In this document: one piece after another, positions 1-64,000 of the stretch | Layout: the number at the start of each line of letters is the position of its first letter | Numbering within the stretch: position 1 is the stretch's first letter | DNA from: Rhodoluna sp. | Lineage (GTDB): Bacteria; Actinomycetota; Actinomycetes; Actinomycetales; Microbacteriaceae | Reading direction: 5' to 3' | Length of the DNA: 64,000 nt | Assembly (NCBI RefSeq): GCF_024641065.1 | Contig: NZ_JAHEDV010000003.1 | Location: 1-64,000 of the forward strand | The notes under the pieces: generated by a model | Database searches by the model: none | The model's input: only the letters and a program-made list of their open reading frames with translations | Told to the model about the DNA's origin: nothing | Translations under genes and position numbers: made by a program

Positions 1-120
1 CTTCAGAACGATACGGTCTGGGTCGTTGCGACGGTTCTTCTTGGTTACGTAGGTGTAACCAGTGCCTGCAGTCGAACGAAGCTTGATGATAGGACGGATG
101 TCCTTGTCCTTCTTAGCCAT
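1..120 (-). CDS. rpmG: 50S ribosomal protein L33 (C-terminus outside window)
   Basis: Large-subunit ribosomal protein L33; 40 residues are visible from ATG at 120, and the gene runs off the left edge. The visible part carries [20 protein letters not shown], typical of L33. Where zinc-binding L33 has its first CxxC pair, this protein has none, so it is the cysteine-free (C-) type, like the E. coli protein. A ribosome-binding site (AAGGAGTT) sits just upstream, and the gene follows rpmB by 11 nt, so the two are co-transcribed. In related genomes rpsN often follows; it would lie outside this window. Confidence 0.93.
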
Positions 121-131
121 GAGCTAACTCC

Positions 132-368
132 TTAGATCTTCTCGCCGCGGGCAAGAATCTCGGCTACAACAGCCTCAATGCCACGTACGTCGATTACCTT
201 GATGCCACGTGCGCTCAGCTGAAGAGTCACGTTGCGCTTCAATGAAGGAACGAAGTAAGTCTTCTTCTGGATGTTCGGGTTGAAGCGACGCTTGGTCTTG
301 TTCTGGGCGTGCGAGACGTTGTGGCCAAACTGCGGCGCTTTCTCGGTGACCTGGCAATAAGCTGCCAT
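132..368 (-). CDS. rpmB: 50S ribosomal protein L28
   Basis: Large-subunit ribosomal protein L28, 78 residues, the normal size. The start at 368 ([12 protein letters not shown]) is chosen because AAGGAGAAG lies a few bases upstream and because it matches the family N-terminus (CQVTGK-like, then [14 protein letters not shown]); a longer reading frame to 461 is not needed. The second cysteine of the zinc-type CxxC is a threonine here, so this is a C- paralogue. It is the first gene of an rpmB-rpmG operon and lies downstream of zur in the same orientation. I saw no Zur-like palindrome in the 184-nt gap before it. Confidence 0.95.
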
Positions 369-552
369 TTCTTCTCCTTCAAGGGCAAGCCCTACAGCAC
401 CGGAATGGGCTGGCCGTTTAAGGCGGAGGCTTGTGTACAAAAATTGTGGTTGCGCTTGCATTAACTAGGCAACTGCTCAAGTTTAGGCGAGAGGTTAGTC
501 CTTAAGCAAGTCTTGCAACTTAATTTCTAGGATTGACACGCCGTATTTTGCT

Positions 553-960
553 TTATTGGCAGTTTTGACAGAGCCCAAAGATGTCAATTGTGTGGGTTGG
601 GTTAGCGAATCCGTGCTCTTTTGCAACCTCATCGGCCCAACTTTCAACGCGGTGGGCTTCGATTTCAACGGTCAATCCGCACTTGCGACAAATCAGGTGA
701 TGGTGATGTTCGGTGGTGCAGGCGCGATAAAGCACCTCGCCCTCTTTTGATTGCAACGAGTCGGCCTCGCCCTGTTCAGCCAAATCAGATAGTGCACGAT
801 AAACGGTGGCCAGGCCGATGGTTGATCCGTGATTGCGCAAGACCAGGTGCAGTTGCTGAGCGCTGACGAAACCGATTGCCTCGGTCAAGGCATGACGTAC
901 TGCATCTTTCTGCCAGGTGTTGCGTTTGGCTGGGGTTGCATCCGTGTGTTTTTCGGTCAT
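553..960 (-). CDS. zur: Fur-family transcriptional regulator, probably Zur
   Basis: Metal-responsive repressor of the Fur family, 135 residues. An N-terminal winged helix (about 10-85, with ATVYRALSDLAEQGEAD as the recognition region) is followed by a dimerisation/metal domain with a HHHH run, CRKC and a C-terminal CQNC that form the structural zinc site. It is the last gene of znuA-znuC-znuB-zur; its ATG overlaps the znuB stop (ATGA). The zinc-transporter context and a Zur-like operator before znuA argue for zinc sensing rather than iron or peroxide; this is inference from context. Confidence 0.88.
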   Translation of the reverse strand: MTEKHTDATPAKRNTWQKDAVRHALTEAIGFVSAQQLHLVLRNHGSTIGLATVYRALSDLAEQGEADSLQSKEGEVLYRACTTEHHHHLICRKCGLTVEIEAHRVESWADEVAKEHGFANPTHTIDIFGLCQNCQ

Positions 961-1778
961 CTCTTCACCCGCTCAATAACTCGGCAAATCACATAAATCA
1001 AAAACGAAATTGTGGTGACGTAGGGGCTGATCGGCAGACCCGCGCCGAGAGCCAGCAAGATTCCACCGAGAACAGAAATCAAGGCAAAGCTCACCGACAA
1101 GATTGGTGCCAAAACCTGGGATGAAGTCACGCGCAGCGAGGCTGCGGCTGGAGTCACCAGCAGGCTGAGCACCAGTAGCGCACCAACAACCTGAACGCTG
1201 GCTGCAACTGCTAGGCCGAGAATCAACATAAACACAATCGAGAGTGCGCGGGTTGGCACGCCTCGCGCTGCGGCAACCTCAGGGTCTAGGCTGGCAAAAC
1301 TCAGTGGTCGCCAGACCACTCCGAGGGTCACCAAAACAATTAGGCAAATAGTTGCTAGGCCGGCGAGCTGAGGATCATCCACGGCAATAATTTGACCGGT
1401 AAGTAGGCCGAACTTATTCGCCGCGCGACCTTCATATAGGGCCAGTGCCAAAATTCCTAAGCCCAGGCCAGCTGGCATAAGCACGGCAACAATTGAATTG
1501 CGCTCTTTAGCCTTAGCGCCAAGAACGCCAATAACTAAGGCGGCCAAAATCGAGCCAACCACCGAACCTAGAACCACGTTGAAACCGGCGAGAAGGGCAA
1601 ATGCTGCGCCGGCAAAACTAAGTTCGCTAATTCCGTGAACTGCAAAAGACATATCGCGATTCATTACGAAAATTCCGATAAGCCCGCCAACCAGAGCAAG
1701 CAGACCGCCGGCGATGAGTGAATTGGTAATCAGCGGAATCAGTTGGTCATAGTCGCTGAAGTTGAAAATCGAGCCCAT
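957..1778 (-). CDS. znuB: Zinc/manganese ABC transporter permease
   Basis: Membrane permease of an ABC-3 family metal importer, 273 residues with about eight or nine hydrophobic segments across the whole length. The ATG at 1778 forms TAATG with the znuC stop and has AGGAG about 8 nt upstream; a GTG three codons earlier (1787) would overlap that ribosome-binding site and is less likely. It works with ZnuC (ATPase) and ZnuA (binding lipoprotein). Zinc is the likely substrate because zur is in the operon; manganese cannot be excluded from sequence alone. Confidence 0.9.
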   Translation of the reverse strand: MGSIFNFSDYDQLIPLITNSLIAGGLLALVGGLIGIFVMNRDMSFAVHGISELSFAGAAFALLAGFNVVLGSVVGSILAALVIGVLGAKAKERNSIVAVLMPAGLGLGILALALYEGRAANKFGLLTGQIIAVDDPQLAGLATICLIVLVTLGVVWRPLSFASLDPEVAAARGVPTRALSIVFMLILGLAVAASVQVVGALLVLSLLVTPAAASLRVTSSQVLAPILSVSFALISVLGGILLALGAGLPISPYVTTISFLIYVICRVIERVKR

Positions 1779-2593
1779 TAGTTCCACTCCTCATCTGGGT
1801 GGTGGTCGTGCTCGTGCGTGCCGACAACAACAATTCGTCCTTGGTTTCGAAGCACATCTACCGGCGTGCCATAAAGCTCGGTTAAAACTTCACTGGTCAG
1901 CACTTCATCCGGGGTGCCAATTTTGAACTTGCCGTTGGCGAGGTAAAGCACGCGGTCGACATAGTCAAGAATCGGGTTAACATCGTGAGTTACAAAAAGC
2001 ACCGCTGCATTGTGCTCGCGTCGCTCGCGGTCGAGCAGGTCGGCAATGGTTTTTTGCTGGTGCAGGTCAAGGGCGCTCAGTGGCTCGTCGGCCAAAATCA
2101 AATCTGGCTCACCGATTACGGCCTGGCCCACGCGAAGACGCTGAAGTTCACCACCAGAAAGCTGACCGATGGTTTTCTTGGCGAATGCCTCTGCATCGAC
2201 CGATGCCAGAACTCGATCAACTTTTTTTCGATTCAACACCGATGGCAGCCCGAACCCAAAGCGCTGACCGTCAAGCCCAAAACGAATTAGGTCTCTGGCT
2301 CTAAGGGGAGTGGCACCGTCAATTACGCGGTGCTGCGGAATGTATCCAACCTTGCCATTGCCGCGATGGATTGGCTTCGCGTTGATTTTGATTGTGCCGG
2401 AGCTAATTGGTTCTTGGCCGAGAATTGCCTTGAGAAGCGAGGTCTTGCCTGATCCGTTGGAACCAATCACTGCGATGAATTCGTGTGGTTGCACCTCAAG
2501 ACTCAGGTTGCTCCACAACGTGCGTGATTCGCCCTGAGAGCCATTCACCTCAAAGGTTGCGTTGCTTATTTGCAACACCGGCTTTGTGCTCAT
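1778..2593 (-). CDS. znuC: Zinc/manganese ABC transporter ATP-binding protein
   Basis: ATPase subunit of the metal importer, 271 residues. Walker A is GSNGSGKT (44-51), the signature is LSGGELQRL, and Walker B is DLILADEPLSALD, followed by the switch histidine in VTHD. The C-terminus ends in a histidine/acid-rich tail (HEHDHHPDEEW), which could bind zinc; this is seen in several metal importers but its role here is inference. The gene starts 1 nt after the znuA stop and overlaps znuB by one base, so translation is probably coupled. Confidence 0.92.
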   Translation of the reverse strand: MSTKPVLQISNATFEVNGSQGESRTLWSNLSLEVQPHEFIAVIGSNGSGKTSLLKAILGQEPISSGTIKINAKPIHRGNGKVGYIPQHRVIDGATPLRARDLIRFGLDGQRFGFGLPSVLNRKKVDRVLASVDAEAFAKKTIGQLSGGELQRLRVGQAVIGEPDLILADEPLSALDLHQQKTIADLLDRERREHNAAVLFVTHDVNPILDYVDRVLYLANGKFKIGTPDEVLTSEVLTELYGTPVDVLRNQGRIVVVGTHEHDHHPDEEWN

Positions 2594-2594
2594 C

Positions 2595-3494
2595 TCATAA
2601 CCCCAACTTCAAAGTCATAAGACAGCTGTTGATGTAGCCAAAGTAATCTTTGTCACCAATTTCATAGGTGTCTGGGTCTTGACTCAGCAATTCATAGAAG
2701 CCCAACGATGCAGTCTTCTCGTTATAAAGGTTGTCAATTGCGGTCGCGCCGACGTTGTTGTGGGCGAATGCATAAATGTCACCTTGCTCAAGCAAAGCTT
2801 TTGTCTCGGCGATTGCAGCGGGTGGAATGTCTCGTTCTTCTTCGATCGCGCGTGAGACTTCGATTGGTGTGACGTCGATCAAGCCGATGTCTTCGAGCAA
2901 GTACGAAATAAGCGGTTCGCTCTGAATAACTTTCTTGCCGGCGAGCTTCGCTTTTAGTTCGGCTTCGGTTGCCGCCAGGGCATCCATGCTGCTGTTGAAC
3001 TTGGCTAGGTTTTCGGTCAGAGCGGTTGCGAGCTCTGGGTGCAACTTGGCAACCTCAGCATTCAATGCAGCGCCAAATTGGCGAACTCGATCGATGTCTA
3101 GCCAAATGTGCTCGTTGCCGTCTTCTCGCGTGCCAACGGTTTCAAAGGCGTTGACCAGTTGGGGTTTGTTTTCAGCTGCGGCAACCAAGGTTGTCATGAA
3201 GTCGTCATAACCGCCGCCGTTCATAACCACTATGTCGGCTCGGTTGATCAGCAGTTGATCACGAGCAGATGCTTCAAACGAGTGCGGGTCTTGATTGATG
3301 TTGTAGATCAGGGCGTTTGAGGTGACCAGGTCTTGGCCAAGTGCCTCGGCAGCAATGCTCGCCCAAACGTTTGTGGTGGCAACAATTCTGATTTCACCTG
3401 TGCCAGCAACCCAGGCTTTGGGTGCGCTGTCAGAGCAACCGGCCAGGGCCAAGCTCATAAACAGGGCGGCAATCATCGCCACGAATTTCTTCAT
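2595..3494 (-). CDS. znuA: Zinc/manganese ABC transporter substrate-binding lipoprotein
   Basis: Extracellular metal-binding lipoprotein of the ZnuA/TroA family, 299 residues. The signal peptide ends in a lipobox LALAGC with Cys20 as the lipid anchor. Family metal ligands are visible as DPHSFEAS, NEHIWLD and YAFAHNN. There is no long histidine-rich loop. It is the first gene of znuA-znuC-znuB-zur. No ribosome-binding site precedes the ATG; instead a TAGCCT hexamer ends 6 nt before it, consistent with a leaderless mRNA, and a Zur-like palindrome covers the -35 and spacer. Confidence 0.92.
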   Translation of the reverse strand: MKKFVAMIAALFMSLALAGCSDSAPKAWVAGTGEIRIVATTNVWASIAAEALGQDLVTSNALIYNINQDPHSFEASARDQLLINRADIVVMNGGGYDDFMTTLVAAAENKPQLVNAFETVGTREDGNEHIWLDIDRVRQFGAALNAEVAKLHPELATALTENLAKFNSSMDALAATEAELKAKLAGKKVIQSEPLISYLLEDIGLIDVTPIEVSRAIEEERDIPPAAIAETKALLEQGDIYAFAHNNVGATAIDNLYNEKTASLGFYELLSQDPDTYEIGDKDYFGYINSCLMTLKLGL

Positions 3495-3500
3495 GGCTCA

Positions 3501-3530
3501 AGGCTAAGGCTTATTGATAATGAAAGTCAA
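3501..3530 (-). promoter_or_regulatory. znuA promoter (leaderless type)
   Basis: On the minus strand TTGACT (3530-3525), an 18-nt spacer and TAGCCT (3506-3501) are followed by 6 nt and the znuA ATG. Initiation at the usual distance from the -10 would fall on or beside the A of ATG. Confidence 0.65.
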
Positions 3531-3532
3531 TA
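3512..3532. promoter_or_regulatory. Zur-like operator
   Basis: A 21-bp palindrome TATTGA-N9-TCAATA with an inner TAATGAAAG resembles Fur-family/Zur boxes (AT-rich, TGATAATGA-like half). It overlaps the -35 and spacer of the znuA promoter, the position expected for repression. Assigning it to Zur is inference from the linked zur gene. Confidence 0.6.
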
Positions 3533-3548
3533 GCGATAGCGGCTTCAA

Positions 3549-4937
3549 CTAGTCGAGCAGCAGCGCTGGCTCTTCAATAACCGAAGCTACGTCTTGCACA
3601 AATCGCGATGCAACGTCACCGTCAACGACTCGGTGGTCGAAGGTTGCACCAATGGTGGTTACCTGACGAACCTGAATCTCGTTGTTGACCACCCAAGGCT
3701 TAGGGCGAATCGAGCCAAGGGCAACAATGCCTACTTCGCCCGGGTTCAAGATTGGGGTTCCGGTGTCAACACCAAATACACCGATGTTGGTGATGGTGAT
3801 GGTTCCGTCTTTCATGTCTGCCGGAGTCGTCTTGCCTTCGCGAGCAACAGCAGCCAAGTTTTCAATCGCCTTGGCCAACTCAAGCATCGACATCTTGTCT
3901 GCGTCCTTGATGTTTGGAACAATCAGGCCTCGCGGAGTAGCTGCCGCGATTCCGAAGTTCACAAAGTTGTGAACGATGATTTCTTCGTCGGTCCAGGTTG
4001 AGTTCACCATCGGGTTGCGGCGAACAGCCCAAATCATTGCCTTAGCCATGATCAAAAGTGGGGTCACCTTAACGCCGGCAAAATCGGTGGAGGCCTTGAG
4101 GCGCTTCACATATTCCATGGTGCGGGTGGCGTCAACGTCAACAAAGATGCTCACGTGAGGTGCGGTGAAAGCTGAAGAAACCATAGCGTTTGCAATAGCT
4201 TTGCGAACGCCCTTAACTGGGATGCGCTCTTCGCGTGCACTTGGTGCCTCAGGGGTAGAAAGGTTTCTGAATACCGATGCCTGCTGGGCCCCGCCCAAAA
4301 CATCTTCGCGAGTGACTTCGCCAGCGAAGCCCGTTGGGGTGACGCGAGTCAGGTCAACGCCAAGGTCTTTTGCTAGCTTGCGAATAGGCGGCTTGGCAAT
4401 CACCTTGTCTTCAGCGGTAACCGAAACAACGTTCACGAGTGAAGTTGCTGGGTTGGCTACAACAGGCAATGATGCGCTAGCTGCGGCAACTGCTGCTGCC
4501 GGCGCGGTCACTGGTCCACGGCGACGAGAACCCGCGTGGTTTGAAGAACCATAACCAACCAGGTTTGGCTGACGAGATTCAACAACAGCTGCCGCATTGT
4601 CGGCAACAGCGGTGTGCGCTGATGCAGCTTCGGCAACCGGATCAACCACTGGAATCGCTGAGGTGTTGGTGCTAACCGCGCCTACTGCGCCATCGGCTAC
4701 AACGGCAGAAATCAGAGGCTTGCCGACTTCGATGGTGTCGCCCTCGGCTCCGTGAAGTTCTTGAATAACTCCAGCAAATGGGCAAGGCAGTTCAACCAAG
4801 CTCTTTGCAGTCTCGATCTCGACGATTACCTGGTTCACAGCAACTGTGTCACCCGGCTTCACCTTCCAAGAAACGATTTCAGCCTCAGTTAGGCCTTCAC
4901 CAACATCTGGGAGGTTAAAAAATGCGATTTGAGACAT
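3549..4937 (-). CDS. Dihydrolipoamide acyltransferase (E2) of a 2-oxoacid dehydrogenase complex
   Basis: Core acyltransferase of a pyruvate or branched-chain 2-oxoacid dehydrogenase complex, 462 residues. One N-terminal lipoyl domain has its lipoylated lysine at about 45 (ETAKS). An Ala/Val-rich linker, a peripheral-subunit-binding domain (about 180-215, [19 protein letters not shown]) and a catalytic domain ending with DHRVVDG follow. It is the last gene of the E1a-E1b-E2 operon, 21 nt after E1b. No E3 (lipoamide dehydrogenase) gene is in the window, so E3 must be encoded elsewhere. Substrate choice cannot be settled from the sequence. Confidence 0.88.
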
Positions 4938-4958
4938 GAGTTGATCCTTTGCCGAAAC

Positions 4959-5942
4959 CTAGTAGGCCAATACGCGGTCGACTGCTTCAAGAATGCGGTC
5001 GGCGTCTGGCAAGAACTTTTCTTCAAGTTTTGCTGGTGGGTAGGGAACATCGAAGCCACCAACGCGAATAACCGGCGCCTCGAGGTGATAGAAAGCTAAC
5101 TCGGCCACGCGAGCGGCAATCTCAGAACTGATAGAAACGAAAGTGCTTGCCTCGTGAGCAACGACCAAACGACCAGTCTTCTTTACTGATTCAAGGATGG
5201 TTGCAAAGTCGATTGGCGACATCGAACGAATGTCGATGACCTCAAGGCTGGTGCCCTCGCTGGCTGCAATTTCTGCAGCCTGAAGGGCAACGCTAACCAT
5301 CGGCCCATAGGCGGCGATGGTTACTTGAGACCCCTGGCGAAGCACGTGAGCGGTGTGCATTCCGTCTGGAGCTTCATCCAAGTTCACTGGGCCTTTTTGC
5401 CAATAGCGACGCTTTGGCTCAAAGAATAGAACTGGGTCAGAACTCTTGATGGCCTGCTGAATCATCCAATAGGCATCGTTTGGGTTCGAAGGTGAAATTA
5501 CTCGCAGACCCGGGGTGTGAGCAAAATATGCCTCCGGGCTTTCGCTGTGGTGCTCAACCGCACCAATGCCGCCGCCGAAAGGTACACGAATAACCACCGG
5601 CATGGTGGTGTAACCCTCTGAACGGTTCTGCATCTTGGCAAGCTGTGAAGTGATCTGGTTGAACGCCGGAAAAATGAATCCGTCGAACTGAATTTCGGCG
5701 ACCGGTGAATAACCGCGCATGGCTAGACCGATTGCGGTTCCGATGATGCCCGATTCTGCAATCGGTGAGTTGAAGATTCGGTTCGGGCCAAATTCATCAA
5801 GGATGCCCTCGGTCACGCGGAACACACCACCCAGTTGGGCAACGTCTTCACCGAAAACCAAAACCTTCGGGTTGTCAGCCATTGCTTTGCGGATACCCGC
5901 GTTGATTGCCTTAGCAATCGACATTTCTACGACGTTAGCCAT
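4959..5942 (-). CDS. 2-oxoacid dehydrogenase E1 component, beta subunit
   Basis: Beta subunit of the thiamine-diphosphate-dependent E1 enzyme, 327 residues, the standard length. The N-terminal pyrimidine-binding domain has VFGEDVAQLGGVFRVTEG, the middle has the characteristic HHSESPEAYFAHTPGL, and the C-terminal transketolase-like domain ends near DVPYPPAKLEEKFLPD. The ATG overlaps the E1 alpha stop by 1 nt, so the pair is probably translated together. It forms the alpha2beta2 E1 that decarboxylates a 2-oxoacid and passes the acyl group to E2. Confidence 0.92.
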   Translation of the reverse strand: MANVVEMSIAKAINAGIRKAMADNPKVLVFGEDVAQLGGVFRVTEGILDEFGPNRIFNSPIAESGIIGTAIGLAMRGYSPVAEIQFDGFIFPAFNQITSQLAKMQNRSEGYTTMPVVIRVPFGGGIGAVEHHSESPEAYFAHTPGLRVISPSNPNDAYWMIQQAIKSSDPVLFFEPKRRYWQKGPVNLDEAPDGMHTAHVLRQGSQVTIAAYGPMVSVALQAAEIAASEGTSLEVIDIRSMSPIDFATILESVKKTGRLVVAHEASTFVSISSEIAARVAELAFYHLEAPVIRVGGFDVPYPPAKLEEKFLPDADRILEAVDRVLAY

Positions 5943-7072
5943 TAGTGAGCACCGCCTTCGCCAAATGATGCCTCATAGGCCTCTAGCCAAGCTAGTTGCT
6001 CTTCGATTAGCGGGTGAGTCTCGCTATAAACGTGCTTAAACATGTTCTCGATTGGTGGTTCACCAAGAGCAAAGGTCTTCTCGCGAATTTCGGCTGAGAG
6101 TGCCTCGCCCGCTGCCTCACACTCGGCGAAGAAATCGTCACCGATTCCTTGACGACGCAAGAATTTCTCGAAGCGAATAAGTGGGTCGCGGGCAGCCCAG
6201 TAATCAACTTCTGCCTGGTCGCGATACTTGCTCGGGTCATCTGAGCTGGTGTGGGCACCAATTCGATAGGTCAAAGCTTCAATCATGTACGGGCCGGCTC
6301 CGTTACGAGCGTCATCCATGTGCTTCTTGGTTACCGCGTAGCTAGCCAGGATGTCGTTGCCGTCGATGCGGATGCCCGGAACACCAAAACCAGAACCGCG
6401 CTGATAAAGCGGAACAGTGGTTTGGCTGTTCACCGGGCTCGAAATTGCCCATTGGTTGTTCTGGCAGAAGAACACAATTGGTGCCTGAGTGGTGGCAGCA
6501 AATAGGAATGATTCTGAGATGTCACCCTCGGCAGTTGCACCATCGCCGAAATATGAAATTACTGCGAGATCTTCGTCGTGGTTGCCTGAACCGACCTTGC
6601 CGTCAAATTTCACGCCCATTGCATAACCGGTTGCGTGCAGAACCTGGGTGCCGAGCACGATGCCATAGAGGTGGAATCGAGTTTCGTCAGGGTTCCAGCC
6701 ACCGTGGTTTACGCCGCGAAGCATCTTGAGAATCGACATCAGGTCGATGCCGTGAGTTAGAGCAACACCGTGTTCGCGGTAGCTCGGAAAAATGTGATCG
6801 TTGTGGCCAACTCCGTGACCAGAACCGATTTGAGCAGCTTCTTGGCCGATCGCGGGAATCCAGAGACCCAGCTGCCCCTGACGCTGAAGCGCGGTGGCCT
6901 CGTTGTCAAAGCGGCGAATTCGAGCCATGTCGCGATAGAACTTTAGAAAGTCTGCCTCGCCAAGCTGGTCAATGTATTTGCCATATTCTGCGTATTCCGC
7001 AGGCACGCTGTATTGGCCCTCTGGTGAAAGCAATTGCACCATAGGAACGCGCGAAGCATCTTGAGCACTCAT
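5942..7072 (-). CDS. pdhA: 2-oxoacid dehydrogenase E1 component, alpha subunit
   Basis: Alpha subunit of the E1 decarboxylase, about 376 residues. The thiamine-diphosphate motif starts at GDGATAEGD and ends with CQNNQWAIS. Phosphorylation-loop-like sequence RIGAHTSSDDPSKYR is also present. Start 7072 is chosen because upstream alternatives (7111, 7186) run into the divergent gene at 7110. TAAATT ends 7 nt before this ATG, so the mRNA may be leaderless, although AGAGGGG directly abuts the start. The symbol follows common naming; a branched-chain (bkd) role is equally possible. Confidence 0.85.
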   Translation of the reverse strand: MSAQDASRVPMVQLLSPEGQYSVPAEYAEYGKYIDQLGEADFLKFYRDMARIRRFDNEATALQRQGQLGLWIPAIGQEAAQIGSGHGVGHNDHIFPSYREHGVALTHGIDLMSILKMLRGVNHGGWNPDETRFHLYGIVLGTQVLHATGYAMGVKFDGKVGSGNHDEDLAVISYFGDGATAEGDISESFLFAATTQAPIVFFCQNNQWAISSPVNSQTTVPLYQRGSGFGVPGIRIDGNDILASYAVTKKHMDDARNGAGPYMIEALTYRIGAHTSSDDPSKYRDQAEVDYWAARDPLIRFEKFLRRQGIGDDFFAECEAAGEALSAEIREKTFALGEPPIENMFKHVYSETHPLIEEQLAWLEAYEASFGEGGAH

Positions 7073-7109
7073 CCCCTCTAATTTACTTGCTAGATGGCAC
7101 AATCGAGTC

Positions 7110-7535
7110 ATGATTCGTTTTCTAGTTGGAACCGTTATTAATGCGATAGGTGTCTGGGCGGTAACTTTGTGCATCCCAGCAATCAAGCTTCAGCCGTATG
7201 GCGGCACTGATTTTTGGCAGGTAATTGGGTCATTCTTGCTAGTTGGCGCGGTTTTTAGCCTGGTCAACTCAACAATTGCGCCGGTAATTAAGGTTTTGGC
7301 TCTACCGCTTTACATTTTGACCTTTGGGTTGATTTCATTCTTGATCAATGGCGCGATGTTGCTTTTTGTCGCCTGGCTCTCAAGCCTGATTGGCAGCGAG
7401 ATCTTCACCATTTATGGCTTCACCAGCGAAGGCCTGAACGTTGACTCACTCGGATGGGCAATTCTCGGCGCGATTGTCATGAGCATTACCTCGTTCTTTG
7501 GGCGCTGGATTTTCAAAATGCTCAAGTTGCTCTAA
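7110..7535 (+). CDS. Phage-holin-family (DUF360-like) membrane protein
   Basis: Small integral membrane protein, 141 residues, with four hydrophobic segments (about 3-22, 38-60, 64-98 and 115-138). The pattern and the GLISFLINGAMLLFVAWL region resemble the phage-holin/Mycobacterium 4-TM superfamily (DUF360). Despite the family name, these are ordinary chromosomal genes and no lysis role is implied. It is divergent from E1 alpha with only 37 bp between the start codons. CACAAT ends 6 nt before the ATG and no ribosome-binding site is visible, so it is probably leaderless. Its 3' end overlaps the convergent hydrolase by 14 nt. Confidence 0.75.
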   Translation: MIRFLVGTVINAIGVWAVTLCIPAIKLQPYGGTDFWQVIGSFLLVGAVFSLVNSTIAPVIKVLALPLYILTFGLISFLINGAMLLFVAWLSSLIGSEIFTIYGFTSEGLNVDSLGWAILGAIVMSITSFFGRWIFKMLKLL

Positions 7536-8601
7536 GCAAAAAGGTTTCAACTCGCCCTTTGCCGTTGGCAAAACTTGTAATTATTTCGCGCAGGCGCTGA
7601 AGCCCTGGGTTGAGGTTTTTGTCGGCAGCCTCGGTGATCTCTTGATAGCCCTTAAGTTCGTGAGCCTGCACTAATGGCGAATCTGAACTTTTGGGATCAA
7701 TCACCGCCTCACTTTGAACCGTCACCCAATTTGATGCGTCTGGGTTTGGTTTTAAATCTAGTTTTGGCACCGAGTCGTTGGTGTGTTCTATCGAGAGGGT
7801 TGGCACCCTAAGGTTTGCCGCTTGCTGACTAACCGGTGCGCCAAAGGTTAAAACGCCGGCAACTTTGAATGGTTGTTTTCGTGATGCAATGTTGGCCGCA
7901 ATAATTCCACCTTGAGAATGACCAACCAGCACTACTTTTGCACCGGCACCAACACCGGCTGCAACTAACGCCGATCGCACTGCGCGTTCACTTGCCGCTA
8001 GTTCAGGCGCTGCCATTGCATAAAGATTCGACCGCAGGTCTAGCGGATTCTCCCCCGGTTTCAGGCTCCAGTTTTGGGTGCCGGGGATGTAGACCAGAAA
8101 TTTGTTTTCCCCGTAGCTTTCAATGCGAATAGTTGACTTATCGGTTGCGGTGTTTTCTAGTCTGGCGCGAATCGTCTCTAAGTTTGCCGGTGAACTAACG
8201 AGAATCTGACTGCCTTGACTGATTGCCTCGACCTGAGGGTTTGCACTGAGGCCAAACAGAGCGCCGGCAGCCAAGACTGTGGTGGCAATAAGCGGTGAGG
8301 GTGAATTCACGGCGATGCCACTACCCACTTTCTCGATTCCGGCGGCAACCTGAATTTCGCCGCCGAAATATTCGCTTGCGGCATGTTCGCAGGCGGTGAT
8401 CAAAAATCTGAGGCGTTCGGCGACCGGTGGAATTTCTATTGCCAGGGCAGCCCGCTTTAGCGGGAGGTTCAGAATCTCGAGCGGCAACAGTTGCGATTCG
8501 AGCAGGCCTAAAGCACTGGCAATGCTCGATTGCACACGTTCAATTTCAAGACGAGTGGCAATTATTGTTGGCTGCCCGCCATAAACAATGAGTTCTGACA
8601 C
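7522..8601 (-). CDS. Alpha/beta-hydrolase-fold protein with helical N-terminus
   Basis: 359 residues from a GTG start. The C-terminal half holds a lipase-like nucleophile elbow VVLVGHSQGGIIAAN (Ser at about 226), with an aspartate in EHTNDSVPK and a histidine in AHELKGY as plausible triad partners. Residues 1-85 look helical, with a FGG turn (HAASEYFGGE), followed by a glycine/alanine-rich stretch with one hydrophobic segment. There is no signal peptide. The gene starts 3 nt after a 56-residue WXG-like ORF and is probably coupled to it. The substrate is unknown; the fold assignment is good, the specific function is not. Confidence 0.72.
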   Translation of the reverse strand: MSELIVYGGQPTIIATRLEIERVQSSIASALGLLESQLLPLEILNLPLKRAALAIEIPPVAERLRFLITACEHAASEYFGGEIQVAAGIEKVGSGIAVNSPSPLIATTVLAAGALFGLSANPQVEAISQGSQILVSSPANLETIRARLENTATDKSTIRIESYGENKFLVYIPGTQNWSLKPGENPLDLRSNLYAMAAPELAASERAVRSALVAAGVGAGAKVVLVGHSQGGIIAANIASRKQPFKVAGVLTFGAPVSQQAANLRVPTLSIEHTNDSVPKLDLKPNPDASNWVTVQSEAVIDPKSSDSPLVQAHELKGYQEITEAADKNLNPGLQRLREIITSFANGKGRVETFLLRAT

Positions 8602-8604
8602 CTT

Positions 8605-8775
8605 CTACAGCACCCAAGATTCAAGCCGCTCTCGCAAGTTTTGTAATTCACCTGCCAGTTTTTCGAGGCCTTGGGCCAAACTGCTCGAAGCCAACCCGCC
8701 CCAAAGCGTTGGGTTTGGTGTTGCTGCCTGAAGTTGAGTCATGGCCAAAAGCAAACTGTGATCGATTTCATCCAT
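8605..8775 (-). CDS. Small WXG-like protein upstream of the hydrolase
   Basis: An uninterrupted 56-residue frame starting ATG at 8775 and ending 3 nt before the hydrolase start. It reads as helix, NPTLWGGLAS turn, helix (LEKLAGELQNLRERLESW), the helix-WXG-helix plan of WXG100 proteins but about half their usual length. AAACAT ends 6 nt before the ATG, a weak leaderless-type promoter. No type VII secretion gene is in the window. The call rests on length, coupling and the WGG turn; it could also be an uncharacterised small protein unrelated to that family. Confidence 0.5.
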   Translation of the reverse strand: MDEIDHSLLLAMTQLQAATPNPTLWGGLASSSLAQGLEKLAGELQNLRERLESWVL

Positions 8776-8853
8776 GAATTGATGTTTGCGAATGTGGGCA
8801 TGGATAACTGCCGAAACCCCTAATCTGTGCAGAACTTACGGCAATATAGAGGG

Positions 8854-10242
8854 GTGAGTAATCTTTCAATTCAGCCCCTTTCCCCGCTAGATGGCCGTTA
8901 CCGTGCCGCAGTTTCTGACCTTGGTTTTCACCTGTCAGAAGCCGGTCTAAACCGTGCCCGTATTGCCGTCGAAATCGAATGGCTAATTCACCTTGCTAAC
9001 CGCGACCTGCTTGGCACCTCAACCAGCATCAGCGAGCAAGAGGCTGCCGCACTTCGTGCAATTGTCACCAACTTCTCTGATGCCGACGTAGCAACTTTGG
9101 CCGAGACCGAGGCAACCACCAAGCACGACGTCAAGGCGGTTGAGTACTTTATCCGTGGCAAGCTTTCTGAGCTTGGTCGCAACGACCTGCTTGAACTTAC
9201 TCACTTTGCTTGCACCAGTGAAGACATCAACAACCTCAGCTATGCAATCACCGTGCGCGATTCAGTCAAGGATGTTTGGTTGCCGCGTGTAGAGAAACTG
9301 ATTGCAAAATTGCGTGAGCTCTCGGCGCAGTATGCCAACAACGCGATGCTTTCGCACACTCACGGTCAGCCAGCAACACCTTCGACCATGGGCAAAGAAC
9401 TTGCGGTTTTTGTTCACCGACTTGAACGCCAGATTAAGCGCATCGAGGCCAACGAGTACCTTGGCAAGTTCTCTGGTGCCACCGGAACCTTCTCGGCTCA
9501 CGTTGTTGCAGCGCCTTCGGTCAACTGGCCAGCAGAGTCTGAGGCTTTTGTTACCGGCCTGGGTCTTACCTGGAACCCGCTAACCACTCAGATTGAATCG
9601 CACGACTGGCAGGCAGAGCTTTACACCGCGGTCTCGCTATTTAACGGAATTTTGCACAACCTCTGCACCGACATCTGGACCTACATTTCAATGGGTTACT
9701 TCAAGCAGATTCCGGTTCCGGGCGCAACTGGTTCGTCAACCATGCCTCACAAGATCAACCCGATTCGCTTCGAGAACGCAGAGTCAAACCTCGAGCTTTC
9801 TAACGCAATCTTGGGCAGCTTGGCTTCAACCTTGATTACCTCGCGTTTGCAGCGTGACTTGACCGACTCGTCTTCACAGCGAAACATCGGTCTTGGTTTG
9901 GGCCACTCGCTCTTGGCAATCGATAACGTCACTCGAGGTTTGAATGAAATCGATCTTTCGACTGCGGTACTTGATGCTGACCTAAGCGACAACTGGGAGA
10001 TTCTCGGCGAAGCGATTCAGACTGTTATTCGCGCAGAAGTTGCCGCCGGCCGCTCAAGCATCAGCGACCCATATGCTCTTTTGAAAGAGCTGACTCGCGG
10101 TAAGCGCCTAAGCGGCGATGACATGATCGCGTTTGTAAACGAACTTGAGATTGGCCAAGACGCGAAGGACCGTCTGCTGACCCTTCGCCCACACACCTAT
10201 GTTGGTGTTGCGGCTGAACTAGCAGCTCGTATTCAAAAGTAG
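8854..10242 (+). CDS. purB: Adenylosuccinate lyase
   Basis: Purine biosynthesis enzyme that cleaves SAICAR and adenylosuccinate, releasing fumarate; 462 residues from GTG 8854. The fumarase/aspartase-superfamily signature SSTMPHKINPIRFENAE carries the flexible catalytic loop; HGQPATPSTMGKE and TSEDINNLSYA are the other conserved regions. GTG 8854 fits the family N-terminus (SPLDGRY close to the start) and has AGAGG immediately upstream; an upstream GTG at 8827 would add nine residues and has no ribosome-binding site. A strong terminator follows. Confidence 0.95.
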   Translation: MSNLSIQPLSPLDGRYRAAVSDLGFHLSEAGLNRARIAVEIEWLIHLANRDLLGTSTSISEQEAAALRAIVTNFSDADVATLAETEATTKHDVKAVEYFIRGKLSELGRNDLLELTHFACTSEDINNLSYAITVRDSVKDVWLPRVEKLIAKLRELSAQYANNAMLSHTHGQPATPSTMGKELAVFVHRLERQIKRIEANEYLGKFSGATGTFSAHVVAAPSVNWPAESEAFVTGLGLTWNPLTTQIESHDWQAELYTAVSLFNGILHNLCTDIWTYISMGYFKQIPVPGATGSSTMPHKINPIRFENAESNLELSNAILGSLASTLITSRLQRDLTDSSSQRNIGLGLGHSLLAIDNVTRGLNEIDLSTAVLDADLSDNWEILGEAIQTVIRAEVAAGRSSISDPYALLKELTRGKRLSGDDMIAFVNELEIGQDAKDRLLTLRPHTYVGVAAELAARIQK

Positions 10243-10262
10243 TTGCACCCATTCGGGTAATC

Positions 10263-10292
10263 AAAAAGGGCAGCCGATTGGCTGCCCTTTTT
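10263..10292. terminator. Rho-independent terminator after purB (bidirectional)
   Basis: A perfect 13-bp stem AAAAAGGGCAGCC / GGCTGCCCTTTTT with a GATT loop, 20 nt after the purB stop. It is symmetric and can also stop the minus-strand operon ending at 10329. Confidence 0.93.
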
Positions 10293-10328
10293 GTAATTCG
10301 CTCGACTTATTGCAGAGAGATCTAAAAA

Positions 10329-10562
10329 TTACTTGAGTCTTGGCTCGTTTGGGTCGCCCGGGTTTTCTTTAACCGAAAGAGCCAAAGTTGCGATGGTTAC
10401 CAACGAAACAATGAACGTGATTCCGGCCCAAATCAGCGTGCTCTCAATGTTTCGAACACCGCCCCAGACCAAAACGCCGACAAATGCTGCGGCAACGAAT
10501 GCGAGGGTCAAATAAGTGCGCAAGCTTCGCGCTTCAACGATTTTCTTTGGGGTTTTTGCCAT
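10329..10562 (-). CDS. Small two-TM membrane protein, unknown function
   Basis: A 77-residue protein with a basic N-terminus (MAKTPKKIVEAR), two hydrophobic segments (about 17-35 and 42-63) and a charged proline-rich C-terminus. I do not recognise the family. It lies 9 nt after the neighbouring membrane protein gene and may be co-transcribed with dnaB. A TAGGCT hexamer overlapping the upstream stop codon ends exactly 6 nt before its ATG, so it may also have its own leaderless transcript. Confidence 0.6.
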   Translation of the reverse strand: MAKTPKKIVEARSLRTYLTLAFVAAAFVGVLVWGGVRNIESTLIWAGITFIVSLVTIATLALSVKENPGDPNEPRLK

Positions 10563-10571
10563 GGGTTAAGC

Positions 10572-11093
10572 CTACGCCTTCGGAGTTGCGGCTGAGATCC
10601 CCAAGTGAACTGCGCTGAAGATCAAAAAGGTGTTGAAAAAGCCCAGGATAGAAACTTCGTCGATTTGACCTGAACCAAACATCAGAACTAATGAAAGTGC
10701 GGCAGCAAGAATTACAGCAATTAGATTCTCTCTGCGTTCGGCTTTATTGCTTCGTTCAATGATCAGCAGGGCAACACTCTGGCAGACCACGAGAGTTGCA
10801 AATAGATGAGCAGCAAGTTCAAAGGCCTGATATTTGGCATCGAGATTCTGAATAGCAATCAAAACCACTAGTGCTAGGCCAGCAGCAATAACCAGCAACC
10901 ACCAAGATTGCTTCTTGTTGTTGGAGGTGAAAAAAGCCACGATGTTAGCTGCCAACCAACCAAAGCCCACGATGATTAGTGAAATCAGGCCGATCCAATC
11001 GGTTCCAGTAATCTCACGGTTCGGTTGGTTGAAGGTGATGAAGATGGCGCCGGCCAAGGCCGAAGCAGACTGTATGGCCCTAACGATTCGCAT
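10572..11093 (-). CDS. Multi-pass membrane protein, unknown function
   Basis: A 173-residue hydrophobic protein with about five or six membrane segments and short loops (FTSNNKKQS, ERSNKAERREN). No motif identifies a family. The ATG is 4 nt after the dnaB stop, so it is likely translated from the dnaB transcript; I see no functional link to the helicase. It is followed closely by another small membrane protein. Confidence 0.65.
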   Translation of the reverse strand: MRIVRAIQSASALAGAIFITFNQPNREITGTDWIGLISLIIVGFGWLAANIVAFFTSNNKKQSWWLLVIAAGLALVVLIAIQNLDAKYQAFELAAHLFATLVVCQSVALLIIERSNKAERRENLIAVILAAALSLVLMFGSGQIDEVSILGFFNTFLIFSAVHLGISAATPKA

Positions 11094-11097
11094 AAAC

Positions 11098-12453
11098 CTA
11101 GTTTTTCATATCCATGAAGCGTGAATACTGACCCTGGAAGGCAACCACGATGGTGCCGGTAGGACCGTTTCTTTGCTTGGCAAGAATGAGGTCAGCCTCA
11201 CCTGCGCGCGGATGTTCACGCTCGCCAATAGCTTCACGGTGAAGCAAAATAACCACGTCGGCATCTTGCTCAAGTGAGCCAGACTCACGCAATTGTGAGA
11301 TTTCTGGCTTTTTGTCTTTGGTTTGCTCTGAATTTCGGTTTAGCTGTGAAATCGCAATTACTGGCACATTCAGTTCTTTTGCCAAAAGCTTTAGCGCGCG
11401 TGAGAACTCAGAAACCTCTTGCTGACGTGACTCAACCTTTTTTCCCGAGGTCATCAGCTGGATGTAGTCGATGACAATCATCTTCAATGGCACTCGCTGA
11501 GTTAAACGGCGACATTTTGCGCGAATTTCGACCAGTGTCATGTTTGGGCTGTCATCGATGTACAAAGGAGCATCGTTGATCTGGCCGCGAACGGCAGCAA
11601 GGCGAGTCCAGTCGCTGTCGGCAATTGAGCCTTTTCGCATGTTCTGAAGCGGAATTTGTGATTCAGCCGAGAGCATGCGCATTGCGATTTCGGCTCGGCC
11701 CATTTCGAGCGAGAAAAAGACCGTCGCTCGGTTGTGGCGAACTGCTGCATTGCGGGCAAAGTCGAGAGCCAGGGTTGATTTACCAACTGCAGGGCGGGCA
11801 GCCAGAATAATTAGCTGACCTCCGTGAAGACCGTGGGTCATTTCATCAAGTTCGGCAAAACCGGTAGGCACACCAACCATGTCGCCACCACGGCTTTGAG
11901 CTTGCTCAATTTCATGGATGGCAGCTTCGATCGAGGTGTTCAGGTCAACGATGTCTTCTTTGGTGGCACCACGGGTTACTGCATAAACATCTGACTGGGC
12001 CTGGTTTACGAGGTCGATTACTTCACCCTCGTTGGCATAACCCGATTGTGCGATTTTGGTACCAACTTCTACCAGTCGGCGAAGAGTCGCCTTCTCGGCA
12101 ACAATCTGTGCATAGAAACCAGCGTTCGCAGCGGTTGGAACGATTGAAGTAAGGGTGTGTAGATAGTCGGCGCCGCCAGCTTTGACCAGGTTGCCTGATT
12201 TTGTGAGTTCGTCAGTGACTGTAATTACGTCGGTTGGCTCGCCCTTGGCAAACAAAGCCAAAATTGCCGAGAAGATTACCTCGTGCTTTGGGGCATAGAA
12301 GTCTTGGCCGTTGACAACTTCTTGAACCTCGGCAACAGCTTCGCCTGAAAGCAGCATGCCGCCCAGTGCACTCTGTTCTGCCAACATGTCGTTTGGCAAC
12401 ATGCGCTCATTGCCACGACTCGGATCAACCGGTGGCGGTGACAAAAGTGTCAT
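11098..12453 (-). CDS. dnaB: Replicative DNA helicase
   Basis: Hexameric 5'-3' helicase that unwinds DNA at the replication fork, 451 residues, normal length and with no intein. An N-terminal DnaG-interacting domain (about 20-120, LAEQSALGGMLLS) precedes a RecA-like ATPase with Walker A ARPAVGKST and Walker B VIDYIQLM. AGGAG lies 8 nt before the ATG. The promoter region (12454-12836) contains a dense cluster of DnaA boxes, suggesting DnaA may influence its expression. Two membrane-protein genes follow closely. Confidence 0.95.
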   Translation of the reverse strand: MTLLSPPPVDPSRGNERMLPNDMLAEQSALGGMLLSGEAVAEVQEVVNGQDFYAPKHEVIFSAILALFAKGEPTDVITVTDELTKSGNLVKAGGADYLHTLTSIVPTAANAGFYAQIVAEKATLRRLVEVGTKIAQSGYANEGEVIDLVNQAQSDVYAVTRGATKEDIVDLNTSIEAAIHEIEQAQSRGGDMVGVPTGFAELDEMTHGLHGGQLIILAARPAVGKSTLALDFARNAAVRHNRATVFFSLEMGRAEIAMRMLSAESQIPLQNMRKGSIADSDWTRLAAVRGQINDAPLYIDDSPNMTLVEIRAKCRRLTQRVPLKMIVIDYIQLMTSGKKVESRQQEVSEFSRALKLLAKELNVPVIAISQLNRNSEQTKDKKPEISQLRESGSLEQDADVVILLHREAIGEREHPRAGEADLILAKQRNGPTGTIVVAFQGQYSRFMDMKN

Positions 12454-12836
12454 TAAATACTCCTAATTGCTGGCCTTTTTCAGACCTATACCTGTCTAGC
12501 ATCGCCTACCGACAGCGAATCTAAAAACTGGGTTGTGAACAGTTTTGTGGATAACTACCTCGCCACGCCCTAATAACTTTGGGCAAAGTGTTGATAACCC
12601 TGTGCATAATATGTGGAAATACCCTCGAAACCAAATGAAACAAAGGGATTCTTGCGTGTGGATAACTATTCTGGTTAAACCCTAAACCATAACCTTAGGG
12701 TTGGGGATAACCGCAGGTAAACCTGCTAGACACGCCAGTGTTGGAGAGTTATCCACCGTTTATCCACAGGCTGTGGCGTGTTTTATGGCGTGTCGCGAAC
12801 ATTCTATTTTGACCACAAACCCAAAGGGGCAGGAAC
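12454..12836. other. Gene-free region with DnaA-box cluster between rplI and dnaB
   Basis: No reading frame of note. Four exact matches to TTATNCACA (either strand) lie at 12546-12554, 12601-12609, 12657-12665 and 12760-12768. One-mismatch sites lie at 12589-12597, 12702-12710 and 12749-12757. An 8-bp inverted repeat AACCCTAA/TTAGGGTT (12678-12702) sits inside. The dnaB promoter must be here. Possible roles are DnaA titration, dnaB control or a secondary initiation element; none is proven by sequence. Confidence 0.7.
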
Positions 12837-12868
12837 AAAAAAAGGGCCGCCCGAAGGCGACCCTCTTT
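12837..12868 (-). terminator. Terminator of the rpsF-ssb-rpsR-rplI operon
   Basis: A GC-rich stem (GGGTCGCC with GGGCGGCCC-type pairing, one or two mismatches, TTCG loop on the minus strand) is followed by a run of seven T on the minus strand, 12 nt after the rplI stop. Confidence 0.85.
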
Positions 12869-12880
12869 GATAGCTAGAAG

Positions 12881-13333
12881 TTACTTCTTGCCAACAACCT
12901 GAAGGGTGATGGTAGCTACCACGTCGCCGTGTAGACGAACGGTAGCTAGGTGCTCACCTGCGTTGCGGATCGGAGCAACGAATGCAACCTTGCGCTTGTC
13001 TAGTTCACCTAGGCCGGCAGCTGAAACAGCAGCTACGACATCAGAAACCTTGACAGAACCGAATAGACGGCCACCAACGCCAGCCTTGACAACCAGGCGA
13101 ACAGCCTTGGCCTCAAGAGCAGCCTTTAGTGACTGTGCTTCTTCAACAGTTGCAATTGCGCGTGCGTCGCGAGCAGCCTTGATTGACTCAACCTGCTTCT
13201 CGCCACCCTTGGTCCATAGAACTGCGAAACCGCGTGGAAGAAGGTAGTTACGGGCGTAGCCGTTCTTAACCTCTACAACGTCGCCTGCAGAACCTAGACC
13301 TGAGACCTCATTGGTCAGAATTAGCTTTGACAT
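12881..13333 (-). CDS. rplI: 50S ribosomal protein L9
   Basis: Large-subunit protein L9, 150 residues, normal length. The N-terminal domain carries the family signature ([20 protein letters not shown]), followed by the long connecting helix and the C-terminal 23S rRNA-binding domain. It is the last gene of rpsF-ssb-rpsR-rplI, 11 nt after rpsR, with a ribosome-binding site AAGGAG before the ATG and a terminator after the stop. Confidence 0.97.
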
Positions 13334-13344
13334 TTGATTTCTCC

Positions 13345-13608
13345 TTAGCGGCCAGCACCGGCGTAAGGCATAAGAGCCATTTCGCGAGCGTTCTTTACGG
13401 CACGGGCAATTAGGCGCTGTTCCTGAACAGAAACACCGGTGATACGACGAGCGCGGATCTTGCCGCGGTCTGATACGAACTTACGTAGGGTTGCAACATC
13501 CTTGTAGTCAATAACGCCAACCTTGATTGCCTTTGCAGGTACATCTTTAAGGTTCTTTGAGTTGCGCTTTGGCTTCTTACTGTTGCGAGGATCGCTCTTT
13601 GCAGCCAT
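13345..13608 (-). CDS. rpsR: 30S ribosomal protein S18
   Basis: Small-subunit protein S18, 87 residues. The core [18 protein letters not shown] and [22 protein letters not shown] are typical. It has no cysteines, so it is not the zinc-ribbon form found in some actinobacteria. A basic lysine-rich N-terminus precedes the core. It pairs with S6 in the ribosome, and both genes are in the same operon with ssb between them. Confidence 0.97.
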
Positions 13609-13638
13609 GATTTCTCCTAAATTTTTCTCTAAAGTCTT

Positions 13639-14142
13639 TTAGAACGGGGTGTCGTCGCCAGTTGAGGCGGTGCCTGGGTTTGCCCATGCGTCATCAGCAG
13701 GCTTTGAAGCCTTTGATGCGGCAGGTGCGTCACCCCATGGGTCACCGGCTACAGCTGCTGGAGCGCCACCTTCGCGAGCACGACGAGTGACCGATGCAGT
13801 TGCGTTACGCAATGACGGGCCGACCTCTTCGATCTCAAGTTCAAGTGATGCGCGTGCCTCGCCGTTTGCTGCCTGGTAGGCAGAAGCTGGCTTTAGGCGA
13901 CCGGTAACAACAACACGGGTTCCCTTGGTGAGTGACTGAGCGATGTTCTCAGCTACCTCGCGCCAAGCGGTGCAGCGAACCCAAACGGTTTCGCCGTCAT
14001 CCCATGTGCTGGTCTGGCGGTTGTAAGTGCGTGGAGTTGAACCCACGTTTAGTGAAACAACTGCGATTCCACCCTGTGTGTAGCGAAGTTCAGGGTCGTT
14101 ACCTAGATTTCCAACGATTGTGACGTTGACTTCCCCAGCCAT
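13639..14142 (-). CDS. ssb: Single-stranded DNA-binding protein
   Basis: Binds single-stranded DNA at forks and repair sites, 167 residues. An N-terminal OB fold (about 1-110, VTIVGNLGNDPELRYTQGG) is followed by an Ala/Pro-rich flexible linker and the acidic tail ending DDTPF, which recruits partner proteins. It lies 6 nt after rpsF and 30 nt before rpsR, the usual operon order in bacteria. Confidence 0.97.
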   Translation of the reverse strand: MAGEVNVTIVGNLGNDPELRYTQGGIAVVSLNVGSTPRTYNRQTSTWDDGETVWVRCTAWREVAENIAQSLTKGTRVVVTGRLKPASAYQAANGEARASLELEIEEVGPSLRNATASVTRRAREGGAPAAVAGDPWGDAPAASKASKPADDAWANPGTASTGDDTPF

Positions 14143-14148
14143 GAGACT

Positions 14149-14550
14149 TTACTCAGCCTTCTTGGTTGCGGTCTTTGCTGCAGGAGCCTTCTTAGCAGGC
14201 TTCTCAGCGGCAGCTTCTTCAGCAGAAACTTCAGGAACCTCTACAGGCTTGATGTTTACAACTGCCTCGTCTGCGCGTAGCACCTTGGTGCGAAGCACAG
14301 CTTCAGAAAGCTTTAGCTGACGGTCAAGCTCAACAACAGCGGCTGAAGTAGCAGTCATGTTAACAACTGCGTAAATGCCTTCTGAGTGCTTTGCGATTTC
14401 GTAAGCCAAACGGCGACGGCCCCAGATGTCAACGTTGTCTACAGTGCCTGAAGCATTGCGGATTACGTTGAGGAACTTGTCTAGGGATGGAGCAACGGTG
14501 CGTTCTTCGATCGTAGGGTCGAGGATCACCATGAGCTCATACTTATGCAT
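14149..14550 (-). CDS. rpsF: 30S ribosomal protein S6
   Basis: Small-subunit protein S6, 133 residues. The core ([12 protein letters not shown], then [12 protein letters not shown]) is about 95 residues; a C-terminal Ala/Lys/Glu-rich extension of about 35 residues ([14 protein letters not shown]) is longer than the E. coli tail and of unknown role. First gene of its operon, with a very strong ribosome-binding site (AGGAGGTGGG) upstream. Confidence 0.97.
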
Positions 14551-14597
14551 AACTAACCCACCTCCTTTGGACTAGAGCGGCCACGGACTTTCCGTGA
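14551..14597 (-). promoter_or_regulatory. rpsF leader with hairpin
   Basis: The 5' leader on the minus strand carries a CACGGA-AAG-TCCGTG hairpin (14596-14582), GGCCGC, then the AGGAGGTG ribosome-binding site. S6:S18 complexes autoregulate this operon in many bacteria through a leader hairpin with a CCG; the resemblance here is loose, so the regulatory call is tentative. Confidence 0.35.
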
Positions 14598-14662
14598 CAG
14601 GAGGGTCTTGCATAGACGTTGTCGAAAACATGGGACATGGCCCAATAGACAACCTCTCTAGC

Positions 14663-16081
14663 CTAGCGGCTTTGCCACCACTCAAGCAAGCGTTTTTCGG
14701 CTTCTTCTGGCTCAAGCGGCCCATTATCCAAGCGCAGTTCCATCATGAATTTATATGCTTCGCCGACATCCTTGGATGGTTTCAAACCCAGGATGCGCAT
14801 GATGTCTTCGCCAGACAGGTCAGGTCGAAGGGCATTCAGCTCTTCTTCTTCTTGAATTTTGGCAATTCGCTGTTCGAGATCGTCATAGGCGTGGGCCAGG
14901 CGATCGGCCTTGCGTTTGTTGCGAGTGGTGACGTCGGCTCGGGTTAGGGCGTGCAGGCGCAAAAGTTGGTCACCCGCATCGCGAACATAACGACGAATTG
15001 CCGAATCACTCCAGGCTTGGTCGCTGTAACCAAAAAATCTAAGGTGTAGTTCGATCAGCCTTGATACGGCCTTGATGCTGTCGTTGTCGAAACGCAACGC
15101 CTTCATGCGACGGGTTGCAATCTTGGCACCAACCATGTCGTGGTGATAAAACGACACAGCGCCGCCCGGCTCGAGGCGTCTGGTTGCCGGCTTGCCGCAG
15201 TCGTGCATCAGTGCAGCAAATCGCAAGATGAAATCAGCCTCGAGGTTGTAATCCTTTTCATAGTCGATTGCTTGCTCGACCACGGTGAGCGTGTGCTCAT
15301 AAACATCTTTGTGGTGGTGATGCTCATCAGTTTCAAGCTTTAGCGCTGGCAGTTCAGGCAGAACCAGGGCAGCCAAACCACTGTCAACCAAAGCCGTCAG
15401 GCCGGCGCGAGGGTTGGCACCCAAAATCAACTTGGTCAGTTCAACCTGCACTCGTTCAGCCGAAATAATTTCAATGCGGTCAGCCATCGCCTGCATGGCT
15501 TCGAAAGTTGCCGGTTCAATCTCAAAGCCCAACTGGGATGCAAACCTCGCGCCGCGCATCATGCGCAGTGGGTCGTCGCTGAATGAGTCTTCGGGCTTAC
15601 CCGGGGTGCGAAGAATGCCGTCGAGCAGATCTTGCAAACCTTTGAACGGGTCAACGAAAACCTTGTCAGGAAGACGAAGTGCCATCGAGTTCACCGTGAA
15701 GTCTCGTCTAAACAGATCGTCTTCGAGGCTCTTGCCAAAGGCTACCTCTGGTTTGCGTGAGTCGTGGTCATACTTATCGGCTCGATAAGTGGTGATTTCG
15801 ATGGTTTCATCGCCCATGCGTGCGCCGATGGTGCCGAAGGCACGACCGATATCCCAGTGGGCGTCGACGTGAGGCTTGAGAATCGCGAGGGTTTCATCCG
15901 GGGTAGCCGAAGTGGTGAAATCTAGGTCTGGTGATTTGCGACCGAGGAAGGCATCGCGAACTGGGCCACCGACCAGCGAAATCTCATGGCCGGCTTCAGT
16001 AAAAATGCGACCGAGTGTGACAAATAGCGGACTATCGGTTGTCCGTTCAAGATTTGCCAAAGCTTCTGCCACAGTGCGCAT
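14663..16081 (-). CDS. cca: CCA tRNA nucleotidyltransferase
   Basis: Adds or repairs the 3' CCA of tRNAs, 472 residues. The N-terminal class II nucleotidyltransferase motif is VGGPVRDAFLGRKSPDLDF, with the two catalytic aspartates DLD. A head/neck region follows, then an HD domain with LMHDCGKPATR, as in many actinobacterial enzymes. The tRNA-Ala gene in this window lacks an encoded CCA, so the enzyme is needed for it. Divergent from the NUDIX gene with 65 bp between. Confidence 0.94.
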   Translation of the reverse strand: MRTVAEALANLERTTDSPLFVTLGRIFTEAGHEISLVGGPVRDAFLGRKSPDLDFTTSATPDETLAILKPHVDAHWDIGRAFGTIGARMGDETIEITTYRADKYDHDSRKPEVAFGKSLEDDLFRRDFTVNSMALRLPDKVFVDPFKGLQDLLDGILRTPGKPEDSFSDDPLRMMRGARFASQLGFEIEPATFEAMQAMADRIEIISAERVQVELTKLILGANPRAGLTALVDSGLAALVLPELPALKLETDEHHHHKDVYEHTLTVVEQAIDYEKDYNLEADFILRFAALMHDCGKPATRRLEPGGAVSFYHHDMVGAKIATRRMKALRFDNDSIKAVSRLIELHLRFFGYSDQAWSDSAIRRYVRDAGDQLLRLHALTRADVTTRNKRKADRLAHAYDDLEQRIAKIQEEEELNALRPDLSGEDIMRILGLKPSKDVGEAYKFMMELRLDNGPLEPEEAEKRLLEWWQSR

Positions 16082-16146
16082 GCCTTCAATCGTGCCACAG
16101 GGTTTTCTAACTCCCTGCCTTGAGCGCGAAGGTTTAGGCTTGCTTT

Positions 16147-16626
16147 ATGAATGCAACCAGCGCCGCCGCCAACCGTGGTCGACGCTTGACGCGCGTCAAC
16201 GAGACATCTGCCGGAGGGTTCGTTCTTTCGGCCGACGGCTCTGAGTGTGTTGCATTGATTGGCCGAACCAGCCGCGGCGGCCGTATTGATTGGTGTGTTC
16301 CAAAGGGGCATCCCGAGGGTGACGAGAGTCTCGAACAAGCGGCTATCCGTGAAATTGCCGAAGAAACCGGCCTTGAAGTTGAGATTATCGAGCCACTCGG
16401 CGAAATAACTTATGAGTTTTCAGCCGGAAGCAAGCTGATCACCAAGACCGTTCACCACTTTCTAATGCGCCAAATTGGTGGTTTCTTGACCGTTGAGAAT
16501 GACCCTCAGCACGAGGCCGTGGATGTTCAGTGGTTCGAGGTCGAGGGTTTACAAAAATCCCTCGCTCACGATAACGAGCGTCGAATTGCCCGCGGTGTTC
16601 AAGAGTGGATTGCGAGACACAAGTAG
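16147..16626 (+). CDS. NUDIX hydrolase
   Basis: 159 residues. The Nudix box is intact: GHPEGDESLEQAAIREIAEE followed by TG. The N-terminus (TSAGGFVLSADGSECVALIGR) and the position before a DUF6049-like gene and murJ match the conserved actinobacterial arrangement near the cell-wall genes. The substrate cannot be read from the sequence. TAGGCT ends 6 nt before the ATG and no ribosome-binding site is visible, so the transcript is probably leaderless. The stop overlaps the next start (TAGTG). Confidence 0.88.
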   Translation: MNATSAAANRGRRLTRVNETSAGGFVLSADGSECVALIGRTSRGGRIDWCVPKGHPEGDESLEQAAIREIAEETGLEVEIIEPLGEITYEFSAGSKLITKTVHHFLMRQIGGFLTVENDPQHEAVDVQWFEVEGLQKSLAHDNERRIARGVQEWIARHK

Positions 16627-17195
16627 TGCGTCGTCTGCTCGCTGCCGGCTCGGCAATGATTTTGGCCGCTGGAATTGCCATTGTTGGTTCATCGCCGGCA
16701 AGTGCCTTGCCAAGCAAGTCTGTCGTTGCTGTTTCTCCAAGCAGCGAGATTGTCGATGGCCAATGGCAAACTCCAAAAGGCATTTTTGTAGTTCGCGGTT
16801 CGAGCATCAACCTGGTTTCACGTGAATCAAAGATTCCGGTGCGTATTCAAAACAACTACGACACCGAGTTGCGCGTGCACGTTCACATCCGAGCTAATAA
16901 CAACCGAGTTAGCTTGCCTAAAGCAGTTGAAATTGTCGTGCCAGCTTTCACAACCGTGAATGCGCAGGTGCCGGTTCAGGCGATTGCTAACGGTGAGGTC
17001 GCGCTTGAGGTTTGGCTAACCACTTTTTCTGGAATCAAGATCGGCGAATCGGTTGGTCTTGAGATGCAGGTTAATGCCGACATTGAATTTGTCATGCTGC
17101 TTGGTTTTGGTGCTGCGGTACTAACGCTCGGCACATTCGGCGTGATTAGAACCTTGCGCAAAAACCGTCGAACTCTCGCCGAGGCTTCAGTTTGA
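16626..17195 (+). CDS. Short DUF6049-like secreted membrane-anchored protein
   Basis: 189 residues from a GTG that overlaps the NUDIX stop by one base. Signal peptide of about 27 residues (ending SSPASA), one beta-rich domain (about 65-155: PVRIQNNYDTELRVHVHI and so on), and a C-terminal TM segment (VMLLGFGAAVLTLGTFGVI) with a short basic cytoplasmic tail. Between NUDIX and murJ, actinobacteria usually carry a DUF6049 protein of about 600-800 residues; this one resembles only its C-terminal part. Function unknown, probably envelope-related. A parS-like sequence lies inside the gene at 16814-16829. Confidence 0.72.
   Translation: MRRLLAAGSAMILAAGIAIVGSSPASALPSKSVVAVSPSSEIVDGQWQTPKGIFVVRGSSINLVSRESKIPVRIQNNYDTELRVHVHIRANNNRVSLPKAVEIVVPAFTTVNAQVPVQAIANGEVALEVWLTTFSGIKIGESVGLEMQVNADIEFVMLLGFGAAVLTLGTFGVIRTLRKNRRTLAEASV
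16814..16829. other. parS-like site inside the DUF6049-like gene (14/16)
   Basis: GGTTTCACGTGAATCA differs from the consensus at two positions. It lies about 7.6 kb from the parA-proximal site. Confidence 0.55.
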
Positions 17196-18817
17196 GCGTC
17201 GCAAGATCATCGATGTTGATGGCCGGTGGCACGGTCATTTCTAGAGTGCTCGGCTTTGCCCGGGCAGTTATTTTGGCATTGGCCATTGGCGTAACCACCG
17301 ATGCCGCTGATGCTTTTGGTGTTGCCAATCAGCTGCCAAACAACGTCTACGCCATCATTGTTGGCGGTTTGCTAAATGCCGTTCTGGTTCCTCAGATCGT
17401 CAAGGCCAGATCTAACCAGGATGGCGGCAAAGGCTACATTGATCGCCTTTTGACACTGATCATCACGGTGTTTTTCGTGGTCACGCTGGCAGCAACCATT
17501 GCCGCACCGCTTTTGGTCTCGCTCTATACCAAGGGCTGGTCGGCCGATCAGCTGGCCCTAGCAACAGCATTTGCCTACTGGTGCTTGCCTCAGCTGTTTT
17601 TCTACGGGCTTTATGCCATCTTGGGCGAGGTATTGAACGCTCGAAGCGCATTTGGCCCGTACACCTGGGCGCCGGTGTTGAACAACCTGGTTTCGCTTCT
17701 GGGCTTGGCTGCCTTCGTTTTGATTTTTGGCGCTGACCCGACCGGTTCTCGCGCTGTTTCAAACTGGGATGCCTCGCAAATCGCCCTTCTAGCTGGCACT
17801 GCTACCGCGGGTGTGGCCGCTCAAGCCCTAATTTTGTTATTCGCCTGGCGCCACATTGGGTTGAAACTGAATTTCAACTTCAAGTGGAGGGGCTTTGGGC
17901 TTCGTCCTGCTCTTAAGGCCGCTACTTGGTCATTTGGCATGGTTTTGATCACGCAACTCGGTGGTTTGGTGCAAACCATTGTGGCCTCGGGTGCAGTCGA
18001 AGCCCGCGCTACCAACCCGGCCGTTGCCGGTGTAGCCGCGGCAGCGATTGCTTGGCTCATCTTCATGCTGCCTCACTCGGTTGCCACTGTTTCGATAGCA
18101 ACCGCCTATTTCACAAAAATGTCGACTCACGTTCAAGATGGCAAAATGCACCTTTTAAAGGCTGATTTGGCAGCTGGACTTCGTTCGATTGCCGTGATTT
18201 CGGTTTTTGCAACCGTAGCGCTAATCGTGATGGCGTACCCGGTTTCGCGCATCTTCGTGGGCGAGTTTTTGGCAACAATCGCCCTTGGCAACGTTTTGAT
18301 TGCCTTGATGTTTGGGCTCGTGCCATTCAGCTTTGTCTTCATGATGCAGCGCGCTTTTTACGCTCTTGAAGACACCCGCACACCGTTTCTATTCACTTCG
18401 ATTCAAATCTTGATTCACGTCGCGGGCTCACTAACCATGGCTGTCATTGTTCCGGCTGACTCAATCGTCATGGCTCTTGGCGCCTTGACCAGCTTCACGC
18501 TGGTTATTCAGTCGGTAATCGCCTTCAAGTTGCTTACTCGGCAAATCGGGCCGCTGGGTGAACACAAAATTGCCGTAGCCGGGGTTCAATTCATCAGCGC
18601 CGCTGCGGTCTCTATGGTTGCGGGTTTCTCAACCATTCAGGTTCTAGGTGGCATCTCAGCTGGTTCGTTCGTGCTCGATTCTGTGATGTCTTCACTTGTT
18701 TCAATGATCATCATCGGCACCATCATGCTCGGTGTTTATGTAATGGTTTTGCGTTTGCTCAAAGTTCGTGAAATAGACACGGTCTTTGCTGGCATCAAGG
18801 GAATTTTGCGCCGCTAA
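17192..18817 (+). CDS. murJ: Lipid II flippase MurJ (MviN)
   Basis: Polytopic membrane protein, 541 residues, with about 14 hydrophobic segments, of the MOP superfamily. The N-terminal SSMLMAGGTVISRVLGFARAV and the FGVANQLPNNVYAIIVGG region are typical. It moves lipid II across the membrane for peptidoglycan synthesis. It starts with TTG, overlapping the previous stop by 4 nt (TTGA). It lacks the long cytoplasmic pseudokinase and extracellular C-terminal extension of mycobacterial MurJ, so FHA/PknB-dependent control through that domain would not apply. Confidence 0.92.
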   Translation: MSVARSSMLMAGGTVISRVLGFARAVILALAIGVTTDAADAFGVANQLPNNVYAIIVGGLLNAVLVPQIVKARSNQDGGKGYIDRLLTLIITVFFVVTLAATIAAPLLVSLYTKGWSADQLALATAFAYWCLPQLFFYGLYAILGEVLNARSAFGPYTWAPVLNNLVSLLGLAAFVLIFGADPTGSRAVSNWDASQIALLAGTATAGVAAQALILLFAWRHIGLKLNFNFKWRGFGLRPALKAATWSFGMVLITQLGGLVQTIVASGAVEARATNPAVAGVAAAAIAWLIFMLPHSVATVSIATAYFTKMSTHVQDGKMHLLKADLAAGLRSIAVISVFATVALIVMAYPVSRIFVGEFLATIALGNVLIALMFGLVPFSFVFMMQRAFYALEDTRTPFLFTSIQILIHVAGSLTMAVIVPADSIVMALGALTSFTLVIQSVIAFKLLTRQIGPLGEHKIAVAGVQFISAAAVSMVAGFSTIQVLGGISAGSFVLDSVMSSLVSMIIIGTIMLGVYVMVLRLLKVREIDTVFAGIKGILRR

Positions 18818-18877
18818 TATTGGCTATCTAAAGCGAATTCATCGTTTTATTACGAGCGAGTGCTCGAGGAGAATATT

Positions 18878-19798
18878 TTGCGCGACGTCATCATTATTGG
18901 TTCCGGCCCGGCTGGTTACACCGCTGGTATCTACACTGCTCGTGCAGGCCTCAAGCCGCTACTAATTGCCAGCTCGGTTGAAGCCGGTGGCGAGCTAATG
19001 AAGACCACCGAGGTTGAGAACTTTCCTGGATTTCCTGAAGGTCTTCAGGGCCCAGAGCTTATGGCTAATTTTCAGGCTCAGGCTGAGCGTTTTGGTACCG
19101 AAATTCTCTTGGATGACGTTGTCGAGGTAGACCTCAAGGGCGACGTAAAGATCGTTAAGACCGGTGGTGGCGAGACTTTCGAGGCCAAGACCGTGATTTT
19201 GGCTACCGGAGCTGCTTATCGCGAGCTTGGTTTGCCTCGCGAAAAAGAACTCAGCGGTCACGGTGTTTCATGGTGTGCGACCTGCGATGGCTTCTTCTTC
19301 CGTGAAAAGACCATTGCAGTTGTTGGTGGCGGTGACTCCGCGATGGAGGAAGCCAGCTTCTTGACTCGTTTCGCATCTAAGGTGCACCTAATTCACCGTC
19401 GCGACACCTTCAAGGCTTCAAAGATCATGCAAGACCGCGCTTTGGCTAACCCAAAGATCGAAGTCATCTACAACAGTGAAATCGCCGAGCTTCACGGTGA
19501 CGCAAAGCTAGAGTCAGTGACTCTGCGCAACACCGTTGACGGCAGCACTTCAGAGTTGGCCTTGGATGGCCTGTTCATCGCTGTTGGTAACGACCCACGC
19601 GTTTGGTTGGTTGAAAACCAAATTGAACTAACCGCTGAGAAATTCATCCAGGTTGAGGGTCGCAGCTCAAAGACCAGCCTGCCTGGCGTTTTTGCCTGTG
19701 GTGACGTAATCGACCCGACCTACCGTCAGGCGATTACCGCTGCTGGCTCTGGTTGCGTAGCTGCCTTGGATGCAGAGCACTACCTGGCTAACCACTAG
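18878..19798 (+). CDS. trxB: Thioredoxin-disulfide reductase
   Basis: FAD/NADPH enzyme that reduces thioredoxin, 306 residues. FAD-binding IIGSGPAGYTAGIYTARAG, redox-active WCATCDG, NADPH-binding VVGGGDSAMEEA and C-terminal FACGDVIDPTYRQA are all intact. The TTG at 18878 is chosen because GAGGAG lies 6 nt upstream and it starts right at the Rossmann strand; a GTG at 18860 would include that ribosome-binding site. trxA follows by 75 bp. Confidence 0.95.
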   Translation: MRDVIIIGSGPAGYTAGIYTARAGLKPLLIASSVEAGGELMKTTEVENFPGFPEGLQGPELMANFQAQAERFGTEILLDDVVEVDLKGDVKIVKTGGGETFEAKTVILATGAAYRELGLPREKELSGHGVSWCATCDGFFFREKTIAVVGGGDSAMEEASFLTRFASKVHLIHRRDTFKASKIMQDRALANPKIEVIYNSEIAELHGDAKLESVTLRNTVDGSTSELALDGLFIAVGNDPRVWLVENQIELTAEKFIQVEGRSSKTSLPGVFACGDVIDPTYRQAITAAGSGCVAALDAEHYLANH

Positions 19799-19808
19799 TT
19801 TTTGCAGA

Positions 19809-19824
19809 AGTTTCACGTGAAACT
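19809..19824. other. parS-like site between trxB and trxA (14/16, perfect palindrome)
   Basis: AGTTTCACGTGAAACT keeps the full 14-bp core GTTTCACGTGAAAC; only the outermost bases differ, and they still pair. Confidence 0.8.
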
Positions 19825-19873
19825 CTGTTATTAAAGTCGAATAACAAGAAATTTAGAAAAAGGGGCAACAAAA

Positions 19874-20194
19874 ATGGCAAAAGACGTAACCACCGCAAGC
19901 TTTCAGGCTGATGTTCTCTCGAACCCAAAGCCAGTTCTAGTTGACTTCTGGGCTGAATGGTGTGGCCCTTGCCGTCAGGTTTCACCGATTCTTGACCAGA
20001 TTGCTGGTGAATACGCAGACAAGATTGAGATCGTAAAGGTCAACGTTGACAACGAGCCTGGCTTGGCTCAGCAGTACGGCGTTACCGGCATCCCAGCGCT
20101 TCAGGTGTTCAAGGGTGGCCAGTTGGTCAAGGCTATGGTGGGCGCAAAGCCAAAGCAGATCTTGGTCAACGACCTTGCTGAATTCTTGGGTTAA
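19874..20194 (+). CDS. trxA: Thioredoxin
   Basis: Small cytoplasmic disulfide reductant, 106 residues, with the active site WAEWCGPCRQV and the cis-proline region VTGIPALQVF. Its start has AAAGGGGC upstream. Paired with trxB; the intervening 75 bp hold a parS-like palindrome at 19809-19824, so the spacing may be kept for ParB binding rather than for expression. Confidence 0.97.
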   Translation: MAKDVTTASFQADVLSNPKPVLVDFWAEWCGPCRQVSPILDQIAGEYADKIEIVKVNVDNEPGLAQQYGVTGIPALQVFKGGQLVKAMVGAKPKQILVNDLAEFLG

Positions 20195-20219
20195 GGCCTG
20201 TTTTTACTAGACTTATCGA

Positions 20220-21479
20220 ATGAACGATAGCGAGCAGCAAGGAAACAACCTCGATCATTGGTTGGACGCCTACGCTGACCGCGCGCAAACCCTAGCCGTT
20301 TCTGAAGTTCGGGCCCTGTTCTCGGTGGTTTCTCGCCCCGAGGTAGTGTCACTTGCCGGTGGAATGCCTTTCGTTTCGGCTCTGCCACAAGAACTGCTTC
20401 AGCAGACCTACGAGGGCATGATGTCAAAGCGTGGTGCTCTTGCCATGCAGTATGGCAGCGGGCAGGGTGACCCTGTTCTACGTGACCAGATTCGCGACCT
20501 GATGGCTCTTGAGGGAATTACCAGTTCAATTGAAGACATCGTAATCACCACTGGCTCTCAGCACGGTCTTGACCTCCTTTCTGGTCTTTTCCTTGACCTT
20601 GGTGACGTGGTTCTTGCCGAAGGCCCTTCATACGTGGGTGCTTTGGGTATTTTCAACCACTACGAAGCACACGTTGAGCACGTGTACACCGATGATGCTG
20701 GTATTTCACCTGAGGCATTGTCGGAGGCAATCGACCGAATGAAGGCGCAGGGCCGCAAGATCAAGTTCCTTTATTTGGTCACAAACTTTGCGAACCCTTC
20801 TGGTGTGACGCTTTCTGCCGAACGACGCCCTCAAATTCTTGAAATTTGCCGTCGCGAGCACATTTTGGTGCTCGAAGACAACCCATACGGGCTTTTGTAC
20901 TTTGATAAGCCGGTGCCTGACGCCCTTCGTTCCATGGATGAAGAGGGTGTTATCTACCTGGGCTCATTCTCTAAGATTCTGGTGCCTGGTTTCCGTGTTG
21001 GTTACGTGTTGGCACCGCCGGCTATCCGCGACAAGCTTGTTTTGGCCAATGAATCAGCCATTTTGTGCCCGACTTCATTCGGCCAGATGATGATCAGCGA
21101 ATACCTATCGACCGCTGACTGGCAGGGTCAGATCGACACGTTCCGTGGTGTTTACCGTGAGCGTCGCGATGCCGCGCTGTCTGCAATGCAGGAATACCTT
21201 CCGAAACTTGAGACAACTCGCCCAGATGGTGGTTTCTACCTGTGGGTGACACTTCCAGAGGGCATTGACTCTAAGGCCATGTTGCCGCTTGCCGTCAAAG
21301 AACTTGTGGCATACACCCCTGGCACCGCCTTTTATGGTGATGGCACTGGCCAGAATAAGCTTCGAATTTGTTACTCATACCCAACGCCAGAGAACATCAA
21401 CGTTGGAATCAAGCGACTTGCAAATGTCATCAACCTCCAGACCGAACTATTAGAAACCTTTTCTAAAAAAGGAAGCTAA
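20220..21479 (+). CDS. PLP-dependent aminotransferase (class I/II, MocR-like catalytic domain)
   Basis: 419 residues of fold-type I aminotransferase without an N-terminal winged helix. The PLP lysine is in YLGSFSKILVPGFRVGY. N-terminal EVVSLAGGMPFVSALP and C-terminal RICYSYPTPENI resemble 2-aminoadipate/valine-type transaminases. The exact amino acid is not predictable. TAGACT ends 6 nt before the ATG (leaderless type). A D-Ala-D-Ala ligase-like gene follows after 2 nt, so the two are co-transcribed; this pair next to parB is common in actinobacteria. Confidence 0.85.
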   Translation: MNDSEQQGNNLDHWLDAYADRAQTLAVSEVRALFSVVSRPEVVSLAGGMPFVSALPQELLQQTYEGMMSKRGALAMQYGSGQGDPVLRDQIRDLMALEGITSSIEDIVITTGSQHGLDLLSGLFLDLGDVVLAEGPSYVGALGIFNHYEAHVEHVYTDDAGISPEALSEAIDRMKAQGRKIKFLYLVTNFANPSGVTLSAERRPQILEICRREHILVLEDNPYGLLYFDKPVPDALRSMDEEGVIYLGSFSKILVPGFRVGYVLAPPAIRDKLVLANESAILCPTSFGQMMISEYLSTADWQGQIDTFRGVYRERRDAALSAMQEYLPKLETTRPDGGFYLWVTLPEGIDSKAMLPLAVKELVAYTPGTAFYGDGTGQNKLRICYSYPTPENINVGIKRLANVINLQTELLETFSKKGS

Positions 21480-21481
21480 AA

Positions 21482-22453
21482 ATGATCCCCAAGGGCAAAG
21501 CCTCAGCCAAACTGAAGATTCAGGTACTCGCTGGAGGAATTTCCCATGAGCGAGATATCTCATTGAAGTCTGGTCGCCGCGTAGCTGACGCACTCACTGA
21601 TTTTGGCGCGAGTGTTGTAATTCGCGAGCCAGACTCAAACCTGCTCAACAACATTCTTAAAGACAAGCCAGACGTAATTTGGCCTTGTTTGCACGGTGCC
21701 AGCGGCGAAGACGGCGCACTTCGCGATGTTCTTAGCCTTACCGGTGTGCCATTTGTCGGCGCAACCGCTTCTGCAGCTCGTCTAGCCTGGGATAAATCAA
21801 TTGCCAAGGTTTTGGTGGCTAGAGCCGGCATTCTTACTCCTCCATCAATCACCCTTCCGAAAGAAACCTTTCGCGAACTAGACGCTGAGTCGGTACTAAA
21901 GGCAGTAACCAGTTCGATTGCTCTGCCGGTAGTGGTCAAGCCAGCCAGAAGTGGTTCAGCACAGGGAGTCACTATCGTGCATGAGCAATCTGAGCTAAAC
22001 CGGGCCATGATTGACGCCTACGTCTATTGCGATGTGGCCTTGATTGAGAAATTTATCGAAGGTACCGAGCTGGCGGTTAGCGTAATTGACCTTGGCGCCG
22101 GGCCAATTGCATTGCCTGCCGTAGAAATTGAACCGGTTGCTGGGCACTTTGGTTATGACGAGCGCTATACCGCTGGTGAAACAAACTACTACGTGCCAGC
22201 TCGCCTAGATGGCGTTGCGGCTGAAAAAGCTTCAGCAATGGCAATTGCGGCGCATGAAGAACTTGGCCTTCGCCACATTTCACGAATTGACATGATTATC
22301 GATGGGCAGGGTGTGGCCTGGTTCCTTGAGGCGAATGTGCTTCCGGGGCTAACCGACACTTCACTTTTGCCTCAGGCGATCGTGGCTTCGGGCAACTCTT
22401 TGGGCGAGGTTTATTACTCACTCGCCGAAGCGGCCAGAAATAACCGCGGATAA
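21482..22453 (+). CDS. D-alanine--D-alanine ligase-family ATP-grasp enzyme
   Basis: 323 residues. The N-terminal domain has VLAGGISHERDISLKSGRRV and WPCLHGASGEDGALRDVL; the ATP-grasp core has VVKPARSGSAQGVTIV and the metal-binding end FLEANVLPGLTDTSLLPQ. The usual EVNT-LPG-MT is EANV-LPG-LT here, so it may be a paralogue of the main cell-wall ligase. Its start is 2 nt after the aminotransferase stop. It probably joins D-alanine for the peptidoglycan stem, but another D-amino acid or dipeptide is possible. Confidence 0.78.
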   Translation: MIPKGKASAKLKIQVLAGGISHERDISLKSGRRVADALTDFGASVVIREPDSNLLNNILKDKPDVIWPCLHGASGEDGALRDVLSLTGVPFVGATASAARLAWDKSIAKVLVARAGILTPPSITLPKETFRELDAESVLKAVTSSIALPVVVKPARSGSAQGVTIVHEQSELNRAMIDAYVYCDVALIEKFIEGTELAVSVIDLGAGPIALPAVEIEPVAGHFGYDERYTAGETNYYVPARLDGVAAEKASAMAIAAHEELGLRHISRIDMIIDGQGVAWFLEANVLPGLTDTSLLPQAIVASGNSLGEVYYSLAEAARNNRG

Positions 22454-22463
22454 CCTCGTTTTA

Positions 22464-22484
22464 GGCTCCACAGGAGCCATTTTG
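22464..22484. terminator. Weak terminator between convergent ddl-like and parB genes
   Basis: GGCTCC-ACA-GGAGCC stem followed by ATTTT on the plus strand. The stem is short and the T-run imperfect. Confidence 0.5.
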
Positions 22485-22501
22485 CGGTGAAACCAGCGGG
22501 T

Positions 22502-23479
22502 TTAGTGGTTGGTTTCGATGCCCAATTCGCGCAAAATGCGGTTCAAATCGCCCACGGTTGCAAAATCGATGACCAATTGGCCCTTCTTTTTGCCCAAAAC
22601 AATGCTGACTTTGGTGTCTAGTCGATCACCAACGCGAACAGCCAAGTCTTTCAAAGTGTCTTGACGACCACCTGGAGTAATCGAGGCCTTACCTGGCTTT
22701 GGGGTAGCGGGCTTGTCGAGAGCTACCAGTTCTTCAAGCGAGCGAACCGAGAGGCCCTCGTTGATTACCTTATTAGCAAAATACTCCATGCGGTTTGCGT
22801 CAACCACGCTCAAAATAGCGCGAGCGTGACCCGCGCTGAGCACGCCTGCTGCAACTTTTTGCTGAACTGCAACTGGCAGTTTGAGCAAACGAATGGTGTT
22901 GGTGATCTGTGGGCGTGAGCGACCGATCTTTTCAGCAAGCTGATCTTGGGTGATGCCAAAATCACTCAATAGTTGCTGATAAGCGCTGGCCTCTTCAAGT
23001 GCGTTCAAGTTTGCGCGGTGAATGTTCTCGAGCAACGCGTCTCGCAACATATTGTCGTCAGCGGTTTCACGAATTACCGCTGGGATGTGGGTCTTGCCGG
23101 CCTCTTTTGAAGCACGAAGGCGACGTTCACCCATGATCAATTCATAAGTAGGCTTGCCATCTTGCTCGCCAAGCGGGCGTACCACAATCGGCTGCAGCAC
23201 ACCAAATTCACGAACAGAGTGAACCAGCTCAGCGAACGCATCTGGTTCGAAAACCGCACGTGGCTGTTGAGGGTTAGGAATAATCGAGTTCAGTGCGAGG
23301 TGTCCGAAGCTGGCTCCAGGAACAGCAACAAGGCCAGAATCCGCGCCATTACTGGCCTCTGGGGTGGTTGATCCAGAGTTTGCGCCAAAGAAAACATCAA
23401 TTGGGCGATCCGTTGCCGGTGATGCGCTCGGAATCAAGGCACCAATTCCGCGGCCAAGGCCAACTTTCTTATCTGCCAT
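22502..23479 (-). CDS. parB: Chromosome partitioning protein ParB
   Basis: Binds parS and spreads as a CTP-dependent clamp near the origin, 325 residues. N-terminal ParA-interacting segment KKVGLGRGIGALIP; ParB/CTPase core with PNPQQPRAVFEPD and IMGERRLRASKEAG; HTH with DQLAEKIGRSRPQITNTIRL; C-terminal dimerisation domain. The ATG overlaps the end of parA by 11 nt. Good parS sites lie at 24404, 25277 and 19809. Confidence 0.96.
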   Translation of the reverse strand: MADKKVGLGRGIGALIPSASPATDRPIDVFFGANSGSTTPEASNGADSGLVAVPGASFGHLALNSIIPNPQQPRAVFEPDAFAELVHSVREFGVLQPIVVRPLGEQDGKPTYELIMGERRLRASKEAGKTHIPAVIRETADDNMLRDALLENIHRANLNALEEASAYQQLLSDFGITQDQLAEKIGRSRPQITNTIRLLKLPVAVQQKVAAGVLSAGHARAILSVVDANRMEYFANKVINEGLSVRSLEELVALDKPATPKPGKASITPGGRQDTLKDLAVRVGDRLDTKVSIVLGKKKGQLVIDFATVGDLNRILRELGIETNH

Positions 23480-24371
23480 TTTGTGCTCCCTTGTATGCGA
23501 TTTCGATTGCTGCTTCTAAGTATGAGATTGCGCCCGGTGAAGACGGATCGTGAGTGATCACAGTGCGACCAAAGCTAGGGGCCTCTGAAACTCGAACATT
23601 GCGCGGAATAACTGAATCGAGAGTTTGAGCCGGAAAATAGGTGCGAACATCTTCAACTACCTGTGATGCCAGGCGAGTGCGTGAGTCATACATGGTCAAA
23701 AGAATCGTTGAGAGAACCAACTGCGGGTTCCAAGCGTTTTGAATGCGCTCGATGTTCTCCATCAGCTGTGACAGGCCCTCAAGTGCATAGTATTCACATT
23801 GAATCGGAAGAAGCACCTCGGTCGCGGCTACAAATGCGTTGACAGTGAGCAGGCCTAAGCTTGGCGGGCAGTCAATAAAGATGTAGTCCGGCGCTTGGTG
23901 TCCTGAGTCTGGGGAGATGTAGGCATCCAGGGCGTTCTTGAGCAATAAGTGCCAGTTTGGGCGGTCTACCTCGGTGACAATCAATATTTCGGCACCAGCA
24001 AGGTCAATGGTTGCCGGAATGCAGGTCAAATTTGGGTTTTCAGGGCTCTGCTGCACAACCTCTGCAAAGCTAGCGCCATCAATGATCACGTCATAAATGC
24101 CCTTGGTGCCCTTGGCGTGTGGAATATTCAGTGCCGTAGAGGCGTTACCCTGTGGGTCAAGGTCAATAACTAGAACCTTTAACCCTTTACTTGCCAAAGC
24201 TGCGGCAAGGTTTACAGTGCTTGTGGTTTTGCCAACGCCACCCTTTTGGTTAGAAACCGAGATAACGCGAGTGCGGTTTGGCTTAGGCGGTTGCTGTTTA
24301 GCCAAGACCTGAAGGCGGCGAGTGGTATCAGCCAGTTCTCTGGCGAGGGGAGTGTTGTCAGCAAAACTCAT
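23469..24371 (-). CDS. parA: Chromosome partitioning ATPase ParA (Soj)
   Basis: Deviant-Walker ATPase that moves ParB-parS complexes, 300 residues. Walker A is NQKGGVGKTTSTVNLAAALA, Walker B contains LVIDLDPQGNAST, and YIFIDCPPSLGLLTVNA follows. It has an N-terminal basic extension (LAKQQPPKPNRTR). The operon is parA-parB. The 201-bp gap to rsmG holds a perfect parS site, so ParB may autoregulate the operon. Confidence 0.96.
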   Translation of the reverse strand: MSFADNTPLARELADTTRRLQVLAKQQPPKPNRTRVISVSNQKGGVGKTTSTVNLAAALASKGLKVLVIDLDPQGNASTALNIPHAKGTKGIYDVIIDGASFAEVVQQSPENPNLTCIPATIDLAGAEILIVTEVDRPNWHLLLKNALDAYISPDSGHQAPDYIFIDCPPSLGLLTVNAFVAATEVLLPIQCEYYALEGLSQLMENIERIQNAWNPQLVLSTILLTMYDSRTRLASQVVEDVRTYFPAQTLDSVIPRNVRVSEAPSFGRTVITHDPSSPGAISYLEAAIEIAYKGAQNGR

Positions 24372-24403
24372 TACTTGGATGCCCCCGAAGCAGAGATTTC
24401 AGA

Positions 24404-24419
24404 TGTTTCACGTGAAACA
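24404..24419. other. parS site (16/16)
   Basis: TGTTTCACGTGAAACA, an exact match to the bacterial ParB-binding consensus, between parA and rsmG. Confidence 0.95.
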
Positions 24420-24572
24420 TTGAGCCAGCCAGTTGGCTCTGGGCTGGTTTCTTTTCGATCTGATGGGTAGCCCAAACCGGCAACAACAGTGGCGGCGGTT
24501 ACTGCCGTGTGCTCTGCTGGCTGGCTGGCTTGCGATGAATTACTCAAAGATTCTCCAAAAGACTGTAAAAAA

Positions 24573-25211
24573 TCAGACTAGCGTAGTTCGAACGACTCGG
24601 GTCGGTTCTTCTAGTTGCTGTGCGCCAGTGAGAACAATTTCAATACCGGCGATCTTCAATTTCTTCATCAGACCACGCGAGTCTTCAATTTCTTCTGCGG
24701 CCTTAGAGCCCTTTAGTGCAATGATTTCGCCCCCGTGACGGGTTAGAGGAACCGTCATTCGAAGCAATTTAGGCAGAGCGGATACTGCTCGGGCAGTCAC
24801 AATGTCAAAAACCTCGCCAACTTCTTCGGCACGGGCACGCACCACACGCACATTGTCGAGCCCTAGCTCAGCAACCTGCTGTGATAGCCAATTTGAGCGT
24901 CGCTCCATTGGTTCGATTAGGACAAAACTGGCCTGCGGCTGGGCAATTGCCATAGGAATACCTGGCAAACCAGCACCAGAACCCACATCGGCAACACTCG
25001 CACCGGGTGGCACCAACTCGGCGACTACGGCCGAATTCAAGATATGGCGAGTCCACAGCTTGGGCATTTCTCGAGGACCGAGCAATCCAAGCTCGTCGCC
25101 GTCGCGGACCAGAGCTGCGGCATAACCACGCGCCTTGTCGATTCCGGCGCCAAATATTTTGGCTGCCGCGGCTGGCTCGACTTCAGGTGAAAAATCTTGA
25201 GAATCGCTCAT
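24573..25211 (-). CDS. rsmG: 16S rRNA (guanine-N7)-methyltransferase RsmG
   Basis: Methylates G527 of 16S rRNA, 212 residues. SAM-binding motif VADVGSGAGLPGIPMAIAQP and the downstream VTARAVSALPKLLRM are typical. It is separated from jag by a terminator and a perfect parS site, so it probably has its own promoter. The usual actinobacterial order jag-rsmG-parA-parB is kept. Loss of this enzyme is known to give low-level streptomycin resistance; the gene here is intact. Confidence 0.94.
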   Translation of the reverse strand: MSDSQDFSPEVEPAAAAKIFGAGIDKARGYAAALVRDGDELGLLGPREMPKLWTRHILNSAVVAELVPPGASVADVGSGAGLPGIPMAIAQPQASFVLIEPMERRSNWLSQQVAELGLDNVRVVRARAEEVGEVFDIVTARAVSALPKLLRMTVPLTRHGGEIIALKGSKAAEEIEDSRGLMKKLKIAGIEIVLTGAQQLEEPTRVVRTTLV

Positions 25212-25232
25212 AGTTCTATTTTCCTAAGAAAA

Positions 25233-25263
25233 ACAAAGGGCCGGGGGATACCCGACCCTTTGT
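25233..25263 (-). terminator. Terminator after jag
   Basis: Stem ACAAAGGG..GGG / CCC..CCCTTTGT with a short loop; on the minus strand it is followed by TTTTTC. It ends the rpmH-to-jag transcript before rsmG. Confidence 0.82.
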
Positions 25264-25276
25264 GAATAAACCGGAA

Positions 25277-25292
25277 TGTTTCACGTGAAACA
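25277..25292. other. parS site (16/16)
   Basis: TGTTTCACGTGAAACA, a second perfect ParB site, located between the terminator and the jag stop codon. Confidence 0.95.
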
Positions 25293-25302
25293 TTCCTAGA
25301 AA

Positions 25303-25803
25303 TTACTGTGCTGGCTTGATCACAATGTGACGGTCGCGACCTTCGCCCTCAGATTCTGACACTAGGCCAGCCTCAGAGATGATGTCGTGAACGATCTTGC
25401 GCTCGTATGAAGACATAGGCTTCATCGGCACAGTCTCGCCGGTGTCTTTCACCTTGGCGATTAGCTTGTTGACGATGCGGGTTAGCTCATCTACACGCGC
25501 CTGACGCGAGCCGCCAACATCCAAGATAAGACGGCTAAAGCTAGTGGTTTTCACCTGAACAGCCAGGCGGGTTAGCTCCTGGAGAGCTTCAACGGTCTCA
25601 GGCTCAGAAATCAAGCGCAGGTTGCTGTCTCCGTTAGCGGTTACCTCTAGATAAGCGCGGCCCTGACGAACGTCAATCTCGATGTCGCCATCAAGGTCAA
25701 AGATGTCTAACAGCTCTTCCAGGTAGTCAGCGGCAATCTCGCCCTCTTCTTCAAGAGCCTTTACTGAGTTCTCTTCAGCTGGTTTTAGTTCTTCTGCAGT
25801 CAT
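25303..25803 (-). CDS. jag: KH-R3H RNA-binding protein Jag/KhpB
   Basis: RNA-binding regulator of cell elongation/division in Gram-positive bacteria, 166 residues. An acidic N-terminus (about 1-25), a KH domain (about 30-105) and an R3H domain with MKPMSSYERKIVHDIISE are visible. It lacks the separate Jag-N domain of firmicute proteins, which is the usual actinobacterial form. It starts 5 nt after yidC. Confidence 0.93.
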   Translation of the reverse strand: MTAEELKPAEENSVKALEEEGEIAADYLEELLDIFDLDGDIEIDVRQGRAYLEVTANGDSNLRLISEPETVEALQELTRLAVQVKTTSFSRLILDVGGSRQARVDELTRIVNKLIAKVKDTGETVPMKPMSSYERKIVHDIISEAGLVSESEGEGRDRHIVIKPAQ

Positions 25804-25808
25804 GATTC

Positions 25809-26762
25809 CTACTTCTTGCTCTTGTTTGCAGGCTTCTTAGCGCGGGTTTTGCCTACCGGCTGAGTGCGCTGACGAGGCTTTTCTTCTTCAACTACTTCAA
25901 CAACCTCGTTCTTGGTTAGCAAGCTGAGCTTGCCTTTCTTAGCGAGGCGCTCTTCACGAGCCTTGTGCGCGATTGAACCAGGGGTTGGCATGTTACGAAT
26001 AACCAGGTACTGCTGACCCATGGTCCAGAAGTTTGACGCCAACCAATAGAACATAACGCCGAGTGGGAACGAGATACCGGAAATCATGAAGATGATAGGG
26101 AACAGGATCAACATGATCTTCTGAGTCTGCATGTACTGAGAGTTCATCACGTCTGGGTTCTGGTTCTTCGACATGATCTGCTTCTGAGTAATGAACTGAG
26201 ACAGAGTCATCACGATGATCATGATTCCGGCAATCAACTTGACCTCAAGCTCGTTGCTTGAAAGGAAGGTGTCTTTAAGAGGAGCACCAAACAGGTCTGC
26301 GCCTGCGAAAGACTGGGCCAGGTCAAGGTTTAGTAGGCCAACGCCACCCTTGCCAGTAGTGGTCGAGTGCTGGGCATCGTTCAAAACAAAGAACAAACCA
26401 GAGAAAATAGGCATCTGAATCAGCAGCGGCAAGCATGAGCTCAATGGGTTAGAGCCAGTGCGCTTATAAAGCTCCATCTGCTCTTTGGCCATCTTCTCGC
26501 GTGAATCGCGGTCAGTCTTGCCCTTGTACTTCTTCTGAAGCTTCTGAATCTCTGGCTGCGCAGCCATCATGTTGCGCTGGCTCTTGATTTGCTTCACAAA
26601 CACTGGAATGAGTGCCGCACGAACAACCACGGTTAGACCAATGATTGAAAGTACCCAGGTAATACCCTGAGCTGCATCCATGCCAATTGCGGTGAATAGA
26701 GTGTGAAAAGCAACCAGGATGAGCTCAACTGCCCACTTGATTGGCCATAAAAGATCTGGCAT
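25809..26762 (-). CDS. yidC: Membrane protein insertase YidC
   Basis: Inserts membrane proteins alone or with SecYEG, 317 residues. Five hydrophobic segments with the hydrophilic-groove arginine region VVRAALIPVFVKQIKSQRNM and the charged C1 loop (KLQKKYKGKTDRDSREKMAKE). The C-terminal tail is basic (KTRAKKPANKSKK), as in types that contact the ribosome. It lies between yidD (3 nt) and jag (5 nt) in the conserved rpmH-rnpA-yidD-yidC-jag order. Confidence 0.95.
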   Translation of the reverse strand: MPDLLWPIKWAVELILVAFHTLFTAIGMDAAQGITWVLSIIGLTVVVRAALIPVFVKQIKSQRNMMAAQPEIQKLQKKYKGKTDRDSREKMAKEQMELYKRTGSNPLSSCLPLLIQMPIFSGLFFVLNDAQHSTTTGKGGVGLLNLDLAQSFAGADLFGAPLKDTFLSSNELEVKLIAGIMIIVMTLSQFITQKQIMSKNQNPDVMNSQYMQTQKIMLILFPIIFMISGISFPLGVMFYWLASNFWTMGQQYLVIRNMPTPGSIAHKAREERLAKKGKLSLLTKNEVVEVVEEEKPRQRTQPVGKTRAKKPANKSKK

Positions 26763-26765
26763 TTA

Positions 26766-27068
26766 CTAACCCTTCTTAAGGTTTGGAACTACGAAACCTT
26801 TTTCGGTTACCCGAAAAAAGCCTGAACCGGGTTTTACCTCGTCGACGCCACCTTGCGACCACGGGTTGCAACGCAGAATGCGAAAAGCAGTTAGAACTGC
26901 TCCAGCAATCACGCCGCGTTGTTGGAATTGACCCAAGCCATATGCCGAGCAAGTCGGGTAGTACCGACAGACATCTCCATAAAGTGGAGAAATTGCTTTG
27001 CGATAGAACTTGATGAAAAGCACAACAAGATTTCTTGGCACTAACCAGATGCTTAGCAAAAGCCTCAT
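26766..27068 (-). CDS. yidD: Membrane protein insertion efficiency factor YidD
   Basis: Small membrane-associated protein, 100 residues, with the family signature YRKAISPLYGDVCRYYPTCS followed by AYGLGQF and RILRCNPWSQGGVDEV. The three conserved cysteines are present. It assists YidC-dependent insertion. It begins directly after the rnpA stop. Confidence 0.94.
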   Translation of the reverse strand: MRLLLSIWLVPRNLVVLFIKFYRKAISPLYGDVCRYYPTCSAYGLGQFQQRGVIAGAVLTAFRILRCNPWSQGGVDEVKPGSGFFRVTEKGFVVPNLKKG

Positions 27069-27416
27069 CTATGCTTGCGCCTTCTTCACCGCTGTGAACA
27101 CTGCGGATCTGAGTTCGTTTCTGAGCTGTTCCCAGTCAACTTCTGCAGCACCCGGGAGAGCCCGAACCACTATCGTGAACCCAGAGCCAAGCTCTTTGAG
27201 CAATTCACGAGCGATTTCGCGCATTCGACGCTTTACAAGGTTTCGCTTGACTGCGCCGCCCACGGTTTTTGCCACAACAAAGCCAAAGCGGGCCTGAGGC
27301 AATGCCTCATCCCGCTTCAGATAGATGACTAGGTGGTCTGAACCCGCTTTTCGACCAGTTTTCATAGTCGTACGAAAATCATCAGCCTTGATTAGCCGAT
27401 TCTCGCGTGCCAACAT
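27069..27416 (-). CDS. rnpA: Ribonuclease P protein component
   Basis: Protein subunit of RNase P for tRNA 5' processing, 115 residues. N-terminal LARENRLIKADDFRTTMKTG and the RNR motif region NLVKRRMREIARELL are typical. It follows rpmH by 48 nt and abuts yidD. The RNA subunit rnpB is not in this window. Confidence 0.95.
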   Translation of the reverse strand: MLARENRLIKADDFRTTMKTGRKAGSDHLVIYLKRDEALPQARFGFVVAKTVGGAVKRNLVKRRMREIARELLKELGSGFTIVVRALPGAAEVDWEQLRNELRSAVFTAVKKAQA

Positions 27417-27464
27417 GTGTTGACCTTTGGGGTTCTTTAGACCGGTTTAGGCAATAAGCCTGGA

Positions 27465-27602
27465 CTAAGCAGAAAGCTCTGAGCGGCCCTTGCGACGACG
27501 AGCAGCCAAGATGGCGCGGCCGGCACGGGTCTGCATGCGTAGACGGAAACCGTGGGTCTTTGCACGACGACGGTTGTTCGGCTGGAAAGTACGCTTCGAC
27601 AT
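27465..27602 (-). CDS. rpmH: 50S ribosomal protein L34
   Basis: Large-subunit protein L34, 45 residues, beginning [19 protein letters not shown] and ending [12 protein letters not shown]. It is highly basic. AGAAGAA lies before the ATG. It is first in rpmH-rnpA-yidD-yidC-jag and divergent from dnaA, the standard arrangement near the bacterial origin. Confidence 0.97.
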
Positions 27603-27715
27603 GGATTCTTCTCCGTTATTGGATCTTGCAAGTTTGAGGTTGGGAACAAAATTCGCTCGTGTTGGCTAACCAACTGAAGCTGCATCCGCCGTTCCCACTG
27701 CAGAGCAACCTGTTA

Positions 27716-27744
27716 AACCTACGCCACCTATAAAGGGTGGTCAA
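27716..27744 (-). promoter_or_regulatory. rpmH promoter
   Basis: On the minus strand TTGACC (27744-27739), a 17-nt spacer and TAGGTT (27721-27716); a good housekeeping-sigma match about 115 nt before the rpmH ATG. Confidence 0.75.
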
Positions 27745-27996
27745 GTTTTTCAAGGTGTTTTCAGAAAAAAATCAAAAGTATTTCACAAACTAAGAAAAAA
27801 ACTTAGATTCGACACACCGTCTTAATTTGCTTTTAAGCCACCGCCTTTAGTTGAATCAGTAGTCGAACTAGAAAACAGTTGTGTTTCTAGAAAGTGTGGT
27901 TATCCACATAAAGTGCACCTGGTGGATAACCCTGTGGACAACTGGCTATAGAGTAGTCAATTATTGGTAAAGCGCCGAGGGGAAGGAGAGTGCCGA
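27745..27996. promoter_or_regulatory. rpmH-dnaA intergenic region: dnaA promoter region and DnaA boxes
   Basis: An AT-rich stretch (27745-27840, with several A-runs) is followed by an exact DnaA box TTATCCACA (27900-27908) and one-mismatch sites at 27921-27929 and 27933-27941. The dnaA promoter must lie here (CTATAG near 27946 is a -10 candidate), so DnaA autoregulation is likely. Confidence 0.7.
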
Positions 27997-29430
27997 ATGC
28001 CAGATACTCAAGCAGTCGCCGGACTATGGCACTCACTTACTAACAAGCTAAACGGCGACGATCGCATCACTCCACAGATGCTCGGCTTTTTGAATTTGGT
28101 AGAACCAAAAGGTGTTTTGGGTGAAACCCTGTACATCGAGGTTCCAAACGAACTAACACGCGAAATGGTTCACCTTCGCATGCGTCCTTACATCCTTGAT
28201 GCTTTGGCAAATAACGCTGACTTTGGCGGCCCAACAAACTTTGCAGCAGTGGTCAACCCTGAAATTGAAGCCGCTTTTGAACCTGCAGTCGCCGCGGTTC
28301 CAGAAATCAGTCGCCCACAGGCCATGAACCCACTTGGTTCACCGGTGGTTTTCAACGAGTCGGTTTCTGCCGGCGCATCAAACCCTGGAACTCAGGACTC
28401 TCGCTTGAACCCGAAGTACACCTTCGACAGCTTTGTTACCGGTGGATCAAACCGCTTTGCCCACGCTGCCGCTTTTGCAGTAGCTGAAGTTCCGGCCAAG
28501 GCCTATAACCCTCTATTCATCTATGGAGATTCTGGTCTGGGTAAAACCCACCTGCTTCATGCAATCGGCCACTATGCGCTGAACCTGTATCCAAGAATCA
28601 AGGTTCGCTATGTTTCAAGCGAAGAATTCACCAACGACTTCATCAACGCAATTCAGAACAACCGCACCAGTGCCTTCCAGGCTGAATACCGCGACATTGA
28701 CGTTCTACTGATTGACGACATTCAGTTTCTGCAGGGTAAAGACCAAACCCAAGAAGCGTTCTTCCACACTTTCAACACGCTTCACGATCACAACAAACAG
28801 GTTGTAATCACAAGTGACCTGCCACCAAAGCAGATGACCGGCTTCGAAGATCGAATGCTTTCTCGTTTTGAGTGGGGTCTGATGACCGACATTCAGGCAC
28901 CTGAGCTAGAAACTCGCATCGCGATCCTCCGCAAAAAAGCCGAAAACGACAAGCTACGCGTTGACGACGAAATTCTTGAGTACATGGCAGCTCGCGTATC
29001 TTCAAACATCCGCGAACTCGAAGGCACACTCATCCGTGTAAATGCCTTCGCAGCATTGAACCGTCAAAAGGTTGACATGCAGCTGGTTCAAACTGTTTTG
29101 AAAGACATTGTTCCGGTTGGCTCTGATCAAGTGATTGCCCCGATTGAAATCATCAATGCTGTGGCCACCTATTACAAAATCACCCCAGATGACCTTTATG
29201 GCTCATCTCGTATTGCTGCTATTGCTCTTGCTCGCCAGATTGCTATGTATATCTGCCGCGAACAGACCAACCTTTCACTCCCTAAAATTGGCCAGCTGTT
29301 TGGCGGAAGAGATCACACCACCGTGATGTATGCCCAACGCAAAATTGCCGAATTTATGAGCGAACGACGCTATGTCTATAACCAGGTCACCGAGATCATC
29401 TCAAGAATAAAGGCTGGCTCACGCGGCTAA
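27997..29430 (+). CDS. dnaA: Chromosomal replication initiator protein DnaA
   Basis: Origin-binding AAA+ initiator, 477 residues. Domain I about 1-90, short linker, domain III with Walker [12 protein letters not shown] and Walker [12 protein letters not shown], domain IV with the DnaA-box signature [19 protein letters not shown] 27997 has GGAAGGAGAG 6-8 nt upstream; an in-frame TTG at 27964 would place that site inside the gene. Domain II is short compared with Streptomyces DnaA. Confidence 0.97.
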
Positions 29431-29452
29431 ATGTCTGCAATTTATCGTGACT

Positions 29453-29468
29453 CGTTTCACGTGCCACC
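29453..29468. other. Degenerate parS-like site after dnaA (12/16)
   Basis: CGTTTCACGTGCCACC keeps an intact left half and core but a poor right half. It lies 22 nt after the dnaA stop, next to the origin. ParB binding is uncertain. Confidence 0.35.
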
Positions 29469-29483
29469 TAAAAATAGATCTGC

Positions 29484-29507
29484 AACCACCAGCAATGGTG
29501 GTTTTTC
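29484..29507 (+). terminator. dnaA terminator
   Basis: AACCACC-AGCAAT-GGTGGTT stem followed by TTT, 54 nt after the dnaA stop. Confidence 0.8.
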
Positions 29508-29790
29508 TACATTTTGTTGAAAAATAAACATATGAACATATCTGTGGATAACTGTTGATAACTCTCGGATATCAGTGAACTAAAGCTAAATAGCTTGTGA
29601 CCAGAAAAATTACTACTAACAGGCCAGGTAGTTATCCACAGAATATTCCACAGGTGTATAAACAACTTACATCGATGTGGTTCCGTTGAATCTAAAGCTA
29701 TTAACAGACTTATCCACATTTTCCACAGGGGTTAATAGTGTTGTTTTAAATATTTAAAGATTTAAATAAATCGATAACTCTTTGGGTTTT
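29508..29790. other. Probable replication origin (oriC), dnaA-dnaN intergenic region
   Basis: Exact DnaA boxes at 29543-29551 (minus), 29632-29640 (plus) and 29710-29718 (plus), with one-mismatch sites at 29553-29561 and 29719-29727 and shorter TTCCACA motifs between. An A/T-only-like segment (about 29734-29780, with TTTAAATATTTAAAG) is a candidate unwinding element. Position between dnaA and dnaN is standard for actinobacteria. Confidence 0.88.
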
Positions 29791-29899
29791 CTGAATCTAC
29801 GGCGCATCCCTGAAAAAAACTCATTTTAAGGCCAATCTGTGCCAAGATTAAGCCCTAGAAACCAATGCGCAACTACCTGCGCAGATTCGGGGAAAAGTC
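29791..29899 (+). promoter_or_regulatory. dnaN upstream region
   Basis: About 110 nt without DnaA boxes; it should hold the dnaN promoter (AAGATT or TAGAAA near 29846-29860 are possible -10 elements). GGGGAAAAG precedes the TTG start. Confidence 0.4.
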
Positions 29900-31042
29900 T
29901 TGAAGTTCCAAGTAAACAAGGATGTCCTTAGCGAGGCAGTTTCATTCGCTGTTCGTCTATTGCCACAGCGCACAACTTTGCCAATTCTTGGTGGAATTTT
30001 GATCGAAGCTGATGCCAATGCACTTCGTCTATCAGTGTTCGACTACGAAGTTTCTGCCCAGGCTGAGATTGTTGCAAAAGTAGAGTCATCTGGCCGAGTT
30101 TTGGTTTCAGGTCGACTGCTCTCAGAAATTGCCAGCAAGCTGCCTAACGCACCGGTTGAATTCGAAACCGATGGCTCAAAAGTTACCGTTTCTTGTGGAT
30201 CAACCAAGTTCTCACTCTTGACCATGCCAGTTGAGGAGTACCCAACTCTTCCTGAGATTCCAGCAATTTCTGGAACTATCACCGGTGAAGCATTTGCACA
30301 CGCTGTTCAGCAGGTTGCCGTTGCGGCTTCTAAAGATGACGTGACCCCAGTTCTTACCGGTGTTCAAATCGAGGCTGGCGAAAAGTCACTGTCATTTGTT
30401 GCTACCGACCGCTACCGAGTTGCTCTTCGTGAAGCTGCCTGGTCAGCAAACAAAGATGCAATCGGTGCTGTTGCATTGGTTCCAGCTCGCACTCTTCAAG
30501 AAGTAGCCAAGACTTTCGGTAATCAGGGTGAGATTTCAATTGCCATCGCAAAAAGCGATGACCGCGAAATGATTGCATTCAAGGCCAACAACCGATCAGT
30601 TACATCGCTCTTGTTGAAGGGTAACTTTCCTCCGGTTAAGAGTTTGTTCCCAAGTGACATAGAAAACTACGCTGTAGTAACCACTCAAGAACTAATTGAT
30701 TCAACAAAGCGCGTGTCTCTAGTTCTAGAGCGCGAAAGCCCACTTCGTTACAGTTTCGAAGAGGGTTCGGTTTCACTTGAAGCCACCGGAAACGAAACCG
30801 CACAGGCCTCTGAAAACATCAACTCTGAGCTTTCAGGCAAAGAAATAGTTGTTTCTCTAAAGCCTCAGTTCTTGATTGACGGTCTTGGCGGCGTTCACAG
30901 TGAATTCGTGAAAATCGCTTTCACAAACAACGACAACCCAAACAAGCCAGGACCAGTTCTTATCTCGAGCCACGGTTCAAAAGAGAAGACTGAGTCAGAC
31001 AGCTATCGCTACTTGCTTCAGCCAAATCTTTTGGTTCGCTAA
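29900..31042 (+). CDS. dnaN: DNA polymerase III beta subunit (sliding clamp)
   Basis: Ring-shaped processivity clamp, 380 residues, three repeats of the clamp fold. The N-terminus FQVNKDVLSEAVSFAVRLLP and the region RTTLPILGGILIEAD are typical. It starts with TTG (no ATG or GTG is available nearby in frame), with GGGGAAAAG before it. It lies between the origin and recF. Confidence 0.96.
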   Translation: MKFQVNKDVLSEAVSFAVRLLPQRTTLPILGGILIEADANALRLSVFDYEVSAQAEIVAKVESSGRVLVSGRLLSEIASKLPNAPVEFETDGSKVTVSCGSTKFSLLTMPVEEYPTLPEIPAISGTITGEAFAHAVQQVAVAASKDDVTPVLTGVQIEAGEKSLSFVATDRYRVALREAAWSANKDAIGAVALVPARTLQEVAKTFGNQGEISIAIAKSDDREMIAFKANNRSVTSLLLKGNFPPVKSLFPSDIENYAVVTTQELIDSTKRVSLVLERESPLRYSFEEGSVSLEATGNETAQASENINSELSGKEIVVSLKPQFLIDGLGGVHSEFVKIAFTNNDNPNKPGPVLISSHGSKEKTESDSYRYLLQPNLLVR

Positions 31043-31088
31043 ATCAACTAGCTGGGCATAAATAAGTTAACGAAAAGGGCGGGCACGG

Positions 31089-32255
31089 ATGTACATAAAG
31101 CATCTGTCGCTCGCCCATTTTCGTAACTACGAAACGGCCGAGGTAGAGCTAAAGCCAGGCGTAAACCTTTTGGTTGGCCCTAATGGCCAGGGCAAGACCA
31201 ACCTGGTCGAGGCTATTCGCTACTTATCAACACTCAGCAGTCACCGAGTTGCTGGGTATGTTCCGATGATTAGGCAAGAGCAGCCGCAGGCGGTAGTCAG
31301 AGCATTAGCTAGTTTCGATGATCGAGACATGTTGATTGAGCTAGAACTGAACCGAACCACCCCGAATAAGGCCAGGGTCAACAAATCTCCGGCCGCACGG
31401 GTAAGGGACATCCTTGGTTATGTGAACTCGGTCACTTTTGCACCTGAAGATCTAGACATCGTGAAACGCGACCCCAGCAACCGAAGAGCCTTCATTGACG
31501 AATTGGTGGTGCAGGTCTGGCCGAGATTTGCCGGCGTTTATTCAGACTACGAACGTGTGCTCAAACAGCGAAACACCCTGTTGAAGACAGCCAGACAAAC
31601 AGGCGCCAAAGGTTCGGCGCTCAGCACTCTCGATGCCTGGGATCAATCGCTGATCAGTTATGGATCAGAAATCATCGCTGCAAGGCTTGATTTGGTTGAA
31701 CGACTGCGTCCGCATCTGTTTGAGGCCTACCAATCGATTGCAATTGCAAATAATGAGCCGAAAATTTTGGTCCGTTCGAGTTTGCTTGGCTCGGCGATTG
31801 TGCAGAGTGACGAAGATGCTGAAAATCTAGAATTCATCACCATCACAGATCGTCAAGAAATTGAAGAGCTTTATCGCAGCAAATTGACCCTGGTTAGACC
31901 TAAAGAGCTTGAGCGCGGAATAACCCTGGTTGGCCCACATCGAGATGACTTGGTGTTGATGCTCGGCACCCTACCGGCAAAGGGTTATGCAAGCCACGGC
32001 GAGTCATGGTCTTATGCGCTCGCATTGCGTTTGGCATCAATTGCCCTACTCAGGGCAGAAACCCGCTCGGGTGACCCAATTTTGATCTTGGATGATGTCT
32101 TCGCCGAACTCGATGCCGGTAGGCGTGAACGGCTGGCAGCTATGGTTGCTAACAATGAGCAGGTGTTGATCACCGCTGCTGTGGCCGAGGATGTGCCACA
32201 GCAACTTATTGCCACTGTTTTTAGAGTTGCGTCGGGTCAGGTAACCAATGGATAA
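31089..32255 (+). CDS. recF: DNA replication and repair protein RecF
   Basis: SMC-like ATPase of gap repair, 388 residues. N-terminal HLSLAHFRNYETAEVEL, Walker A GPNGQGKTNLVEA, signature/Walker B region ILILDDVFAELDAGRRERL. AAAGGGCGGG lies shortly before the ATG. Its last 8 nt overlap the dciA start. Confidence 0.95.
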   Translation: MYIKHLSLAHFRNYETAEVELKPGVNLLVGPNGQGKTNLVEAIRYLSTLSSHRVAGYVPMIRQEQPQAVVRALASFDDRDMLIELELNRTTPNKARVNKSPAARVRDILGYVNSVTFAPEDLDIVKRDPSNRRAFIDELVVQVWPRFAGVYSDYERVLKQRNTLLKTARQTGAKGSALSTLDAWDQSLISYGSEIIAARLDLVERLRPHLFEAYQSIAIANNEPKILVRSSLLGSAIVQSDEDAENLEFITITDRQEIEELYRSKLTLVRPKELERGITLVGPHRDDLVLMLGTLPAKGYASHGESWSYALALRLASIALLRAETRSGDPILILDDVFAELDAGRRERLAAMVANNEQVLITAAVAEDVPQQLIATVFRVASGQVTNG

Positions 32256-32733
32256 GCGAGATTTCGCCCAAGAGTTTTATTGGCAGATGCGCGAGGCGGT
32301 TACCGGCCGATTGACTCGCGAGGCAAAGCGCATCGCCGAAAAAGCCAAGCAAACCAATTCGGTTCCGTTTGGTAAGGGTCGCGACCCGATCAAGGCTGGC
32401 GATAGCCTGGACGGCTTGTTGAAGTCATTCAGGTGGGAAAACCAACTGGCCGAGGCCGAACTGTTTTCAAATTGGTCTCAGATTGTCGGTGAGACCAATG
32501 CGGCGAACTCACACCCTGAAACTCTGGTGAATTCAACCCTCACGGTTCGATGCAAATCTACGGCTTGGGCGACTCAGTTGAGGCTGATGCAAATTCAGAT
32601 TCTAGAGAAGATAAACGAGGGGTATCCGAGCCTGAAAATCGATGCTTTAAAGCTGCTCGGACCAGACGCTCCAAGCTGGAAAAAAGGCCCAAGATCGATA
32701 CCTGGCCGAGGCCCTCGCGACACCTACGGATAA
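32248..32733 (+). CDS. dciA: DciA-family (DUF721) protein
   Basis: 161 residues. The C-terminal DUF721 domain (about 80-150: WSQIVGETNAANSHPETL, LTVRCKSTAWATQLRLM) is the part known from DciA, a DnaB-loading/helicase operator in bacteria without DnaC; the N-terminal half is charged and probably disordered. Its place between recF and gyrB is conserved in actinobacteria. No DnaC gene is seen here, consistent with a DciA role. A terminator follows. Confidence 0.85.
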   Translation: MDKRDFAQEFYWQMREAVTGRLTREAKRIAEKAKQTNSVPFGKGRDPIKAGDSLDGLLKSFRWENQLAEAELFSNWSQIVGETNAANSHPETLVNSTLTVRCKSTAWATQLRLMQIQILEKINEGYPSLKIDALKLLGPDAPSWKKGPRSIPGRGPRDTYG

Positions 32734-32751
32734 ACCTTCGTTGATGTACCC

Positions 32752-32778
32752 AAAATCCCCGTCGTGACGCGGATTTTT
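32752..32778 (+). terminator. Terminator after dciA
   Basis: AAAATCC / GGATTTTT arms with an inner GTC-GT-GAC hairpin and two mismatches, 19 nt after the dciA stop. Confidence 0.7.
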
Positions 32779-32826
32779 GCCTTTCGACACAGTTCACAAA
32801 TCAGGGGTTTTGTCACCCCAAAAAGG

Positions 32827-32832
32827 TAGAAT
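32827..32832 (+). promoter_or_regulatory. Candidate -10 of the gyrB promoter
   Basis: TAGAAT, about 90 nt before gyrB. No good -35 lies at 16-18 nt. A GGGG-N8-CCCC inverted repeat (32804-32819) is just upstream; gyrB is often controlled by supercoiling, but nothing here proves it. Confidence 0.4.
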
Positions 32833-32905
32833 TTGAGGTAGTTAGTTACCCCGAATATCAGCCGGTTTTAACGCCGCTTTTCCTTGGGCCTAACCACGTG
32901 AATAA

Positions 32906-34852
<1,947 letters not shown>

Positions 34853-34888
34853 GAAGAAGGCAACCGAGAGATTTAGAGAAGAGAAATC

Positions 34889-37435
34889 ATGGCTGAAGAA
34901 ACTACCAACGTGCCAGCACTTAGAGACAACGTAGAGCAGGTCGACCTTCAGGTCGAAATGCAGCGCAGCTACCTCGACTACGCAATGAGCGTTATCGTCG
35001 GTCGAGCGCTGCCAGATGTTCGTGACGGCCTAAAGCCAGTTCACCGTCGCGTGATTTATGCGATGTTTGACGGCGGTTACCGACCAGACAAGCAGTTCTC
35101 AAAGTGTTCCCGCGTTGTCGGTGACGTAATGGGTCAGTTCCACCCTCACGGTGACAGCGCAATCTATGACACCATGGTGCGTTTGACTCAGGATTGGAAC
35201 CTGCGCTACCCACTGATCTCAGGCCAGGGAAACTTCGGTTCTCCGGGTAACGACCCTGCCGCTGCTCCTCGTTACACCGAGTGCCGCATGGCTCAGTTGG
35301 CAATGGAGATGGTTCGCGATATCGACGAAGAAACCGTTGATTTCCAAGACAACTACGATGGCCGCACTCAAGAACCAACCGTTCTTCCGAGCCGAATTCC
35401 AAACCTGCTAATCAATGGATCGATTGGTATCGCGGTTGGTATGGCCACCAACATACCACCTCACAACCTTCGTGAGGTTGCCGATGGCGCTCAGTGGTTC
35501 CTGAAGAACCCAGAAGCAACCCAAGAAGAGCTACTTGAAGCGCTGATTGAGCGAATCAAGGGCCCAGACTTTCCAACCGGAGCACAGATTCTTGGCCGCA
35601 AGGGCATCGAAGACGCATATCGCACCGGCCGTGGTTCAATCACCATGCGCGCGATCATCAACGTTGAAGAACTTCACGGCCGCACCTGCTTGGTAGTTAC
35701 TGAACTTCCATATCAGGTGAACCCTGACAACCTCGCTGAGAAAATCGCTGGTTTGGTCAAAGAAGGTCGCTTGAGCGGCATCGCCGACATCCGTGACGAG
35801 ACTTCAGGTCGTACCGGCCAGCGTTTGGTGATTGTTCTTAAGAAAGACGCCGTTGCTCGCGTTGTTCTGAACAACCTTTATAAGCTGACCCCGCTGCAAG
35901 AAAACTTCAGCGCCAACATGTTGGCTTTGGTTGACGGTGTTCCTCGCACTTTGAGCTTGGATGGCTTCATTAGCAACTGGGTTACTCACCAGGTTGAAGT
36001 TATTGTTCGTCGCACCCAGTTCAGACTTCGCAAGGCAGAAGAACGCGCACACATTCTTCGCGGATACCTAAAGGCTCTCGACGCGCTAGACGCCGTAATT
36101 GCTTTGATTCGCAAGAGTGCAAACGTCGATGAAGCTCGCGACGGTCTGATGGAACTTTTGACCATCGACGAGCTTCAGGCTCGCGCAATTCTAAACATGC
36201 AGTTGCGCCAGCTTGCAGCACTTGAGCGACAGAAGATCATTGACGAAGCCGCCGAGCTTGAAGCGCAAATCGTTGATTACAAGGCCATCATCGCCGACCC
36301 AGTTCGCCAACGAGCAATCATCAGCGAAGAGCTAGACGAGGTTGTAGCCAAGCACGGCGACGACCGTCGCAGCGAAATCATGATGGGCTACGGCGGCGAC
36401 GTATCAATGGAAGACCTGATTCCTGAAGAGGAAATGGTTATTTCATTGACCCGCGGCGGTTACATCAAGCGCACCAAGAGCGACAACTACCGCCAGCAGC
36501 ACCGCGGCGGCAAGGGCGTTAAGGGCGCAAACCTTCGTGCCGATGACGTAGTTGAGCACTTCTTTGTTACGACCACTCACCACTGGTTGTTGTTCTTCAC
36601 CAACAAGGGCCGCGTTTACCGCACCAAGGCATACGAAGTTCTAGAGGGTGGCCGCGACACCAAGGGCCAGCACGTTGCTAACCTGCTAGCTCTGCAACCA
36701 GATGAGCAAGTTGCTCAGGTTCTTGACCTCAAGAACTACGAGGTAGCTCCTTATCTAGTGCTTGCCACTCGCGAAGGCCTAGTCAAGAAGACTTCACTTG
36801 AGGCTTATGACACCGCCCGCACCGGAGGCATCATCGCTATCAAGCTTCGCGAAGGCGATGAGTTGGTTTCAGCGATGTTGGCTTCAGAGGCCGACGACCT
36901 GCTCTTGGTATCTCGCAAGGGTATGTCGATTCGCTTCTCGGCAAGTGACGAGTCACTTCGCCCAATGGGCCGCGACACCTCAGGAAACATCGGCATGAAC
37001 TTTAGAGAAGGCGACCACCTGCTCTCAGCCAGTGTGATCAACGACACCGATGAATCATTTGTGTTTGTTGTGACCGAGGGCGGCTATGCCAAGCGCACCG
37101 ATGTCTCTCAATACCGCGGCCAGAACCGCGGTGGTTTGGGCATCAAGGTAGCCAAGCTTGAAGAAAAGCGTGGCGACCTGGTTGGCGCCATCATTGTGGC
37201 CGAGGATGACGAAGTGCTCGTAGTTCTAGCTTCAGGCAAGGTTGTTCGTTCAGCAGTAAACGAGGTTCCGGCTAAGGGTCGCGACACCATGGGCGTTGTC
37301 TTCGCTCGATTCGAAGAAGATGACAACATCATCGGTCTCGCAAAAAACACCGAGCGCAATCTCGAAACTAATGAGATTATTGACGGAGCAGAAACCGAAG
37401 CTGACGACAGCACCCCCGAAGGAGCAGCAGAGTGA
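34889..37435 (+). CDS. gyrA: DNA gyrase subunit A
   Basis: Cleavage/religation subunit, 848 residues. Catalytic tyrosine in [11 protein letters not shown]; quinolone-determining region [14 protein letters not shown] has the wild-type Ser/Asp pair. The GyrA box appears as [10 protein letters not shown] at the start of the C-terminal beta-pinwheel. The tail is acidic. The stop overlaps the next GTG (GTGA). AGAGAAG precedes the ATG. Confidence 0.97.
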
Positions 37436-37845
37436 GAGAAAAGATTGCACGACTAGCTAACAAAAACTTGCCTGCCGTAAAGCAGGTAAAGCTCAAGCTG
37501 GTTCACATTGACTTTTGGTCAGCCGTGAAAGCTGGTTTTCTAGTCACTCTTGCCATGGGAATCGCCACCGTGGTCGGCCTATTCGTGGTTTGGTTGGCAA
37601 TCAGCAGCACCGGTGTCTTTGATAGCGTAAGTCAGCTAATCAACGGCGTTGTCGGAACCGAATCAGGTTCTGGCGCGGTTGACGTTGGTCAACAGTTGAG
37701 CTTGCCAAAGGTTATGACCTTTGCATTCACCATCGCACTGTTCAACATTGTGATCGGCACCATTCTTACCGGCGTATCAGCCCTGATCTTCAACGTGATC
37801 GGCCGCATTACCGGTGGAATCTCTGTGGGTTTCACAAACAACTAA
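37432..37845 (+). CDS. DUF3566 membrane protein
   Basis: 137 residues with two long hydrophobic segments (about 32-60 and 98-125) separated by an extracytoplasmic loop. The [17 protein letters not shown] start and the [12 protein letters not shown] end are typical of the DUF3566 proteins that follow gyrA in actinobacteria. GTG start overlaps the gyrA stop by 4 nt, so it is translated from the gyrase mRNA. Function unknown; the N-terminal disordered region common in mycobacteria is missing. Confidence 0.88.
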
Positions 37846-37864
37846 GGTCAATTCCAGGGTTATT

Positions 37865-37893
37865 TTGACCTTGGGCAAAAAACCTTGTATTCT
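37865..37893 (+). promoter_or_regulatory. tRNA promoter
   Basis: TTGACC, a 17-nt spacer, then TATTCT; the tRNA-Ile gene starts 15 nt downstream. Confidence 0.85.
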
Positions 37894-37907
37894 TGTGAGA
37901 GCTACAC

Positions 37908-37984
37908 GGGCCTATAGCTCAGGTGGTTAGAGCGCTTCACTGATAATGAAGAGGTCGGAGGTTCAAGTCCTCCTAGGCCCACCA
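37908..37984 (+). tRNA. tRNA-Ile (GAT)
   Basis: Cloverleaf with acceptor GGGCCTA/TAGGCCC, anticodon arm CTTCA-CTGATAA-TGAAG (anticodon GAT) and T-arm GGAGG-TTCAAGT-CCTCC. The 3' CCA is encoded. Confidence 0.97.
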
Positions 37985-38017
37985 GGAAGCCATCTCCACA
38001 AGAGAAGGCTCCCGAAC

Positions 38018-38090
38018 GGGGATTTAGCTCAGTTGGTAGAGCACCTGCTTTGCAAGCAGGGGGTCAGGGGTTCGACCCCCCTAATCTCCA
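38018..38090 (+). tRNA. tRNA-Ala (TGC)
   Basis: Acceptor GGGGATT/AATCTCC (one G-T), anticodon arm CTGCT-TTGCA-AGCAG with anticodon TGC, and T-arm GGGGG/CCCCC. No CCA is encoded (CGC follows), so CCA must be added. Follows tRNA-Ile by 33 nt, as in most actinobacteria. Confidence 0.97.
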
Positions 38091-38100
38091 CGCAAGTGGA

Positions 38101-38129
38101 AACACCCTCCAGAAATGGAGGGTGTTTTT
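38101..38129. terminator. Terminator after the tRNAs
   Basis: AACACCCTCC-AGAAAT-GGAGGGTGTT with TTT after it; perfect 10-bp stem. It can also serve the convergent MFS gene. Confidence 0.92.
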
Positions 38130-38144
38130 CTTTAACCAGATTTA

Positions 38145-39359
38145 TTAGTTGCCGGGCTTGGAGACTTTGTTTCCCGCACCGGTGGCGAAGATAAAAGTCA
38201 TAACCAGAGCCGCAACCAGCACTAACAACATGTTTGTCGCACCCCAGGCGTGAGCCAAGAATCCGAGGCTCGGAGGGCCAACCAAGAACGCCAGATAGCC
38301 GGCGCTGGCCACAAAGGCAACCTTGCGGGCAGGGTCTTCACCCTCACCTGCAGCTGAGAGATAAAGCGGAAAGCCAAGTGCAACGCCGCAACCCCAAAGC
38401 AAGGCACCAAACCAAGCTAGGTAGAGGTTGCCGCCAAAGATGATTAGCAACAGGCCAAGGATTCCGGCTGCGGCCAAAACCTGCAGGGTGCGAGCCTTTC
38501 CGAAACGGTCAGCCAGGTTGCCGCCGAAGAAGCGGGTCAGGGTCATTGCAGCCAACAGAATTGCATAGCCGATTCCGGCATTGGTGTCTGATGCTGAGTA
38601 GTCGTCAACTAGAGCAATGGTTAGCCAGTCATTCGAGGCACCCTCAGCAACAGTGATGCCGAGAATTCCAAGAGCTAAGAAGACAATGCGTCGGTCACTC
38701 CAGACAGCCTTGGCCGATTCCGGCTTATCTGTTGAGCCAGGGGCATCCTTGGGAGTCTTAATTTCAATACCGTTGCCTGGTGGCAATAGGCGAGCAGTTA
38801 GCAGAGGCACAGCAATCGTGATTGCACTGAGAATGTAGATCTGCCAGAGCAACGAGAAATCGATGGCAGCAGCACCGATGCCGATGGCTGCACCGATGAG
38901 TGAACCGATTGAGAAACCCGCGTGCATCTTTGGCAGGGCTGTTTTTCCCGTGGCTGTTTCGATAGCCGCTCCGTCAACGTTGATGCCAACGTCGGCGATG
39001 CCCATGCCTAAACCAGTGAAAAGGGCAAGAACCGCATAGCCAATCGGTAGCCCAGCGCTGATGAACGAAACCTGACCCACAAAGCCGATTGTCACAATGG
39101 TGATGCCGGTGAGAATCGCGATGCGGGTGCCGAATCTCGCGATGAACTTGCCTGCGAGGGTGACAGAAACAATCGAGCCGATCGAACCAAAGAACAGAAT
39201 CAGCCCAAGCTCGGCCGTAGTGACATGAACCAGTTCACGCACCAGCGGAAATCTCACCATGAGTGATGAGAAGGTCATGCCAAAAATGGTGAAGTAAACC
39301 AAAATGGTGATGTGCCAGGCGCGAACCGCTTTGGCAGAGAAATCTGCAGCAAAAGTCAT
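38145..39359 (-). CDS. MFS transporter
   Basis: 404 residues, about 12 membrane segments in two halves joined by a central charged loop (about 190-215). Short motifs such as NLADRFGKARTL match the loop-2/3 pattern. No substrate can be read; the overall shape resembles sugar/fucose-permease or YbjJ-like transporters. TAGTCT ends 6 nt before the ATG, indicating a leaderless mRNA. It is not in an operon. Confidence 0.85.
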   Translation of the reverse strand: MTFAADFSAKAVRAWHITILVYFTIFGMTFSSLMVRFPLVRELVHVTTAELGLILFFGSIGSIVSVTLAGKFIARFGTRIAILTGITIVTIGFVGQVSFISAGLPIGYAVLALFTGLGMGIADVGINVDGAAIETATGKTALPKMHAGFSIGSLIGAAIGIGAAAIDFSLLWQIYILSAITIAVPLLTARLLPPGNGIEIKTPKDAPGSTDKPESAKAVWSDRRIVFLALGILGITVAEGASNDWLTIALVDDYSASDTNAGIGYAILLAAMTLTRFFGGNLADRFGKARTLQVLAAAGILGLLLIIFGGNLYLAWFGALLWGCGVALGFPLYLSAAGEGEDPARKVAFVASAGYLAFLVGPPSLGFLAHAWGATNMLLVLVAALVMTFIFATGAGNKVSKPGN

Positions 39360-39410
39360 GGCTAAAGACTAATACCTTTCAAATGATTGGTGTTTATCAA
39401 ATTAGGTGAA

Positions 39411-40016
39411 TTAACTGAGGTCGGTGAACGCCAAACTGAATGCAATTGCAAGCATTACGGCCGCGATTGCAAGATCGAGCACTCGCCAAAAGATGGGTCT
39501 GGCCATAAGCTTTGAGGCTGCCCGAGCGCCAAAACCGATGGTGCAGAACCAAAGCACTGAAGCGGCCGCGGCACCGGCACCGAATAGCCAACGCGAATCT
39601 CCGAACTGTGCCCCGAGGGTTCCTAGAAAAAGCACGGTGTCGAGATAGACATGCGGGTTTAGATATGTGAGCCCCAAAACAGCGATGGCCACAGCCCAGG
39701 CAGATTTAGGTTCAGCCTCAGACGGCAGTAGAACCTCGGTTTTGAAAGCGCTAACTGCTGATCGAATCGCGAATAACAATAAATAGCCGACGCCAACAAC
39801 TCTTAGAATTTCGAGAACCAGCGGCATCTGACGAATGATTGTGCCGAAGCCGCCAATGCCCAAGAAAATCAAGAGAGCATCAGAGACGGCACAAATGAGA
39901 ACTACAAGAAAAATATGATTTCGAGCAAGACCCTGACGCAACACATAGGCGTTCTGAGCGCCAATCGCCACGATCAGCGAGAGCCCAGTTAGAAAGCCGG
40001 TCAGTAAAACGTCCAT
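39411..40016 (-). CDS. LysE/ArgO-family amino acid exporter
   Basis: 201 residues, about six membrane segments. N-terminal LLTGFLTGLSLIVAIGAQNAYVL and VYLDTVLFLGTLGAQF match LysE/ArgO exporters of basic amino acids. The ATG at 40016 is used; TAGACT ends exactly 6 nt before it, while an earlier TTG at 40019 has no support. Divergent from the DUF305 gene with 60 bp between. Confidence 0.86.
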   Translation of the reverse strand: MDVLLTGFLTGLSLIVAIGAQNAYVLRQGLARNHIFLVVLICAVSDALLIFLGIGGFGTIIRQMPLVLEILRVVGVGYLLLFAIRSAVSAFKTEVLLPSEAEPKSAWAVAIAVLGLTYLNPHVYLDTVLFLGTLGAQFGDSRWLFGAGAAAASVLWFCTIGFGARAASKLMARPIFWRVLDLAIAAVMLAIAFSLAFTDLS

Positions 40017-40076
40017 CAAGCGAGTCTAGCCAAACACTCACAGCGAACGCCCAGACATCCGTGCTTAATTGAAGTC

Positions 40077-40661
40077 ATGAATAAAACCTCGAAGCGTTCA
40101 AAGTTCATTGCGATTTCTATTGCCACCGCGGCTACCGCAACTTTGCTAACCGGATGCACGATTAACATCAATCAGCCAAACGCAAGCAGCATGAACGGAA
40201 TGCACCAAGGTCACGGTACCTATTCGGGCACCGATGTAATGTTCGCGCAAATGATGATTCCTCACCACCAGCAGGCAGTCGATATGTCGGTGCTGGCTGA
40301 GACCAACACCACAAATCCCGAAATTTTGGCTTTGGCTAAGCAGATTAAAGAAGCTCAGGCCCCCGAGATCACCCAAATGAAAAAGTGGCTGACCGATTCA
40401 GATGCATCCATGGATATGGGTCACGACATGGGAATGAACGGGATGCTCTCAGACACGCAAATGGATGCCCTAAAGGCTGCCAAGGGCGCTGATTTTGACA
40501 AGCTCTATCTCGAAGGAATGATCGAACACCACAAGGGTGCAATTCAGATGGCCCAGATGATTGCGAACTCAGATAATGATGAGGCCCGCGCGCTTGCCGA
40601 GGCAATCACTAGCTCACAAACCGAAGAAATTGAATACATGCAAGGTTTGCTCGGCCAATAA
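40077..40661 (+). CDS. DUF305 lipoprotein
   Basis: 194 residues, a signal peptide with lipobox (ATLLTGC) followed by a four-helix ferritin-like DUF305 domain. The repeat MIPHHQQAVDMS and MIEHHKGAIQMA provides histidine/methionine sites; extra Met/His motifs (MNGMHQGHG, MDMGHDMGMNGM) suggest copper binding. Members are often linked to copper handling, but no copper gene is nearby. TTAATT ends 6 nt before the ATG (leaderless type). Confidence 0.86.
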   Translation: MNKTSKRSKFIAISIATAATATLLTGCTININQPNASSMNGMHQGHGTYSGTDVMFAQMMIPHHQQAVDMSVLAETNTTNPEILALAKQIKEAQAPEITQMKKWLTDSDASMDMGHDMGMNGMLSDTQMDALKAAKGADFDKLYLEGMIEHHKGAIQMAQMIANSDNDEARALAEAITSSQTEEIEYMQGLLGQ

Positions 40662-40675
40662 CCCACAATAGAGCC

Positions 40676-40924
40676 ATGGATGAATCTGCCTATTTGGCGC
40701 TCTTCACAGTAATTAGTTTCACAATGCTGTCACTTGGTTCACTGGTGCTTGCGTTGATTACCCGGCAAGCCGAGGGCAATCGCAGCTTTGCGATCATCCT
40801 TGCCCTGTTTTCGATGATTCTCGGCGGCTATGTTGCAGTGGCAATTGACCAACGCGGGGTAATTGCCGCTCTAGTTGGCGCAGTTGCGCTGATTATTTCG
40901 CTTAGACGATCTCGGCGCCAATAA
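40676..40924 (+). CDS. Small three-TM membrane protein, unknown function
   Basis: 82 residues with three hydrophobic segments (about 5-27, 35-53 and 59-76) and a basic tail (RRSRRQ). Family not recognised. It lies 14 nt after the DUF305 gene but has its own CACAAT hexamer ending 6 nt before the ATG, the same arrangement as the holin-like gene. Its 3' end overlaps the convergent oxidoreductase by 23 nt. Confidence 0.6.
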   Translation: MDESAYLALFTVISFTMLSLGSLVLALITRQAEGNRSFAIILALFSMILGGYVAVAIDQRGVIAALVGAVALIISLRRSRRQ

Positions 40925-41918
40925 GCCGAATTACTTCGGCGCAAACTTCGAGGTTTGCAATTGAGTCGGCGTGTGATTCGTGAGGCGACTCAAGTAGCCC
41001 CTGCTCAATGAAGCTAGCCATGGCAGTGGCTTGATATGAGAGACCCTCATGCCCGATTTTGTTTGGGTCAACCCAAAGCTCAGGTTGAGCATAAAAATCA
41101 ACATCGGCAATGGCCACCGATGAAGGAATGCAGAATTCAGGTCCCACAGTCAACTTGGCCTTGGATCCGGCAACTTGCCCGATGCCGGTGATAGATGCGC
41201 GCGCTGAAACCAGGATGTAGGCACGGGCGCCAGATTCGTAGTTCAACTGAACTGAAACTTCTTCTTCGATTCCATTCGGGTGAAGAACGCCTTGCGCGGT
41301 GATTGAACTTGGGTTTCCCAAGAAGCTTTGAACGAAGCTCACCGGATAGATACCCATGTCGAAAAACGGGTCACCGTGGCCCTTCTTCCAGAGACGAGGA
41401 ATCTCTAGGTTCGCCTGGCACATGCTCACGTTCACCATGTCGATTTCACCTAGAGTTCCATCGGCAATTACCTGGCGAATGATGTCGTACTGAGGGAGGT
41501 AGCGAGTCCACATCGCCTCCATTGCCAAAACTCCGGCAGCTTTCGCGGCAGCAAAAATCTCTTTAGCCTCTTCGACATCCAAGGTGATTGGTTTTTCAAT
41601 CAGCACGTGCTTGCCAGCTGCAATTGCCTGAAGTGCGTGATCGCGGTGTTGGGTTGGCAGCGTTGGAATGTAAACCACGTCGATGTCTTCGCGCGCAAGA
41701 AGGTCTTCATAGTTGTCATGAAATTCAATGCCGAATCTTGCAGCGAAATCTTCAGCCTTGCCAGGTGTGCGAGAGGCCACGGCAACAATTTGCTGTTGCG
41801 TGTGCTTTTGAACGCCTGAAACGAAAGCTTCAGCGATTCCGGCGGCACCCATCACACCCCAGCGCAATGAAGGCACTGATGCAGGGTCGATGATGTTTGG
41901 CTTTGGCAGACTAATCAT
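40902..41918 (-). CDS. Gfo/Idh/MocA-family oxidoreductase
   Basis: NAD(P)-dependent dehydrogenase, about 338 residues. Rossmann start RWGVMGAAGIAEAFVSG, and the dinucleotide/substrate motif VLIEKPITLD (EKP) is intact, followed by AMEAMWTRYLP. It is probably a sugar or dihydrodiol-type dehydrogenase; substrate unknown. The start at 41918 is supported by TACAAT ending exactly 6 nt upstream, the clearest leaderless promoter in the window; an upstream frame to 41936 would cross it. Confidence 0.86.
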   Translation of the reverse strand: MISLPKPNIIDPASVPSLRWGVMGAAGIAEAFVSGVQKHTQQQIVAVASRTPGKAEDFAARFGIEFHDNYEDLLAREDIDVVYIPTLPTQHRDHALQAIAAGKHVLIEKPITLDVEEAKEIFAAAKAAGVLAMEAMWTRYLPQYDIIRQVIADGTLGEIDMVNVSMCQANLEIPRLWKKGHGDPFFDMGIYPVSFVQSFLGNPSSITAQGVLHPNGIEEEVSVQLNYESGARAYILVSARASITGIGQVAGSKAKLTVGPEFCIPSSVAIADVDFYAQPELWVDPNKIGHEGLSYQATAMASFIEQGLLESPHESHADSIANLEVCAEVIRLIGAEIV

Positions 41919-41940
41919 GAGTTGATTGTATGCCACTTTG

Positions 41941-42993
41941 TTAAGACAAAGACCTCGAAATAATCTCTCGCGCTAATTCATAATCGAGGCGACGGCGCCG
42001 GCGACCAGTCTTCATGTTTCCTTTGAAAGGCGCCAAAACCAGGTCGTGAGATTGCTCTCGAATTTCGTTCAGTAACTTATTGGCACGAACCACAAAGCCT
42101 GGCAGATCTTGGTCGGCCAGCGTCGGCAACTCGATGTAAGTCATGAGTCTTGAACTAACTTTGATTCGATTTGCCGGGTAATCGAAATCTTCGGCCAGCA
42201 TGAAAACAATTGGGGTTTTGCCGTCAGCACCGTCAACTGCCCTCAGGCCGATTCGGCCATCAGCAACATTGAACACAGCTGGTTTTCCACGGCGACCACC
42301 TTTGCCACGGCAGCTCATGATTTGGCTAAGCGTGCCGATGAGTCGTTCATTGATAAAAACATTTCCGGCTCCTTCAACCCCTGCCGGACCAAAACATGCC
42401 ACCAGCGCAGGGGCATCTGTGTCATCAAAAAGCTCACCTTCGATTACCGAGATAACCGCAAGTCGGTCTTTGGCAAAAGTCGAAAGCAAAAAGGTCTCGG
42501 GCAAAATGGCAACCACATAATCGGCTGACGCCAGACAGCGATCTAGAGCGAGCTTCCAGAGATTGTCGTAGCCCTGCTTGAAATAGCTGGCCACCAATGA
42601 ATTCACACCCTTGCGCTTAGCCGAGTGGTTAGCGAGGTAGGGCGGGTTGGTCACGATCACTGACTTCTCAGAGTTTGGCACCTGCTTGAGCGAGTCATTC
42701 TTAGGCCAAAGGTCGTTCGAGATATCAAGACCATGAACACGGATGCCGTATTCGCCCGCAATTAAATCAAGTAGGTGACCATCACCAGCGAAAGGGTCGA
42801 GAACCGAGGCAACTTGGCCTGCAGAGGTTTGATTGAGAAAGGCGAATGACAAGAATTCGCGCACCGGCTGATTTAGCCAAGCCGCATCGGTAGTGAAAAA
42901 ATTGCCGCGAGAAACTTTATCGGCATCGATTTGAACCGTTCGACCACGATTGGCCGAAACCAGCATCTCGCCTAGCGAACGCTTATTCGGCAT
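41941..42993 (-). CDS. N6-adenine DNA methyltransferase-like protein (orphan)
   Basis: 350 residues. SAM-binding motif I (SVLDPFAGDGHLLDLI) precedes catalytic motif IV (IVTNPPYLANHS), the order of gamma-class, TaqI-like N6-adenine methyltransferases; the C-terminal half could recognise DNA. No restriction endonuclease or specificity gene is adjacent. The start at 42993 overlaps the end of the upstream membrane-protein gene by 11 nt and has AGAGG just before it. An RNA or protein target is not excluded. Confidence 0.72.
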   Translation of the reverse strand: MPNKRSLGEMLVSANRGRTVQIDADKVSRGNFFTTDAAWLNQPVREFLSFAFLNQTSAGQVASVLDPFAGDGHLLDLIAGEYGIRVHGLDISNDLWPKNDSLKQVPNSEKSVIVTNPPYLANHSAKRKGVNSLVASYFKQGYDNLWKLALDRCLASADYVVAILPETFLLSTFAKDRLAVISVIEGELFDDTDAPALVACFGPAGVEGAGNVFINERLIGTLSQIMSCRGKGGRRGKPAVFNVADGRIGLRAVDGADGKTPIVFMLAEDFDYPANRIKVSSRLMTYIELPTLADQDLPGFVVRANKLLNEIREQSHDLVLAPFKGNMKTGRRRRRLDYELAREIISRSLS

Positions 42994-43267
42994 CCTCTGA
43001 ATCAGTCTCGGGTTCAACCGGCATCCACTCAGAATCTTCAGCAGCTTCTTTGTCTTCAGGCTTCAGCAGCGAATAAGCAATAACAGCTGCAGTTGCCGCA
43101 ACCAAACCAATTGCAACCCAACCGACTACCGGATTCTTGGCCTCTTTGGCAATTCGCTTGGCTACTTTTTTGCCTTGGCGACGGGAGGTATCCCAGGCGT
43201 CGTCAAAGTAGTCGCCAAAATCGGGGAGTACCTCGAGAAGGTCGTGCCAGTTCATTTTCTTAGCCAT
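42983..43267 (-). CDS. Single-TM small protein, unknown function
   Basis: 94 residues: an N-terminal segment (MNWHDLLEVLPDFGDYFDDAW), a basic stretch (RRQGKKVAKRIAKEAKN), one TM helix (VVGWVAIGLVAATAAVIAYSLL) and an acidic tail. Start 43267 is supported by CAGACT ending 6 nt upstream. Coupled to the methyltransferase gene by an 11-nt overlap; no functional link is known. Confidence 0.65.
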   Translation of the reverse strand: MAKKMNWHDLLEVLPDFGDYFDDAWDTSRRQGKKVAKRIAKEAKNPVVGWVAIGLVAATAAVIAYSLLKPEDKEAAEDSEWMPVEPETDSEDAE

Positions 43268-43309
43268 GCCTCTAGTCTGCCAGAGACCAAGCCGTGAGAG
43301 AATAAGAGA

Positions 43310-43840
43310 ATGACTGCACACACTTCAGTAGCGACCATTCACACAAACCATGGCGCCATCAAAATCAACCTTTTCGGTAACCACGCACCTAAGACCGTTG
43401 CAAACTTCGAGGGTCTAGCAACTGGTGAAATCGAGTGGAAAGACCCACGTTCAGGCGTGGTTCAGACCAACAAGCCGCTATACAACGGCGTGATCTTTCA
43501 CCGCATCATCTCTCAGTTCATGCTTCAGGGTGGAGACCCAACCGGCACCGGAATGGGTGGCCCTGGTTACCAGTTCGGCGACGAGATCAACGCAGAGTTG
43601 AACTTTAACGAGCCTTATAAGTTGGCTATGGCTAACGCTGGCCCGGGAACCAACGGTTCACAGTTCTTCATCACCACCGCTCCAACCACTTGGCTTTTCG
43701 GCAAGCACACCGTTTTTGGTGAAGTTGCTGACGAGGTTTCTAAGAAGGTTGTCGACAAGATTGAAGGCGTTGACACCGACAGCCGCGACAAGCCACTTGT
43801 TGACGTGATCATCGAGTCAATCACCATCGAGAAGATCTAG
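43310..43840 (+). CDS. Peptidyl-prolyl cis-trans isomerase (cyclophilin)
   Basis: 176 residues of cyclophilin fold. The catalytic arginine is in FHRIISQFMLQGGDPTGTG; NAGPGTNGSQFFITT and WLFGKHTVFGEV are standard. No signal peptide, so cytoplasmic. In actinobacteria this gene usually precedes a rhomboid protease, as here (4 nt later). GAGAAT ends 6 nt before the ATG. Confidence 0.94.
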   Translation: MTAHTSVATIHTNHGAIKINLFGNHAPKTVANFEGLATGEIEWKDPRSGVVQTNKPLYNGVIFHRIISQFMLQGGDPTGTGMGGPGYQFGDEINAELNFNEPYKLAMANAGPGTNGSQFFITTAPTTWLFGKHTVFGEVADEVSKKVVDKIEGVDTDSRDKPLVDVIIESITIEKI

Positions 43841-43844
43841 TTTT

Positions 43845-44516
43845 TTGAATTTTCTTCGTAATTCATACAGACAAGCGCCGCTAACCACGGCGCTTGTCTT
43901 ATTGAACGTGGTGTTGTGGCTACTTCAGCTGGTTCCTGGGCTTTACCTAACCGACCGCTTGGTATTCACTCCGCTGGCTATGGGTTCTTCTGAGCCATGG
44001 AGAGCCATCACCGCTGGCTTCATTCACAGCCCCGACCTGCCGTTTCACCTGTTGATCAACATGTATTCGGTTTACATCTTTGGCCAGGTGCTTGAGCCGA
44101 TGCTTGGCAAAGTTCGATTTGCCGCGCTTTATCTGATCTCTATTTTTGGCGGATCAGTCGCAGTTATGTTCTTGGCACCTGCCATGACTTTTGTGTATGG
44201 CGCTTCGTCAGCTGTGTTTGGTTTGATGGCGGCATATCTTGTAGTTCTTCGCTCACTTGGCGGCAGCTCACAAGGCATGGTTGGTCTAATTGCACTAAAC
44301 CTTGTTATCGGCTTTATCTTGCCGGGCATCAGCTGGCAGGCGCACGTTGGCGGTCTGCTTGCCGGAGGCGCAGTTGCTTCGGTTTATGCGAACACCCGTG
44401 GCCCAAAGCAGCAAACCGCTCAAAAGATTTCGGTTGTAGTAATCGTCATTATTTTTATTGCGTTGGCGATTTATCGACTGCAACAAATAACTTCCGGGTC
44501 GATGCTGTCGTTCTGA
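43845..44516 (+). CDS. Rhomboid-family intramembrane serine protease
   Basis: 223 residues with about six or seven membrane segments. Catalytic serine in VYGASSAVFGLM (GxSxxxG) and catalytic histidine in WQAHVGGLLAGG are both present; the INMYSVYIFGQVLE loop region fits as well. It starts with TTG 4 nt after the cyclophilin stop. Substrates unknown. The adjacent crgA lies beyond a shared terminator. Confidence 0.9.
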   Translation: MNFLRNSYRQAPLTTALVLLNVVLWLLQLVPGLYLTDRLVFTPLAMGSSEPWRAITAGFIHSPDLPFHLLINMYSVYIFGQVLEPMLGKVRFAALYLISIFGGSVAVMFLAPAMTFVYGASSAVFGLMAAYLVVLRSLGGSSQGMVGLIALNLVIGFILPGISWQAHVGGLLAGGAVASVYANTRGPKQQTAQKISVVVIVIIFIALAIYRLQQITSGSMLSF

Positions 44517-44535
44517 TTTAGCTAAGGCTTAAAAC

Positions 44536-44569
44536 AAATCCGCCCAACCAAAAAGTTGGGCGGATTTTT
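44536..44569. terminator. Bidirectional terminator between rhomboid gene and crgA
   Basis: AAATCCGCCCAAC-CAAAAA-GTTGGGCGGATTT with TT after it; perfect 13-bp stem. Confidence 0.94.
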
Positions 44570-44584
44570 AAATTCACGGCTGAA

Positions 44585-44836
44585 TTACTTCCAGCGGGTT
44601 GCCATCATGAAGCCCACCATCGAGATTCCGAAACCAATCAGAATGTTCCAGTTCTCAAGGTTCCACGGGGTGCCGGCACCTAGAGGAAACTGTGCGCTGG
44701 TCACGTAATAGGTGATGATCCAGACCAGACCCAAAAGCATGAAACCAAACATGGTTGGTTTGAACCATGCAGGGTTGACCTGTTCTTCTCGGCGCTCGGC
44801 GCGAACCTTTGGGGCCTTTAGTTTCTTTTCAGACAT
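44585..44836 (-). CDS. crgA: Cell division protein CrgA
   Basis: 83 residues with a basic N-terminal tail and two membrane segments (about 28-45 and 62-80); NPAWFKPTMFGFMLLGLVWI and NWNILIGFGISMVGFMMATR are family hallmarks. It binds FtsZ and penicillin-binding proteins in actinobacteria. TAGAAT ends 6 nt before the ATG, a near-ideal leaderless promoter. Divergent from the amidotransferase gene by 58 bp. Confidence 0.94.
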   Translation of the reverse strand: MSEKKLKAPKVRAERREEQVNPAWFKPTMFGFMLLGLVWIITYYVTSAQFPLGAGTPWNLENWNILIGFGISMVGFMMATRWK

Positions 44837-44894
44837 GCCCCAATTCTAGCGGGAGTAGGCCTGTTGTCGCATTGCGAAGTAGGCTTAACTCAAC

Positions 44895-45548
44895 ATGGTC
44901 AAGATTCTGGTACTCGACAATTACGACAGTTTTGTCTACACACTTAACGGTTATCTGCAGCAGCTAGGCGCAGAGACTGAGGTTTTGCGCAACGACATCG
45001 TGAGTGAAGCCGATCTTCCTGAATTGCTAGCCAAGTATGACGCCGTGCTGCTTAGCCCAGGCCCAGGCACTCCGGCCGAAGCGGGTTTGAGCATCCCAGT
45101 GGTAAAACAAGCACTCAAAACGGGCCAATCAGTTTTTGGCGTTTGCCTTGGCCACCAATCGATCGCAGAGGCAATGGGTGCAACGGTTACGAGCGCCGAA
45201 GAGCTAATGCACGGCAAGACCTCTCAGGTTGCCCACGACGAATCTTTGATTTACCAGAACGTTCCAAACACCTTCACAGCCACTCGCTATCACTCGCTTG
45301 CAGTGGTCGATTCAACCGTTCCAGAAGATTTAATTGTCACTAGTCGCACGGCCAAGGGTGAAAACTCAAAGGGCGGAGTGATTATGGGTTTGCAGCACAA
45401 GACCCTGCCAATTTATGGAGTGCAGTTTCACCCTGAGTCGGTGCTAACCCAGGGCGGTTATCAAATGCTCGGAAACTGGCTCGAGTCGATTGGCCTAAAA
45501 GGCGCAGCCGAGCGTGCAAAATCGCTTAGCCCAATGGTTCGGTTCTAA
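44895..45548 (+). CDS. Glutamine amidotransferase (anthranilate/aminodeoxychorismate synthase component II)
   Basis: 217 residues, class I glutaminase: nucleophile Cys in GVCLGHQSIAEAMG, catalytic His/Glu in GVQFHPESV. It supplies ammonia for anthranilate (trpG) or aminodeoxychorismate (pabA); the window cannot decide between these. Located between crgA and pknB, the standard actinobacterial position. It ends 22 nt before the convergent pknB. Confidence 0.88.
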   Translation: MVKILVLDNYDSFVYTLNGYLQQLGAETEVLRNDIVSEADLPELLAKYDAVLLSPGPGTPAEAGLSIPVVKQALKTGQSVFGVCLGHQSIAEAMGATVTSAEELMHGKTSQVAHDESLIYQNVPNTFTATRYHSLAVVDSTVPEDLIVTSRTAKGENSKGGVIMGLQHKTLPIYGVQFHPESVLTQGGYQMLGNWLESIGLKGAAERAKSLSPMVRF

Positions 45549-45570
45549 ATCAAGCTTGTCGATCTAAAAC

Positions 45571-47589
45571 CTACTGGGTAGGTGATGGCGAAGGCGAAAC
45601 GGCAGCTGCGCCAACACACTCAAGGAATAGCGTGACCGGTGTGCCTTGCGGAACCAAGCCTGGCTCAGGAGACTGACGAACAACGAGGGTTCCTTGTTTG
45701 CCGGTGCAGCCAAGTTCAACCTGGCTTGTGTAAGGCAAACCAATACCCGGAGCCGATACTGCCTTTTGCGCAGCGGCAAGACCAAGGTTGATCACGTTCG
45801 GCAGCATTACCTGACCGTCAGAAACCACAATGTTCACAGCACTGCCCTCGGCAACCGGCGAGTTTAGAACTGGAGCAGATTCAATTACCTGGCCCTTCGG
45901 CACGGTTGCACTGTTTGCCTGCGTGATTGTTCCAAGCACAAGCTTTAGCGCCTCAAGTGCGGTTTTTGCATCGGCTTCGGTCATGCCGGCAAGGTTAGGC
46001 ACCTTCACCGTGTTTGCACCGCTAGAAACATAAAGGCTGATCGTGGTGTTCTTGGCAACCTTGGTGCCTGGGGCTGGGTCGGTGCGAATAACGCTGTTGG
46101 CCGGCACTGTGTCGCTGGCCTCCATCACCTTGGCAACCAGAAGACCCTGCTCGGTCAAGGTTGAGAACGCAACGTCATAGCTCAGGTTAGAAACGTCAGC
46201 AACTGAGATTCCGCCGCCATTGGGGTCGATAGGCACAGTGTCATTGCTGATAGTTACTAGCCAAACCAAGAGTCCGATTAGCAACACCACGATGCCAGAA
46301 CCGACACCCCAAAGAACATTCTTGGATGGTCGGGTCAGGTTTGCCATCAGTGCTGATGGCCCGGTGTTGCTTGGCAACTCAATGCCCAAAGTGTTGAACG
46401 GATTGGTAGCTGGGCCGGCTGCGGTGTAGTTCGCAGGCTTTTCATAAGACTTAGCTTCTGCCTTGGCGGTTACGTCAATTGGCGGAGTGGTAATCGCAGT
46501 GGTGCGATCAAAACCGGCACCGCCCAATAGAGCTTCGAAGTCGTCATCAGCGACATCCATGACCTCAGTCAAGTCAGTTGCGCTGGCAACCGGAGTTTCT
46601 TCGACAGTCGGTTCGGCAAAAAGATCTTCGATTGATGAAAGGTCTGATGCATCGGCTTCAACCGGAGCCTCTGCCTCAACAACTGGAGCAGCCTGAACAG
46701 CGGCTTGAAGTTCGGTGGCCGGAGAACCGTTGAATGCTGCAATTAGGTGCTCGCGGAACTCTTCAGCTGTCTGAAAACGCTCTTCGCGATCTTTAGCAAG
46801 CGCGCGAATCACAACTTGGTCGATCTCAGGTGAGATGGAATCATCCAATGTCGAAGGCAAAATTACAGCCTCAGAAACGTGCTGGTAAGCAACTGAAACT
46901 GCGGTTTCACCCTTGAATGGCGGGCGACCGGTAAGCATTTCATAAAGCAAGACACCGGTTGAATAAAGATCGGTGCGCGAGTCAACTGTCTCACCCTTGG
47001 CTTGCTCTGGTGAGAAGTATTGAGCGGTGCCAACGATTCCACTGGTGTGCGCCATGGTTGCAGAAGAATCTGAAACCGCACGAGCGATTCCGAAATCCAT
47101 GACCTTAACCTGGCCGGCCTCATTGATCATGATGTTGGCCGACTTGATGTCGCGGTGAACTACACCGGCGCGGTGCGAGAACTCAAGGGCGGTGAGCACG
47201 CCACTGGTGTACTCGAGAACTTCTTGCTTGGTTAGGCGACGCTGGTGCAGCAAGTCTCGAAGCAATTCGCCACGAACGTATTCCATGATGATGAACGGAA
47301 ACTTGTGCTCATTGCCGTGAATGTCTTTGGTGGTCTCTTCGCCGGCATCGTAAACACGAACGATGGTTGGGTGAGACATGCGTGCTGATGCCTGTGCCTC
47401 TTGGCGAAAACGAGTTTCAAAAGAAGGGTCGTTGGCTAGGTCAGACTTGAGCAACTTAATCGCAACAGTGCGACCGAGTCGGGTGTCGACACCCTCGTAA
47501 ACGTCGGCCATGCCACCTCGACCAATGAGGCTTCCTACCTCATAACGGCCGGCGATAATGCGCTGGTTCTCAGTCAATTCATGCTCCAC
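45571..47589 (-). CDS. pknB: Serine/threonine protein kinase PknB with PASTA domains
   Basis: 672 residues. Kinase domain about 12-275 with GRGGMADVYEG, VHRDIKSANIMI and VMDFGIARA. A long acidic/threonine-containing juxtamembrane region precedes one TM helix (VLWGVGSGIVVLLIGLLVWL) and three extracellular PASTA repeats (mycobacterial PknB has four). PASTA domains sense peptidoglycan fragments or lipid II. GTG start at 47589. Downstream of pknA by 51 nt. Confidence 0.94.
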   Translation of the reverse strand: MEHELTENQRIIAGRYEVGSLIGRGGMADVYEGVDTRLGRTVAIKLLKSDLANDPSFETRFRQEAQASARMSHPTIVRVYDAGEETTKDIHGNEHKFPFIIMEYVRGELLRDLLHQRRLTKQEVLEYTSGVLTALEFSHRAGVVHRDIKSANIMINEAGQVKVMDFGIARAVSDSSATMAHTSGIVGTAQYFSPEQAKGETVDSRTDLYSTGVLLYEMLTGRPPFKGETAVSVAYQHVSEAVILPSTLDDSISPEIDQVVIRALAKDREERFQTAEEFREHLIAAFNGSPATELQAAVQAAPVVEAEAPVEADASDLSSIEDLFAEPTVEETPVASATDLTEVMDVADDDFEALLGGAGFDRTTAITTPPIDVTAKAEAKSYEKPANYTAAGPATNPFNTLGIELPSNTGPSALMANLTRPSKNVLWGVGSGIVVLLIGLLVWLVTISNDTVPIDPNGGGISVADVSNLSYDVAFSTLTEQGLLVAKVMEASDTVPANSVIRTDPAPGTKVAKNTTISLYVSSGANTVKVPNLAGMTEADAKTALEALKLVLGTITQANSATVPKGQVIESAPVLNSPVAEGSAVNIVVSDGQVMLPNVINLGLAAAQKAVSAPGIGLPYTSQVELGCTGKQGTLVVRQSPEPGLVPQGTPVTLFLECVGAAAVSPSPSPTQ

Positions 47590-47640
47590 TCGTGTTCAGC
47601 GTTGTCTTAAGTCTAGTGATTAGCAGTTTGCCAATTCTGG

Positions 47641-49014
47641 CTACTGCGTGGCGGTTGGGCTTGGGCTCGGGCTTGGCGAAATGCTCGGGCTCGGGGTTGG
47701 TGTTGAGGTGTCGGCAACATAGTAGGTGATGGTGATTTCGGTACCCACTGGGATGCTTCCGGCAGGCGACGCATCGTAAACCGTCATGACTCGTGAGTCA
47801 CCGGCAGGCACGGTAAGACCTGGCACGGCAGTGACTTTCAGGCCAAGGCCGCTCAACTCAGCCGAGACGTCTTGCACCTTGCGGTTTTGTAACTCAGCCA
47901 ACAGAACTACAACATTCTTAGGGCCGGTGTAGGTAGGGCTTGGAGTTGCACTCGGCGAGGCTGAACTTGTTGCACTCGGGCTTGGGCTCGGGTTTGCGTC
48001 TGGCTGAAGAGAGGTTATGACAATGGCAACCACAACCGAGATTGCGGTCAGGGCAAGCAGACCAATGACCAAAAGCCAAGGCCAAACTGCAGGCGGCTTC
48101 TGACCAGGTGCAGTGTCAGTGCTCACTTCAATCACGGCAGTTTCATCTGTGACCCGAGGTGTGGTCAAGAGTTGGGTCGCAGCAGAATCAGCTGGTGCCG
48201 ATGACATCAGTGACTCAGCACGTTTTGCCAAAGCCAATGCGCTTTCAGGGCGTTGATTTGGTTTCTTTGCCAAGCAAGACATGATCAGGTTGGCAACTCG
48301 AGGGTCAATAGTGTCAGGCAGTGGCGGCGGCGACTGGTTGATCTGCGCCATCGCGATTTCCATCTGCGAGGTTCCGGTGAATGGTCGCTTGCCGGCAAGA
48401 GCCTCGTAACCGACGATGCCTAGTGAATAAATATCAGTAGACGGGGTCGCGGGTTTTCCGGTGGCTTGCTCTGGAGCGAGATACTGAACTGTTCCCATAA
48501 CCTGACCGGTAGCGGTTAGGCCAACCTGGTCGGCAACGCGGGCGATTCCGAAGTCAGTGATTTTTACCTGACCCTCAGGCGTGATTAGGAGGTTTCCGGG
48601 TTTTACGTCACGGTGAACCAAGCCAGCCTGGTGTGCTTCATAAAGTGCACGAGCAGTTTGAGCAATGATGTCGAGCACTCGCTCGGCTGGCAGTGACTTT
48701 TCAATTTCAAGGATGCGCGCAAGCGAATCACCTGGAACTAGCTCCATAACCAGGTAGGCCGAACCGCCGGACTCACCGTAGTCATAGACATCGGCAATGC
48801 CCTCGTGGTTAACCATGGCAGCGTGACGCGCTTCGGTTCTAAATCGCTCCAAGAATCCTGGGTCACCCATGAACTCTTGCTTCAAAATTTTGATGGCTAC
48901 ATCTCGCAAGATGATTTCATCCGTGGCATGCCAAACCTCACCCATGCCGCCAATTGCAATTCGGCTGATTAGTTTGTATCTGCCGCCGTAGGTCTGGCCT
49001 TCTTCTGGCTTCAC
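47641..49014 (-). CDS. pknA: Serine/threonine protein kinase PknA-like, with a PASTA-like domain
   Basis: 457 residues. Kinase domain about 12-270 with [24 protein letters not shown] and [12 protein letters not shown] helix ([20 protein letters not shown]) is followed by a Ser/Pro-rich linker and a single PASTA-like domain ([29 protein letters not shown]), ending in a Ser/Pro tail. Mycobacterial PknA has no PASTA domain. It overlaps pbpA by 4 nt. Confidence 0.9.
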
Positions 49015-50459
49015 TTACGCAACACCGCCTCCATTACCTTTCTGGCAATCGGAGCAGCAAGCGAGTTTCCTCGACCTGACTGACCTAGCCCCCCACCATC
49101 GGCGACCACAACAGCAACTGCAACCTTTGGATTGTTTGCTGGAGCGAATCCGGTGAACCAAAGTGTGTATGGCTCACCCTTACCGTTTTGCGCTGTGCCG
49201 GTCTTGCCGGCAACCTCAATCCCACTGATTTGCGCGTTCCCCGAGACTCCGCGCTCAACAGCGCCAACCATCATTTGACGCACAATTGCCGCTGTCGCTT
49301 CAGACATCGGTTGTGAGAAAACTTCTGGGGTTGGCTGATTCAGGATTGAAAGATTTGAAGTGACCACGTTCTCGATCAGGTTTGGCTTGAGCAGCACGCC
49401 CTTTTTGGCAACTGCCGCACTGACCATGGCCATTTGCAACGGGGTGACGCGAACGTCAAACTGGCCGAAAGCTGAAAGACCGGTCTGGGCTTCATCCATG
49501 CCCTTTGGGTAAACGCTCGCGGTTGAGGTCATCGGAAACTCTAGGTTCTTGCCGAAGCCGAAAAGTTCAGCCTGGGCACGAATGCGGTCTTGACCAAGTG
49601 CGATGCCCAATTGCGCGAACGGCACGTTGCAAGAAAGGCGCAGCGCATCGGCGATGCTCACATTCTTGCCACTACCGCACTTGCCTTCGCCTGAGTTCAT
49701 CACATAGGTGTCTGTGCCCGGAAGTTTGAACTTAGTTGGGTTCGGAAAAGTGCTTTCGGCGGTGTAAAGGCCGCTCTCGATAGCGGCACTAGCCACAATC
49801 ACCTTGAAAACAGAGCCAGGTGCATAAAGCTCGCTGTAGGCACGGTTTAGCAGTGGGCCATTTTTGTCTTCAAGCAAAGCCTTGTAATTTGCGTTCGATT
49901 CTTCGCCATCGTGAACGGCAAGTTCGTTGGCATCGAATGCTGGCTTAGAAACCATAGCCAGGATGTTTCCGGTGCTCGGATCGATGGCAACTACGGCACC
50001 CTTTTTATTGCCGAGGGCATCCCAGGCAGCTTTTTGAACCACTGGATCGATGGTCAATTCAATCGATGCACCGGTAACCGGGTTACCAGAAAGCAAGGCG
50101 CTGATCTGCTCGAAGAATTGCGATGAGTTTTGGCCGGTGAGGTAGCTGTTGCTCGCTGACTCAAGACCGGTCGCACCCTGATAGAGGCTAAAGAAACCAG
50201 TAACCGACGAATACATCTCGCTCGAATATTTGCGGGTGTATTGGTAGACGTCATCACTCGGCAGAGACTCGGCGATTGGCTGACCGTCAACCAGAATGGC
50301 GCCTCGCTGAGTCTTATAGCTGTCATAAATGGCGCGAACATTGCGCTGATCGTCGCTTACGTCACCGGCGCTAATCACCTGAATTCCAGTGCCAGCAACA
50401 AACAGGCTTAGGAACATCACCGTGATGAATACGCTGACGCGCTTTAGTTCGCGGTTCAT
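49011..50459 (-). CDS. pbpA: Penicillin-binding protein, class B transpeptidase (PbpA)
   Basis: 482 residues with one N-terminal TM anchor. Transpeptidase motifs are all present: SxxK in [13 protein letters not shown], SxN in LRLSCNVPF and KTG in VAGKTGTAQ. It partners RodA (overlapping gene upstream) for peptidoglycan synthesis. Part of pstP-rodA-pbpA-pknA with 4-nt overlaps, so the cluster is tightly coupled. Confidence 0.94.
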
Positions 50460-51826
50460 GCGGCCACCTGCTTTTCGCCGCGGTCAGCGGTGTCTGAGAT
50501 TCGCAAGAGCAAACCAACAATGATCCAGTTAGCCAATAGTGATGAACCACCGGCGGCAAGTAGCGGAGTGGTCAAACCGGTTAGTGGAACAACTCGGGTT
50601 ACGCCACCGATAACGATGAAGCACTGAAGTGCGATTACGAAAGATAGTCCGGTGGCCAAGAGCTTTGAGAAATCATCCGAGTGATTAAAACCAATGCGAA
50701 TACCGCGGGCAACCAGCAATAGATAGAGGCACAAGATTGCGAACAGGCCAATTAGGCCAAGTTCTTCGGCCAGTGAGGCAATGATGAAGTCGCTCTCGGC
50801 CAGCGGAACCAACTGCGGAACGCCTCCGCCAAGACCAGTGCCGAGCAGTCCACCGTGGGCCATGCCAAAGATTCCTTGGGCCAACTGGTAGCTGCCGCCA
50901 ACCGCGTCATAGTTTTCTGGGGCAAATGGATTTAGCCAAGAGCCGATTCGCCCTGAGACATATTCCATTAGTCGGCCGGCAACCAAGGCTCCGGTGAAGA
51001 ACATGGTTAGGCCGACAATTACATAAATCGAGCGACCGGTTGCCACATAAACCAGCACGATAAAGATGCCGAAATACAACAGGGATGTTCCAAGGTCGCG
51101 CTGCAACACCAACACCAAAAGGCTGGCGGCCCAAATCATCAGAATTGGCCCAAGCTCGCGCGCTCGCGGAATGCGAATGCCGATGATCTTTCGACCAACG
51201 ATTGCCAGTGATTCGCGACGGGTCACCAGATAACCAGCAAAGAAAACGGTCAGCGCAATTTTTGCTAGCTCACCCGGTTGAAAAGTAAGCCCGCCAATTG
51301 AGATCCACAGTTGAGCACCGTTGATGTTTTTGCCAAGGCCAGGAATGATTGGCGAGATCAAAAGCACGATACCGACGACCATCGAGACATAAACATATCG
51401 ACGCAAGAACAGGTGACTTTTCACCAGGATGATCACTGCCGCGGCGATTGCCATTGCAATGACTGTCCAGATAACTTGCTTGTCAGCAAACAGCTCGGTG
51501 CCGCCGCTTCGGATTGCGGCTAGGTCTAGGCGGTAAATCATCGCGATGCCAAGCCCGTTAAGAGCCAACGCAATCGGCAGAATCATCGGGTCGGCTTCAC
51601 TTGCGCGTCTGCGCAAAATTACATGGATAACCAGAGCCAGAATTGCAGGTGGCAACAGGTACTTGAACACATCCAAGGTAAGAATTTCGAGCGTTGAAAG
51701 TTGAATCTGGCAAAGCTCAAATGCGTTCAAGCCAATCGCAAAAAGCAACAGCGCGGCCTCAATGTTTCGGCTGCGCGGAACCACCCGAACAATCTTCGGT
51801 AGAGCTGCGGCTACGGCGCTGTTCAC
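50456..51826 (-). CDS. rodA: Peptidoglycan glycosyltransferase RodA (FtsW/RodA/SpoVE)
   Basis: 456 residues with about 12 hydrophobic segments. Signature features: QRDLGTSLLYFGIF and the C-terminal GVTRVVPLTGLTTPLLAAGG are SEDS-family hallmarks. It polymerises lipid II into glycan strands with PbpA. 4-nt overlaps on both sides (pstP and pbpA). Confidence 0.93.
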   Translation of the reverse strand: MNSAVAAALPKIVRVVPRSRNIEAALLLFAIGLNAFELCQIQLSTLEILTLDVFKYLLPPAILALVIHVILRRRASEADPMILPIALALNGLGIAMIYRLDLAAIRSGGTELFADKQVIWTVIAMAIAAAVIILVKSHLFLRRYVYVSMVVGIVLLISPIIPGLGKNINGAQLWISIGGLTFQPGELAKIALTVFFAGYLVTRRESLAIVGRKIIGIRIPRARELGPILMIWAASLLVLVLQRDLGTSLLYFGIFIVLVYVATGRSIYVIVGLTMFFTGALVAGRLMEYVSGRIGSWLNPFAPENYDAVGGSYQLAQGIFGMAHGGLLGTGLGGGVPQLVPLAESDFIIASLAEELGLIGLFAILCLYLLLVARGIRIGFNHSDDFSKLLATGLSFVIALQCFIVIGGVTRVVPLTGLTTPLLAAGGSSLLANWIIVGLLLRISDTADRGEKQVAA

Positions 51827-53085
51827 TTGGCCTCTTTAGAAACGGTGGCTTCGATGGTTGCCACAATGCGGCTGGCATCTTCAATGTTCTCGGCCGAGAT
51901 GCTGCTTTCGAGCAGATGCTGATAGTAGGGGCTCAAATCATCTAAGTTGATGTTGGTTTCTTGATAAACCGAAGAGAACTTCAATGGGCCGAGCGCCTCT
52001 TTGATTCCTTTATAAATCGTGACGTGGTTGTTCTGAACACCAATGTAGAAACGTGTTTGGGTGTATTCGTAGGCCTTGAAAATCAGGAGGCCTGAAAGTG
52101 CAACAATCAAGAACAGGGTTGAAATCTGACGAATCAGGCGCCAACGAATGCGGTTGCGAGTCTCGCGAAGAATCTTCTCGAGGTATTCGTCAGATTCAGG
52201 AACATAACCGGCTGGGTCTTCAGGCTTTCTGAACAAATCGGCAATGTGTAGCGGGTTCAAAACTCGAAGAACGCGACGACCCTTGCGCTCATCAATCACA
52301 ATGTCGTTTGCGCTTGAACCAACGAAAGTTGGTTGTGCAACAAAGTCGGTCTTTAGGGCTGCACTGACAACATCAACCACCACAACAGTGACGTTGTCTG
52401 GCGCACCGAATTCAAGAGCTTCGCCAATTAGAAGCTCGGTAGCTTCGTCGGCGCCAATCTTTGAAGTCAGAATTCCGTTCATGATGTGCTCAGGAACGAC
52501 ACCAGAAAGACCATCAGAGCAAAGCATCCAGCGGTCACCCGGAAGAGTTTCGAGAACCTGGGTGTCTACATCAGGAAAATCTTCAACATCACCGAGCACG
52601 CGCATCAAAACTGAACGACGGGGGTGCACCAAGGCTTCTTCGGCGGTGATGCGGCCGGTGTCAACCAAACGCTGAACAAAGGTATGGTCAACGGTTATCT
52701 GGGTGACCTTGTCGTCACGGCACAGATAAATTCTTGAGTCACCGATGTGGCCCACTGTGACTTTGTCGCCGGTGAAAATGATGCCACTGAAGGTAGTACC
52801 CATTCCGGCAAGTTCAGGGTGAGCCTGAGCGGTTTCGCCCAGCACTCCGTTGGCCTCCCAAATCACATCGATGAGTGATTTGGTTGCCTCTTCGGGAGTC
52901 TCAAAAACTGAGTCGATTCGAGCAATGCGCTGTGCACAAAGTGCCGAGGCAATGTCACCGCCGGCGTGACCACCCATGCCGTCAGCCACGAAGTGCAGGT
53001 TGTAACCGCTGTAACCCGAGTCTTGGTTGCTCGAACGGACCCGACCAATGTCGGAGCCCGCGTAGCTCAGGGTTTTAATCGGCAC
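51823..53085 (-). CDS. pstP: PP2C-family serine/threonine phosphatase PstP
   Basis: 420 residues. PP2C domain about 1-240 with metal-binding DSGYSGYNLHFVADGMGGHA and IGDSRIYL; a linker, one TM helix (ISTLFLIVALSGLLIFKAY) and a 100-residue extracytoplasmic domain. It removes phosphates placed by PknA/PknB. It starts 11 nt after fhaB. Confidence 0.94.
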   Translation of the reverse strand: MPIKTLSYAGSDIGRVRSSNQDSGYSGYNLHFVADGMGGHAGGDIASALCAQRIARIDSVFETPEEATKSLIDVIWEANGVLGETAQAHPELAGMGTTFSGIIFTGDKVTVGHIGDSRIYLCRDDKVTQITVDHTFVQRLVDTGRITAEEALVHPRRSVLMRVLGDVEDFPDVDTQVLETLPGDRWMLCSDGLSGVVPEHIMNGILTSKIGADEATELLIGEALEFGAPDNVTVVVVDVVSAALKTDFVAQPTFVGSSANDIVIDERKGRRVLRVLNPLHIADLFRKPEDPAGYVPESDEYLEKILRETRNRIRWRLIRQISTLFLIVALSGLLIFKAYEYTQTRFYIGVQNNHVTIYKGIKEALGPLKFSSVYQETNINLDDLSPYYQHLLESSISAENIEDASRIVATIEATVSKEAK

Positions 53086-53096
53086 TTGGATGTTCC

Positions 53097-53606
53097 CTAG
53101 GCTCGCAGCTCAAAAACGGTTTTGCCCACTCGAACCGGGGTGTTCAATTTCACAACCGCCGGTGTACCAACGCGGCCACCATCGAGGTAGGTGCCGTTGG
53201 TGCTGTTCAAATCTTGGATCAACCAGTCATTGTTAATCAAAACTAATTTGGCGTGGTTGGTTGATGCATATTCGTCGTCAACCACGAGGTCTGAATTGTC
53301 GGCGCGACCGATGGTGAGTTCGCGACGATCAAGAGCTATTTTTTGCCCAGTTCGTTCGCCTTCGATGATTACCAGTGTGGTTGCATTGCTGCCGTTTGCA
53401 TCCATGACCAGAGGGGCAGACGCTGAGGATGGAGCCGAAGGAGCAACCGGCGTTGAAACCACCTGGGGTGCATTTGCCTGAGCCACGCGGCTGACTACCT
53501 TTTGACCGAATAGGTCGGCGCGAATTACAGAGATGATGCTGAAGACAAAGATCCAGAGCACGGCCAGAAAGCCTGCTCGCACCAGAAATAGGGCCAGTTC
53601 ACTCAT
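53097..53606 (-). CDS. fhaB: FHA-domain protein FhaB (FipA-like)
   Basis: 169 residues: an N-terminal TM helix, an Ala/Pro/Ser linker and a C-terminal FHA domain with LTIGRADNSDLVVDDEYAS, NHAKL and DLNSTNGTYLDG (phosphothreonine-binding residues intact). It reads kinase phosphorylation at the septum in relatives. The ATG overlaps the fhaA stop by one base. Confidence 0.92.
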   Translation of the reverse strand: MSELALFLVRAGFLAVLWIFVFSIISVIRADLFGQKVVSRVAQANAPQVVSTPVAPSAPSSASAPLVMDANGSNATTLVIIEGERTGQKIALDRRELTIGRADNSDLVVDDEYASTNHAKLVLINNDWLIQDLNSTNGTYLDGGRVGTPAVVKLNTPVRVGKTVFELRA

Positions 53607-54292
53607 TAGTTAGCCTCCGCTGGGCTGATGGTTCTTGCCACTAGACGAAACAAGAATTCGCTGCGCCCGGCTTCGATGATGGTGTCTGGGTTGATGCCAA
53701 CTTCGGTGATTGGGCGGCCGGCAATCTTGGTGCCGTTGGTGCTGCCCAGATCTTTGACAGCGGCATTTTTGCCGTTCCAGATGATTGCAAAGTGGGTGCG
53801 ACTCAAACGAGTGTCGTCGATTTGAATATCAGCGATGGCGTCTCGACCAACCGTGGTTTCGCCAACTCGCAGAATGAATCTTTTGCCCGCAATGTCTAGG
53901 GTCGGCATCCACTCGATCTCGTTCTTGACCGTGGTTGAGTGAACCTGTACTTGACCTAGGTTTAGGCTGCTGTCTTCTCTAAATTTGATTAGCAACTCTG
54001 AACCAAACTGAAAGCCCTGTTTTTTGGCGTGCTTATTAGCGGCCTCGGTTAGCTCAACAATTAGGTCGTCACCCAGCGATGCCAGGCGTTTGAAGTCTGG
54101 GGTGGCCAAACTAACCGTGAAGGTGTTTGGCGCGAGAATGCGATCGCGACTGATGATCGAGGCCTTGGCGTCCATCTCTGATCGGATGTAGCCTGAAATT
54201 TCTACTGGCTGAAGCTCCGACTTAAAGGTCTTGGTGAAAGCGCCATTAACGACACGTTCCAAACCCTTTTCGAAGTTGTCTAAAAAGCCCAC
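53606..54292 (-). CDS. fhaA: FHA-domain protein FhaA (DUF3662 + FHA)
   Basis: 228 residues. The N-terminal DUF3662 domain (about 1-115, MGFLDNFEKGLERVVNGAF) is joined almost directly to a C-terminal FHA domain (TTVGRDAIADIQIDDTRLS, DLGSTNGTKIAG). Mycobacterial FhaA is over 500 residues because of a long disordered linker, which is missing here. GTG start with AAGGA a few bases upstream. First gene of the fhaA-fhaB-pstP-rodA-pbpA-pknA run. Confidence 0.92.
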   Translation of the reverse strand: MGFLDNFEKGLERVVNGAFTKTFKSELQPVEISGYIRSEMDAKASIISRDRILAPNTFTVSLATPDFKRLASLGDDLIVELTEAANKHAKKQGFQFGSELLIKFREDSSLNLGQVQVHSTTVKNEIEWMPTLDIAGKRFILRVGETTVGRDAIADIQIDDTRLSRTHFAIIWNGKNAAVKDLGSTNGTKIAGRPITEVGINPDTIIEAGRSEFLFRLVARTISPAEAN

Positions 54293-54345
54293 GTCATCCT
54301 TATTAGTAGAGGCTTTAAGTTTATCTGTCGCCTACTAAAAACGGT

Positions 54346-56082
54346 TCAGTCGAGGGGAATCTGTGCTTCGAGGCGAATGCCCTTAGGGCCTCTTTTTAGC
54401 GACCAACTGGTGGTTAGCTGATCCAAAAGTTTCGATCCGAATCCGGGAGTTAGGTCGGCGTTCTCGCTCACGCCGTCGTTATCAATTCTGATGGTCATGG
54501 TTTTTGCCTGAGGGCCATTCAAAATCATTGAAATATCAATGGTTTTTGCCTGCCCGTGTCTAACGGCATTTGAAATCGCTTCGCGAATAATCTCGACCGC
54601 GACCATGTTGCCGGTTTCATCCTTGCGGAGTGAAGCTAGCGCGTCATCGCTCTCATTGACATTGATTTTTAGAGTGCCGTGCCAAAGCTCTTTGGCACCT
54701 GCCAAGAACTCGTCGATAGTCTCAGGGTTTGAGTTTCCGCTGAGCACTGACTTGCAATAGGCAACCAGTTCGGCAATCTTTTGGGCCGCCTCTTCATCTG
54801 AGGCTTGGTGATATCTAAGGCTCAGTGCCACGGCGGTAATTCTCGACTGAACATCACCGTGAACCAACTGGGCAAGGTGGCGTTGCTGAGCCCAAGCCAT
54901 TTGACTCAAACGGGCAATGGCCCAGCTGTTTCTTTCAACCGCGTCGGCAAGCTGGCGAAGAGTTGAGTTTCGCTGGCTTGCAATCGAACCACTCAGTGCA
55001 ACGAATGAAAATACAAAAACATCGAAGGCCATGATGAGAGCAACATTGGCCTCAGGCACTGCGGCGAAGGCAGGAAAAAGCCTCGTGATAATTGCATCGA
55101 CAAAAGCGATGGCCAACCAGGCCAGCCAAAGTCGAGGAACCAGCACAAAGTTAGGGAATCGCTTGGTTGTGTATCGACGCACGTGAACGAATGCGCTTAG
55201 GCCGAGATAGACCAAAAGTGCCGATGAAGCCGCACTGCTGCAGGCAACCAGCCAACCACCCAGCAAGATCTTTAGAGGCAAAAGGGTCATGCCAACCAGG
55301 GCTGCTGCCAATGCCGGAAGGACCGGTCTTGAAATAAACAATCCCGCAAAAACCTCGCGCACACGATTGCGGGATGGTGAAACGTTTGGGGTCAGCGATT
55401 CAAGCAATTTTCGGGTTTGGCTGGCTTGGTCATCTAGCTGGTTAATCAGCGGTCGAACTACGTCTTTTACTAGCGCATCGAGTCTCGCAGCCAAGATCGC
55501 CGGCTGGTTTGAACCGTCAATCGTGGTTGTTTCTAGGCGGGCACGGATGAGCGCCTCTACCTCAGCAGTCGCGGTTTGGTGAAGTGCAGCGATTTTCTGC
55601 TGGCCGTTTTCGAGAATTGAAGATTCAAGTTCGAGTTGGTGCTTTAGGCGATTGGCTGATTCACGAAATGACCTGGTTGCATCGACGGTGAACGCCACGA
55701 CCGAGAACCAGAACACAGCAAGAACTGCTCCGCCCGGCACTCGATAAAAGAGATTTACATCTGATTGCAATCCGAAGGCATTAAGTAAGAATCCGATGGA
55801 TACGCCTCGAACCGCACCCGCAAAGGCAAAGGTGGTCAGCGCCGAAAACGGGCGAGGCTTTCGATCGCCCGCATGCAAATAAGTGCGCTTGGCAATGATG
55901 AAGATTAGCCCGACTGGAAGTTGAGCCAGCAAAGGCAACAGCACCCACAAAAACCATTGGTTTGGATCAGAAAGATCGTTGCCCGGAATGGTGAGAGTGA
56001 TGGTGATTGACCAAGGCAAAAGAATCAACCATTGAGTCAGTGAAATGGCGTTTGGGCCACCGATGCGTTTGAACCAGTTCAC
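54346..56082 (-). CDS. Membrane sensor histidine kinase (NarL-type)
   Basis: 578 residues. Four hydrophobic segments (about 10-130), a cytoplasmic coiled region (about 135-245), a second set of about five (about 250-375), then a HisKA_3-like dimerisation helix with LAQLVHGDVQSRITAVAL (phospho-accepting His in LVHGDVQ) and a HATPase with N-box EIIREAISNAVRHG, IRIDNDG and PGFGSKL. No extracellular sensor domain of size is visible, so it may sense within the membrane. It follows the response regulator by 6 nt and precedes fhaA by 53 nt. Confidence 0.82.
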   Translation of the reverse strand: MNWFKRIGGPNAISLTQWLILLPWSITITLTIPGNDLSDPNQWFLWVLLPLLAQLPVGLIFIIAKRTYLHAGDRKPRPFSALTTFAFAGAVRGVSIGFLLNAFGLQSDVNLFYRVPGGAVLAVFWFSVVAFTVDATRSFRESANRLKHQLELESSILENGQQKIAALHQTATAEVEALIRARLETTTIDGSNQPAILAARLDALVKDVVRPLINQLDDQASQTRKLLESLTPNVSPSRNRVREVFAGLFISRPVLPALAAALVGMTLLPLKILLGGWLVACSSAASSALLVYLGLSAFVHVRRYTTKRFPNFVLVPRLWLAWLAIAFVDAIITRLFPAFAAVPEANVALIMAFDVFVFSFVALSGSIASQRNSTLRQLADAVERNSWAIARLSQMAWAQQRHLAQLVHGDVQSRITAVALSLRYHQASDEEAAQKIAELVAYCKSVLSGNSNPETIDEFLAGAKELWHGTLKINVNESDDALASLRKDETGNMVAVEIIREAISNAVRHGQAKTIDISMILNGPQAKTMTIRIDNDGVSENADLTPGFGSKLLDQLTTSWSLKRGPKGIRLEAQIPLD

Positions 56083-56088
56083 CCTGGC

Positions 56089-56739
56089 CTAGTTTCGCGG
56101 ACTGCCGGCGATGGATGTGTAAATTCGAGCCGCCTTAATTCGACGACTGCTGCGACCTTCGTTTTCAATGCCAAGGGCAACATAGGTTCGCTTGATCAAC
56201 TGTTCACTGGCATGCAGTGAGGTGCCACGCAGTTCGGCAATTTCAACGTTGCTCAAGCCTCGAGCAAGCAGACGCAGAATTTCAATCTGACCCTTGGTCA
56301 GCTTTGAGAGCACATCTGATTGCTTGAGCGGGAACGAAGCGCTGGTATCGCGATCGGTCAAAACTGAATTCAGCGCTTGCACCAACATGTTTGGGTCGCT
56401 CACGTCTTGCTTAGGCAAGAATGCTGCTTTGCGCAGGTGGCTGATCTGTTCTTTGGTGGCCGAGTAGTTTGAGAGCACGACGAATGCCAAATGCGGCTTG
56501 CTGACCTGCAGAACCTGAATAAGTTCAAGGCCGGTTGGGCCTGGCCCTAACTCGATGTCTACTACAAGTGCGTCTGGGTCAAAACTGGCAACCAGTTTTT
56601 TAGCCTCTAGAGCACTTGAGCAACCCCTGACATCAAAGCCAGACTGTGAGAGCTTTTCTTGGATGAGTGAACGGGTGAGCTGCTCGTCTTCAACGAGTAG
56701 AACTCGTCGAGTGAAGCGCTCATTACCGTTCGCCGCCAC
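56089..56739 (-). CDS. LuxR-family response regulator
   Basis: 216 residues. Receiver domain with RVLLVEDEQLTRSLIQ, phospho-acceptor Asp in DALVVDIELGPGPTGLEL and the switch residues VVLSNYSA; C-terminal LuxR HTH with LTKGQIEILRLLARGLSNVE. GTG start. It is the partner of the adjacent histidine kinase; its target genes are unknown, but the cell-wall cluster downstream is a candidate. Confidence 0.88.
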   Translation of the reverse strand: MAANGNERFTRRVLLVEDEQLTRSLIQEKLSQSGFDVRGCSSALEAKKLVASFDPDALVVDIELGPGPTGLELIQVLQVSKPHLAFVVLSNYSATKEQISHLRKAAFLPKQDVSDPNMLVQALNSVLTDRDTSASFPLKQSDVLSKLTKGQIEILRLLARGLSNVEIAELRGTSLHASEQLIKRTYVALGIENEGRSSRRIKAARIYTSIAGSPRN

Positions 56740-56828
56740 AATAAAGCTTTCTATGTTCCCCGAATTACTGTTTTCCCTAAACCTGACCCTATGACCAGTG
56801 AAAAAACAGGCATATAGAAATGTTGGGT

Positions 56829-57740
56829 TTACCCAACACTCTCTTGGCGGCGCTTGCCGCGGGTGTGAGTGTCTTTGTGCTCTGAGGTTGCAGGGTCTGC
56901 GTAGCAGGTGTCACACAAAAGAACTAGGTCTTTGCAACCAACGTTGGCGCAGTTTCTAAAACTGTTGGTTGCACCACCGCAGTTTTCACACTCGCCGATG
57001 ACCTTGGCTTCATCGCTGAAGTCTTGAACCATGCGGTCGTCAAAGATGTAGAGCGAGCCTTCCCAAAGGCCCTTGTCTTTAAAGGTCTCGCCATAGCGAA
57101 CAATTCCGCCATCGATTTGGTAAACCTCTTTGAAGCCACGGTTGATCATTACTGCTGAGAGAATCTCGCAGCGAATTCCACCGGTGCAGTAGGTAACCAC
57201 AGGCTTGTCTTTTAGGTGGTCGTATTTTCCAGATTCAAGTTCAGCAACAAAGTCGTGAGAGGTCTGAACATCAGGAACGATGGCGTTTTTGAATTTTCCG
57301 ATTTTGGCTTCGAAAGCGTTGCGACCATCGAAGAACACAACATCATCGCCGCGCTCTTCAACCAGAGCATTAACCTGAGCCGGCTTTAGGTGCTTGCCGC
57401 CATTGGTTACACCTGAGCGCTCAACTGTGATTTCATCCGGGGTGGTGAATGCAACCAGCTCTTCGCGGTTCTTCACTGAAAGGCGTGGAAAATCATTGCC
57501 GGTGCCGTCAGACCACTTGAAGTCGATCTTGCCGAAGCCAGGGTATTCACGAGTTTGGCGCACATATTTTTTGAGTGCCATCATGTCGCCACCGAGGGTG
57601 CCGTTGATGCCGTGCTTAGAAACGATGATGCGACCCTTTAGGCCAAGCGACTCACACAGGGTCTTCTGCCAGAGCTTAAGAGCTACTGGGTCAGCAACAG
57701 GCGCAAAGCCGTAATACAAAATAATTTTCTGAAGGTCCAC
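56829..57740 (-). CDS. trhO: tRNA uridine(34) hydroxylase (TrhO/YceA, rhodanese domain)
   Basis: 303 residues. N-terminal acylphosphatase-like region ([20 protein letters not shown]), rhodanese domain with active Cys in [12 protein letters not shown], and a C-terminal cysteine-rich zinc-like cluster (CENCGG, CKDL, CDTCY). It makes 5-hydroxyuridine at tRNA position 34. GTG start; TAGAAT ends 7 nt upstream (leaderless type). Divergent from the M13 peptidase by 40 bp. Confidence 0.9.
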
Positions 57741-57780
57741 GCCTTAAATTCTACCGCTCGGGGCGATTTAGGATAAGGGC

Positions 57781-59748
57781 ATGAGTATCAACCCAAACCT
57801 TGACCCAGCCGAGTTCGACCAGACCATTCGCCCTCAGGACGACCTGTTTCGATACACCAATGGCAAGTGGCTAGCCGAGACTGAGATTCCGGCTGACAAG
57901 GGCATATACAGCAGTTTTCACATGCTGGCCGATGACGCTGAAGCCGCAGTGCGCGAAATTCTTGAATCGGCCGCAGCTGACCCGAAGCCAGGAGTGAGTC
58001 AGCAAATTGGCGACCTTTATGCCTCGTTCTTGGATGAAGAACGCGCCAACGAATTAGGCGCAGCACCGATTGCCGCCGACCTCAAGTTGATCTCAGAAAT
58101 TCGTCAGATTGACGACGCCACCAAGCTTTTGGGTGAATACGAGCGCACCGGCGTGAGCGGTTTGTTTGGTCTTTGGGTAGATAACGATGAGGGCAACCCT
58201 GACCGTTATATCGTGAACCTTTCGCAGGGCGGCTTGGGCTTGCCTGACGAGGCTTATTACAAAGATGAAAAGCACGCCGAGATTCGTGAAGCTTATGTGC
58301 CGCACATGGCTCAGATGTTCGAGCTTGCCGGTTGGTCAGGCGAAGAAGCTGCCGAGGCAGCAAGGCACATCCTTGCATTTGAATCGTCACTGGCAGCAAT
58401 TCACTGGAACAACGTTGACAGTCGCGATGCTGAGAAAACTTACAACCTGACGGCCCGTGGTCACCTAGACAAACTGACCCCAAGCTTTGACTGGGATATC
58501 TGGTTGGCGGCAGCTCGATTCAAAACTGAAGTTTTGGCTGAGGTAAATGTTTGCCAGCCGAGCTTCTTCGAAGGGCTTGAAAACCTCTGGAACAGCGAGA
58601 ACCTCGAGCAGATCAAACTTTGGTTGGCCTGGCAGGTTATTCGCACCACCTCGAGCCTGCTAAGTGATGACTTTGTGAACGAACGCTTTGCCTTCTATGG
58701 AACCAAGCTTTCGGGTACTCCGATGAACCGTGCTCGCTGGAAGCGCGGAGTCTCACTAGTTGAGGGTTCGCTAGGTGAGGCAATCGGCAAAATTTATGTT
58801 GAAAAGCACTTCTCTGAATCAGCTAAAACTCGCATGGATGAGCTGGTCAAGTTTGTTATTGAGGCCTACCGCGAGAGCATCAAGAATCTTGATTGGATGA
58901 CCGAAGAAACTAAGGTCAAGGCGCTGGCCAAACTAGACACCTTCAACCCAAAAATCGGTTATCCGGTTAAGTGGAAGGACTACAGCAGCATTGTCATCAA
59001 GCGCGATGACCTGGTTGGTAACGCCCGCCGAGTTTCGGCATGGGTGGCAGACACCGAGCTTGCCAAAATCGGTTCAAAAATTGATCGTGACGAATGGTTC
59101 ATGAGCCCTCAGACCGTCAACGCCTACTACAACCCGGGCTTCAACGAGATTGTGTTCCCGGCAGCTATTTTGCAGGCACCATTCTTTAGCCCGGATGCCG
59201 ACGACGCCACAAACTTTGGTGGAATCGGCAGCGTAATCGGGCACGAAATTGGCCACGGTTTCGATGACCAGGGTTCAAAGTATGACGGCGACGGCAAGTT
59301 GGAATCTTGGTGGAGTGAGGCTGACCGCAAAGCTTTTGAAGCGCGAGCAGCCAAGCTGATTGCCCAGTACAACGAACTAACCCCGTTGCAACTGACTGAC
59401 AAATCTCAGAAGGTCAACGGCGAGCTAACCATTGGCGAGAACATCGGTGACCTTGGTGGCATCTGCATCGCATTGAAGGCTTATGAGATGAGCCGCGAGG
59501 GCAAGGCTGATGAAATCATCGACGGCATGACCGGTGTTCAGAGAGTGTTCCTTTCATTGGCACGAATCGAGCGAGCTAAGGCTCGTGATGAGACTGTCAT
59601 TCAGCGCTTGGCAACCGACCCGCACTCACCGCCTGAGTTCCGCACGAATCAGATTGTTCGCAACGTAGACGCTTTCTACGAAGCCTTCGATGTGAAGCCT
59701 GGCGATGCCCTTTGGCTAGCCCCGGCCGACCGCGTTTCGATCTGGTAA
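57781..59748 (+). CDS. M13-family zinc metallopeptidase
   Basis: Neprilysin/PepO-like endopeptidase, 655 residues. Zinc motif VIGHEIGHGFDDQG and the third ligand in ENIGDLGG; NAYYNPGFNEIVFPAAILQ is the substrate-binding region. No signal peptide, so probably cytoplasmic. TAGGAT ends 6 nt before the ATG, with AAGGGC in the gap, so either leaderless or a close ribosome-binding site. A thioesterase gene follows after 4 nt. Confidence 0.93.
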   Translation: MSINPNLDPAEFDQTIRPQDDLFRYTNGKWLAETEIPADKGIYSSFHMLADDAEAAVREILESAAADPKPGVSQQIGDLYASFLDEERANELGAAPIAADLKLISEIRQIDDATKLLGEYERTGVSGLFGLWVDNDEGNPDRYIVNLSQGGLGLPDEAYYKDEKHAEIREAYVPHMAQMFELAGWSGEEAAEAARHILAFESSLAAIHWNNVDSRDAEKTYNLTARGHLDKLTPSFDWDIWLAAARFKTEVLAEVNVCQPSFFEGLENLWNSENLEQIKLWLAWQVIRTTSSLLSDDFVNERFAFYGTKLSGTPMNRARWKRGVSLVEGSLGEAIGKIYVEKHFSESAKTRMDELVKFVIEAYRESIKNLDWMTEETKVKALAKLDTFNPKIGYPVKWKDYSSIVIKRDDLVGNARRVSAWVADTELAKIGSKIDRDEWFMSPQTVNAYYNPGFNEIVFPAAILQAPFFSPDADDATNFGGIGSVIGHEIGHGFDDQGSKYDGDGKLESWWSEADRKAFEARAAKLIAQYNELTPLQLTDKSQKVNGELTIGENIGDLGGICIALKAYEMSREGKADEIIDGMTGVQRVFLSLARIERAKARDETVIQRLATDPHSPPEFRTNQIVRNVDAFYEAFDVKPGDALWLAPADRVSIW

Positions 59749-59752
59749 TTCG

Positions 59753-60304
59753 GTGAACCTCTGGATTCGCCTTGCCTACGCTCTGCTCTCGTGGAGATTT
59801 AGAGCCAAACTCGATTGGCAAGCTGTTGGTCGCCGAAACTTTAGAGTTTGGCCAACCGACCTAGATGTTTTTAGACACATGAACAACGGCATCTTTTTGT
59901 CGCTGCTTGATTTGAGCCGCTTAGACCTGGCCTATCGATCGGGCGCTTGGCAAAAGTGGAAGAAACACGGCTGGTACCCGGTGGTTGTTGCCGAGACCAT
60001 CACCTTCAGAAAGTCGCTGATGCCTTGGCAGAAGTTTGCGATGGAATCAAAAGTGATTGGCTGGGACGACCAAGCCTTTTATTTTGAGCAGCGATTTGTG
60101 GTTGGCGAAGAGATCTACACCCAGGCGATTGTGCGCATTCGATTCTTGCGAAAAGCCCGAGGCATTTTGACGCCTGAACAGGTGATTGCCGGAACCGCCC
60201 CTTGGCACGGCCCGAAACCAGAACTTCCAAAGTGGGTTAGTGATTGGGCAGCGACAACTTCTTTGCCGAAGGGCAAAGAGCCTGCCCCAAGCATCTGGCT
60301 ATAA
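59753..60304 (+). CDS. Hotdog-fold thioesterase-like protein
   Basis: 183 residues. FRVWPTDLDVFRHMNNGIFL with the DLD and HMNNG motif is the signature of 4HBT/THEM6-like hotdog proteins; an N-terminal hydrophobic segment may contact the membrane. GTG start 4 nt after the peptidase stop, so co-transcribed. Substrate unknown. Its 3' end overlaps the convergent apbE gene by 6 nt. Confidence 0.8.
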   Translation: MNLWIRLAYALLSWRFRAKLDWQAVGRRNFRVWPTDLDVFRHMNNGIFLSLLDLSRLDLAYRSGAWQKWKKHGWYPVVVAETITFRKSLMPWQKFAMESKVIGWDDQAFYFEQRFVVGEEIYTQAIVRIRFLRKARGILTPEQVIAGTAPWHGPKPELPKWVSDWAATTSLPKGKEPAPSIWL

Positions 60305-61096
60305 CTCTGGTTTAGCGAAGAGTTCGATCACACCTGGCGTGCCAGTAATTTGGCCATCGGCAAAAATGAAGAGTGCTTGAATGTCAGGCACTTCAGTTAG
60401 ATGTGAAACCGCGCGGATGCCTTCGGCAAATGCAGCAGTAGCCCAGACATCTGCGGTCACTAGGTCTTTGGCGATAACGCTCACCTGCAAAAGTTCTTGA
60501 GCAGACTCTTTGCCCGGGGCTTTCGGATTCCAAATGTGCAAACCACGCTCGGCGCTTCCGCTGGTAGCCATTGAATTGAAACCCGTGCCTTTTAGATCGA
60601 GCACAGTTAATACCCCAGCTTCGGGTGAAGCAATCGAGACAGTTTTAGAAATTCCAATTCGCCAGTTAACCGCATCGGTAACCCCATCGGCAATGAAAAT
60701 GTCACCGCCGGCATTGAGTGTGAAATCTCGCACGCCAGCATTGAGCAAAACATCGGCGGCCAATTGAGCTGCCCAAGTCTTGACTAGGCCGGATGGATCA
60801 AAAGTGTTTTGCGGAGTCATGGCGCTGAAGAAACCGTTCGTGGTTTTCTCCCACTGGTCACAGGCATCCCAGATTTCACTAACCACCGGTGGGCAACCCG
60901 CCAGATTGGTTTTGCCAGCGGCAAGTTGGCTGAGCGGTGATTCGGGTTTGTAAAGACTGAAGATTCGATCAGCCTCGTGCAAGATTGCGCAGGCTTGTTC
61001 GATTAGTTGCTTGGTTTCAACCGGCGGTAAAGCCGAGTTGCCAGCAAACCGAAATACGGTGCCCATGCAAAGCTCGGTGTGGTCAAAGGTGTGCAT
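60299..61096 (-). CDS. apbE: FAD:protein FMN transferase ApbE
   Basis: 265 residues, on the short side for the family. Substrate and metal motifs include DPSGLVKTWAA and the nearby LNAGGDIF; no lipobox or signal peptide is visible, so it may act in the cytoplasm. It attaches FMN covalently to threonine in FMN-binding domains. The start overlaps the FMN-binding gene stop by one base; two candidate acceptors precede it in the same operon. Confidence 0.85.
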   Translation of the reverse strand: MHTFDHTELCMGTVFRFAGNSALPPVETKQLIEQACAILHEADRIFSLYKPESPLSQLAAGKTNLAGCPPVVSEIWDACDQWEKTTNGFFSAMTPQNTFDPSGLVKTWAAQLAADVLLNAGVRDFTLNAGGDIFIADGVTDAVNWRIGISKTVSIASPEAGVLTVLDLKGTGFNSMATSGSAERGLHIWNPKAPGKESAQELLQVSVIAKDLVTADVWATAAFAEGIRAVSHLTEVPDIQALFIFADGQITGTPGVIELFAKPEL

Positions 61097-61512
61097 TATT
61101 GCAACTTAGAAATTGCGCTGGCCAGCGCTTCGCGATAGGCCTCTGAGCTAAAAGTCGCTCCTGAAAGATTCGCAAAGCTGGTTCCCTGGGCCGCAATTGC
61201 GTCATCGTGCAGATACGGAAAAGCGGTGTCATAACCGGGTGAAGCGGTCGCGACCTTCTCGGTTATGGATTTAATTTGTCCGCCGGTGGTTGTGATTTCA
61301 AGTTGAATTTCGCCATAGCGATAACTGATGGTGTCACCCGTGACGGTTTGGGTTCCGGTGGAGCCCGATGCATCGGCAGTTGAAGTTGGCGGGTTCAAAA
61401 AGAAGTTCACCCCAACACCTGCACCAACACTGAGCAAGCCGATCACGGCAGCGCCGGCTTTCCATCCGCGCTTTGGTTCAATCGGGGTCAGTTGAAAATT
61501 AGAACTTTGCAA
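61096..61512 (-). CDS. FMN-binding domain membrane protein
   Basis: 138 residues: short cytoplasmic N-terminus, one TM helix (AGAAVIGLLSVGAGVGVNFF) and an FMN-binding domain ending in LSGATFSSEAYREAL, where the SGAT threonine is the expected ApbE flavinylation site. It starts with TTG, overlapping the previous gene by 14 nt. It probably carries electrons outside the membrane with the ferric-reductase-like protein. Confidence 0.83.
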   Translation of the reverse strand: MQSSNFQLTPIEPKRGWKAGAAVIGLLSVGAGVGVNFFLNPPTSTADASGSTGTQTVTGDTISYRYGEIQLEITTTGGQIKSITEKVATASPGYDTAFPYLHDDAIAAQGTSFANLSGATFSSEAYREALASAISKLQ

Positions 61513-62059
61513 GAGCCGAGTTCACCGCCTGCTTATATGCATTGGTTGTAAGAGTGGCGCGAGAAATGTTGCCAAAGCCCGAACCGTTTGCATCGATCGT
61601 TGCTTGAATCAGAGACGGAAAAGCCGCCTGACGGCCATCGGTTGCTGTTCCTCTATCGAGATTCACGGCGGTAATGGTGCCACCTGATTTGGTGATCGTC
61701 ACCTGAACAACGCCGTACTCATAATTGATCAAACTCGACTGCTTGCTAACCGTCTGCGTGGCTGCCGGAGTCTTAGTCTCTGCTGGTGCCGGGGTTGCTG
61801 AAGCCGTTGGTGTGGTGTCGGCCGGAGTTTTAGTGGTTGAGCTCGAAGGTGAACTGCTCGGTGAACTCGAGCTAGAAGCCGATGACGAAGGCGATGCCGA
61901 TGCGCTTGGCTCGGTGGCTGCAGGAGTCTCGCCGGTTGCCGTATTCGTCGCCGGGGCGGCCGCGCCAAAACCAGTCTCTGCTGCAAGACCAACCTGGTAG
62001 CTGCCGACAAATAGGCCAAGAGAAACTAAGCCAAGGGCTGTTTTTGTTGAAGTTCTCAC
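61499..62059 (-). CDS. FMN-binding domain protein with Ser/Pro/Thr-rich linker
   Basis: 186 residues from the GTG overlapping the previous stop (GTGA). An N-terminal hydrophobic signal/anchor (ALGLVSLGLFVGSYQVGLA), a 60-residue Ser/Thr/Pro/Ala linker and an FMN-binding domain with ISRATLTTNAYKQAV, a flavinylation site close to SGAT but with Arg at the Gly position. Its C-terminal domain is similar to the next gene, suggesting a local duplication. Confidence 0.8.
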   Translation of the reverse strand: MRTSTKTALGLVSLGLFVGSYQVGLAAETGFGAAAPATNTATGETPAATEPSASASPSSSASSSSSPSSSPSSSTTKTPADTTPTASATPAPAETKTPAATQTVSKQSSLINYEYGVVQVTITKSGGTITAVNLDRGTATDGRQAAFPSLIQATIDANGSGFGNISRATLTTNAYKQAVNSALAKF

Positions 62060-63465
62060 CAGGCATACTCCTCTGCGTGAATTTGCTCGGCAGGGGTGCC
62101 GGCACGAACAACTGATTTCACAACTAGCTGGGTCCACGCTTCTGGTCCACAGACATAAACATCTGACTCTGAAATCCAAGGGGCCATCATGGTGAGTCTG
62201 GCCTGGTCAGGAACATCCTGGCCATTGGCATTCATCCATGAATAATTGCTTGCTCGAGGCCCAGCCAAGACAAACAGGTTGAAGCCGCGAACGCGACAGA
62301 TTTCGGTGACCTCGGCTAGCAGCGAAGCATCTTGTTCGTTGCGAACTCGATAGATCACTGTGATGTCTTGCGGGCGAGCGGCCATCGATTCGGCTAGAGC
62401 GCGAACCGGTGGAATGCCGATGCCCGAAGCAATCAGTACAACTTTTTCTTTGGTGCGACGCTCTTCGGTGAACACACCGTAAGGCCCCTCGACCATCACT
62501 CTTGTGCCCGGCTTGATGTTCTGAAGCGCAGCGGTGTCATCGCCTCGGTTGCCAACGGTGAAACGCACAAATTGGTTGTTTGGCGCTGCCGAAATTGAGA
62601 ATGGGTGAGGGCGCCACCACTGCTTAGGTGTCAGAACGCGAAGCATGTAGAACTGCCCAGCCTGACCGCCCAGTTGGTCTAGCTTGCGGCCGGTTAGATA
62701 AATCGAGGTGGTGTCACTTGATTCAGGCACAACGGCCTGAACCTTTAGACCAACACCTAGACCACGGATGATCGGTGAAGCAACTCGATACCAAACGATG
62801 TTGCCGGCAACAAATAGGTAAAGCGTCACCCAGAAAATGGTTTGCACTGGTTTGCCGGCGATGTCACTGCCGGTGTTGAAGATGTGTGGCACTGCCAACA
62901 GCACAGCGGCATAAGACATCACGTGAACGATGTACCAGGCCTCATAGCTCATCTTGCGGCGAGCAAAATTAAGCGAAGTCACAACCACCAGAATCATCAG
63001 AGCAAGCGCGAGAGTAGCGGTGAGCATATCTTCAACGCTGGTCACCAGGTAGACAAGCTCATCCAAGATGTTCTTGCCTTCGGTAATTGCCAAGGCAATA
63101 AGTGAGGCCAAGAAGTGAGCGACGATGAAGTACAAGACCGGCTTGCCAAGTTTTTTGTGCGCCAGTGTGGCTTTGTCATGACCATAGAACTTGTCGATCC
63201 ATGGCACACGAGCAACGAGCAACATGTGAATCAACAGAAGGTCGGTGCCAATCAGCGAAGTCAGGCGGCTAATTGCCTTCAACGCTGATGGAAGGTCGGT
63301 GACGTCTTTGAGTCCACCGGCAATCAAAAACATTGCAATCACGAACGCGACGGTAGCCCAAGCAATGGCCTCGATAACGTCTTGGGCTCGCTTCAGGCGG
63401 AGTGCCTTGAAAGCGCCAAGTCGCACGCGGCTGTTTGGCTTTGTTAGTCGAAGTTCGGTGTGCAT
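62056..63465 (-). CDS. Ferric-reductase-like flavocytochrome
   Basis: 469 residues. About six TM helices with candidate haem histidines (LLLIHML, FIVAHFLAS, WYIVHVMSY), then a FAD-binding domain (HPFSISAAPN) and an NAD(P)-binding domain (ASGIGIPPVRAL, VYVCGPEAWT). It should move electrons from NAD(P)H across the membrane. Start 63465 is used: CAGATT ends 6 nt upstream, and an upstream frame to 63564 would cover the 52-bp palindrome. First gene of the FMN/ApbE operon. Confidence 0.86.
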   Translation of the reverse strand: MHTELRLTKPNSRVRLGAFKALRLKRAQDVIEAIAWATVAFVIAMFLIAGGLKDVTDLPSALKAISRLTSLIGTDLLLIHMLLVARVPWIDKFYGHDKATLAHKKLGKPVLYFIVAHFLASLIALAITEGKNILDELVYLVTSVEDMLTATLALALMILVVVTSLNFARRKMSYEAWYIVHVMSYAAVLLAVPHIFNTGSDIAGKPVQTIFWVTLYLFVAGNIVWYRVASPIIRGLGVGLKVQAVVPESSDTTSIYLTGRKLDQLGGQAGQFYMLRVLTPKQWWRPHPFSISAAPNNQFVRFTVGNRGDDTAALQNIKPGTRVMVEGPYGVFTEERRTKEKVVLIASGIGIPPVRALAESMAARPQDITVIYRVRNEQDASLLAEVTEICRVRGFNLFVLAGPRASNYSWMNANGQDVPDQARLTMMAPWISESDVYVCGPEAWTQLVVKSVVRAGTPAEQIHAEEYAW

Positions 63466-63488
63466 ATTCCTAATCTGGCGTAGCTGTC

Positions 63489-63540
63489 TGGATGTTTCCT
63501 GTGAGGAGGCTGGGATAGACCTCCGAGATGAAAACATCCA
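63489..63540. promoter_or_regulatory. 52-bp nested inverted repeat
   Basis: Outer arms TGGATGTTT / AAACATCCA and inner arms GGAGG / CCTCC, separated symmetrically by 7 nt on each side around a 10-nt loop. It lies upstream of the ferric-reductase -10 and of the divergent ATP-grasp promoter. It could be an operator or a structured element; the binding protein is unknown. Confidence 0.6.
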
Positions 63541-63606
63541 AGTTAATTCTCTAGCCTGAGACAACCTCGAAACACCGCGGCAACAAGCGCTGGCTAATTT
63601 TTAGTC

Positions 63607-64000
63607 ATGGGAGATCTATTCGAGCAGTATCCAGTTGCTGTTGACCCCGTTTCTGGGGGCAGAAGCAAAACTCGCGCGGCATTCGACGAAATGTTTTCAG
63701 CGCCAAATGAAGTTCGCTTCAGCTATCAAAAAATTCATGAAGTTCTAGGTGGCATGACCCAGGATGAACTTCGCGGCAGAACCAAGGCGCTCGCCGACTC
63801 TTATCTCGCTCAGGGCGTGACTTTTGACTTTGCCGGCGAAGAACGCCCGTTCCCACTTGATGCGGTTCCGCGCGTGATCGAAAAAGCTGAGTGGAATGTT
63901 TTAGACGCCGGTGTGAAGCAGCGCGTGAAAGTTCTAGAAGCTTTTCTAGCTGACATCTATGGCCCGCAGAATGCTATCCGTGACGGGGTTATCCCAGCCT
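63607..64000 (+). CDS. Circularly permuted ATP-grasp protein (3' end outside window)
   Basis: 131 residues visible. The start MGDLFEQYPVAVDPVSGG and the regions FSYQKIHEVLGGMTQDE and RVKVLEAFLADIYGPQ match the N-terminus of CP-ATP-grasp type 2 (DUF404/DUF407) proteins, which usually sit with alpha-E and transglutaminase-like genes. TAATTT ends 6 nt before the ATG, so the mRNA is probably leaderless. Role unknown, possibly peptide ligation. Confidence 0.85.
   Translation, partial: MGDLFEQYPVAVDPVSGGRSKTRAAFDEMFSAPNEVRFSYQKIHEVLGGMTQDELRGRTKALADSYLAQGVTFDFAGEERPFPLDAVPRVIEKAEWNVLDAGVKQRVKVLEAFLADIYGPQNAIRDGVIPA

Follow-up and report, generated by a model that had tools for sequence, protein, structure and literature searches.

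The gap upstream of dnaB, the replicative DNA helicase gene, in Rhodoluna sp. contains an ordered array of DnaA boxes, and we consider it likely, with a probability of roughly three in four, that this array is the upstream regulatory region of dnaB and that it is controlled by DnaA. The boxes are in clear excess over chance directly 5′ of dnaB, they occupy the same place across class Actinomycetes independently of the neighboring gene, and they are mostly oriented toward dnaB with a spacing close to 11 bp. The analysis was carried out on a 64,000-nucleotide stretch of DNA (the window), which starts at position 1 of its contig and was compared with dnaB loci from other genomes.

Box content of the dnaB-rplI gap

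The window lies on contig C32 of an assembly of 1.43 Mb (33 contigs, 91% complete). In the genome collection, the DnaB proteins closest to that of the window come from Microbacteriaceae and Rhodoluna MAGs, the best two with 90 and 87% identity. Since dnaB and rplI are both encoded on the minus strand, the array in the gap between them (12454 to 12880) is located 5′ of dnaB and 3′ of rplI (Table 1). The terminator-like site that follows rplI suggests that the array probably belongs to dnaB’s own transcription unit. ORFs overlapping the gap were short, the longest having 58 codons’ worth of product (58 aa), and an Rfam scan returned no family at E 0.1 in the gap and one sub-threshold archaeal match inside dnaB; an RNA element or a small gene in the gap was therefore rejected.

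Table 1. Features of the window (positions in the window; dot, no strand assigned)
Feature	Coordinates	Strand	Basis or remark
dnaB, replicative DNA helicase, 451 aa	11098..12453	-	TIGR00665 E 1.6e-152, 508 bits, above cut-off
TGTC-N12-TAGACA, inverted ends; putative promoter core or 5′ leader element	12493..12514	-	alignment
Candidate -10 TAGATT, weak, without a good -35	12518..12523	-	compared with Leucobacter TAnnnT
Array as a whole; its six dnaB-sense boxes approximate an 11.1-bp lattice, with an opposite-strand pair at the far end	12533..12768	-	
DnaA box CTGTTCACA, weak, most dnaB-proximal of the array	12534..12542	-	one mismatch to TTRTNCACA
DnaA box TTATCCACA, exact	12546..12554	-	exact TTATNCACA match
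DnaA box TTATCAACA	12589..12597	-	one mismatch
DnaA box TTATGCACA, exact	12601..12609	-	exact TTATNCACA match
DnaA box TTATCCACA, exact	12657..12665	-	exact TTATNCACA match
DnaA box TTATCCCCA	12702..12710	-	one mismatch
DnaA box TTATCCACC, opposite strand	12749..12757	+	one mismatch
DnaA box TTATCCACA, exact, opposite strand	12760..12768	+	exact TTATNCACA match
Intrinsic-terminator-like site 3′ of rplI	12839..12868	-	13-pair stem, then T-rich tail
rplI, ribosomal protein L9	12881..13333	-	TIGR00158 E 1.1e-33
dnaA, comparison locus	27964..29430	+	TIGR00362 E 1.8e-154
dnaA-dnaN intergenic region, probable oriC	29431..29899	.	three exact TTATNCACA, AT-rich stretch, TAGTAGTAA run

A preliminary description of this DNA had counted four exact TTATNCACA boxes and three one-mismatch boxes in 12546 to 12768, and all of them were found at the positions it gave. 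The densest 250 bp of the window starts at 12533 and contains nine sites with at most one mismatch to TTRTNCACA, four of them exact; two of the nine, at 12533 and 12534, lie on opposite strands and overlap. Beyond the boxes of Table 1, one-mismatch sites also occur on the plus strand at 12533 and 12809. The dnaA-dnaN region, 17 kb away and previously described as comparably dense, is the second densest in the window, with six sites of at most one mismatch (three exact), so the array in fact exceeds it.

Exact TTATNCACA occurs nine times in the window compared to 1.19 expected from dinucleotide shuffles, the largest count in 100 shuffles being 4. When the 290-bp array region was itself shuffled, a mean of 0.65 sites with at most one mismatch to TTRTNCACA was obtained. 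The genome-wide count that the preliminary description had proposed gave 27 exact TTATNCACA boxes in the assembly, four of which are in the array, and the Poisson estimate for four exact boxes in 223 bp anywhere in the assembly is about 8e-8. Three single-contig genomes were used for comparison. In G006, from the same genus, 7 of 64 TTRTNCACA sites lie within 225 bp upstream of dnaB and four in the dnaA-dnaN region; the region upstream of dnaB is the chromosome’s densest box cluster (a Poisson estimate of about 1e-14). In G111, from the same family, the corresponding numbers are 4 of 34, within 199 bp, and three. Box richness is not uniform, since G078, from another family (f23), has only 1 of its 19 sites upstream of dnaB.

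Conservation upstream of dnaB

The closest set comprised the 80 loci returned for DnaB (L001 to L080), in which a box was defined as an exact TTRTNCACA. At least one box was present within 420 bp upstream of dnaB in 79 of them, and in the next two 500-bp bins, which served as a control, boxes were present in 4 of 74 and 0 of 72 loci. The sole locus with no exact box upstream of dnaB was L051 (Microbacteriaceae BACL25), where the array may have been lost or its sites altered. The 23 Rhodoluna/Aquiluna-type loci (L001 to L022 and L024) have two to seven exact boxes each. Among close relatives, the array itself is retained although single boxes change position and are replaced. The boxes are thus kept in close relatives, a point on which the preliminary description had made its proposal depend.

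To cover class Actinomycetes, 98 genomes (97 besides the window’s own) were searched for DnaB, and the upstream DNA of 94 was examined. The first class count omitted 8 of the 97; five were added later, their dnaB start being taken from the profile match as an estimate, whereas G035, G090, and G094 were left out because their listed dnaB match was without the N-terminus. An exact TTRTNCACA was found within 500 bp upstream of dnaB in 72 of 94 loci (69 of 89, plus 3 of the 5 added) and was absent from this interval in 22. In many class members, the number of exact boxes in this interval is only one or two. In the 89 loci, the near bin contained 130 hits, or 2.9 per kb; sites were present in 5 loci at -1000 to -500 and in 2 at -1500 to -1000, and none was found inside dnaB itself (39 kb, 30 loci). 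The reversed motif, used as a control, gave 11 hits in 11 of the 89 near bins, and some sites in these gaps may therefore be due to chance. A phylum search (149 genomes) added 42 further families, for 41 of which one genome each was examined. A box upstream of dnaB was detected in 5 of these 41 genomes from other classes and the reversed motif in 2. Compared to 72 of 94 within the class, this indicates that the trait is mainly one of class Actinomycetes.

That the array could be an artefact of chance or composition had been judged unlikely at the outset, and its probability is now negligible. DnaA boxes have an AT-rich sequence, and there is a mild rise of the reversed motif near dnaB, where it occurs in 11 of 89 loci versus 2 of 89 in the next bin; yet its 11 hits stand against 130 for the motif itself, and both the boxes at 79 of 80 loci and the Poisson estimates for this genome and for G006 contradict a chance origin. 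Conservation already refutes this explanation.

Next, we considered what the boxes are anchored to. Using a profile, rplI was sought within about 1.45 kb upstream of dnaB in the 89 class loci and was found in 30, of which 21 have boxes. Boxes are also present in 48 of the 59 loci where rplI was not found nearby, although in these loci the gene may sit just past about 1.45 kb or escape the profile. Since boxes stay upstream of dnaB with no rplI found nearby, rplI was rejected as their anchor: the box array follows dnaB regardless of the upstream neighbor. The distance between dnaB and dnaA is about 15 to 91 kb in 32 of 32 genomes (with circular closure assumed for genomes whose dnaA sits at the end of a contig), so linkage to dnaB is not fully separable from linkage to the origin region. 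For the same reason, distance from oriC was uninformative as a discriminator between titration of DnaA and regulation of dnaB.

Orientation, spacing, and promoter-like elements

The six dnaB-sense boxes of the window (at 12534, 12546, 12589, 12601, 12657, and 12702) are separated by steps of 12, 43, 12, 56, and 45 bp. In a set of 26 related, non-independent loci (the window, L001 to L024, and L170), distances between dnaB-sense sites with at most two mismatches peaked at 12, 23, 32 to 33, 44 to 45, 55, 67, 78, 89, 100, and 110 to 112 bp. When the sites were restricted to at most one mismatch, 358 distances gave a resultant of 0.78 at a period of 11.1 bp. The window’s own lattice gave a P of 0.0015 at this fixed period, a value that is not independent since the window was part of the set on which the period had been chosen; with the period left free between 10 and 12 bp, P was 0.010. 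In other families of the class, where each distance was counted once per family, the mean cosine over 186 dnaB-sense distances was 0.52 at 11.1 bp and 0.61 at 11.0 bp; the former was reached by 0 of 20,000 uniform draws, which leave shared ancestry among families uncorrected. Outside the window’s family, 83 of 119 exact boxes are oriented toward dnaB. At oriC of 30 genomes (dnaN was located in 28), same-strand distances gave at most 0.38, at 10.75 bp, and boxes face both directions. A weaker near-11-bp spacing thus exists at oriC, and spacing as such is not unique to dnaB.

The comparison with oriC also bears on the earlier proposal that the array is an auxiliary origin of replication. Although the boxes of the array are no less dense than those of the dnaA-dnaN region, the gap has neither an AT-rich unwinding element nor a DnaA-trio: its lowest 50-bp G+C is 0.34 versus 0.16 at dnaA-dnaN, where a 50-bp stretch of 16% G+C starts at 29732, and no run of three TA(A/G/T) triplets occurs in 12454 to 12880, whereas dnaA-dnaN has the TAGTAGTAA run on the minus strand. 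The genes flanking the gap point in the same direction, and no skew switch is seen at 12.6 kb, though skew is weak across the window. An additional origin at this site is thus extremely improbable. The dnaA-dnaN gap looks like an ordinary oriC. It shares exact boxes with the array and has two-way boxes, an AT-rich stretch, and a triplet run, while the array is mainly one-way and has neither of the latter two.

Two other box-containing sites were observed near the origin. Just upstream of dnaA, at 27900 to 27945, there are three sites, two of them exact TTRTNCACA, a placement that would be fitting for DnaA autoregulation at rpmH-dnaA. A lone exact TTATTCACA is located at 25261 to 25269, in the gap between ORFs 24573 to 25211 and 25303 to 25803.

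A standard promoter scan revealed no sigma-70-type promoter in 12300 to 12950 of the window, where the two candidate elements listed in Table 1 were identified. In the window and in 15 of L001 to L024, the TGTC-N12-TAGACA element precedes dnaB by 34 to 79 bp; among the 145 other loci scanned it was present in only 6, and it was therefore rejected as a widely used core promoter. Phasing was analyzed in 60 Microbacteriaceae-type loci with a box (from L023 to L080, plus three class loci). A promoter-like element was found past the last box in 58 of the 60 and was not found in two. In 48 of these 58 loci, the distance from the last box to the -10 element is 30 to 31, 40 to 41, or 51 to 52 bp, classes that differ by about one helical turn and are partly sorted by genus; the other 10 picks (17 or 19 bp) take the box itself as the -35 element and are probably artefacts. 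In other families, a promoter-like pick was obtained in 29 of 55 loci, at 41 to 43, 53, 63, 86 to 87, and 107 to 108 bp, distances that may follow the taxon. These phasing counts come from related species. A protein that works on a promoter from a single helical face would need phasing by helical turns of this kind.

Orientation and phasing also weigh on titration, the other role proposed in the preliminary description. In that case, the array would be an oriC-proximal sink for DnaA, which is duplicated early and blocks re-initiation, and its place before dnaB would be incidental. Clusters in Bacillus subtilis and Streptomyces coelicolor repress untimely initiation, according to a review (PMC5742627), and the array resembles them in being non-coding, dense in boxes, and close to oriC; no cluster in the window is denser, and that of G006 is the densest of its chromosome. 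The turnover of individual boxes within a persisting array would suit a sink as well, and so would the nearness of dnaB to dnaA in all 32 genomes. However, since dnaB itself is located near dnaA, nothing singles titration out. The boxes keep to the 5′ side of dnaB through changes of neighbor (48 of 59 loci with no rplI found nearby), mostly read toward dnaB, and are promoter-phased in relatives; the one or two exact boxes of many class members would make a poor sink; and a published DnaA mutant alters dnaB expression (PMC7738170). What stands of the proposal is the density of the cluster and its proximity to oriC, and we regard titration as the main role of the array as unlikely, though it may accompany the regulation of dnaB.

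Probable DnaA control of dnaB and comparison with known systems

Control of dnaB by DnaA, which the preliminary description had listed among several options, is well supported by the class-wide linkage, the promoter phasing in relatives, and the binding and expression data from mycobacteria. For the Rhodoluna array, we infer the following course of events. DnaA would bind cooperatively to the head-to-tail boxes on one helical face, reading toward the dnaB promoter, and bound DnaA would modulate dnaB transcription, more likely as an activator, judging from one mutant in one genus. The supply of helicase would thereby be coupled to DnaA, in its amount or its state, around the time of initiation. 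Such an arrangement would constitute a feed-forward loop, in which DnaA determines the production of DnaB as well as bringing it to oriC, and would link two proteins that must meet at oriC.

A more specific and tentative version, which we hold to be possible but doubtful, is that the dnaB promoter is class-wide a scaffold for an ordered DnaA filament, made of strong and weak one-directional boxes on an 11-bp lattice and phased with the promoter. If so, it would resemble a single origin arm in its construction, with RNA polymerase rather than an unwinding element as its target, and helicase synthesis would rise sharply with ATP-DnaA. Duplication of the array soon after initiation would then reset the supply of DnaA and helicase, making dnaB part of the initiation clock. 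The ordered array, of which the small-genome Rhodoluna group has an especially rich version, offers a simple test bed for the action of DnaA oligomers on a promoter. The class-wide pattern suggests that DnaA control of dnaB is old and general in Actinomycetes and not peculiar to mycobacteria. It also calls for caution, since a DnaA-box cluster predicted close to oriC is not necessarily an origin or a titration site.

Several known systems can be compared with the array. Like it, E. coli datA and DARS are DnaA-box clusters outside oriC; what they alter is the nucleotide state of DnaA (PMC5742627). The array, a dense and ordered box cluster in a gene gap, could by its appearance be an element of this type that switches DnaA through ATP hydrolysis or ADP release, but a consistent link to dnaB would not be expected of such elements, and we consider this role very improbable. 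The clusters of B. subtilis and S. coelicolor are also non-coding DnaA-box clusters, those of B. subtilis being called oriC-proximal in the same review (PMC5742627). They are defined by their effect on initiation, whereas the array is defined by its sequence. The studies of these clusters are reportedly those of Okumura 2012 and Smulczyk-Krawczyszyn 2006, and the Streptomyces clusters are said to be named H69, H24, and D78. H24 may be the stretch that holds dnaB, in which case the class-wide pattern could already have been reported in part. In the part of the literature that was covered, no published account of the class-wide range and geometry of the boxes upstream of dnaB was found, and PMC7738170 was the sole account found of DnaA “upstream of dnaB,” with subscription literature mostly outside coverage. 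In Caulobacter crescentus, DnaA is also reported to bind upstream of dnaB (reference 40 in PMC7738170), but the organism belongs to a distant phylum and has another type of DnaA box.

Boxes near crgA were observed as well. In G111, a Microbacteriaceae genome, four lie on one strand just 3′ of crgA at 22592, 22603, 22635, and 22647 (L251, G111:C1:22592-22655), spaced by 11, 32, and 12 bp, two of them exact and two with one mismatch. G078 has a weaker, mixed-strand group near crgA (L252, G078:C1:34381-34458), G006 has one weak site in 1.2 kb around the gene, and no exact box was found in the compared crgA region of the window (44250 to 44590). The G111 and G078 boxes look like a counterpart of the Rv0010c-Rv0011c DnaA site of Mycobacterium tuberculosis, which its authors describe as being without obvious correspondence elsewhere (PMC7738170).

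The closest known system is the mycobacterial region upstream of dnaB (the Rv0057 region of M. tuberculosis and its M. smegmatis homolog), which has the same place relative to dnaB and involves the same protein. As reported in PMC7738170, it is one of five DnaA regions defined in vitro in M. tuberculosis and among the five strongest there, and ChIP-seq in M. smegmatis revealed homologs of the same five. The I282T substitution in M. tuberculosis DnaA weakens binding upstream of dnaB and uniquely lowers dnaB expression (PMC7738170). DnaA binding is thus shown in mycobacteria and predicted here, where a box excess is found directly 5′ of dnaB, in a position that is the same class-wide and independent of the neighboring gene. 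We therefore assign the array to a kind of dnaB-upstream DnaA region already known from mycobacteria, to which the present analysis adds the range in the class, the independence of the upstream neighbor, and the ordered, mainly one-directional spacing; within this range, exact boxes are abundant in the Rhodoluna-type array and number one or two at this place in many other class members.
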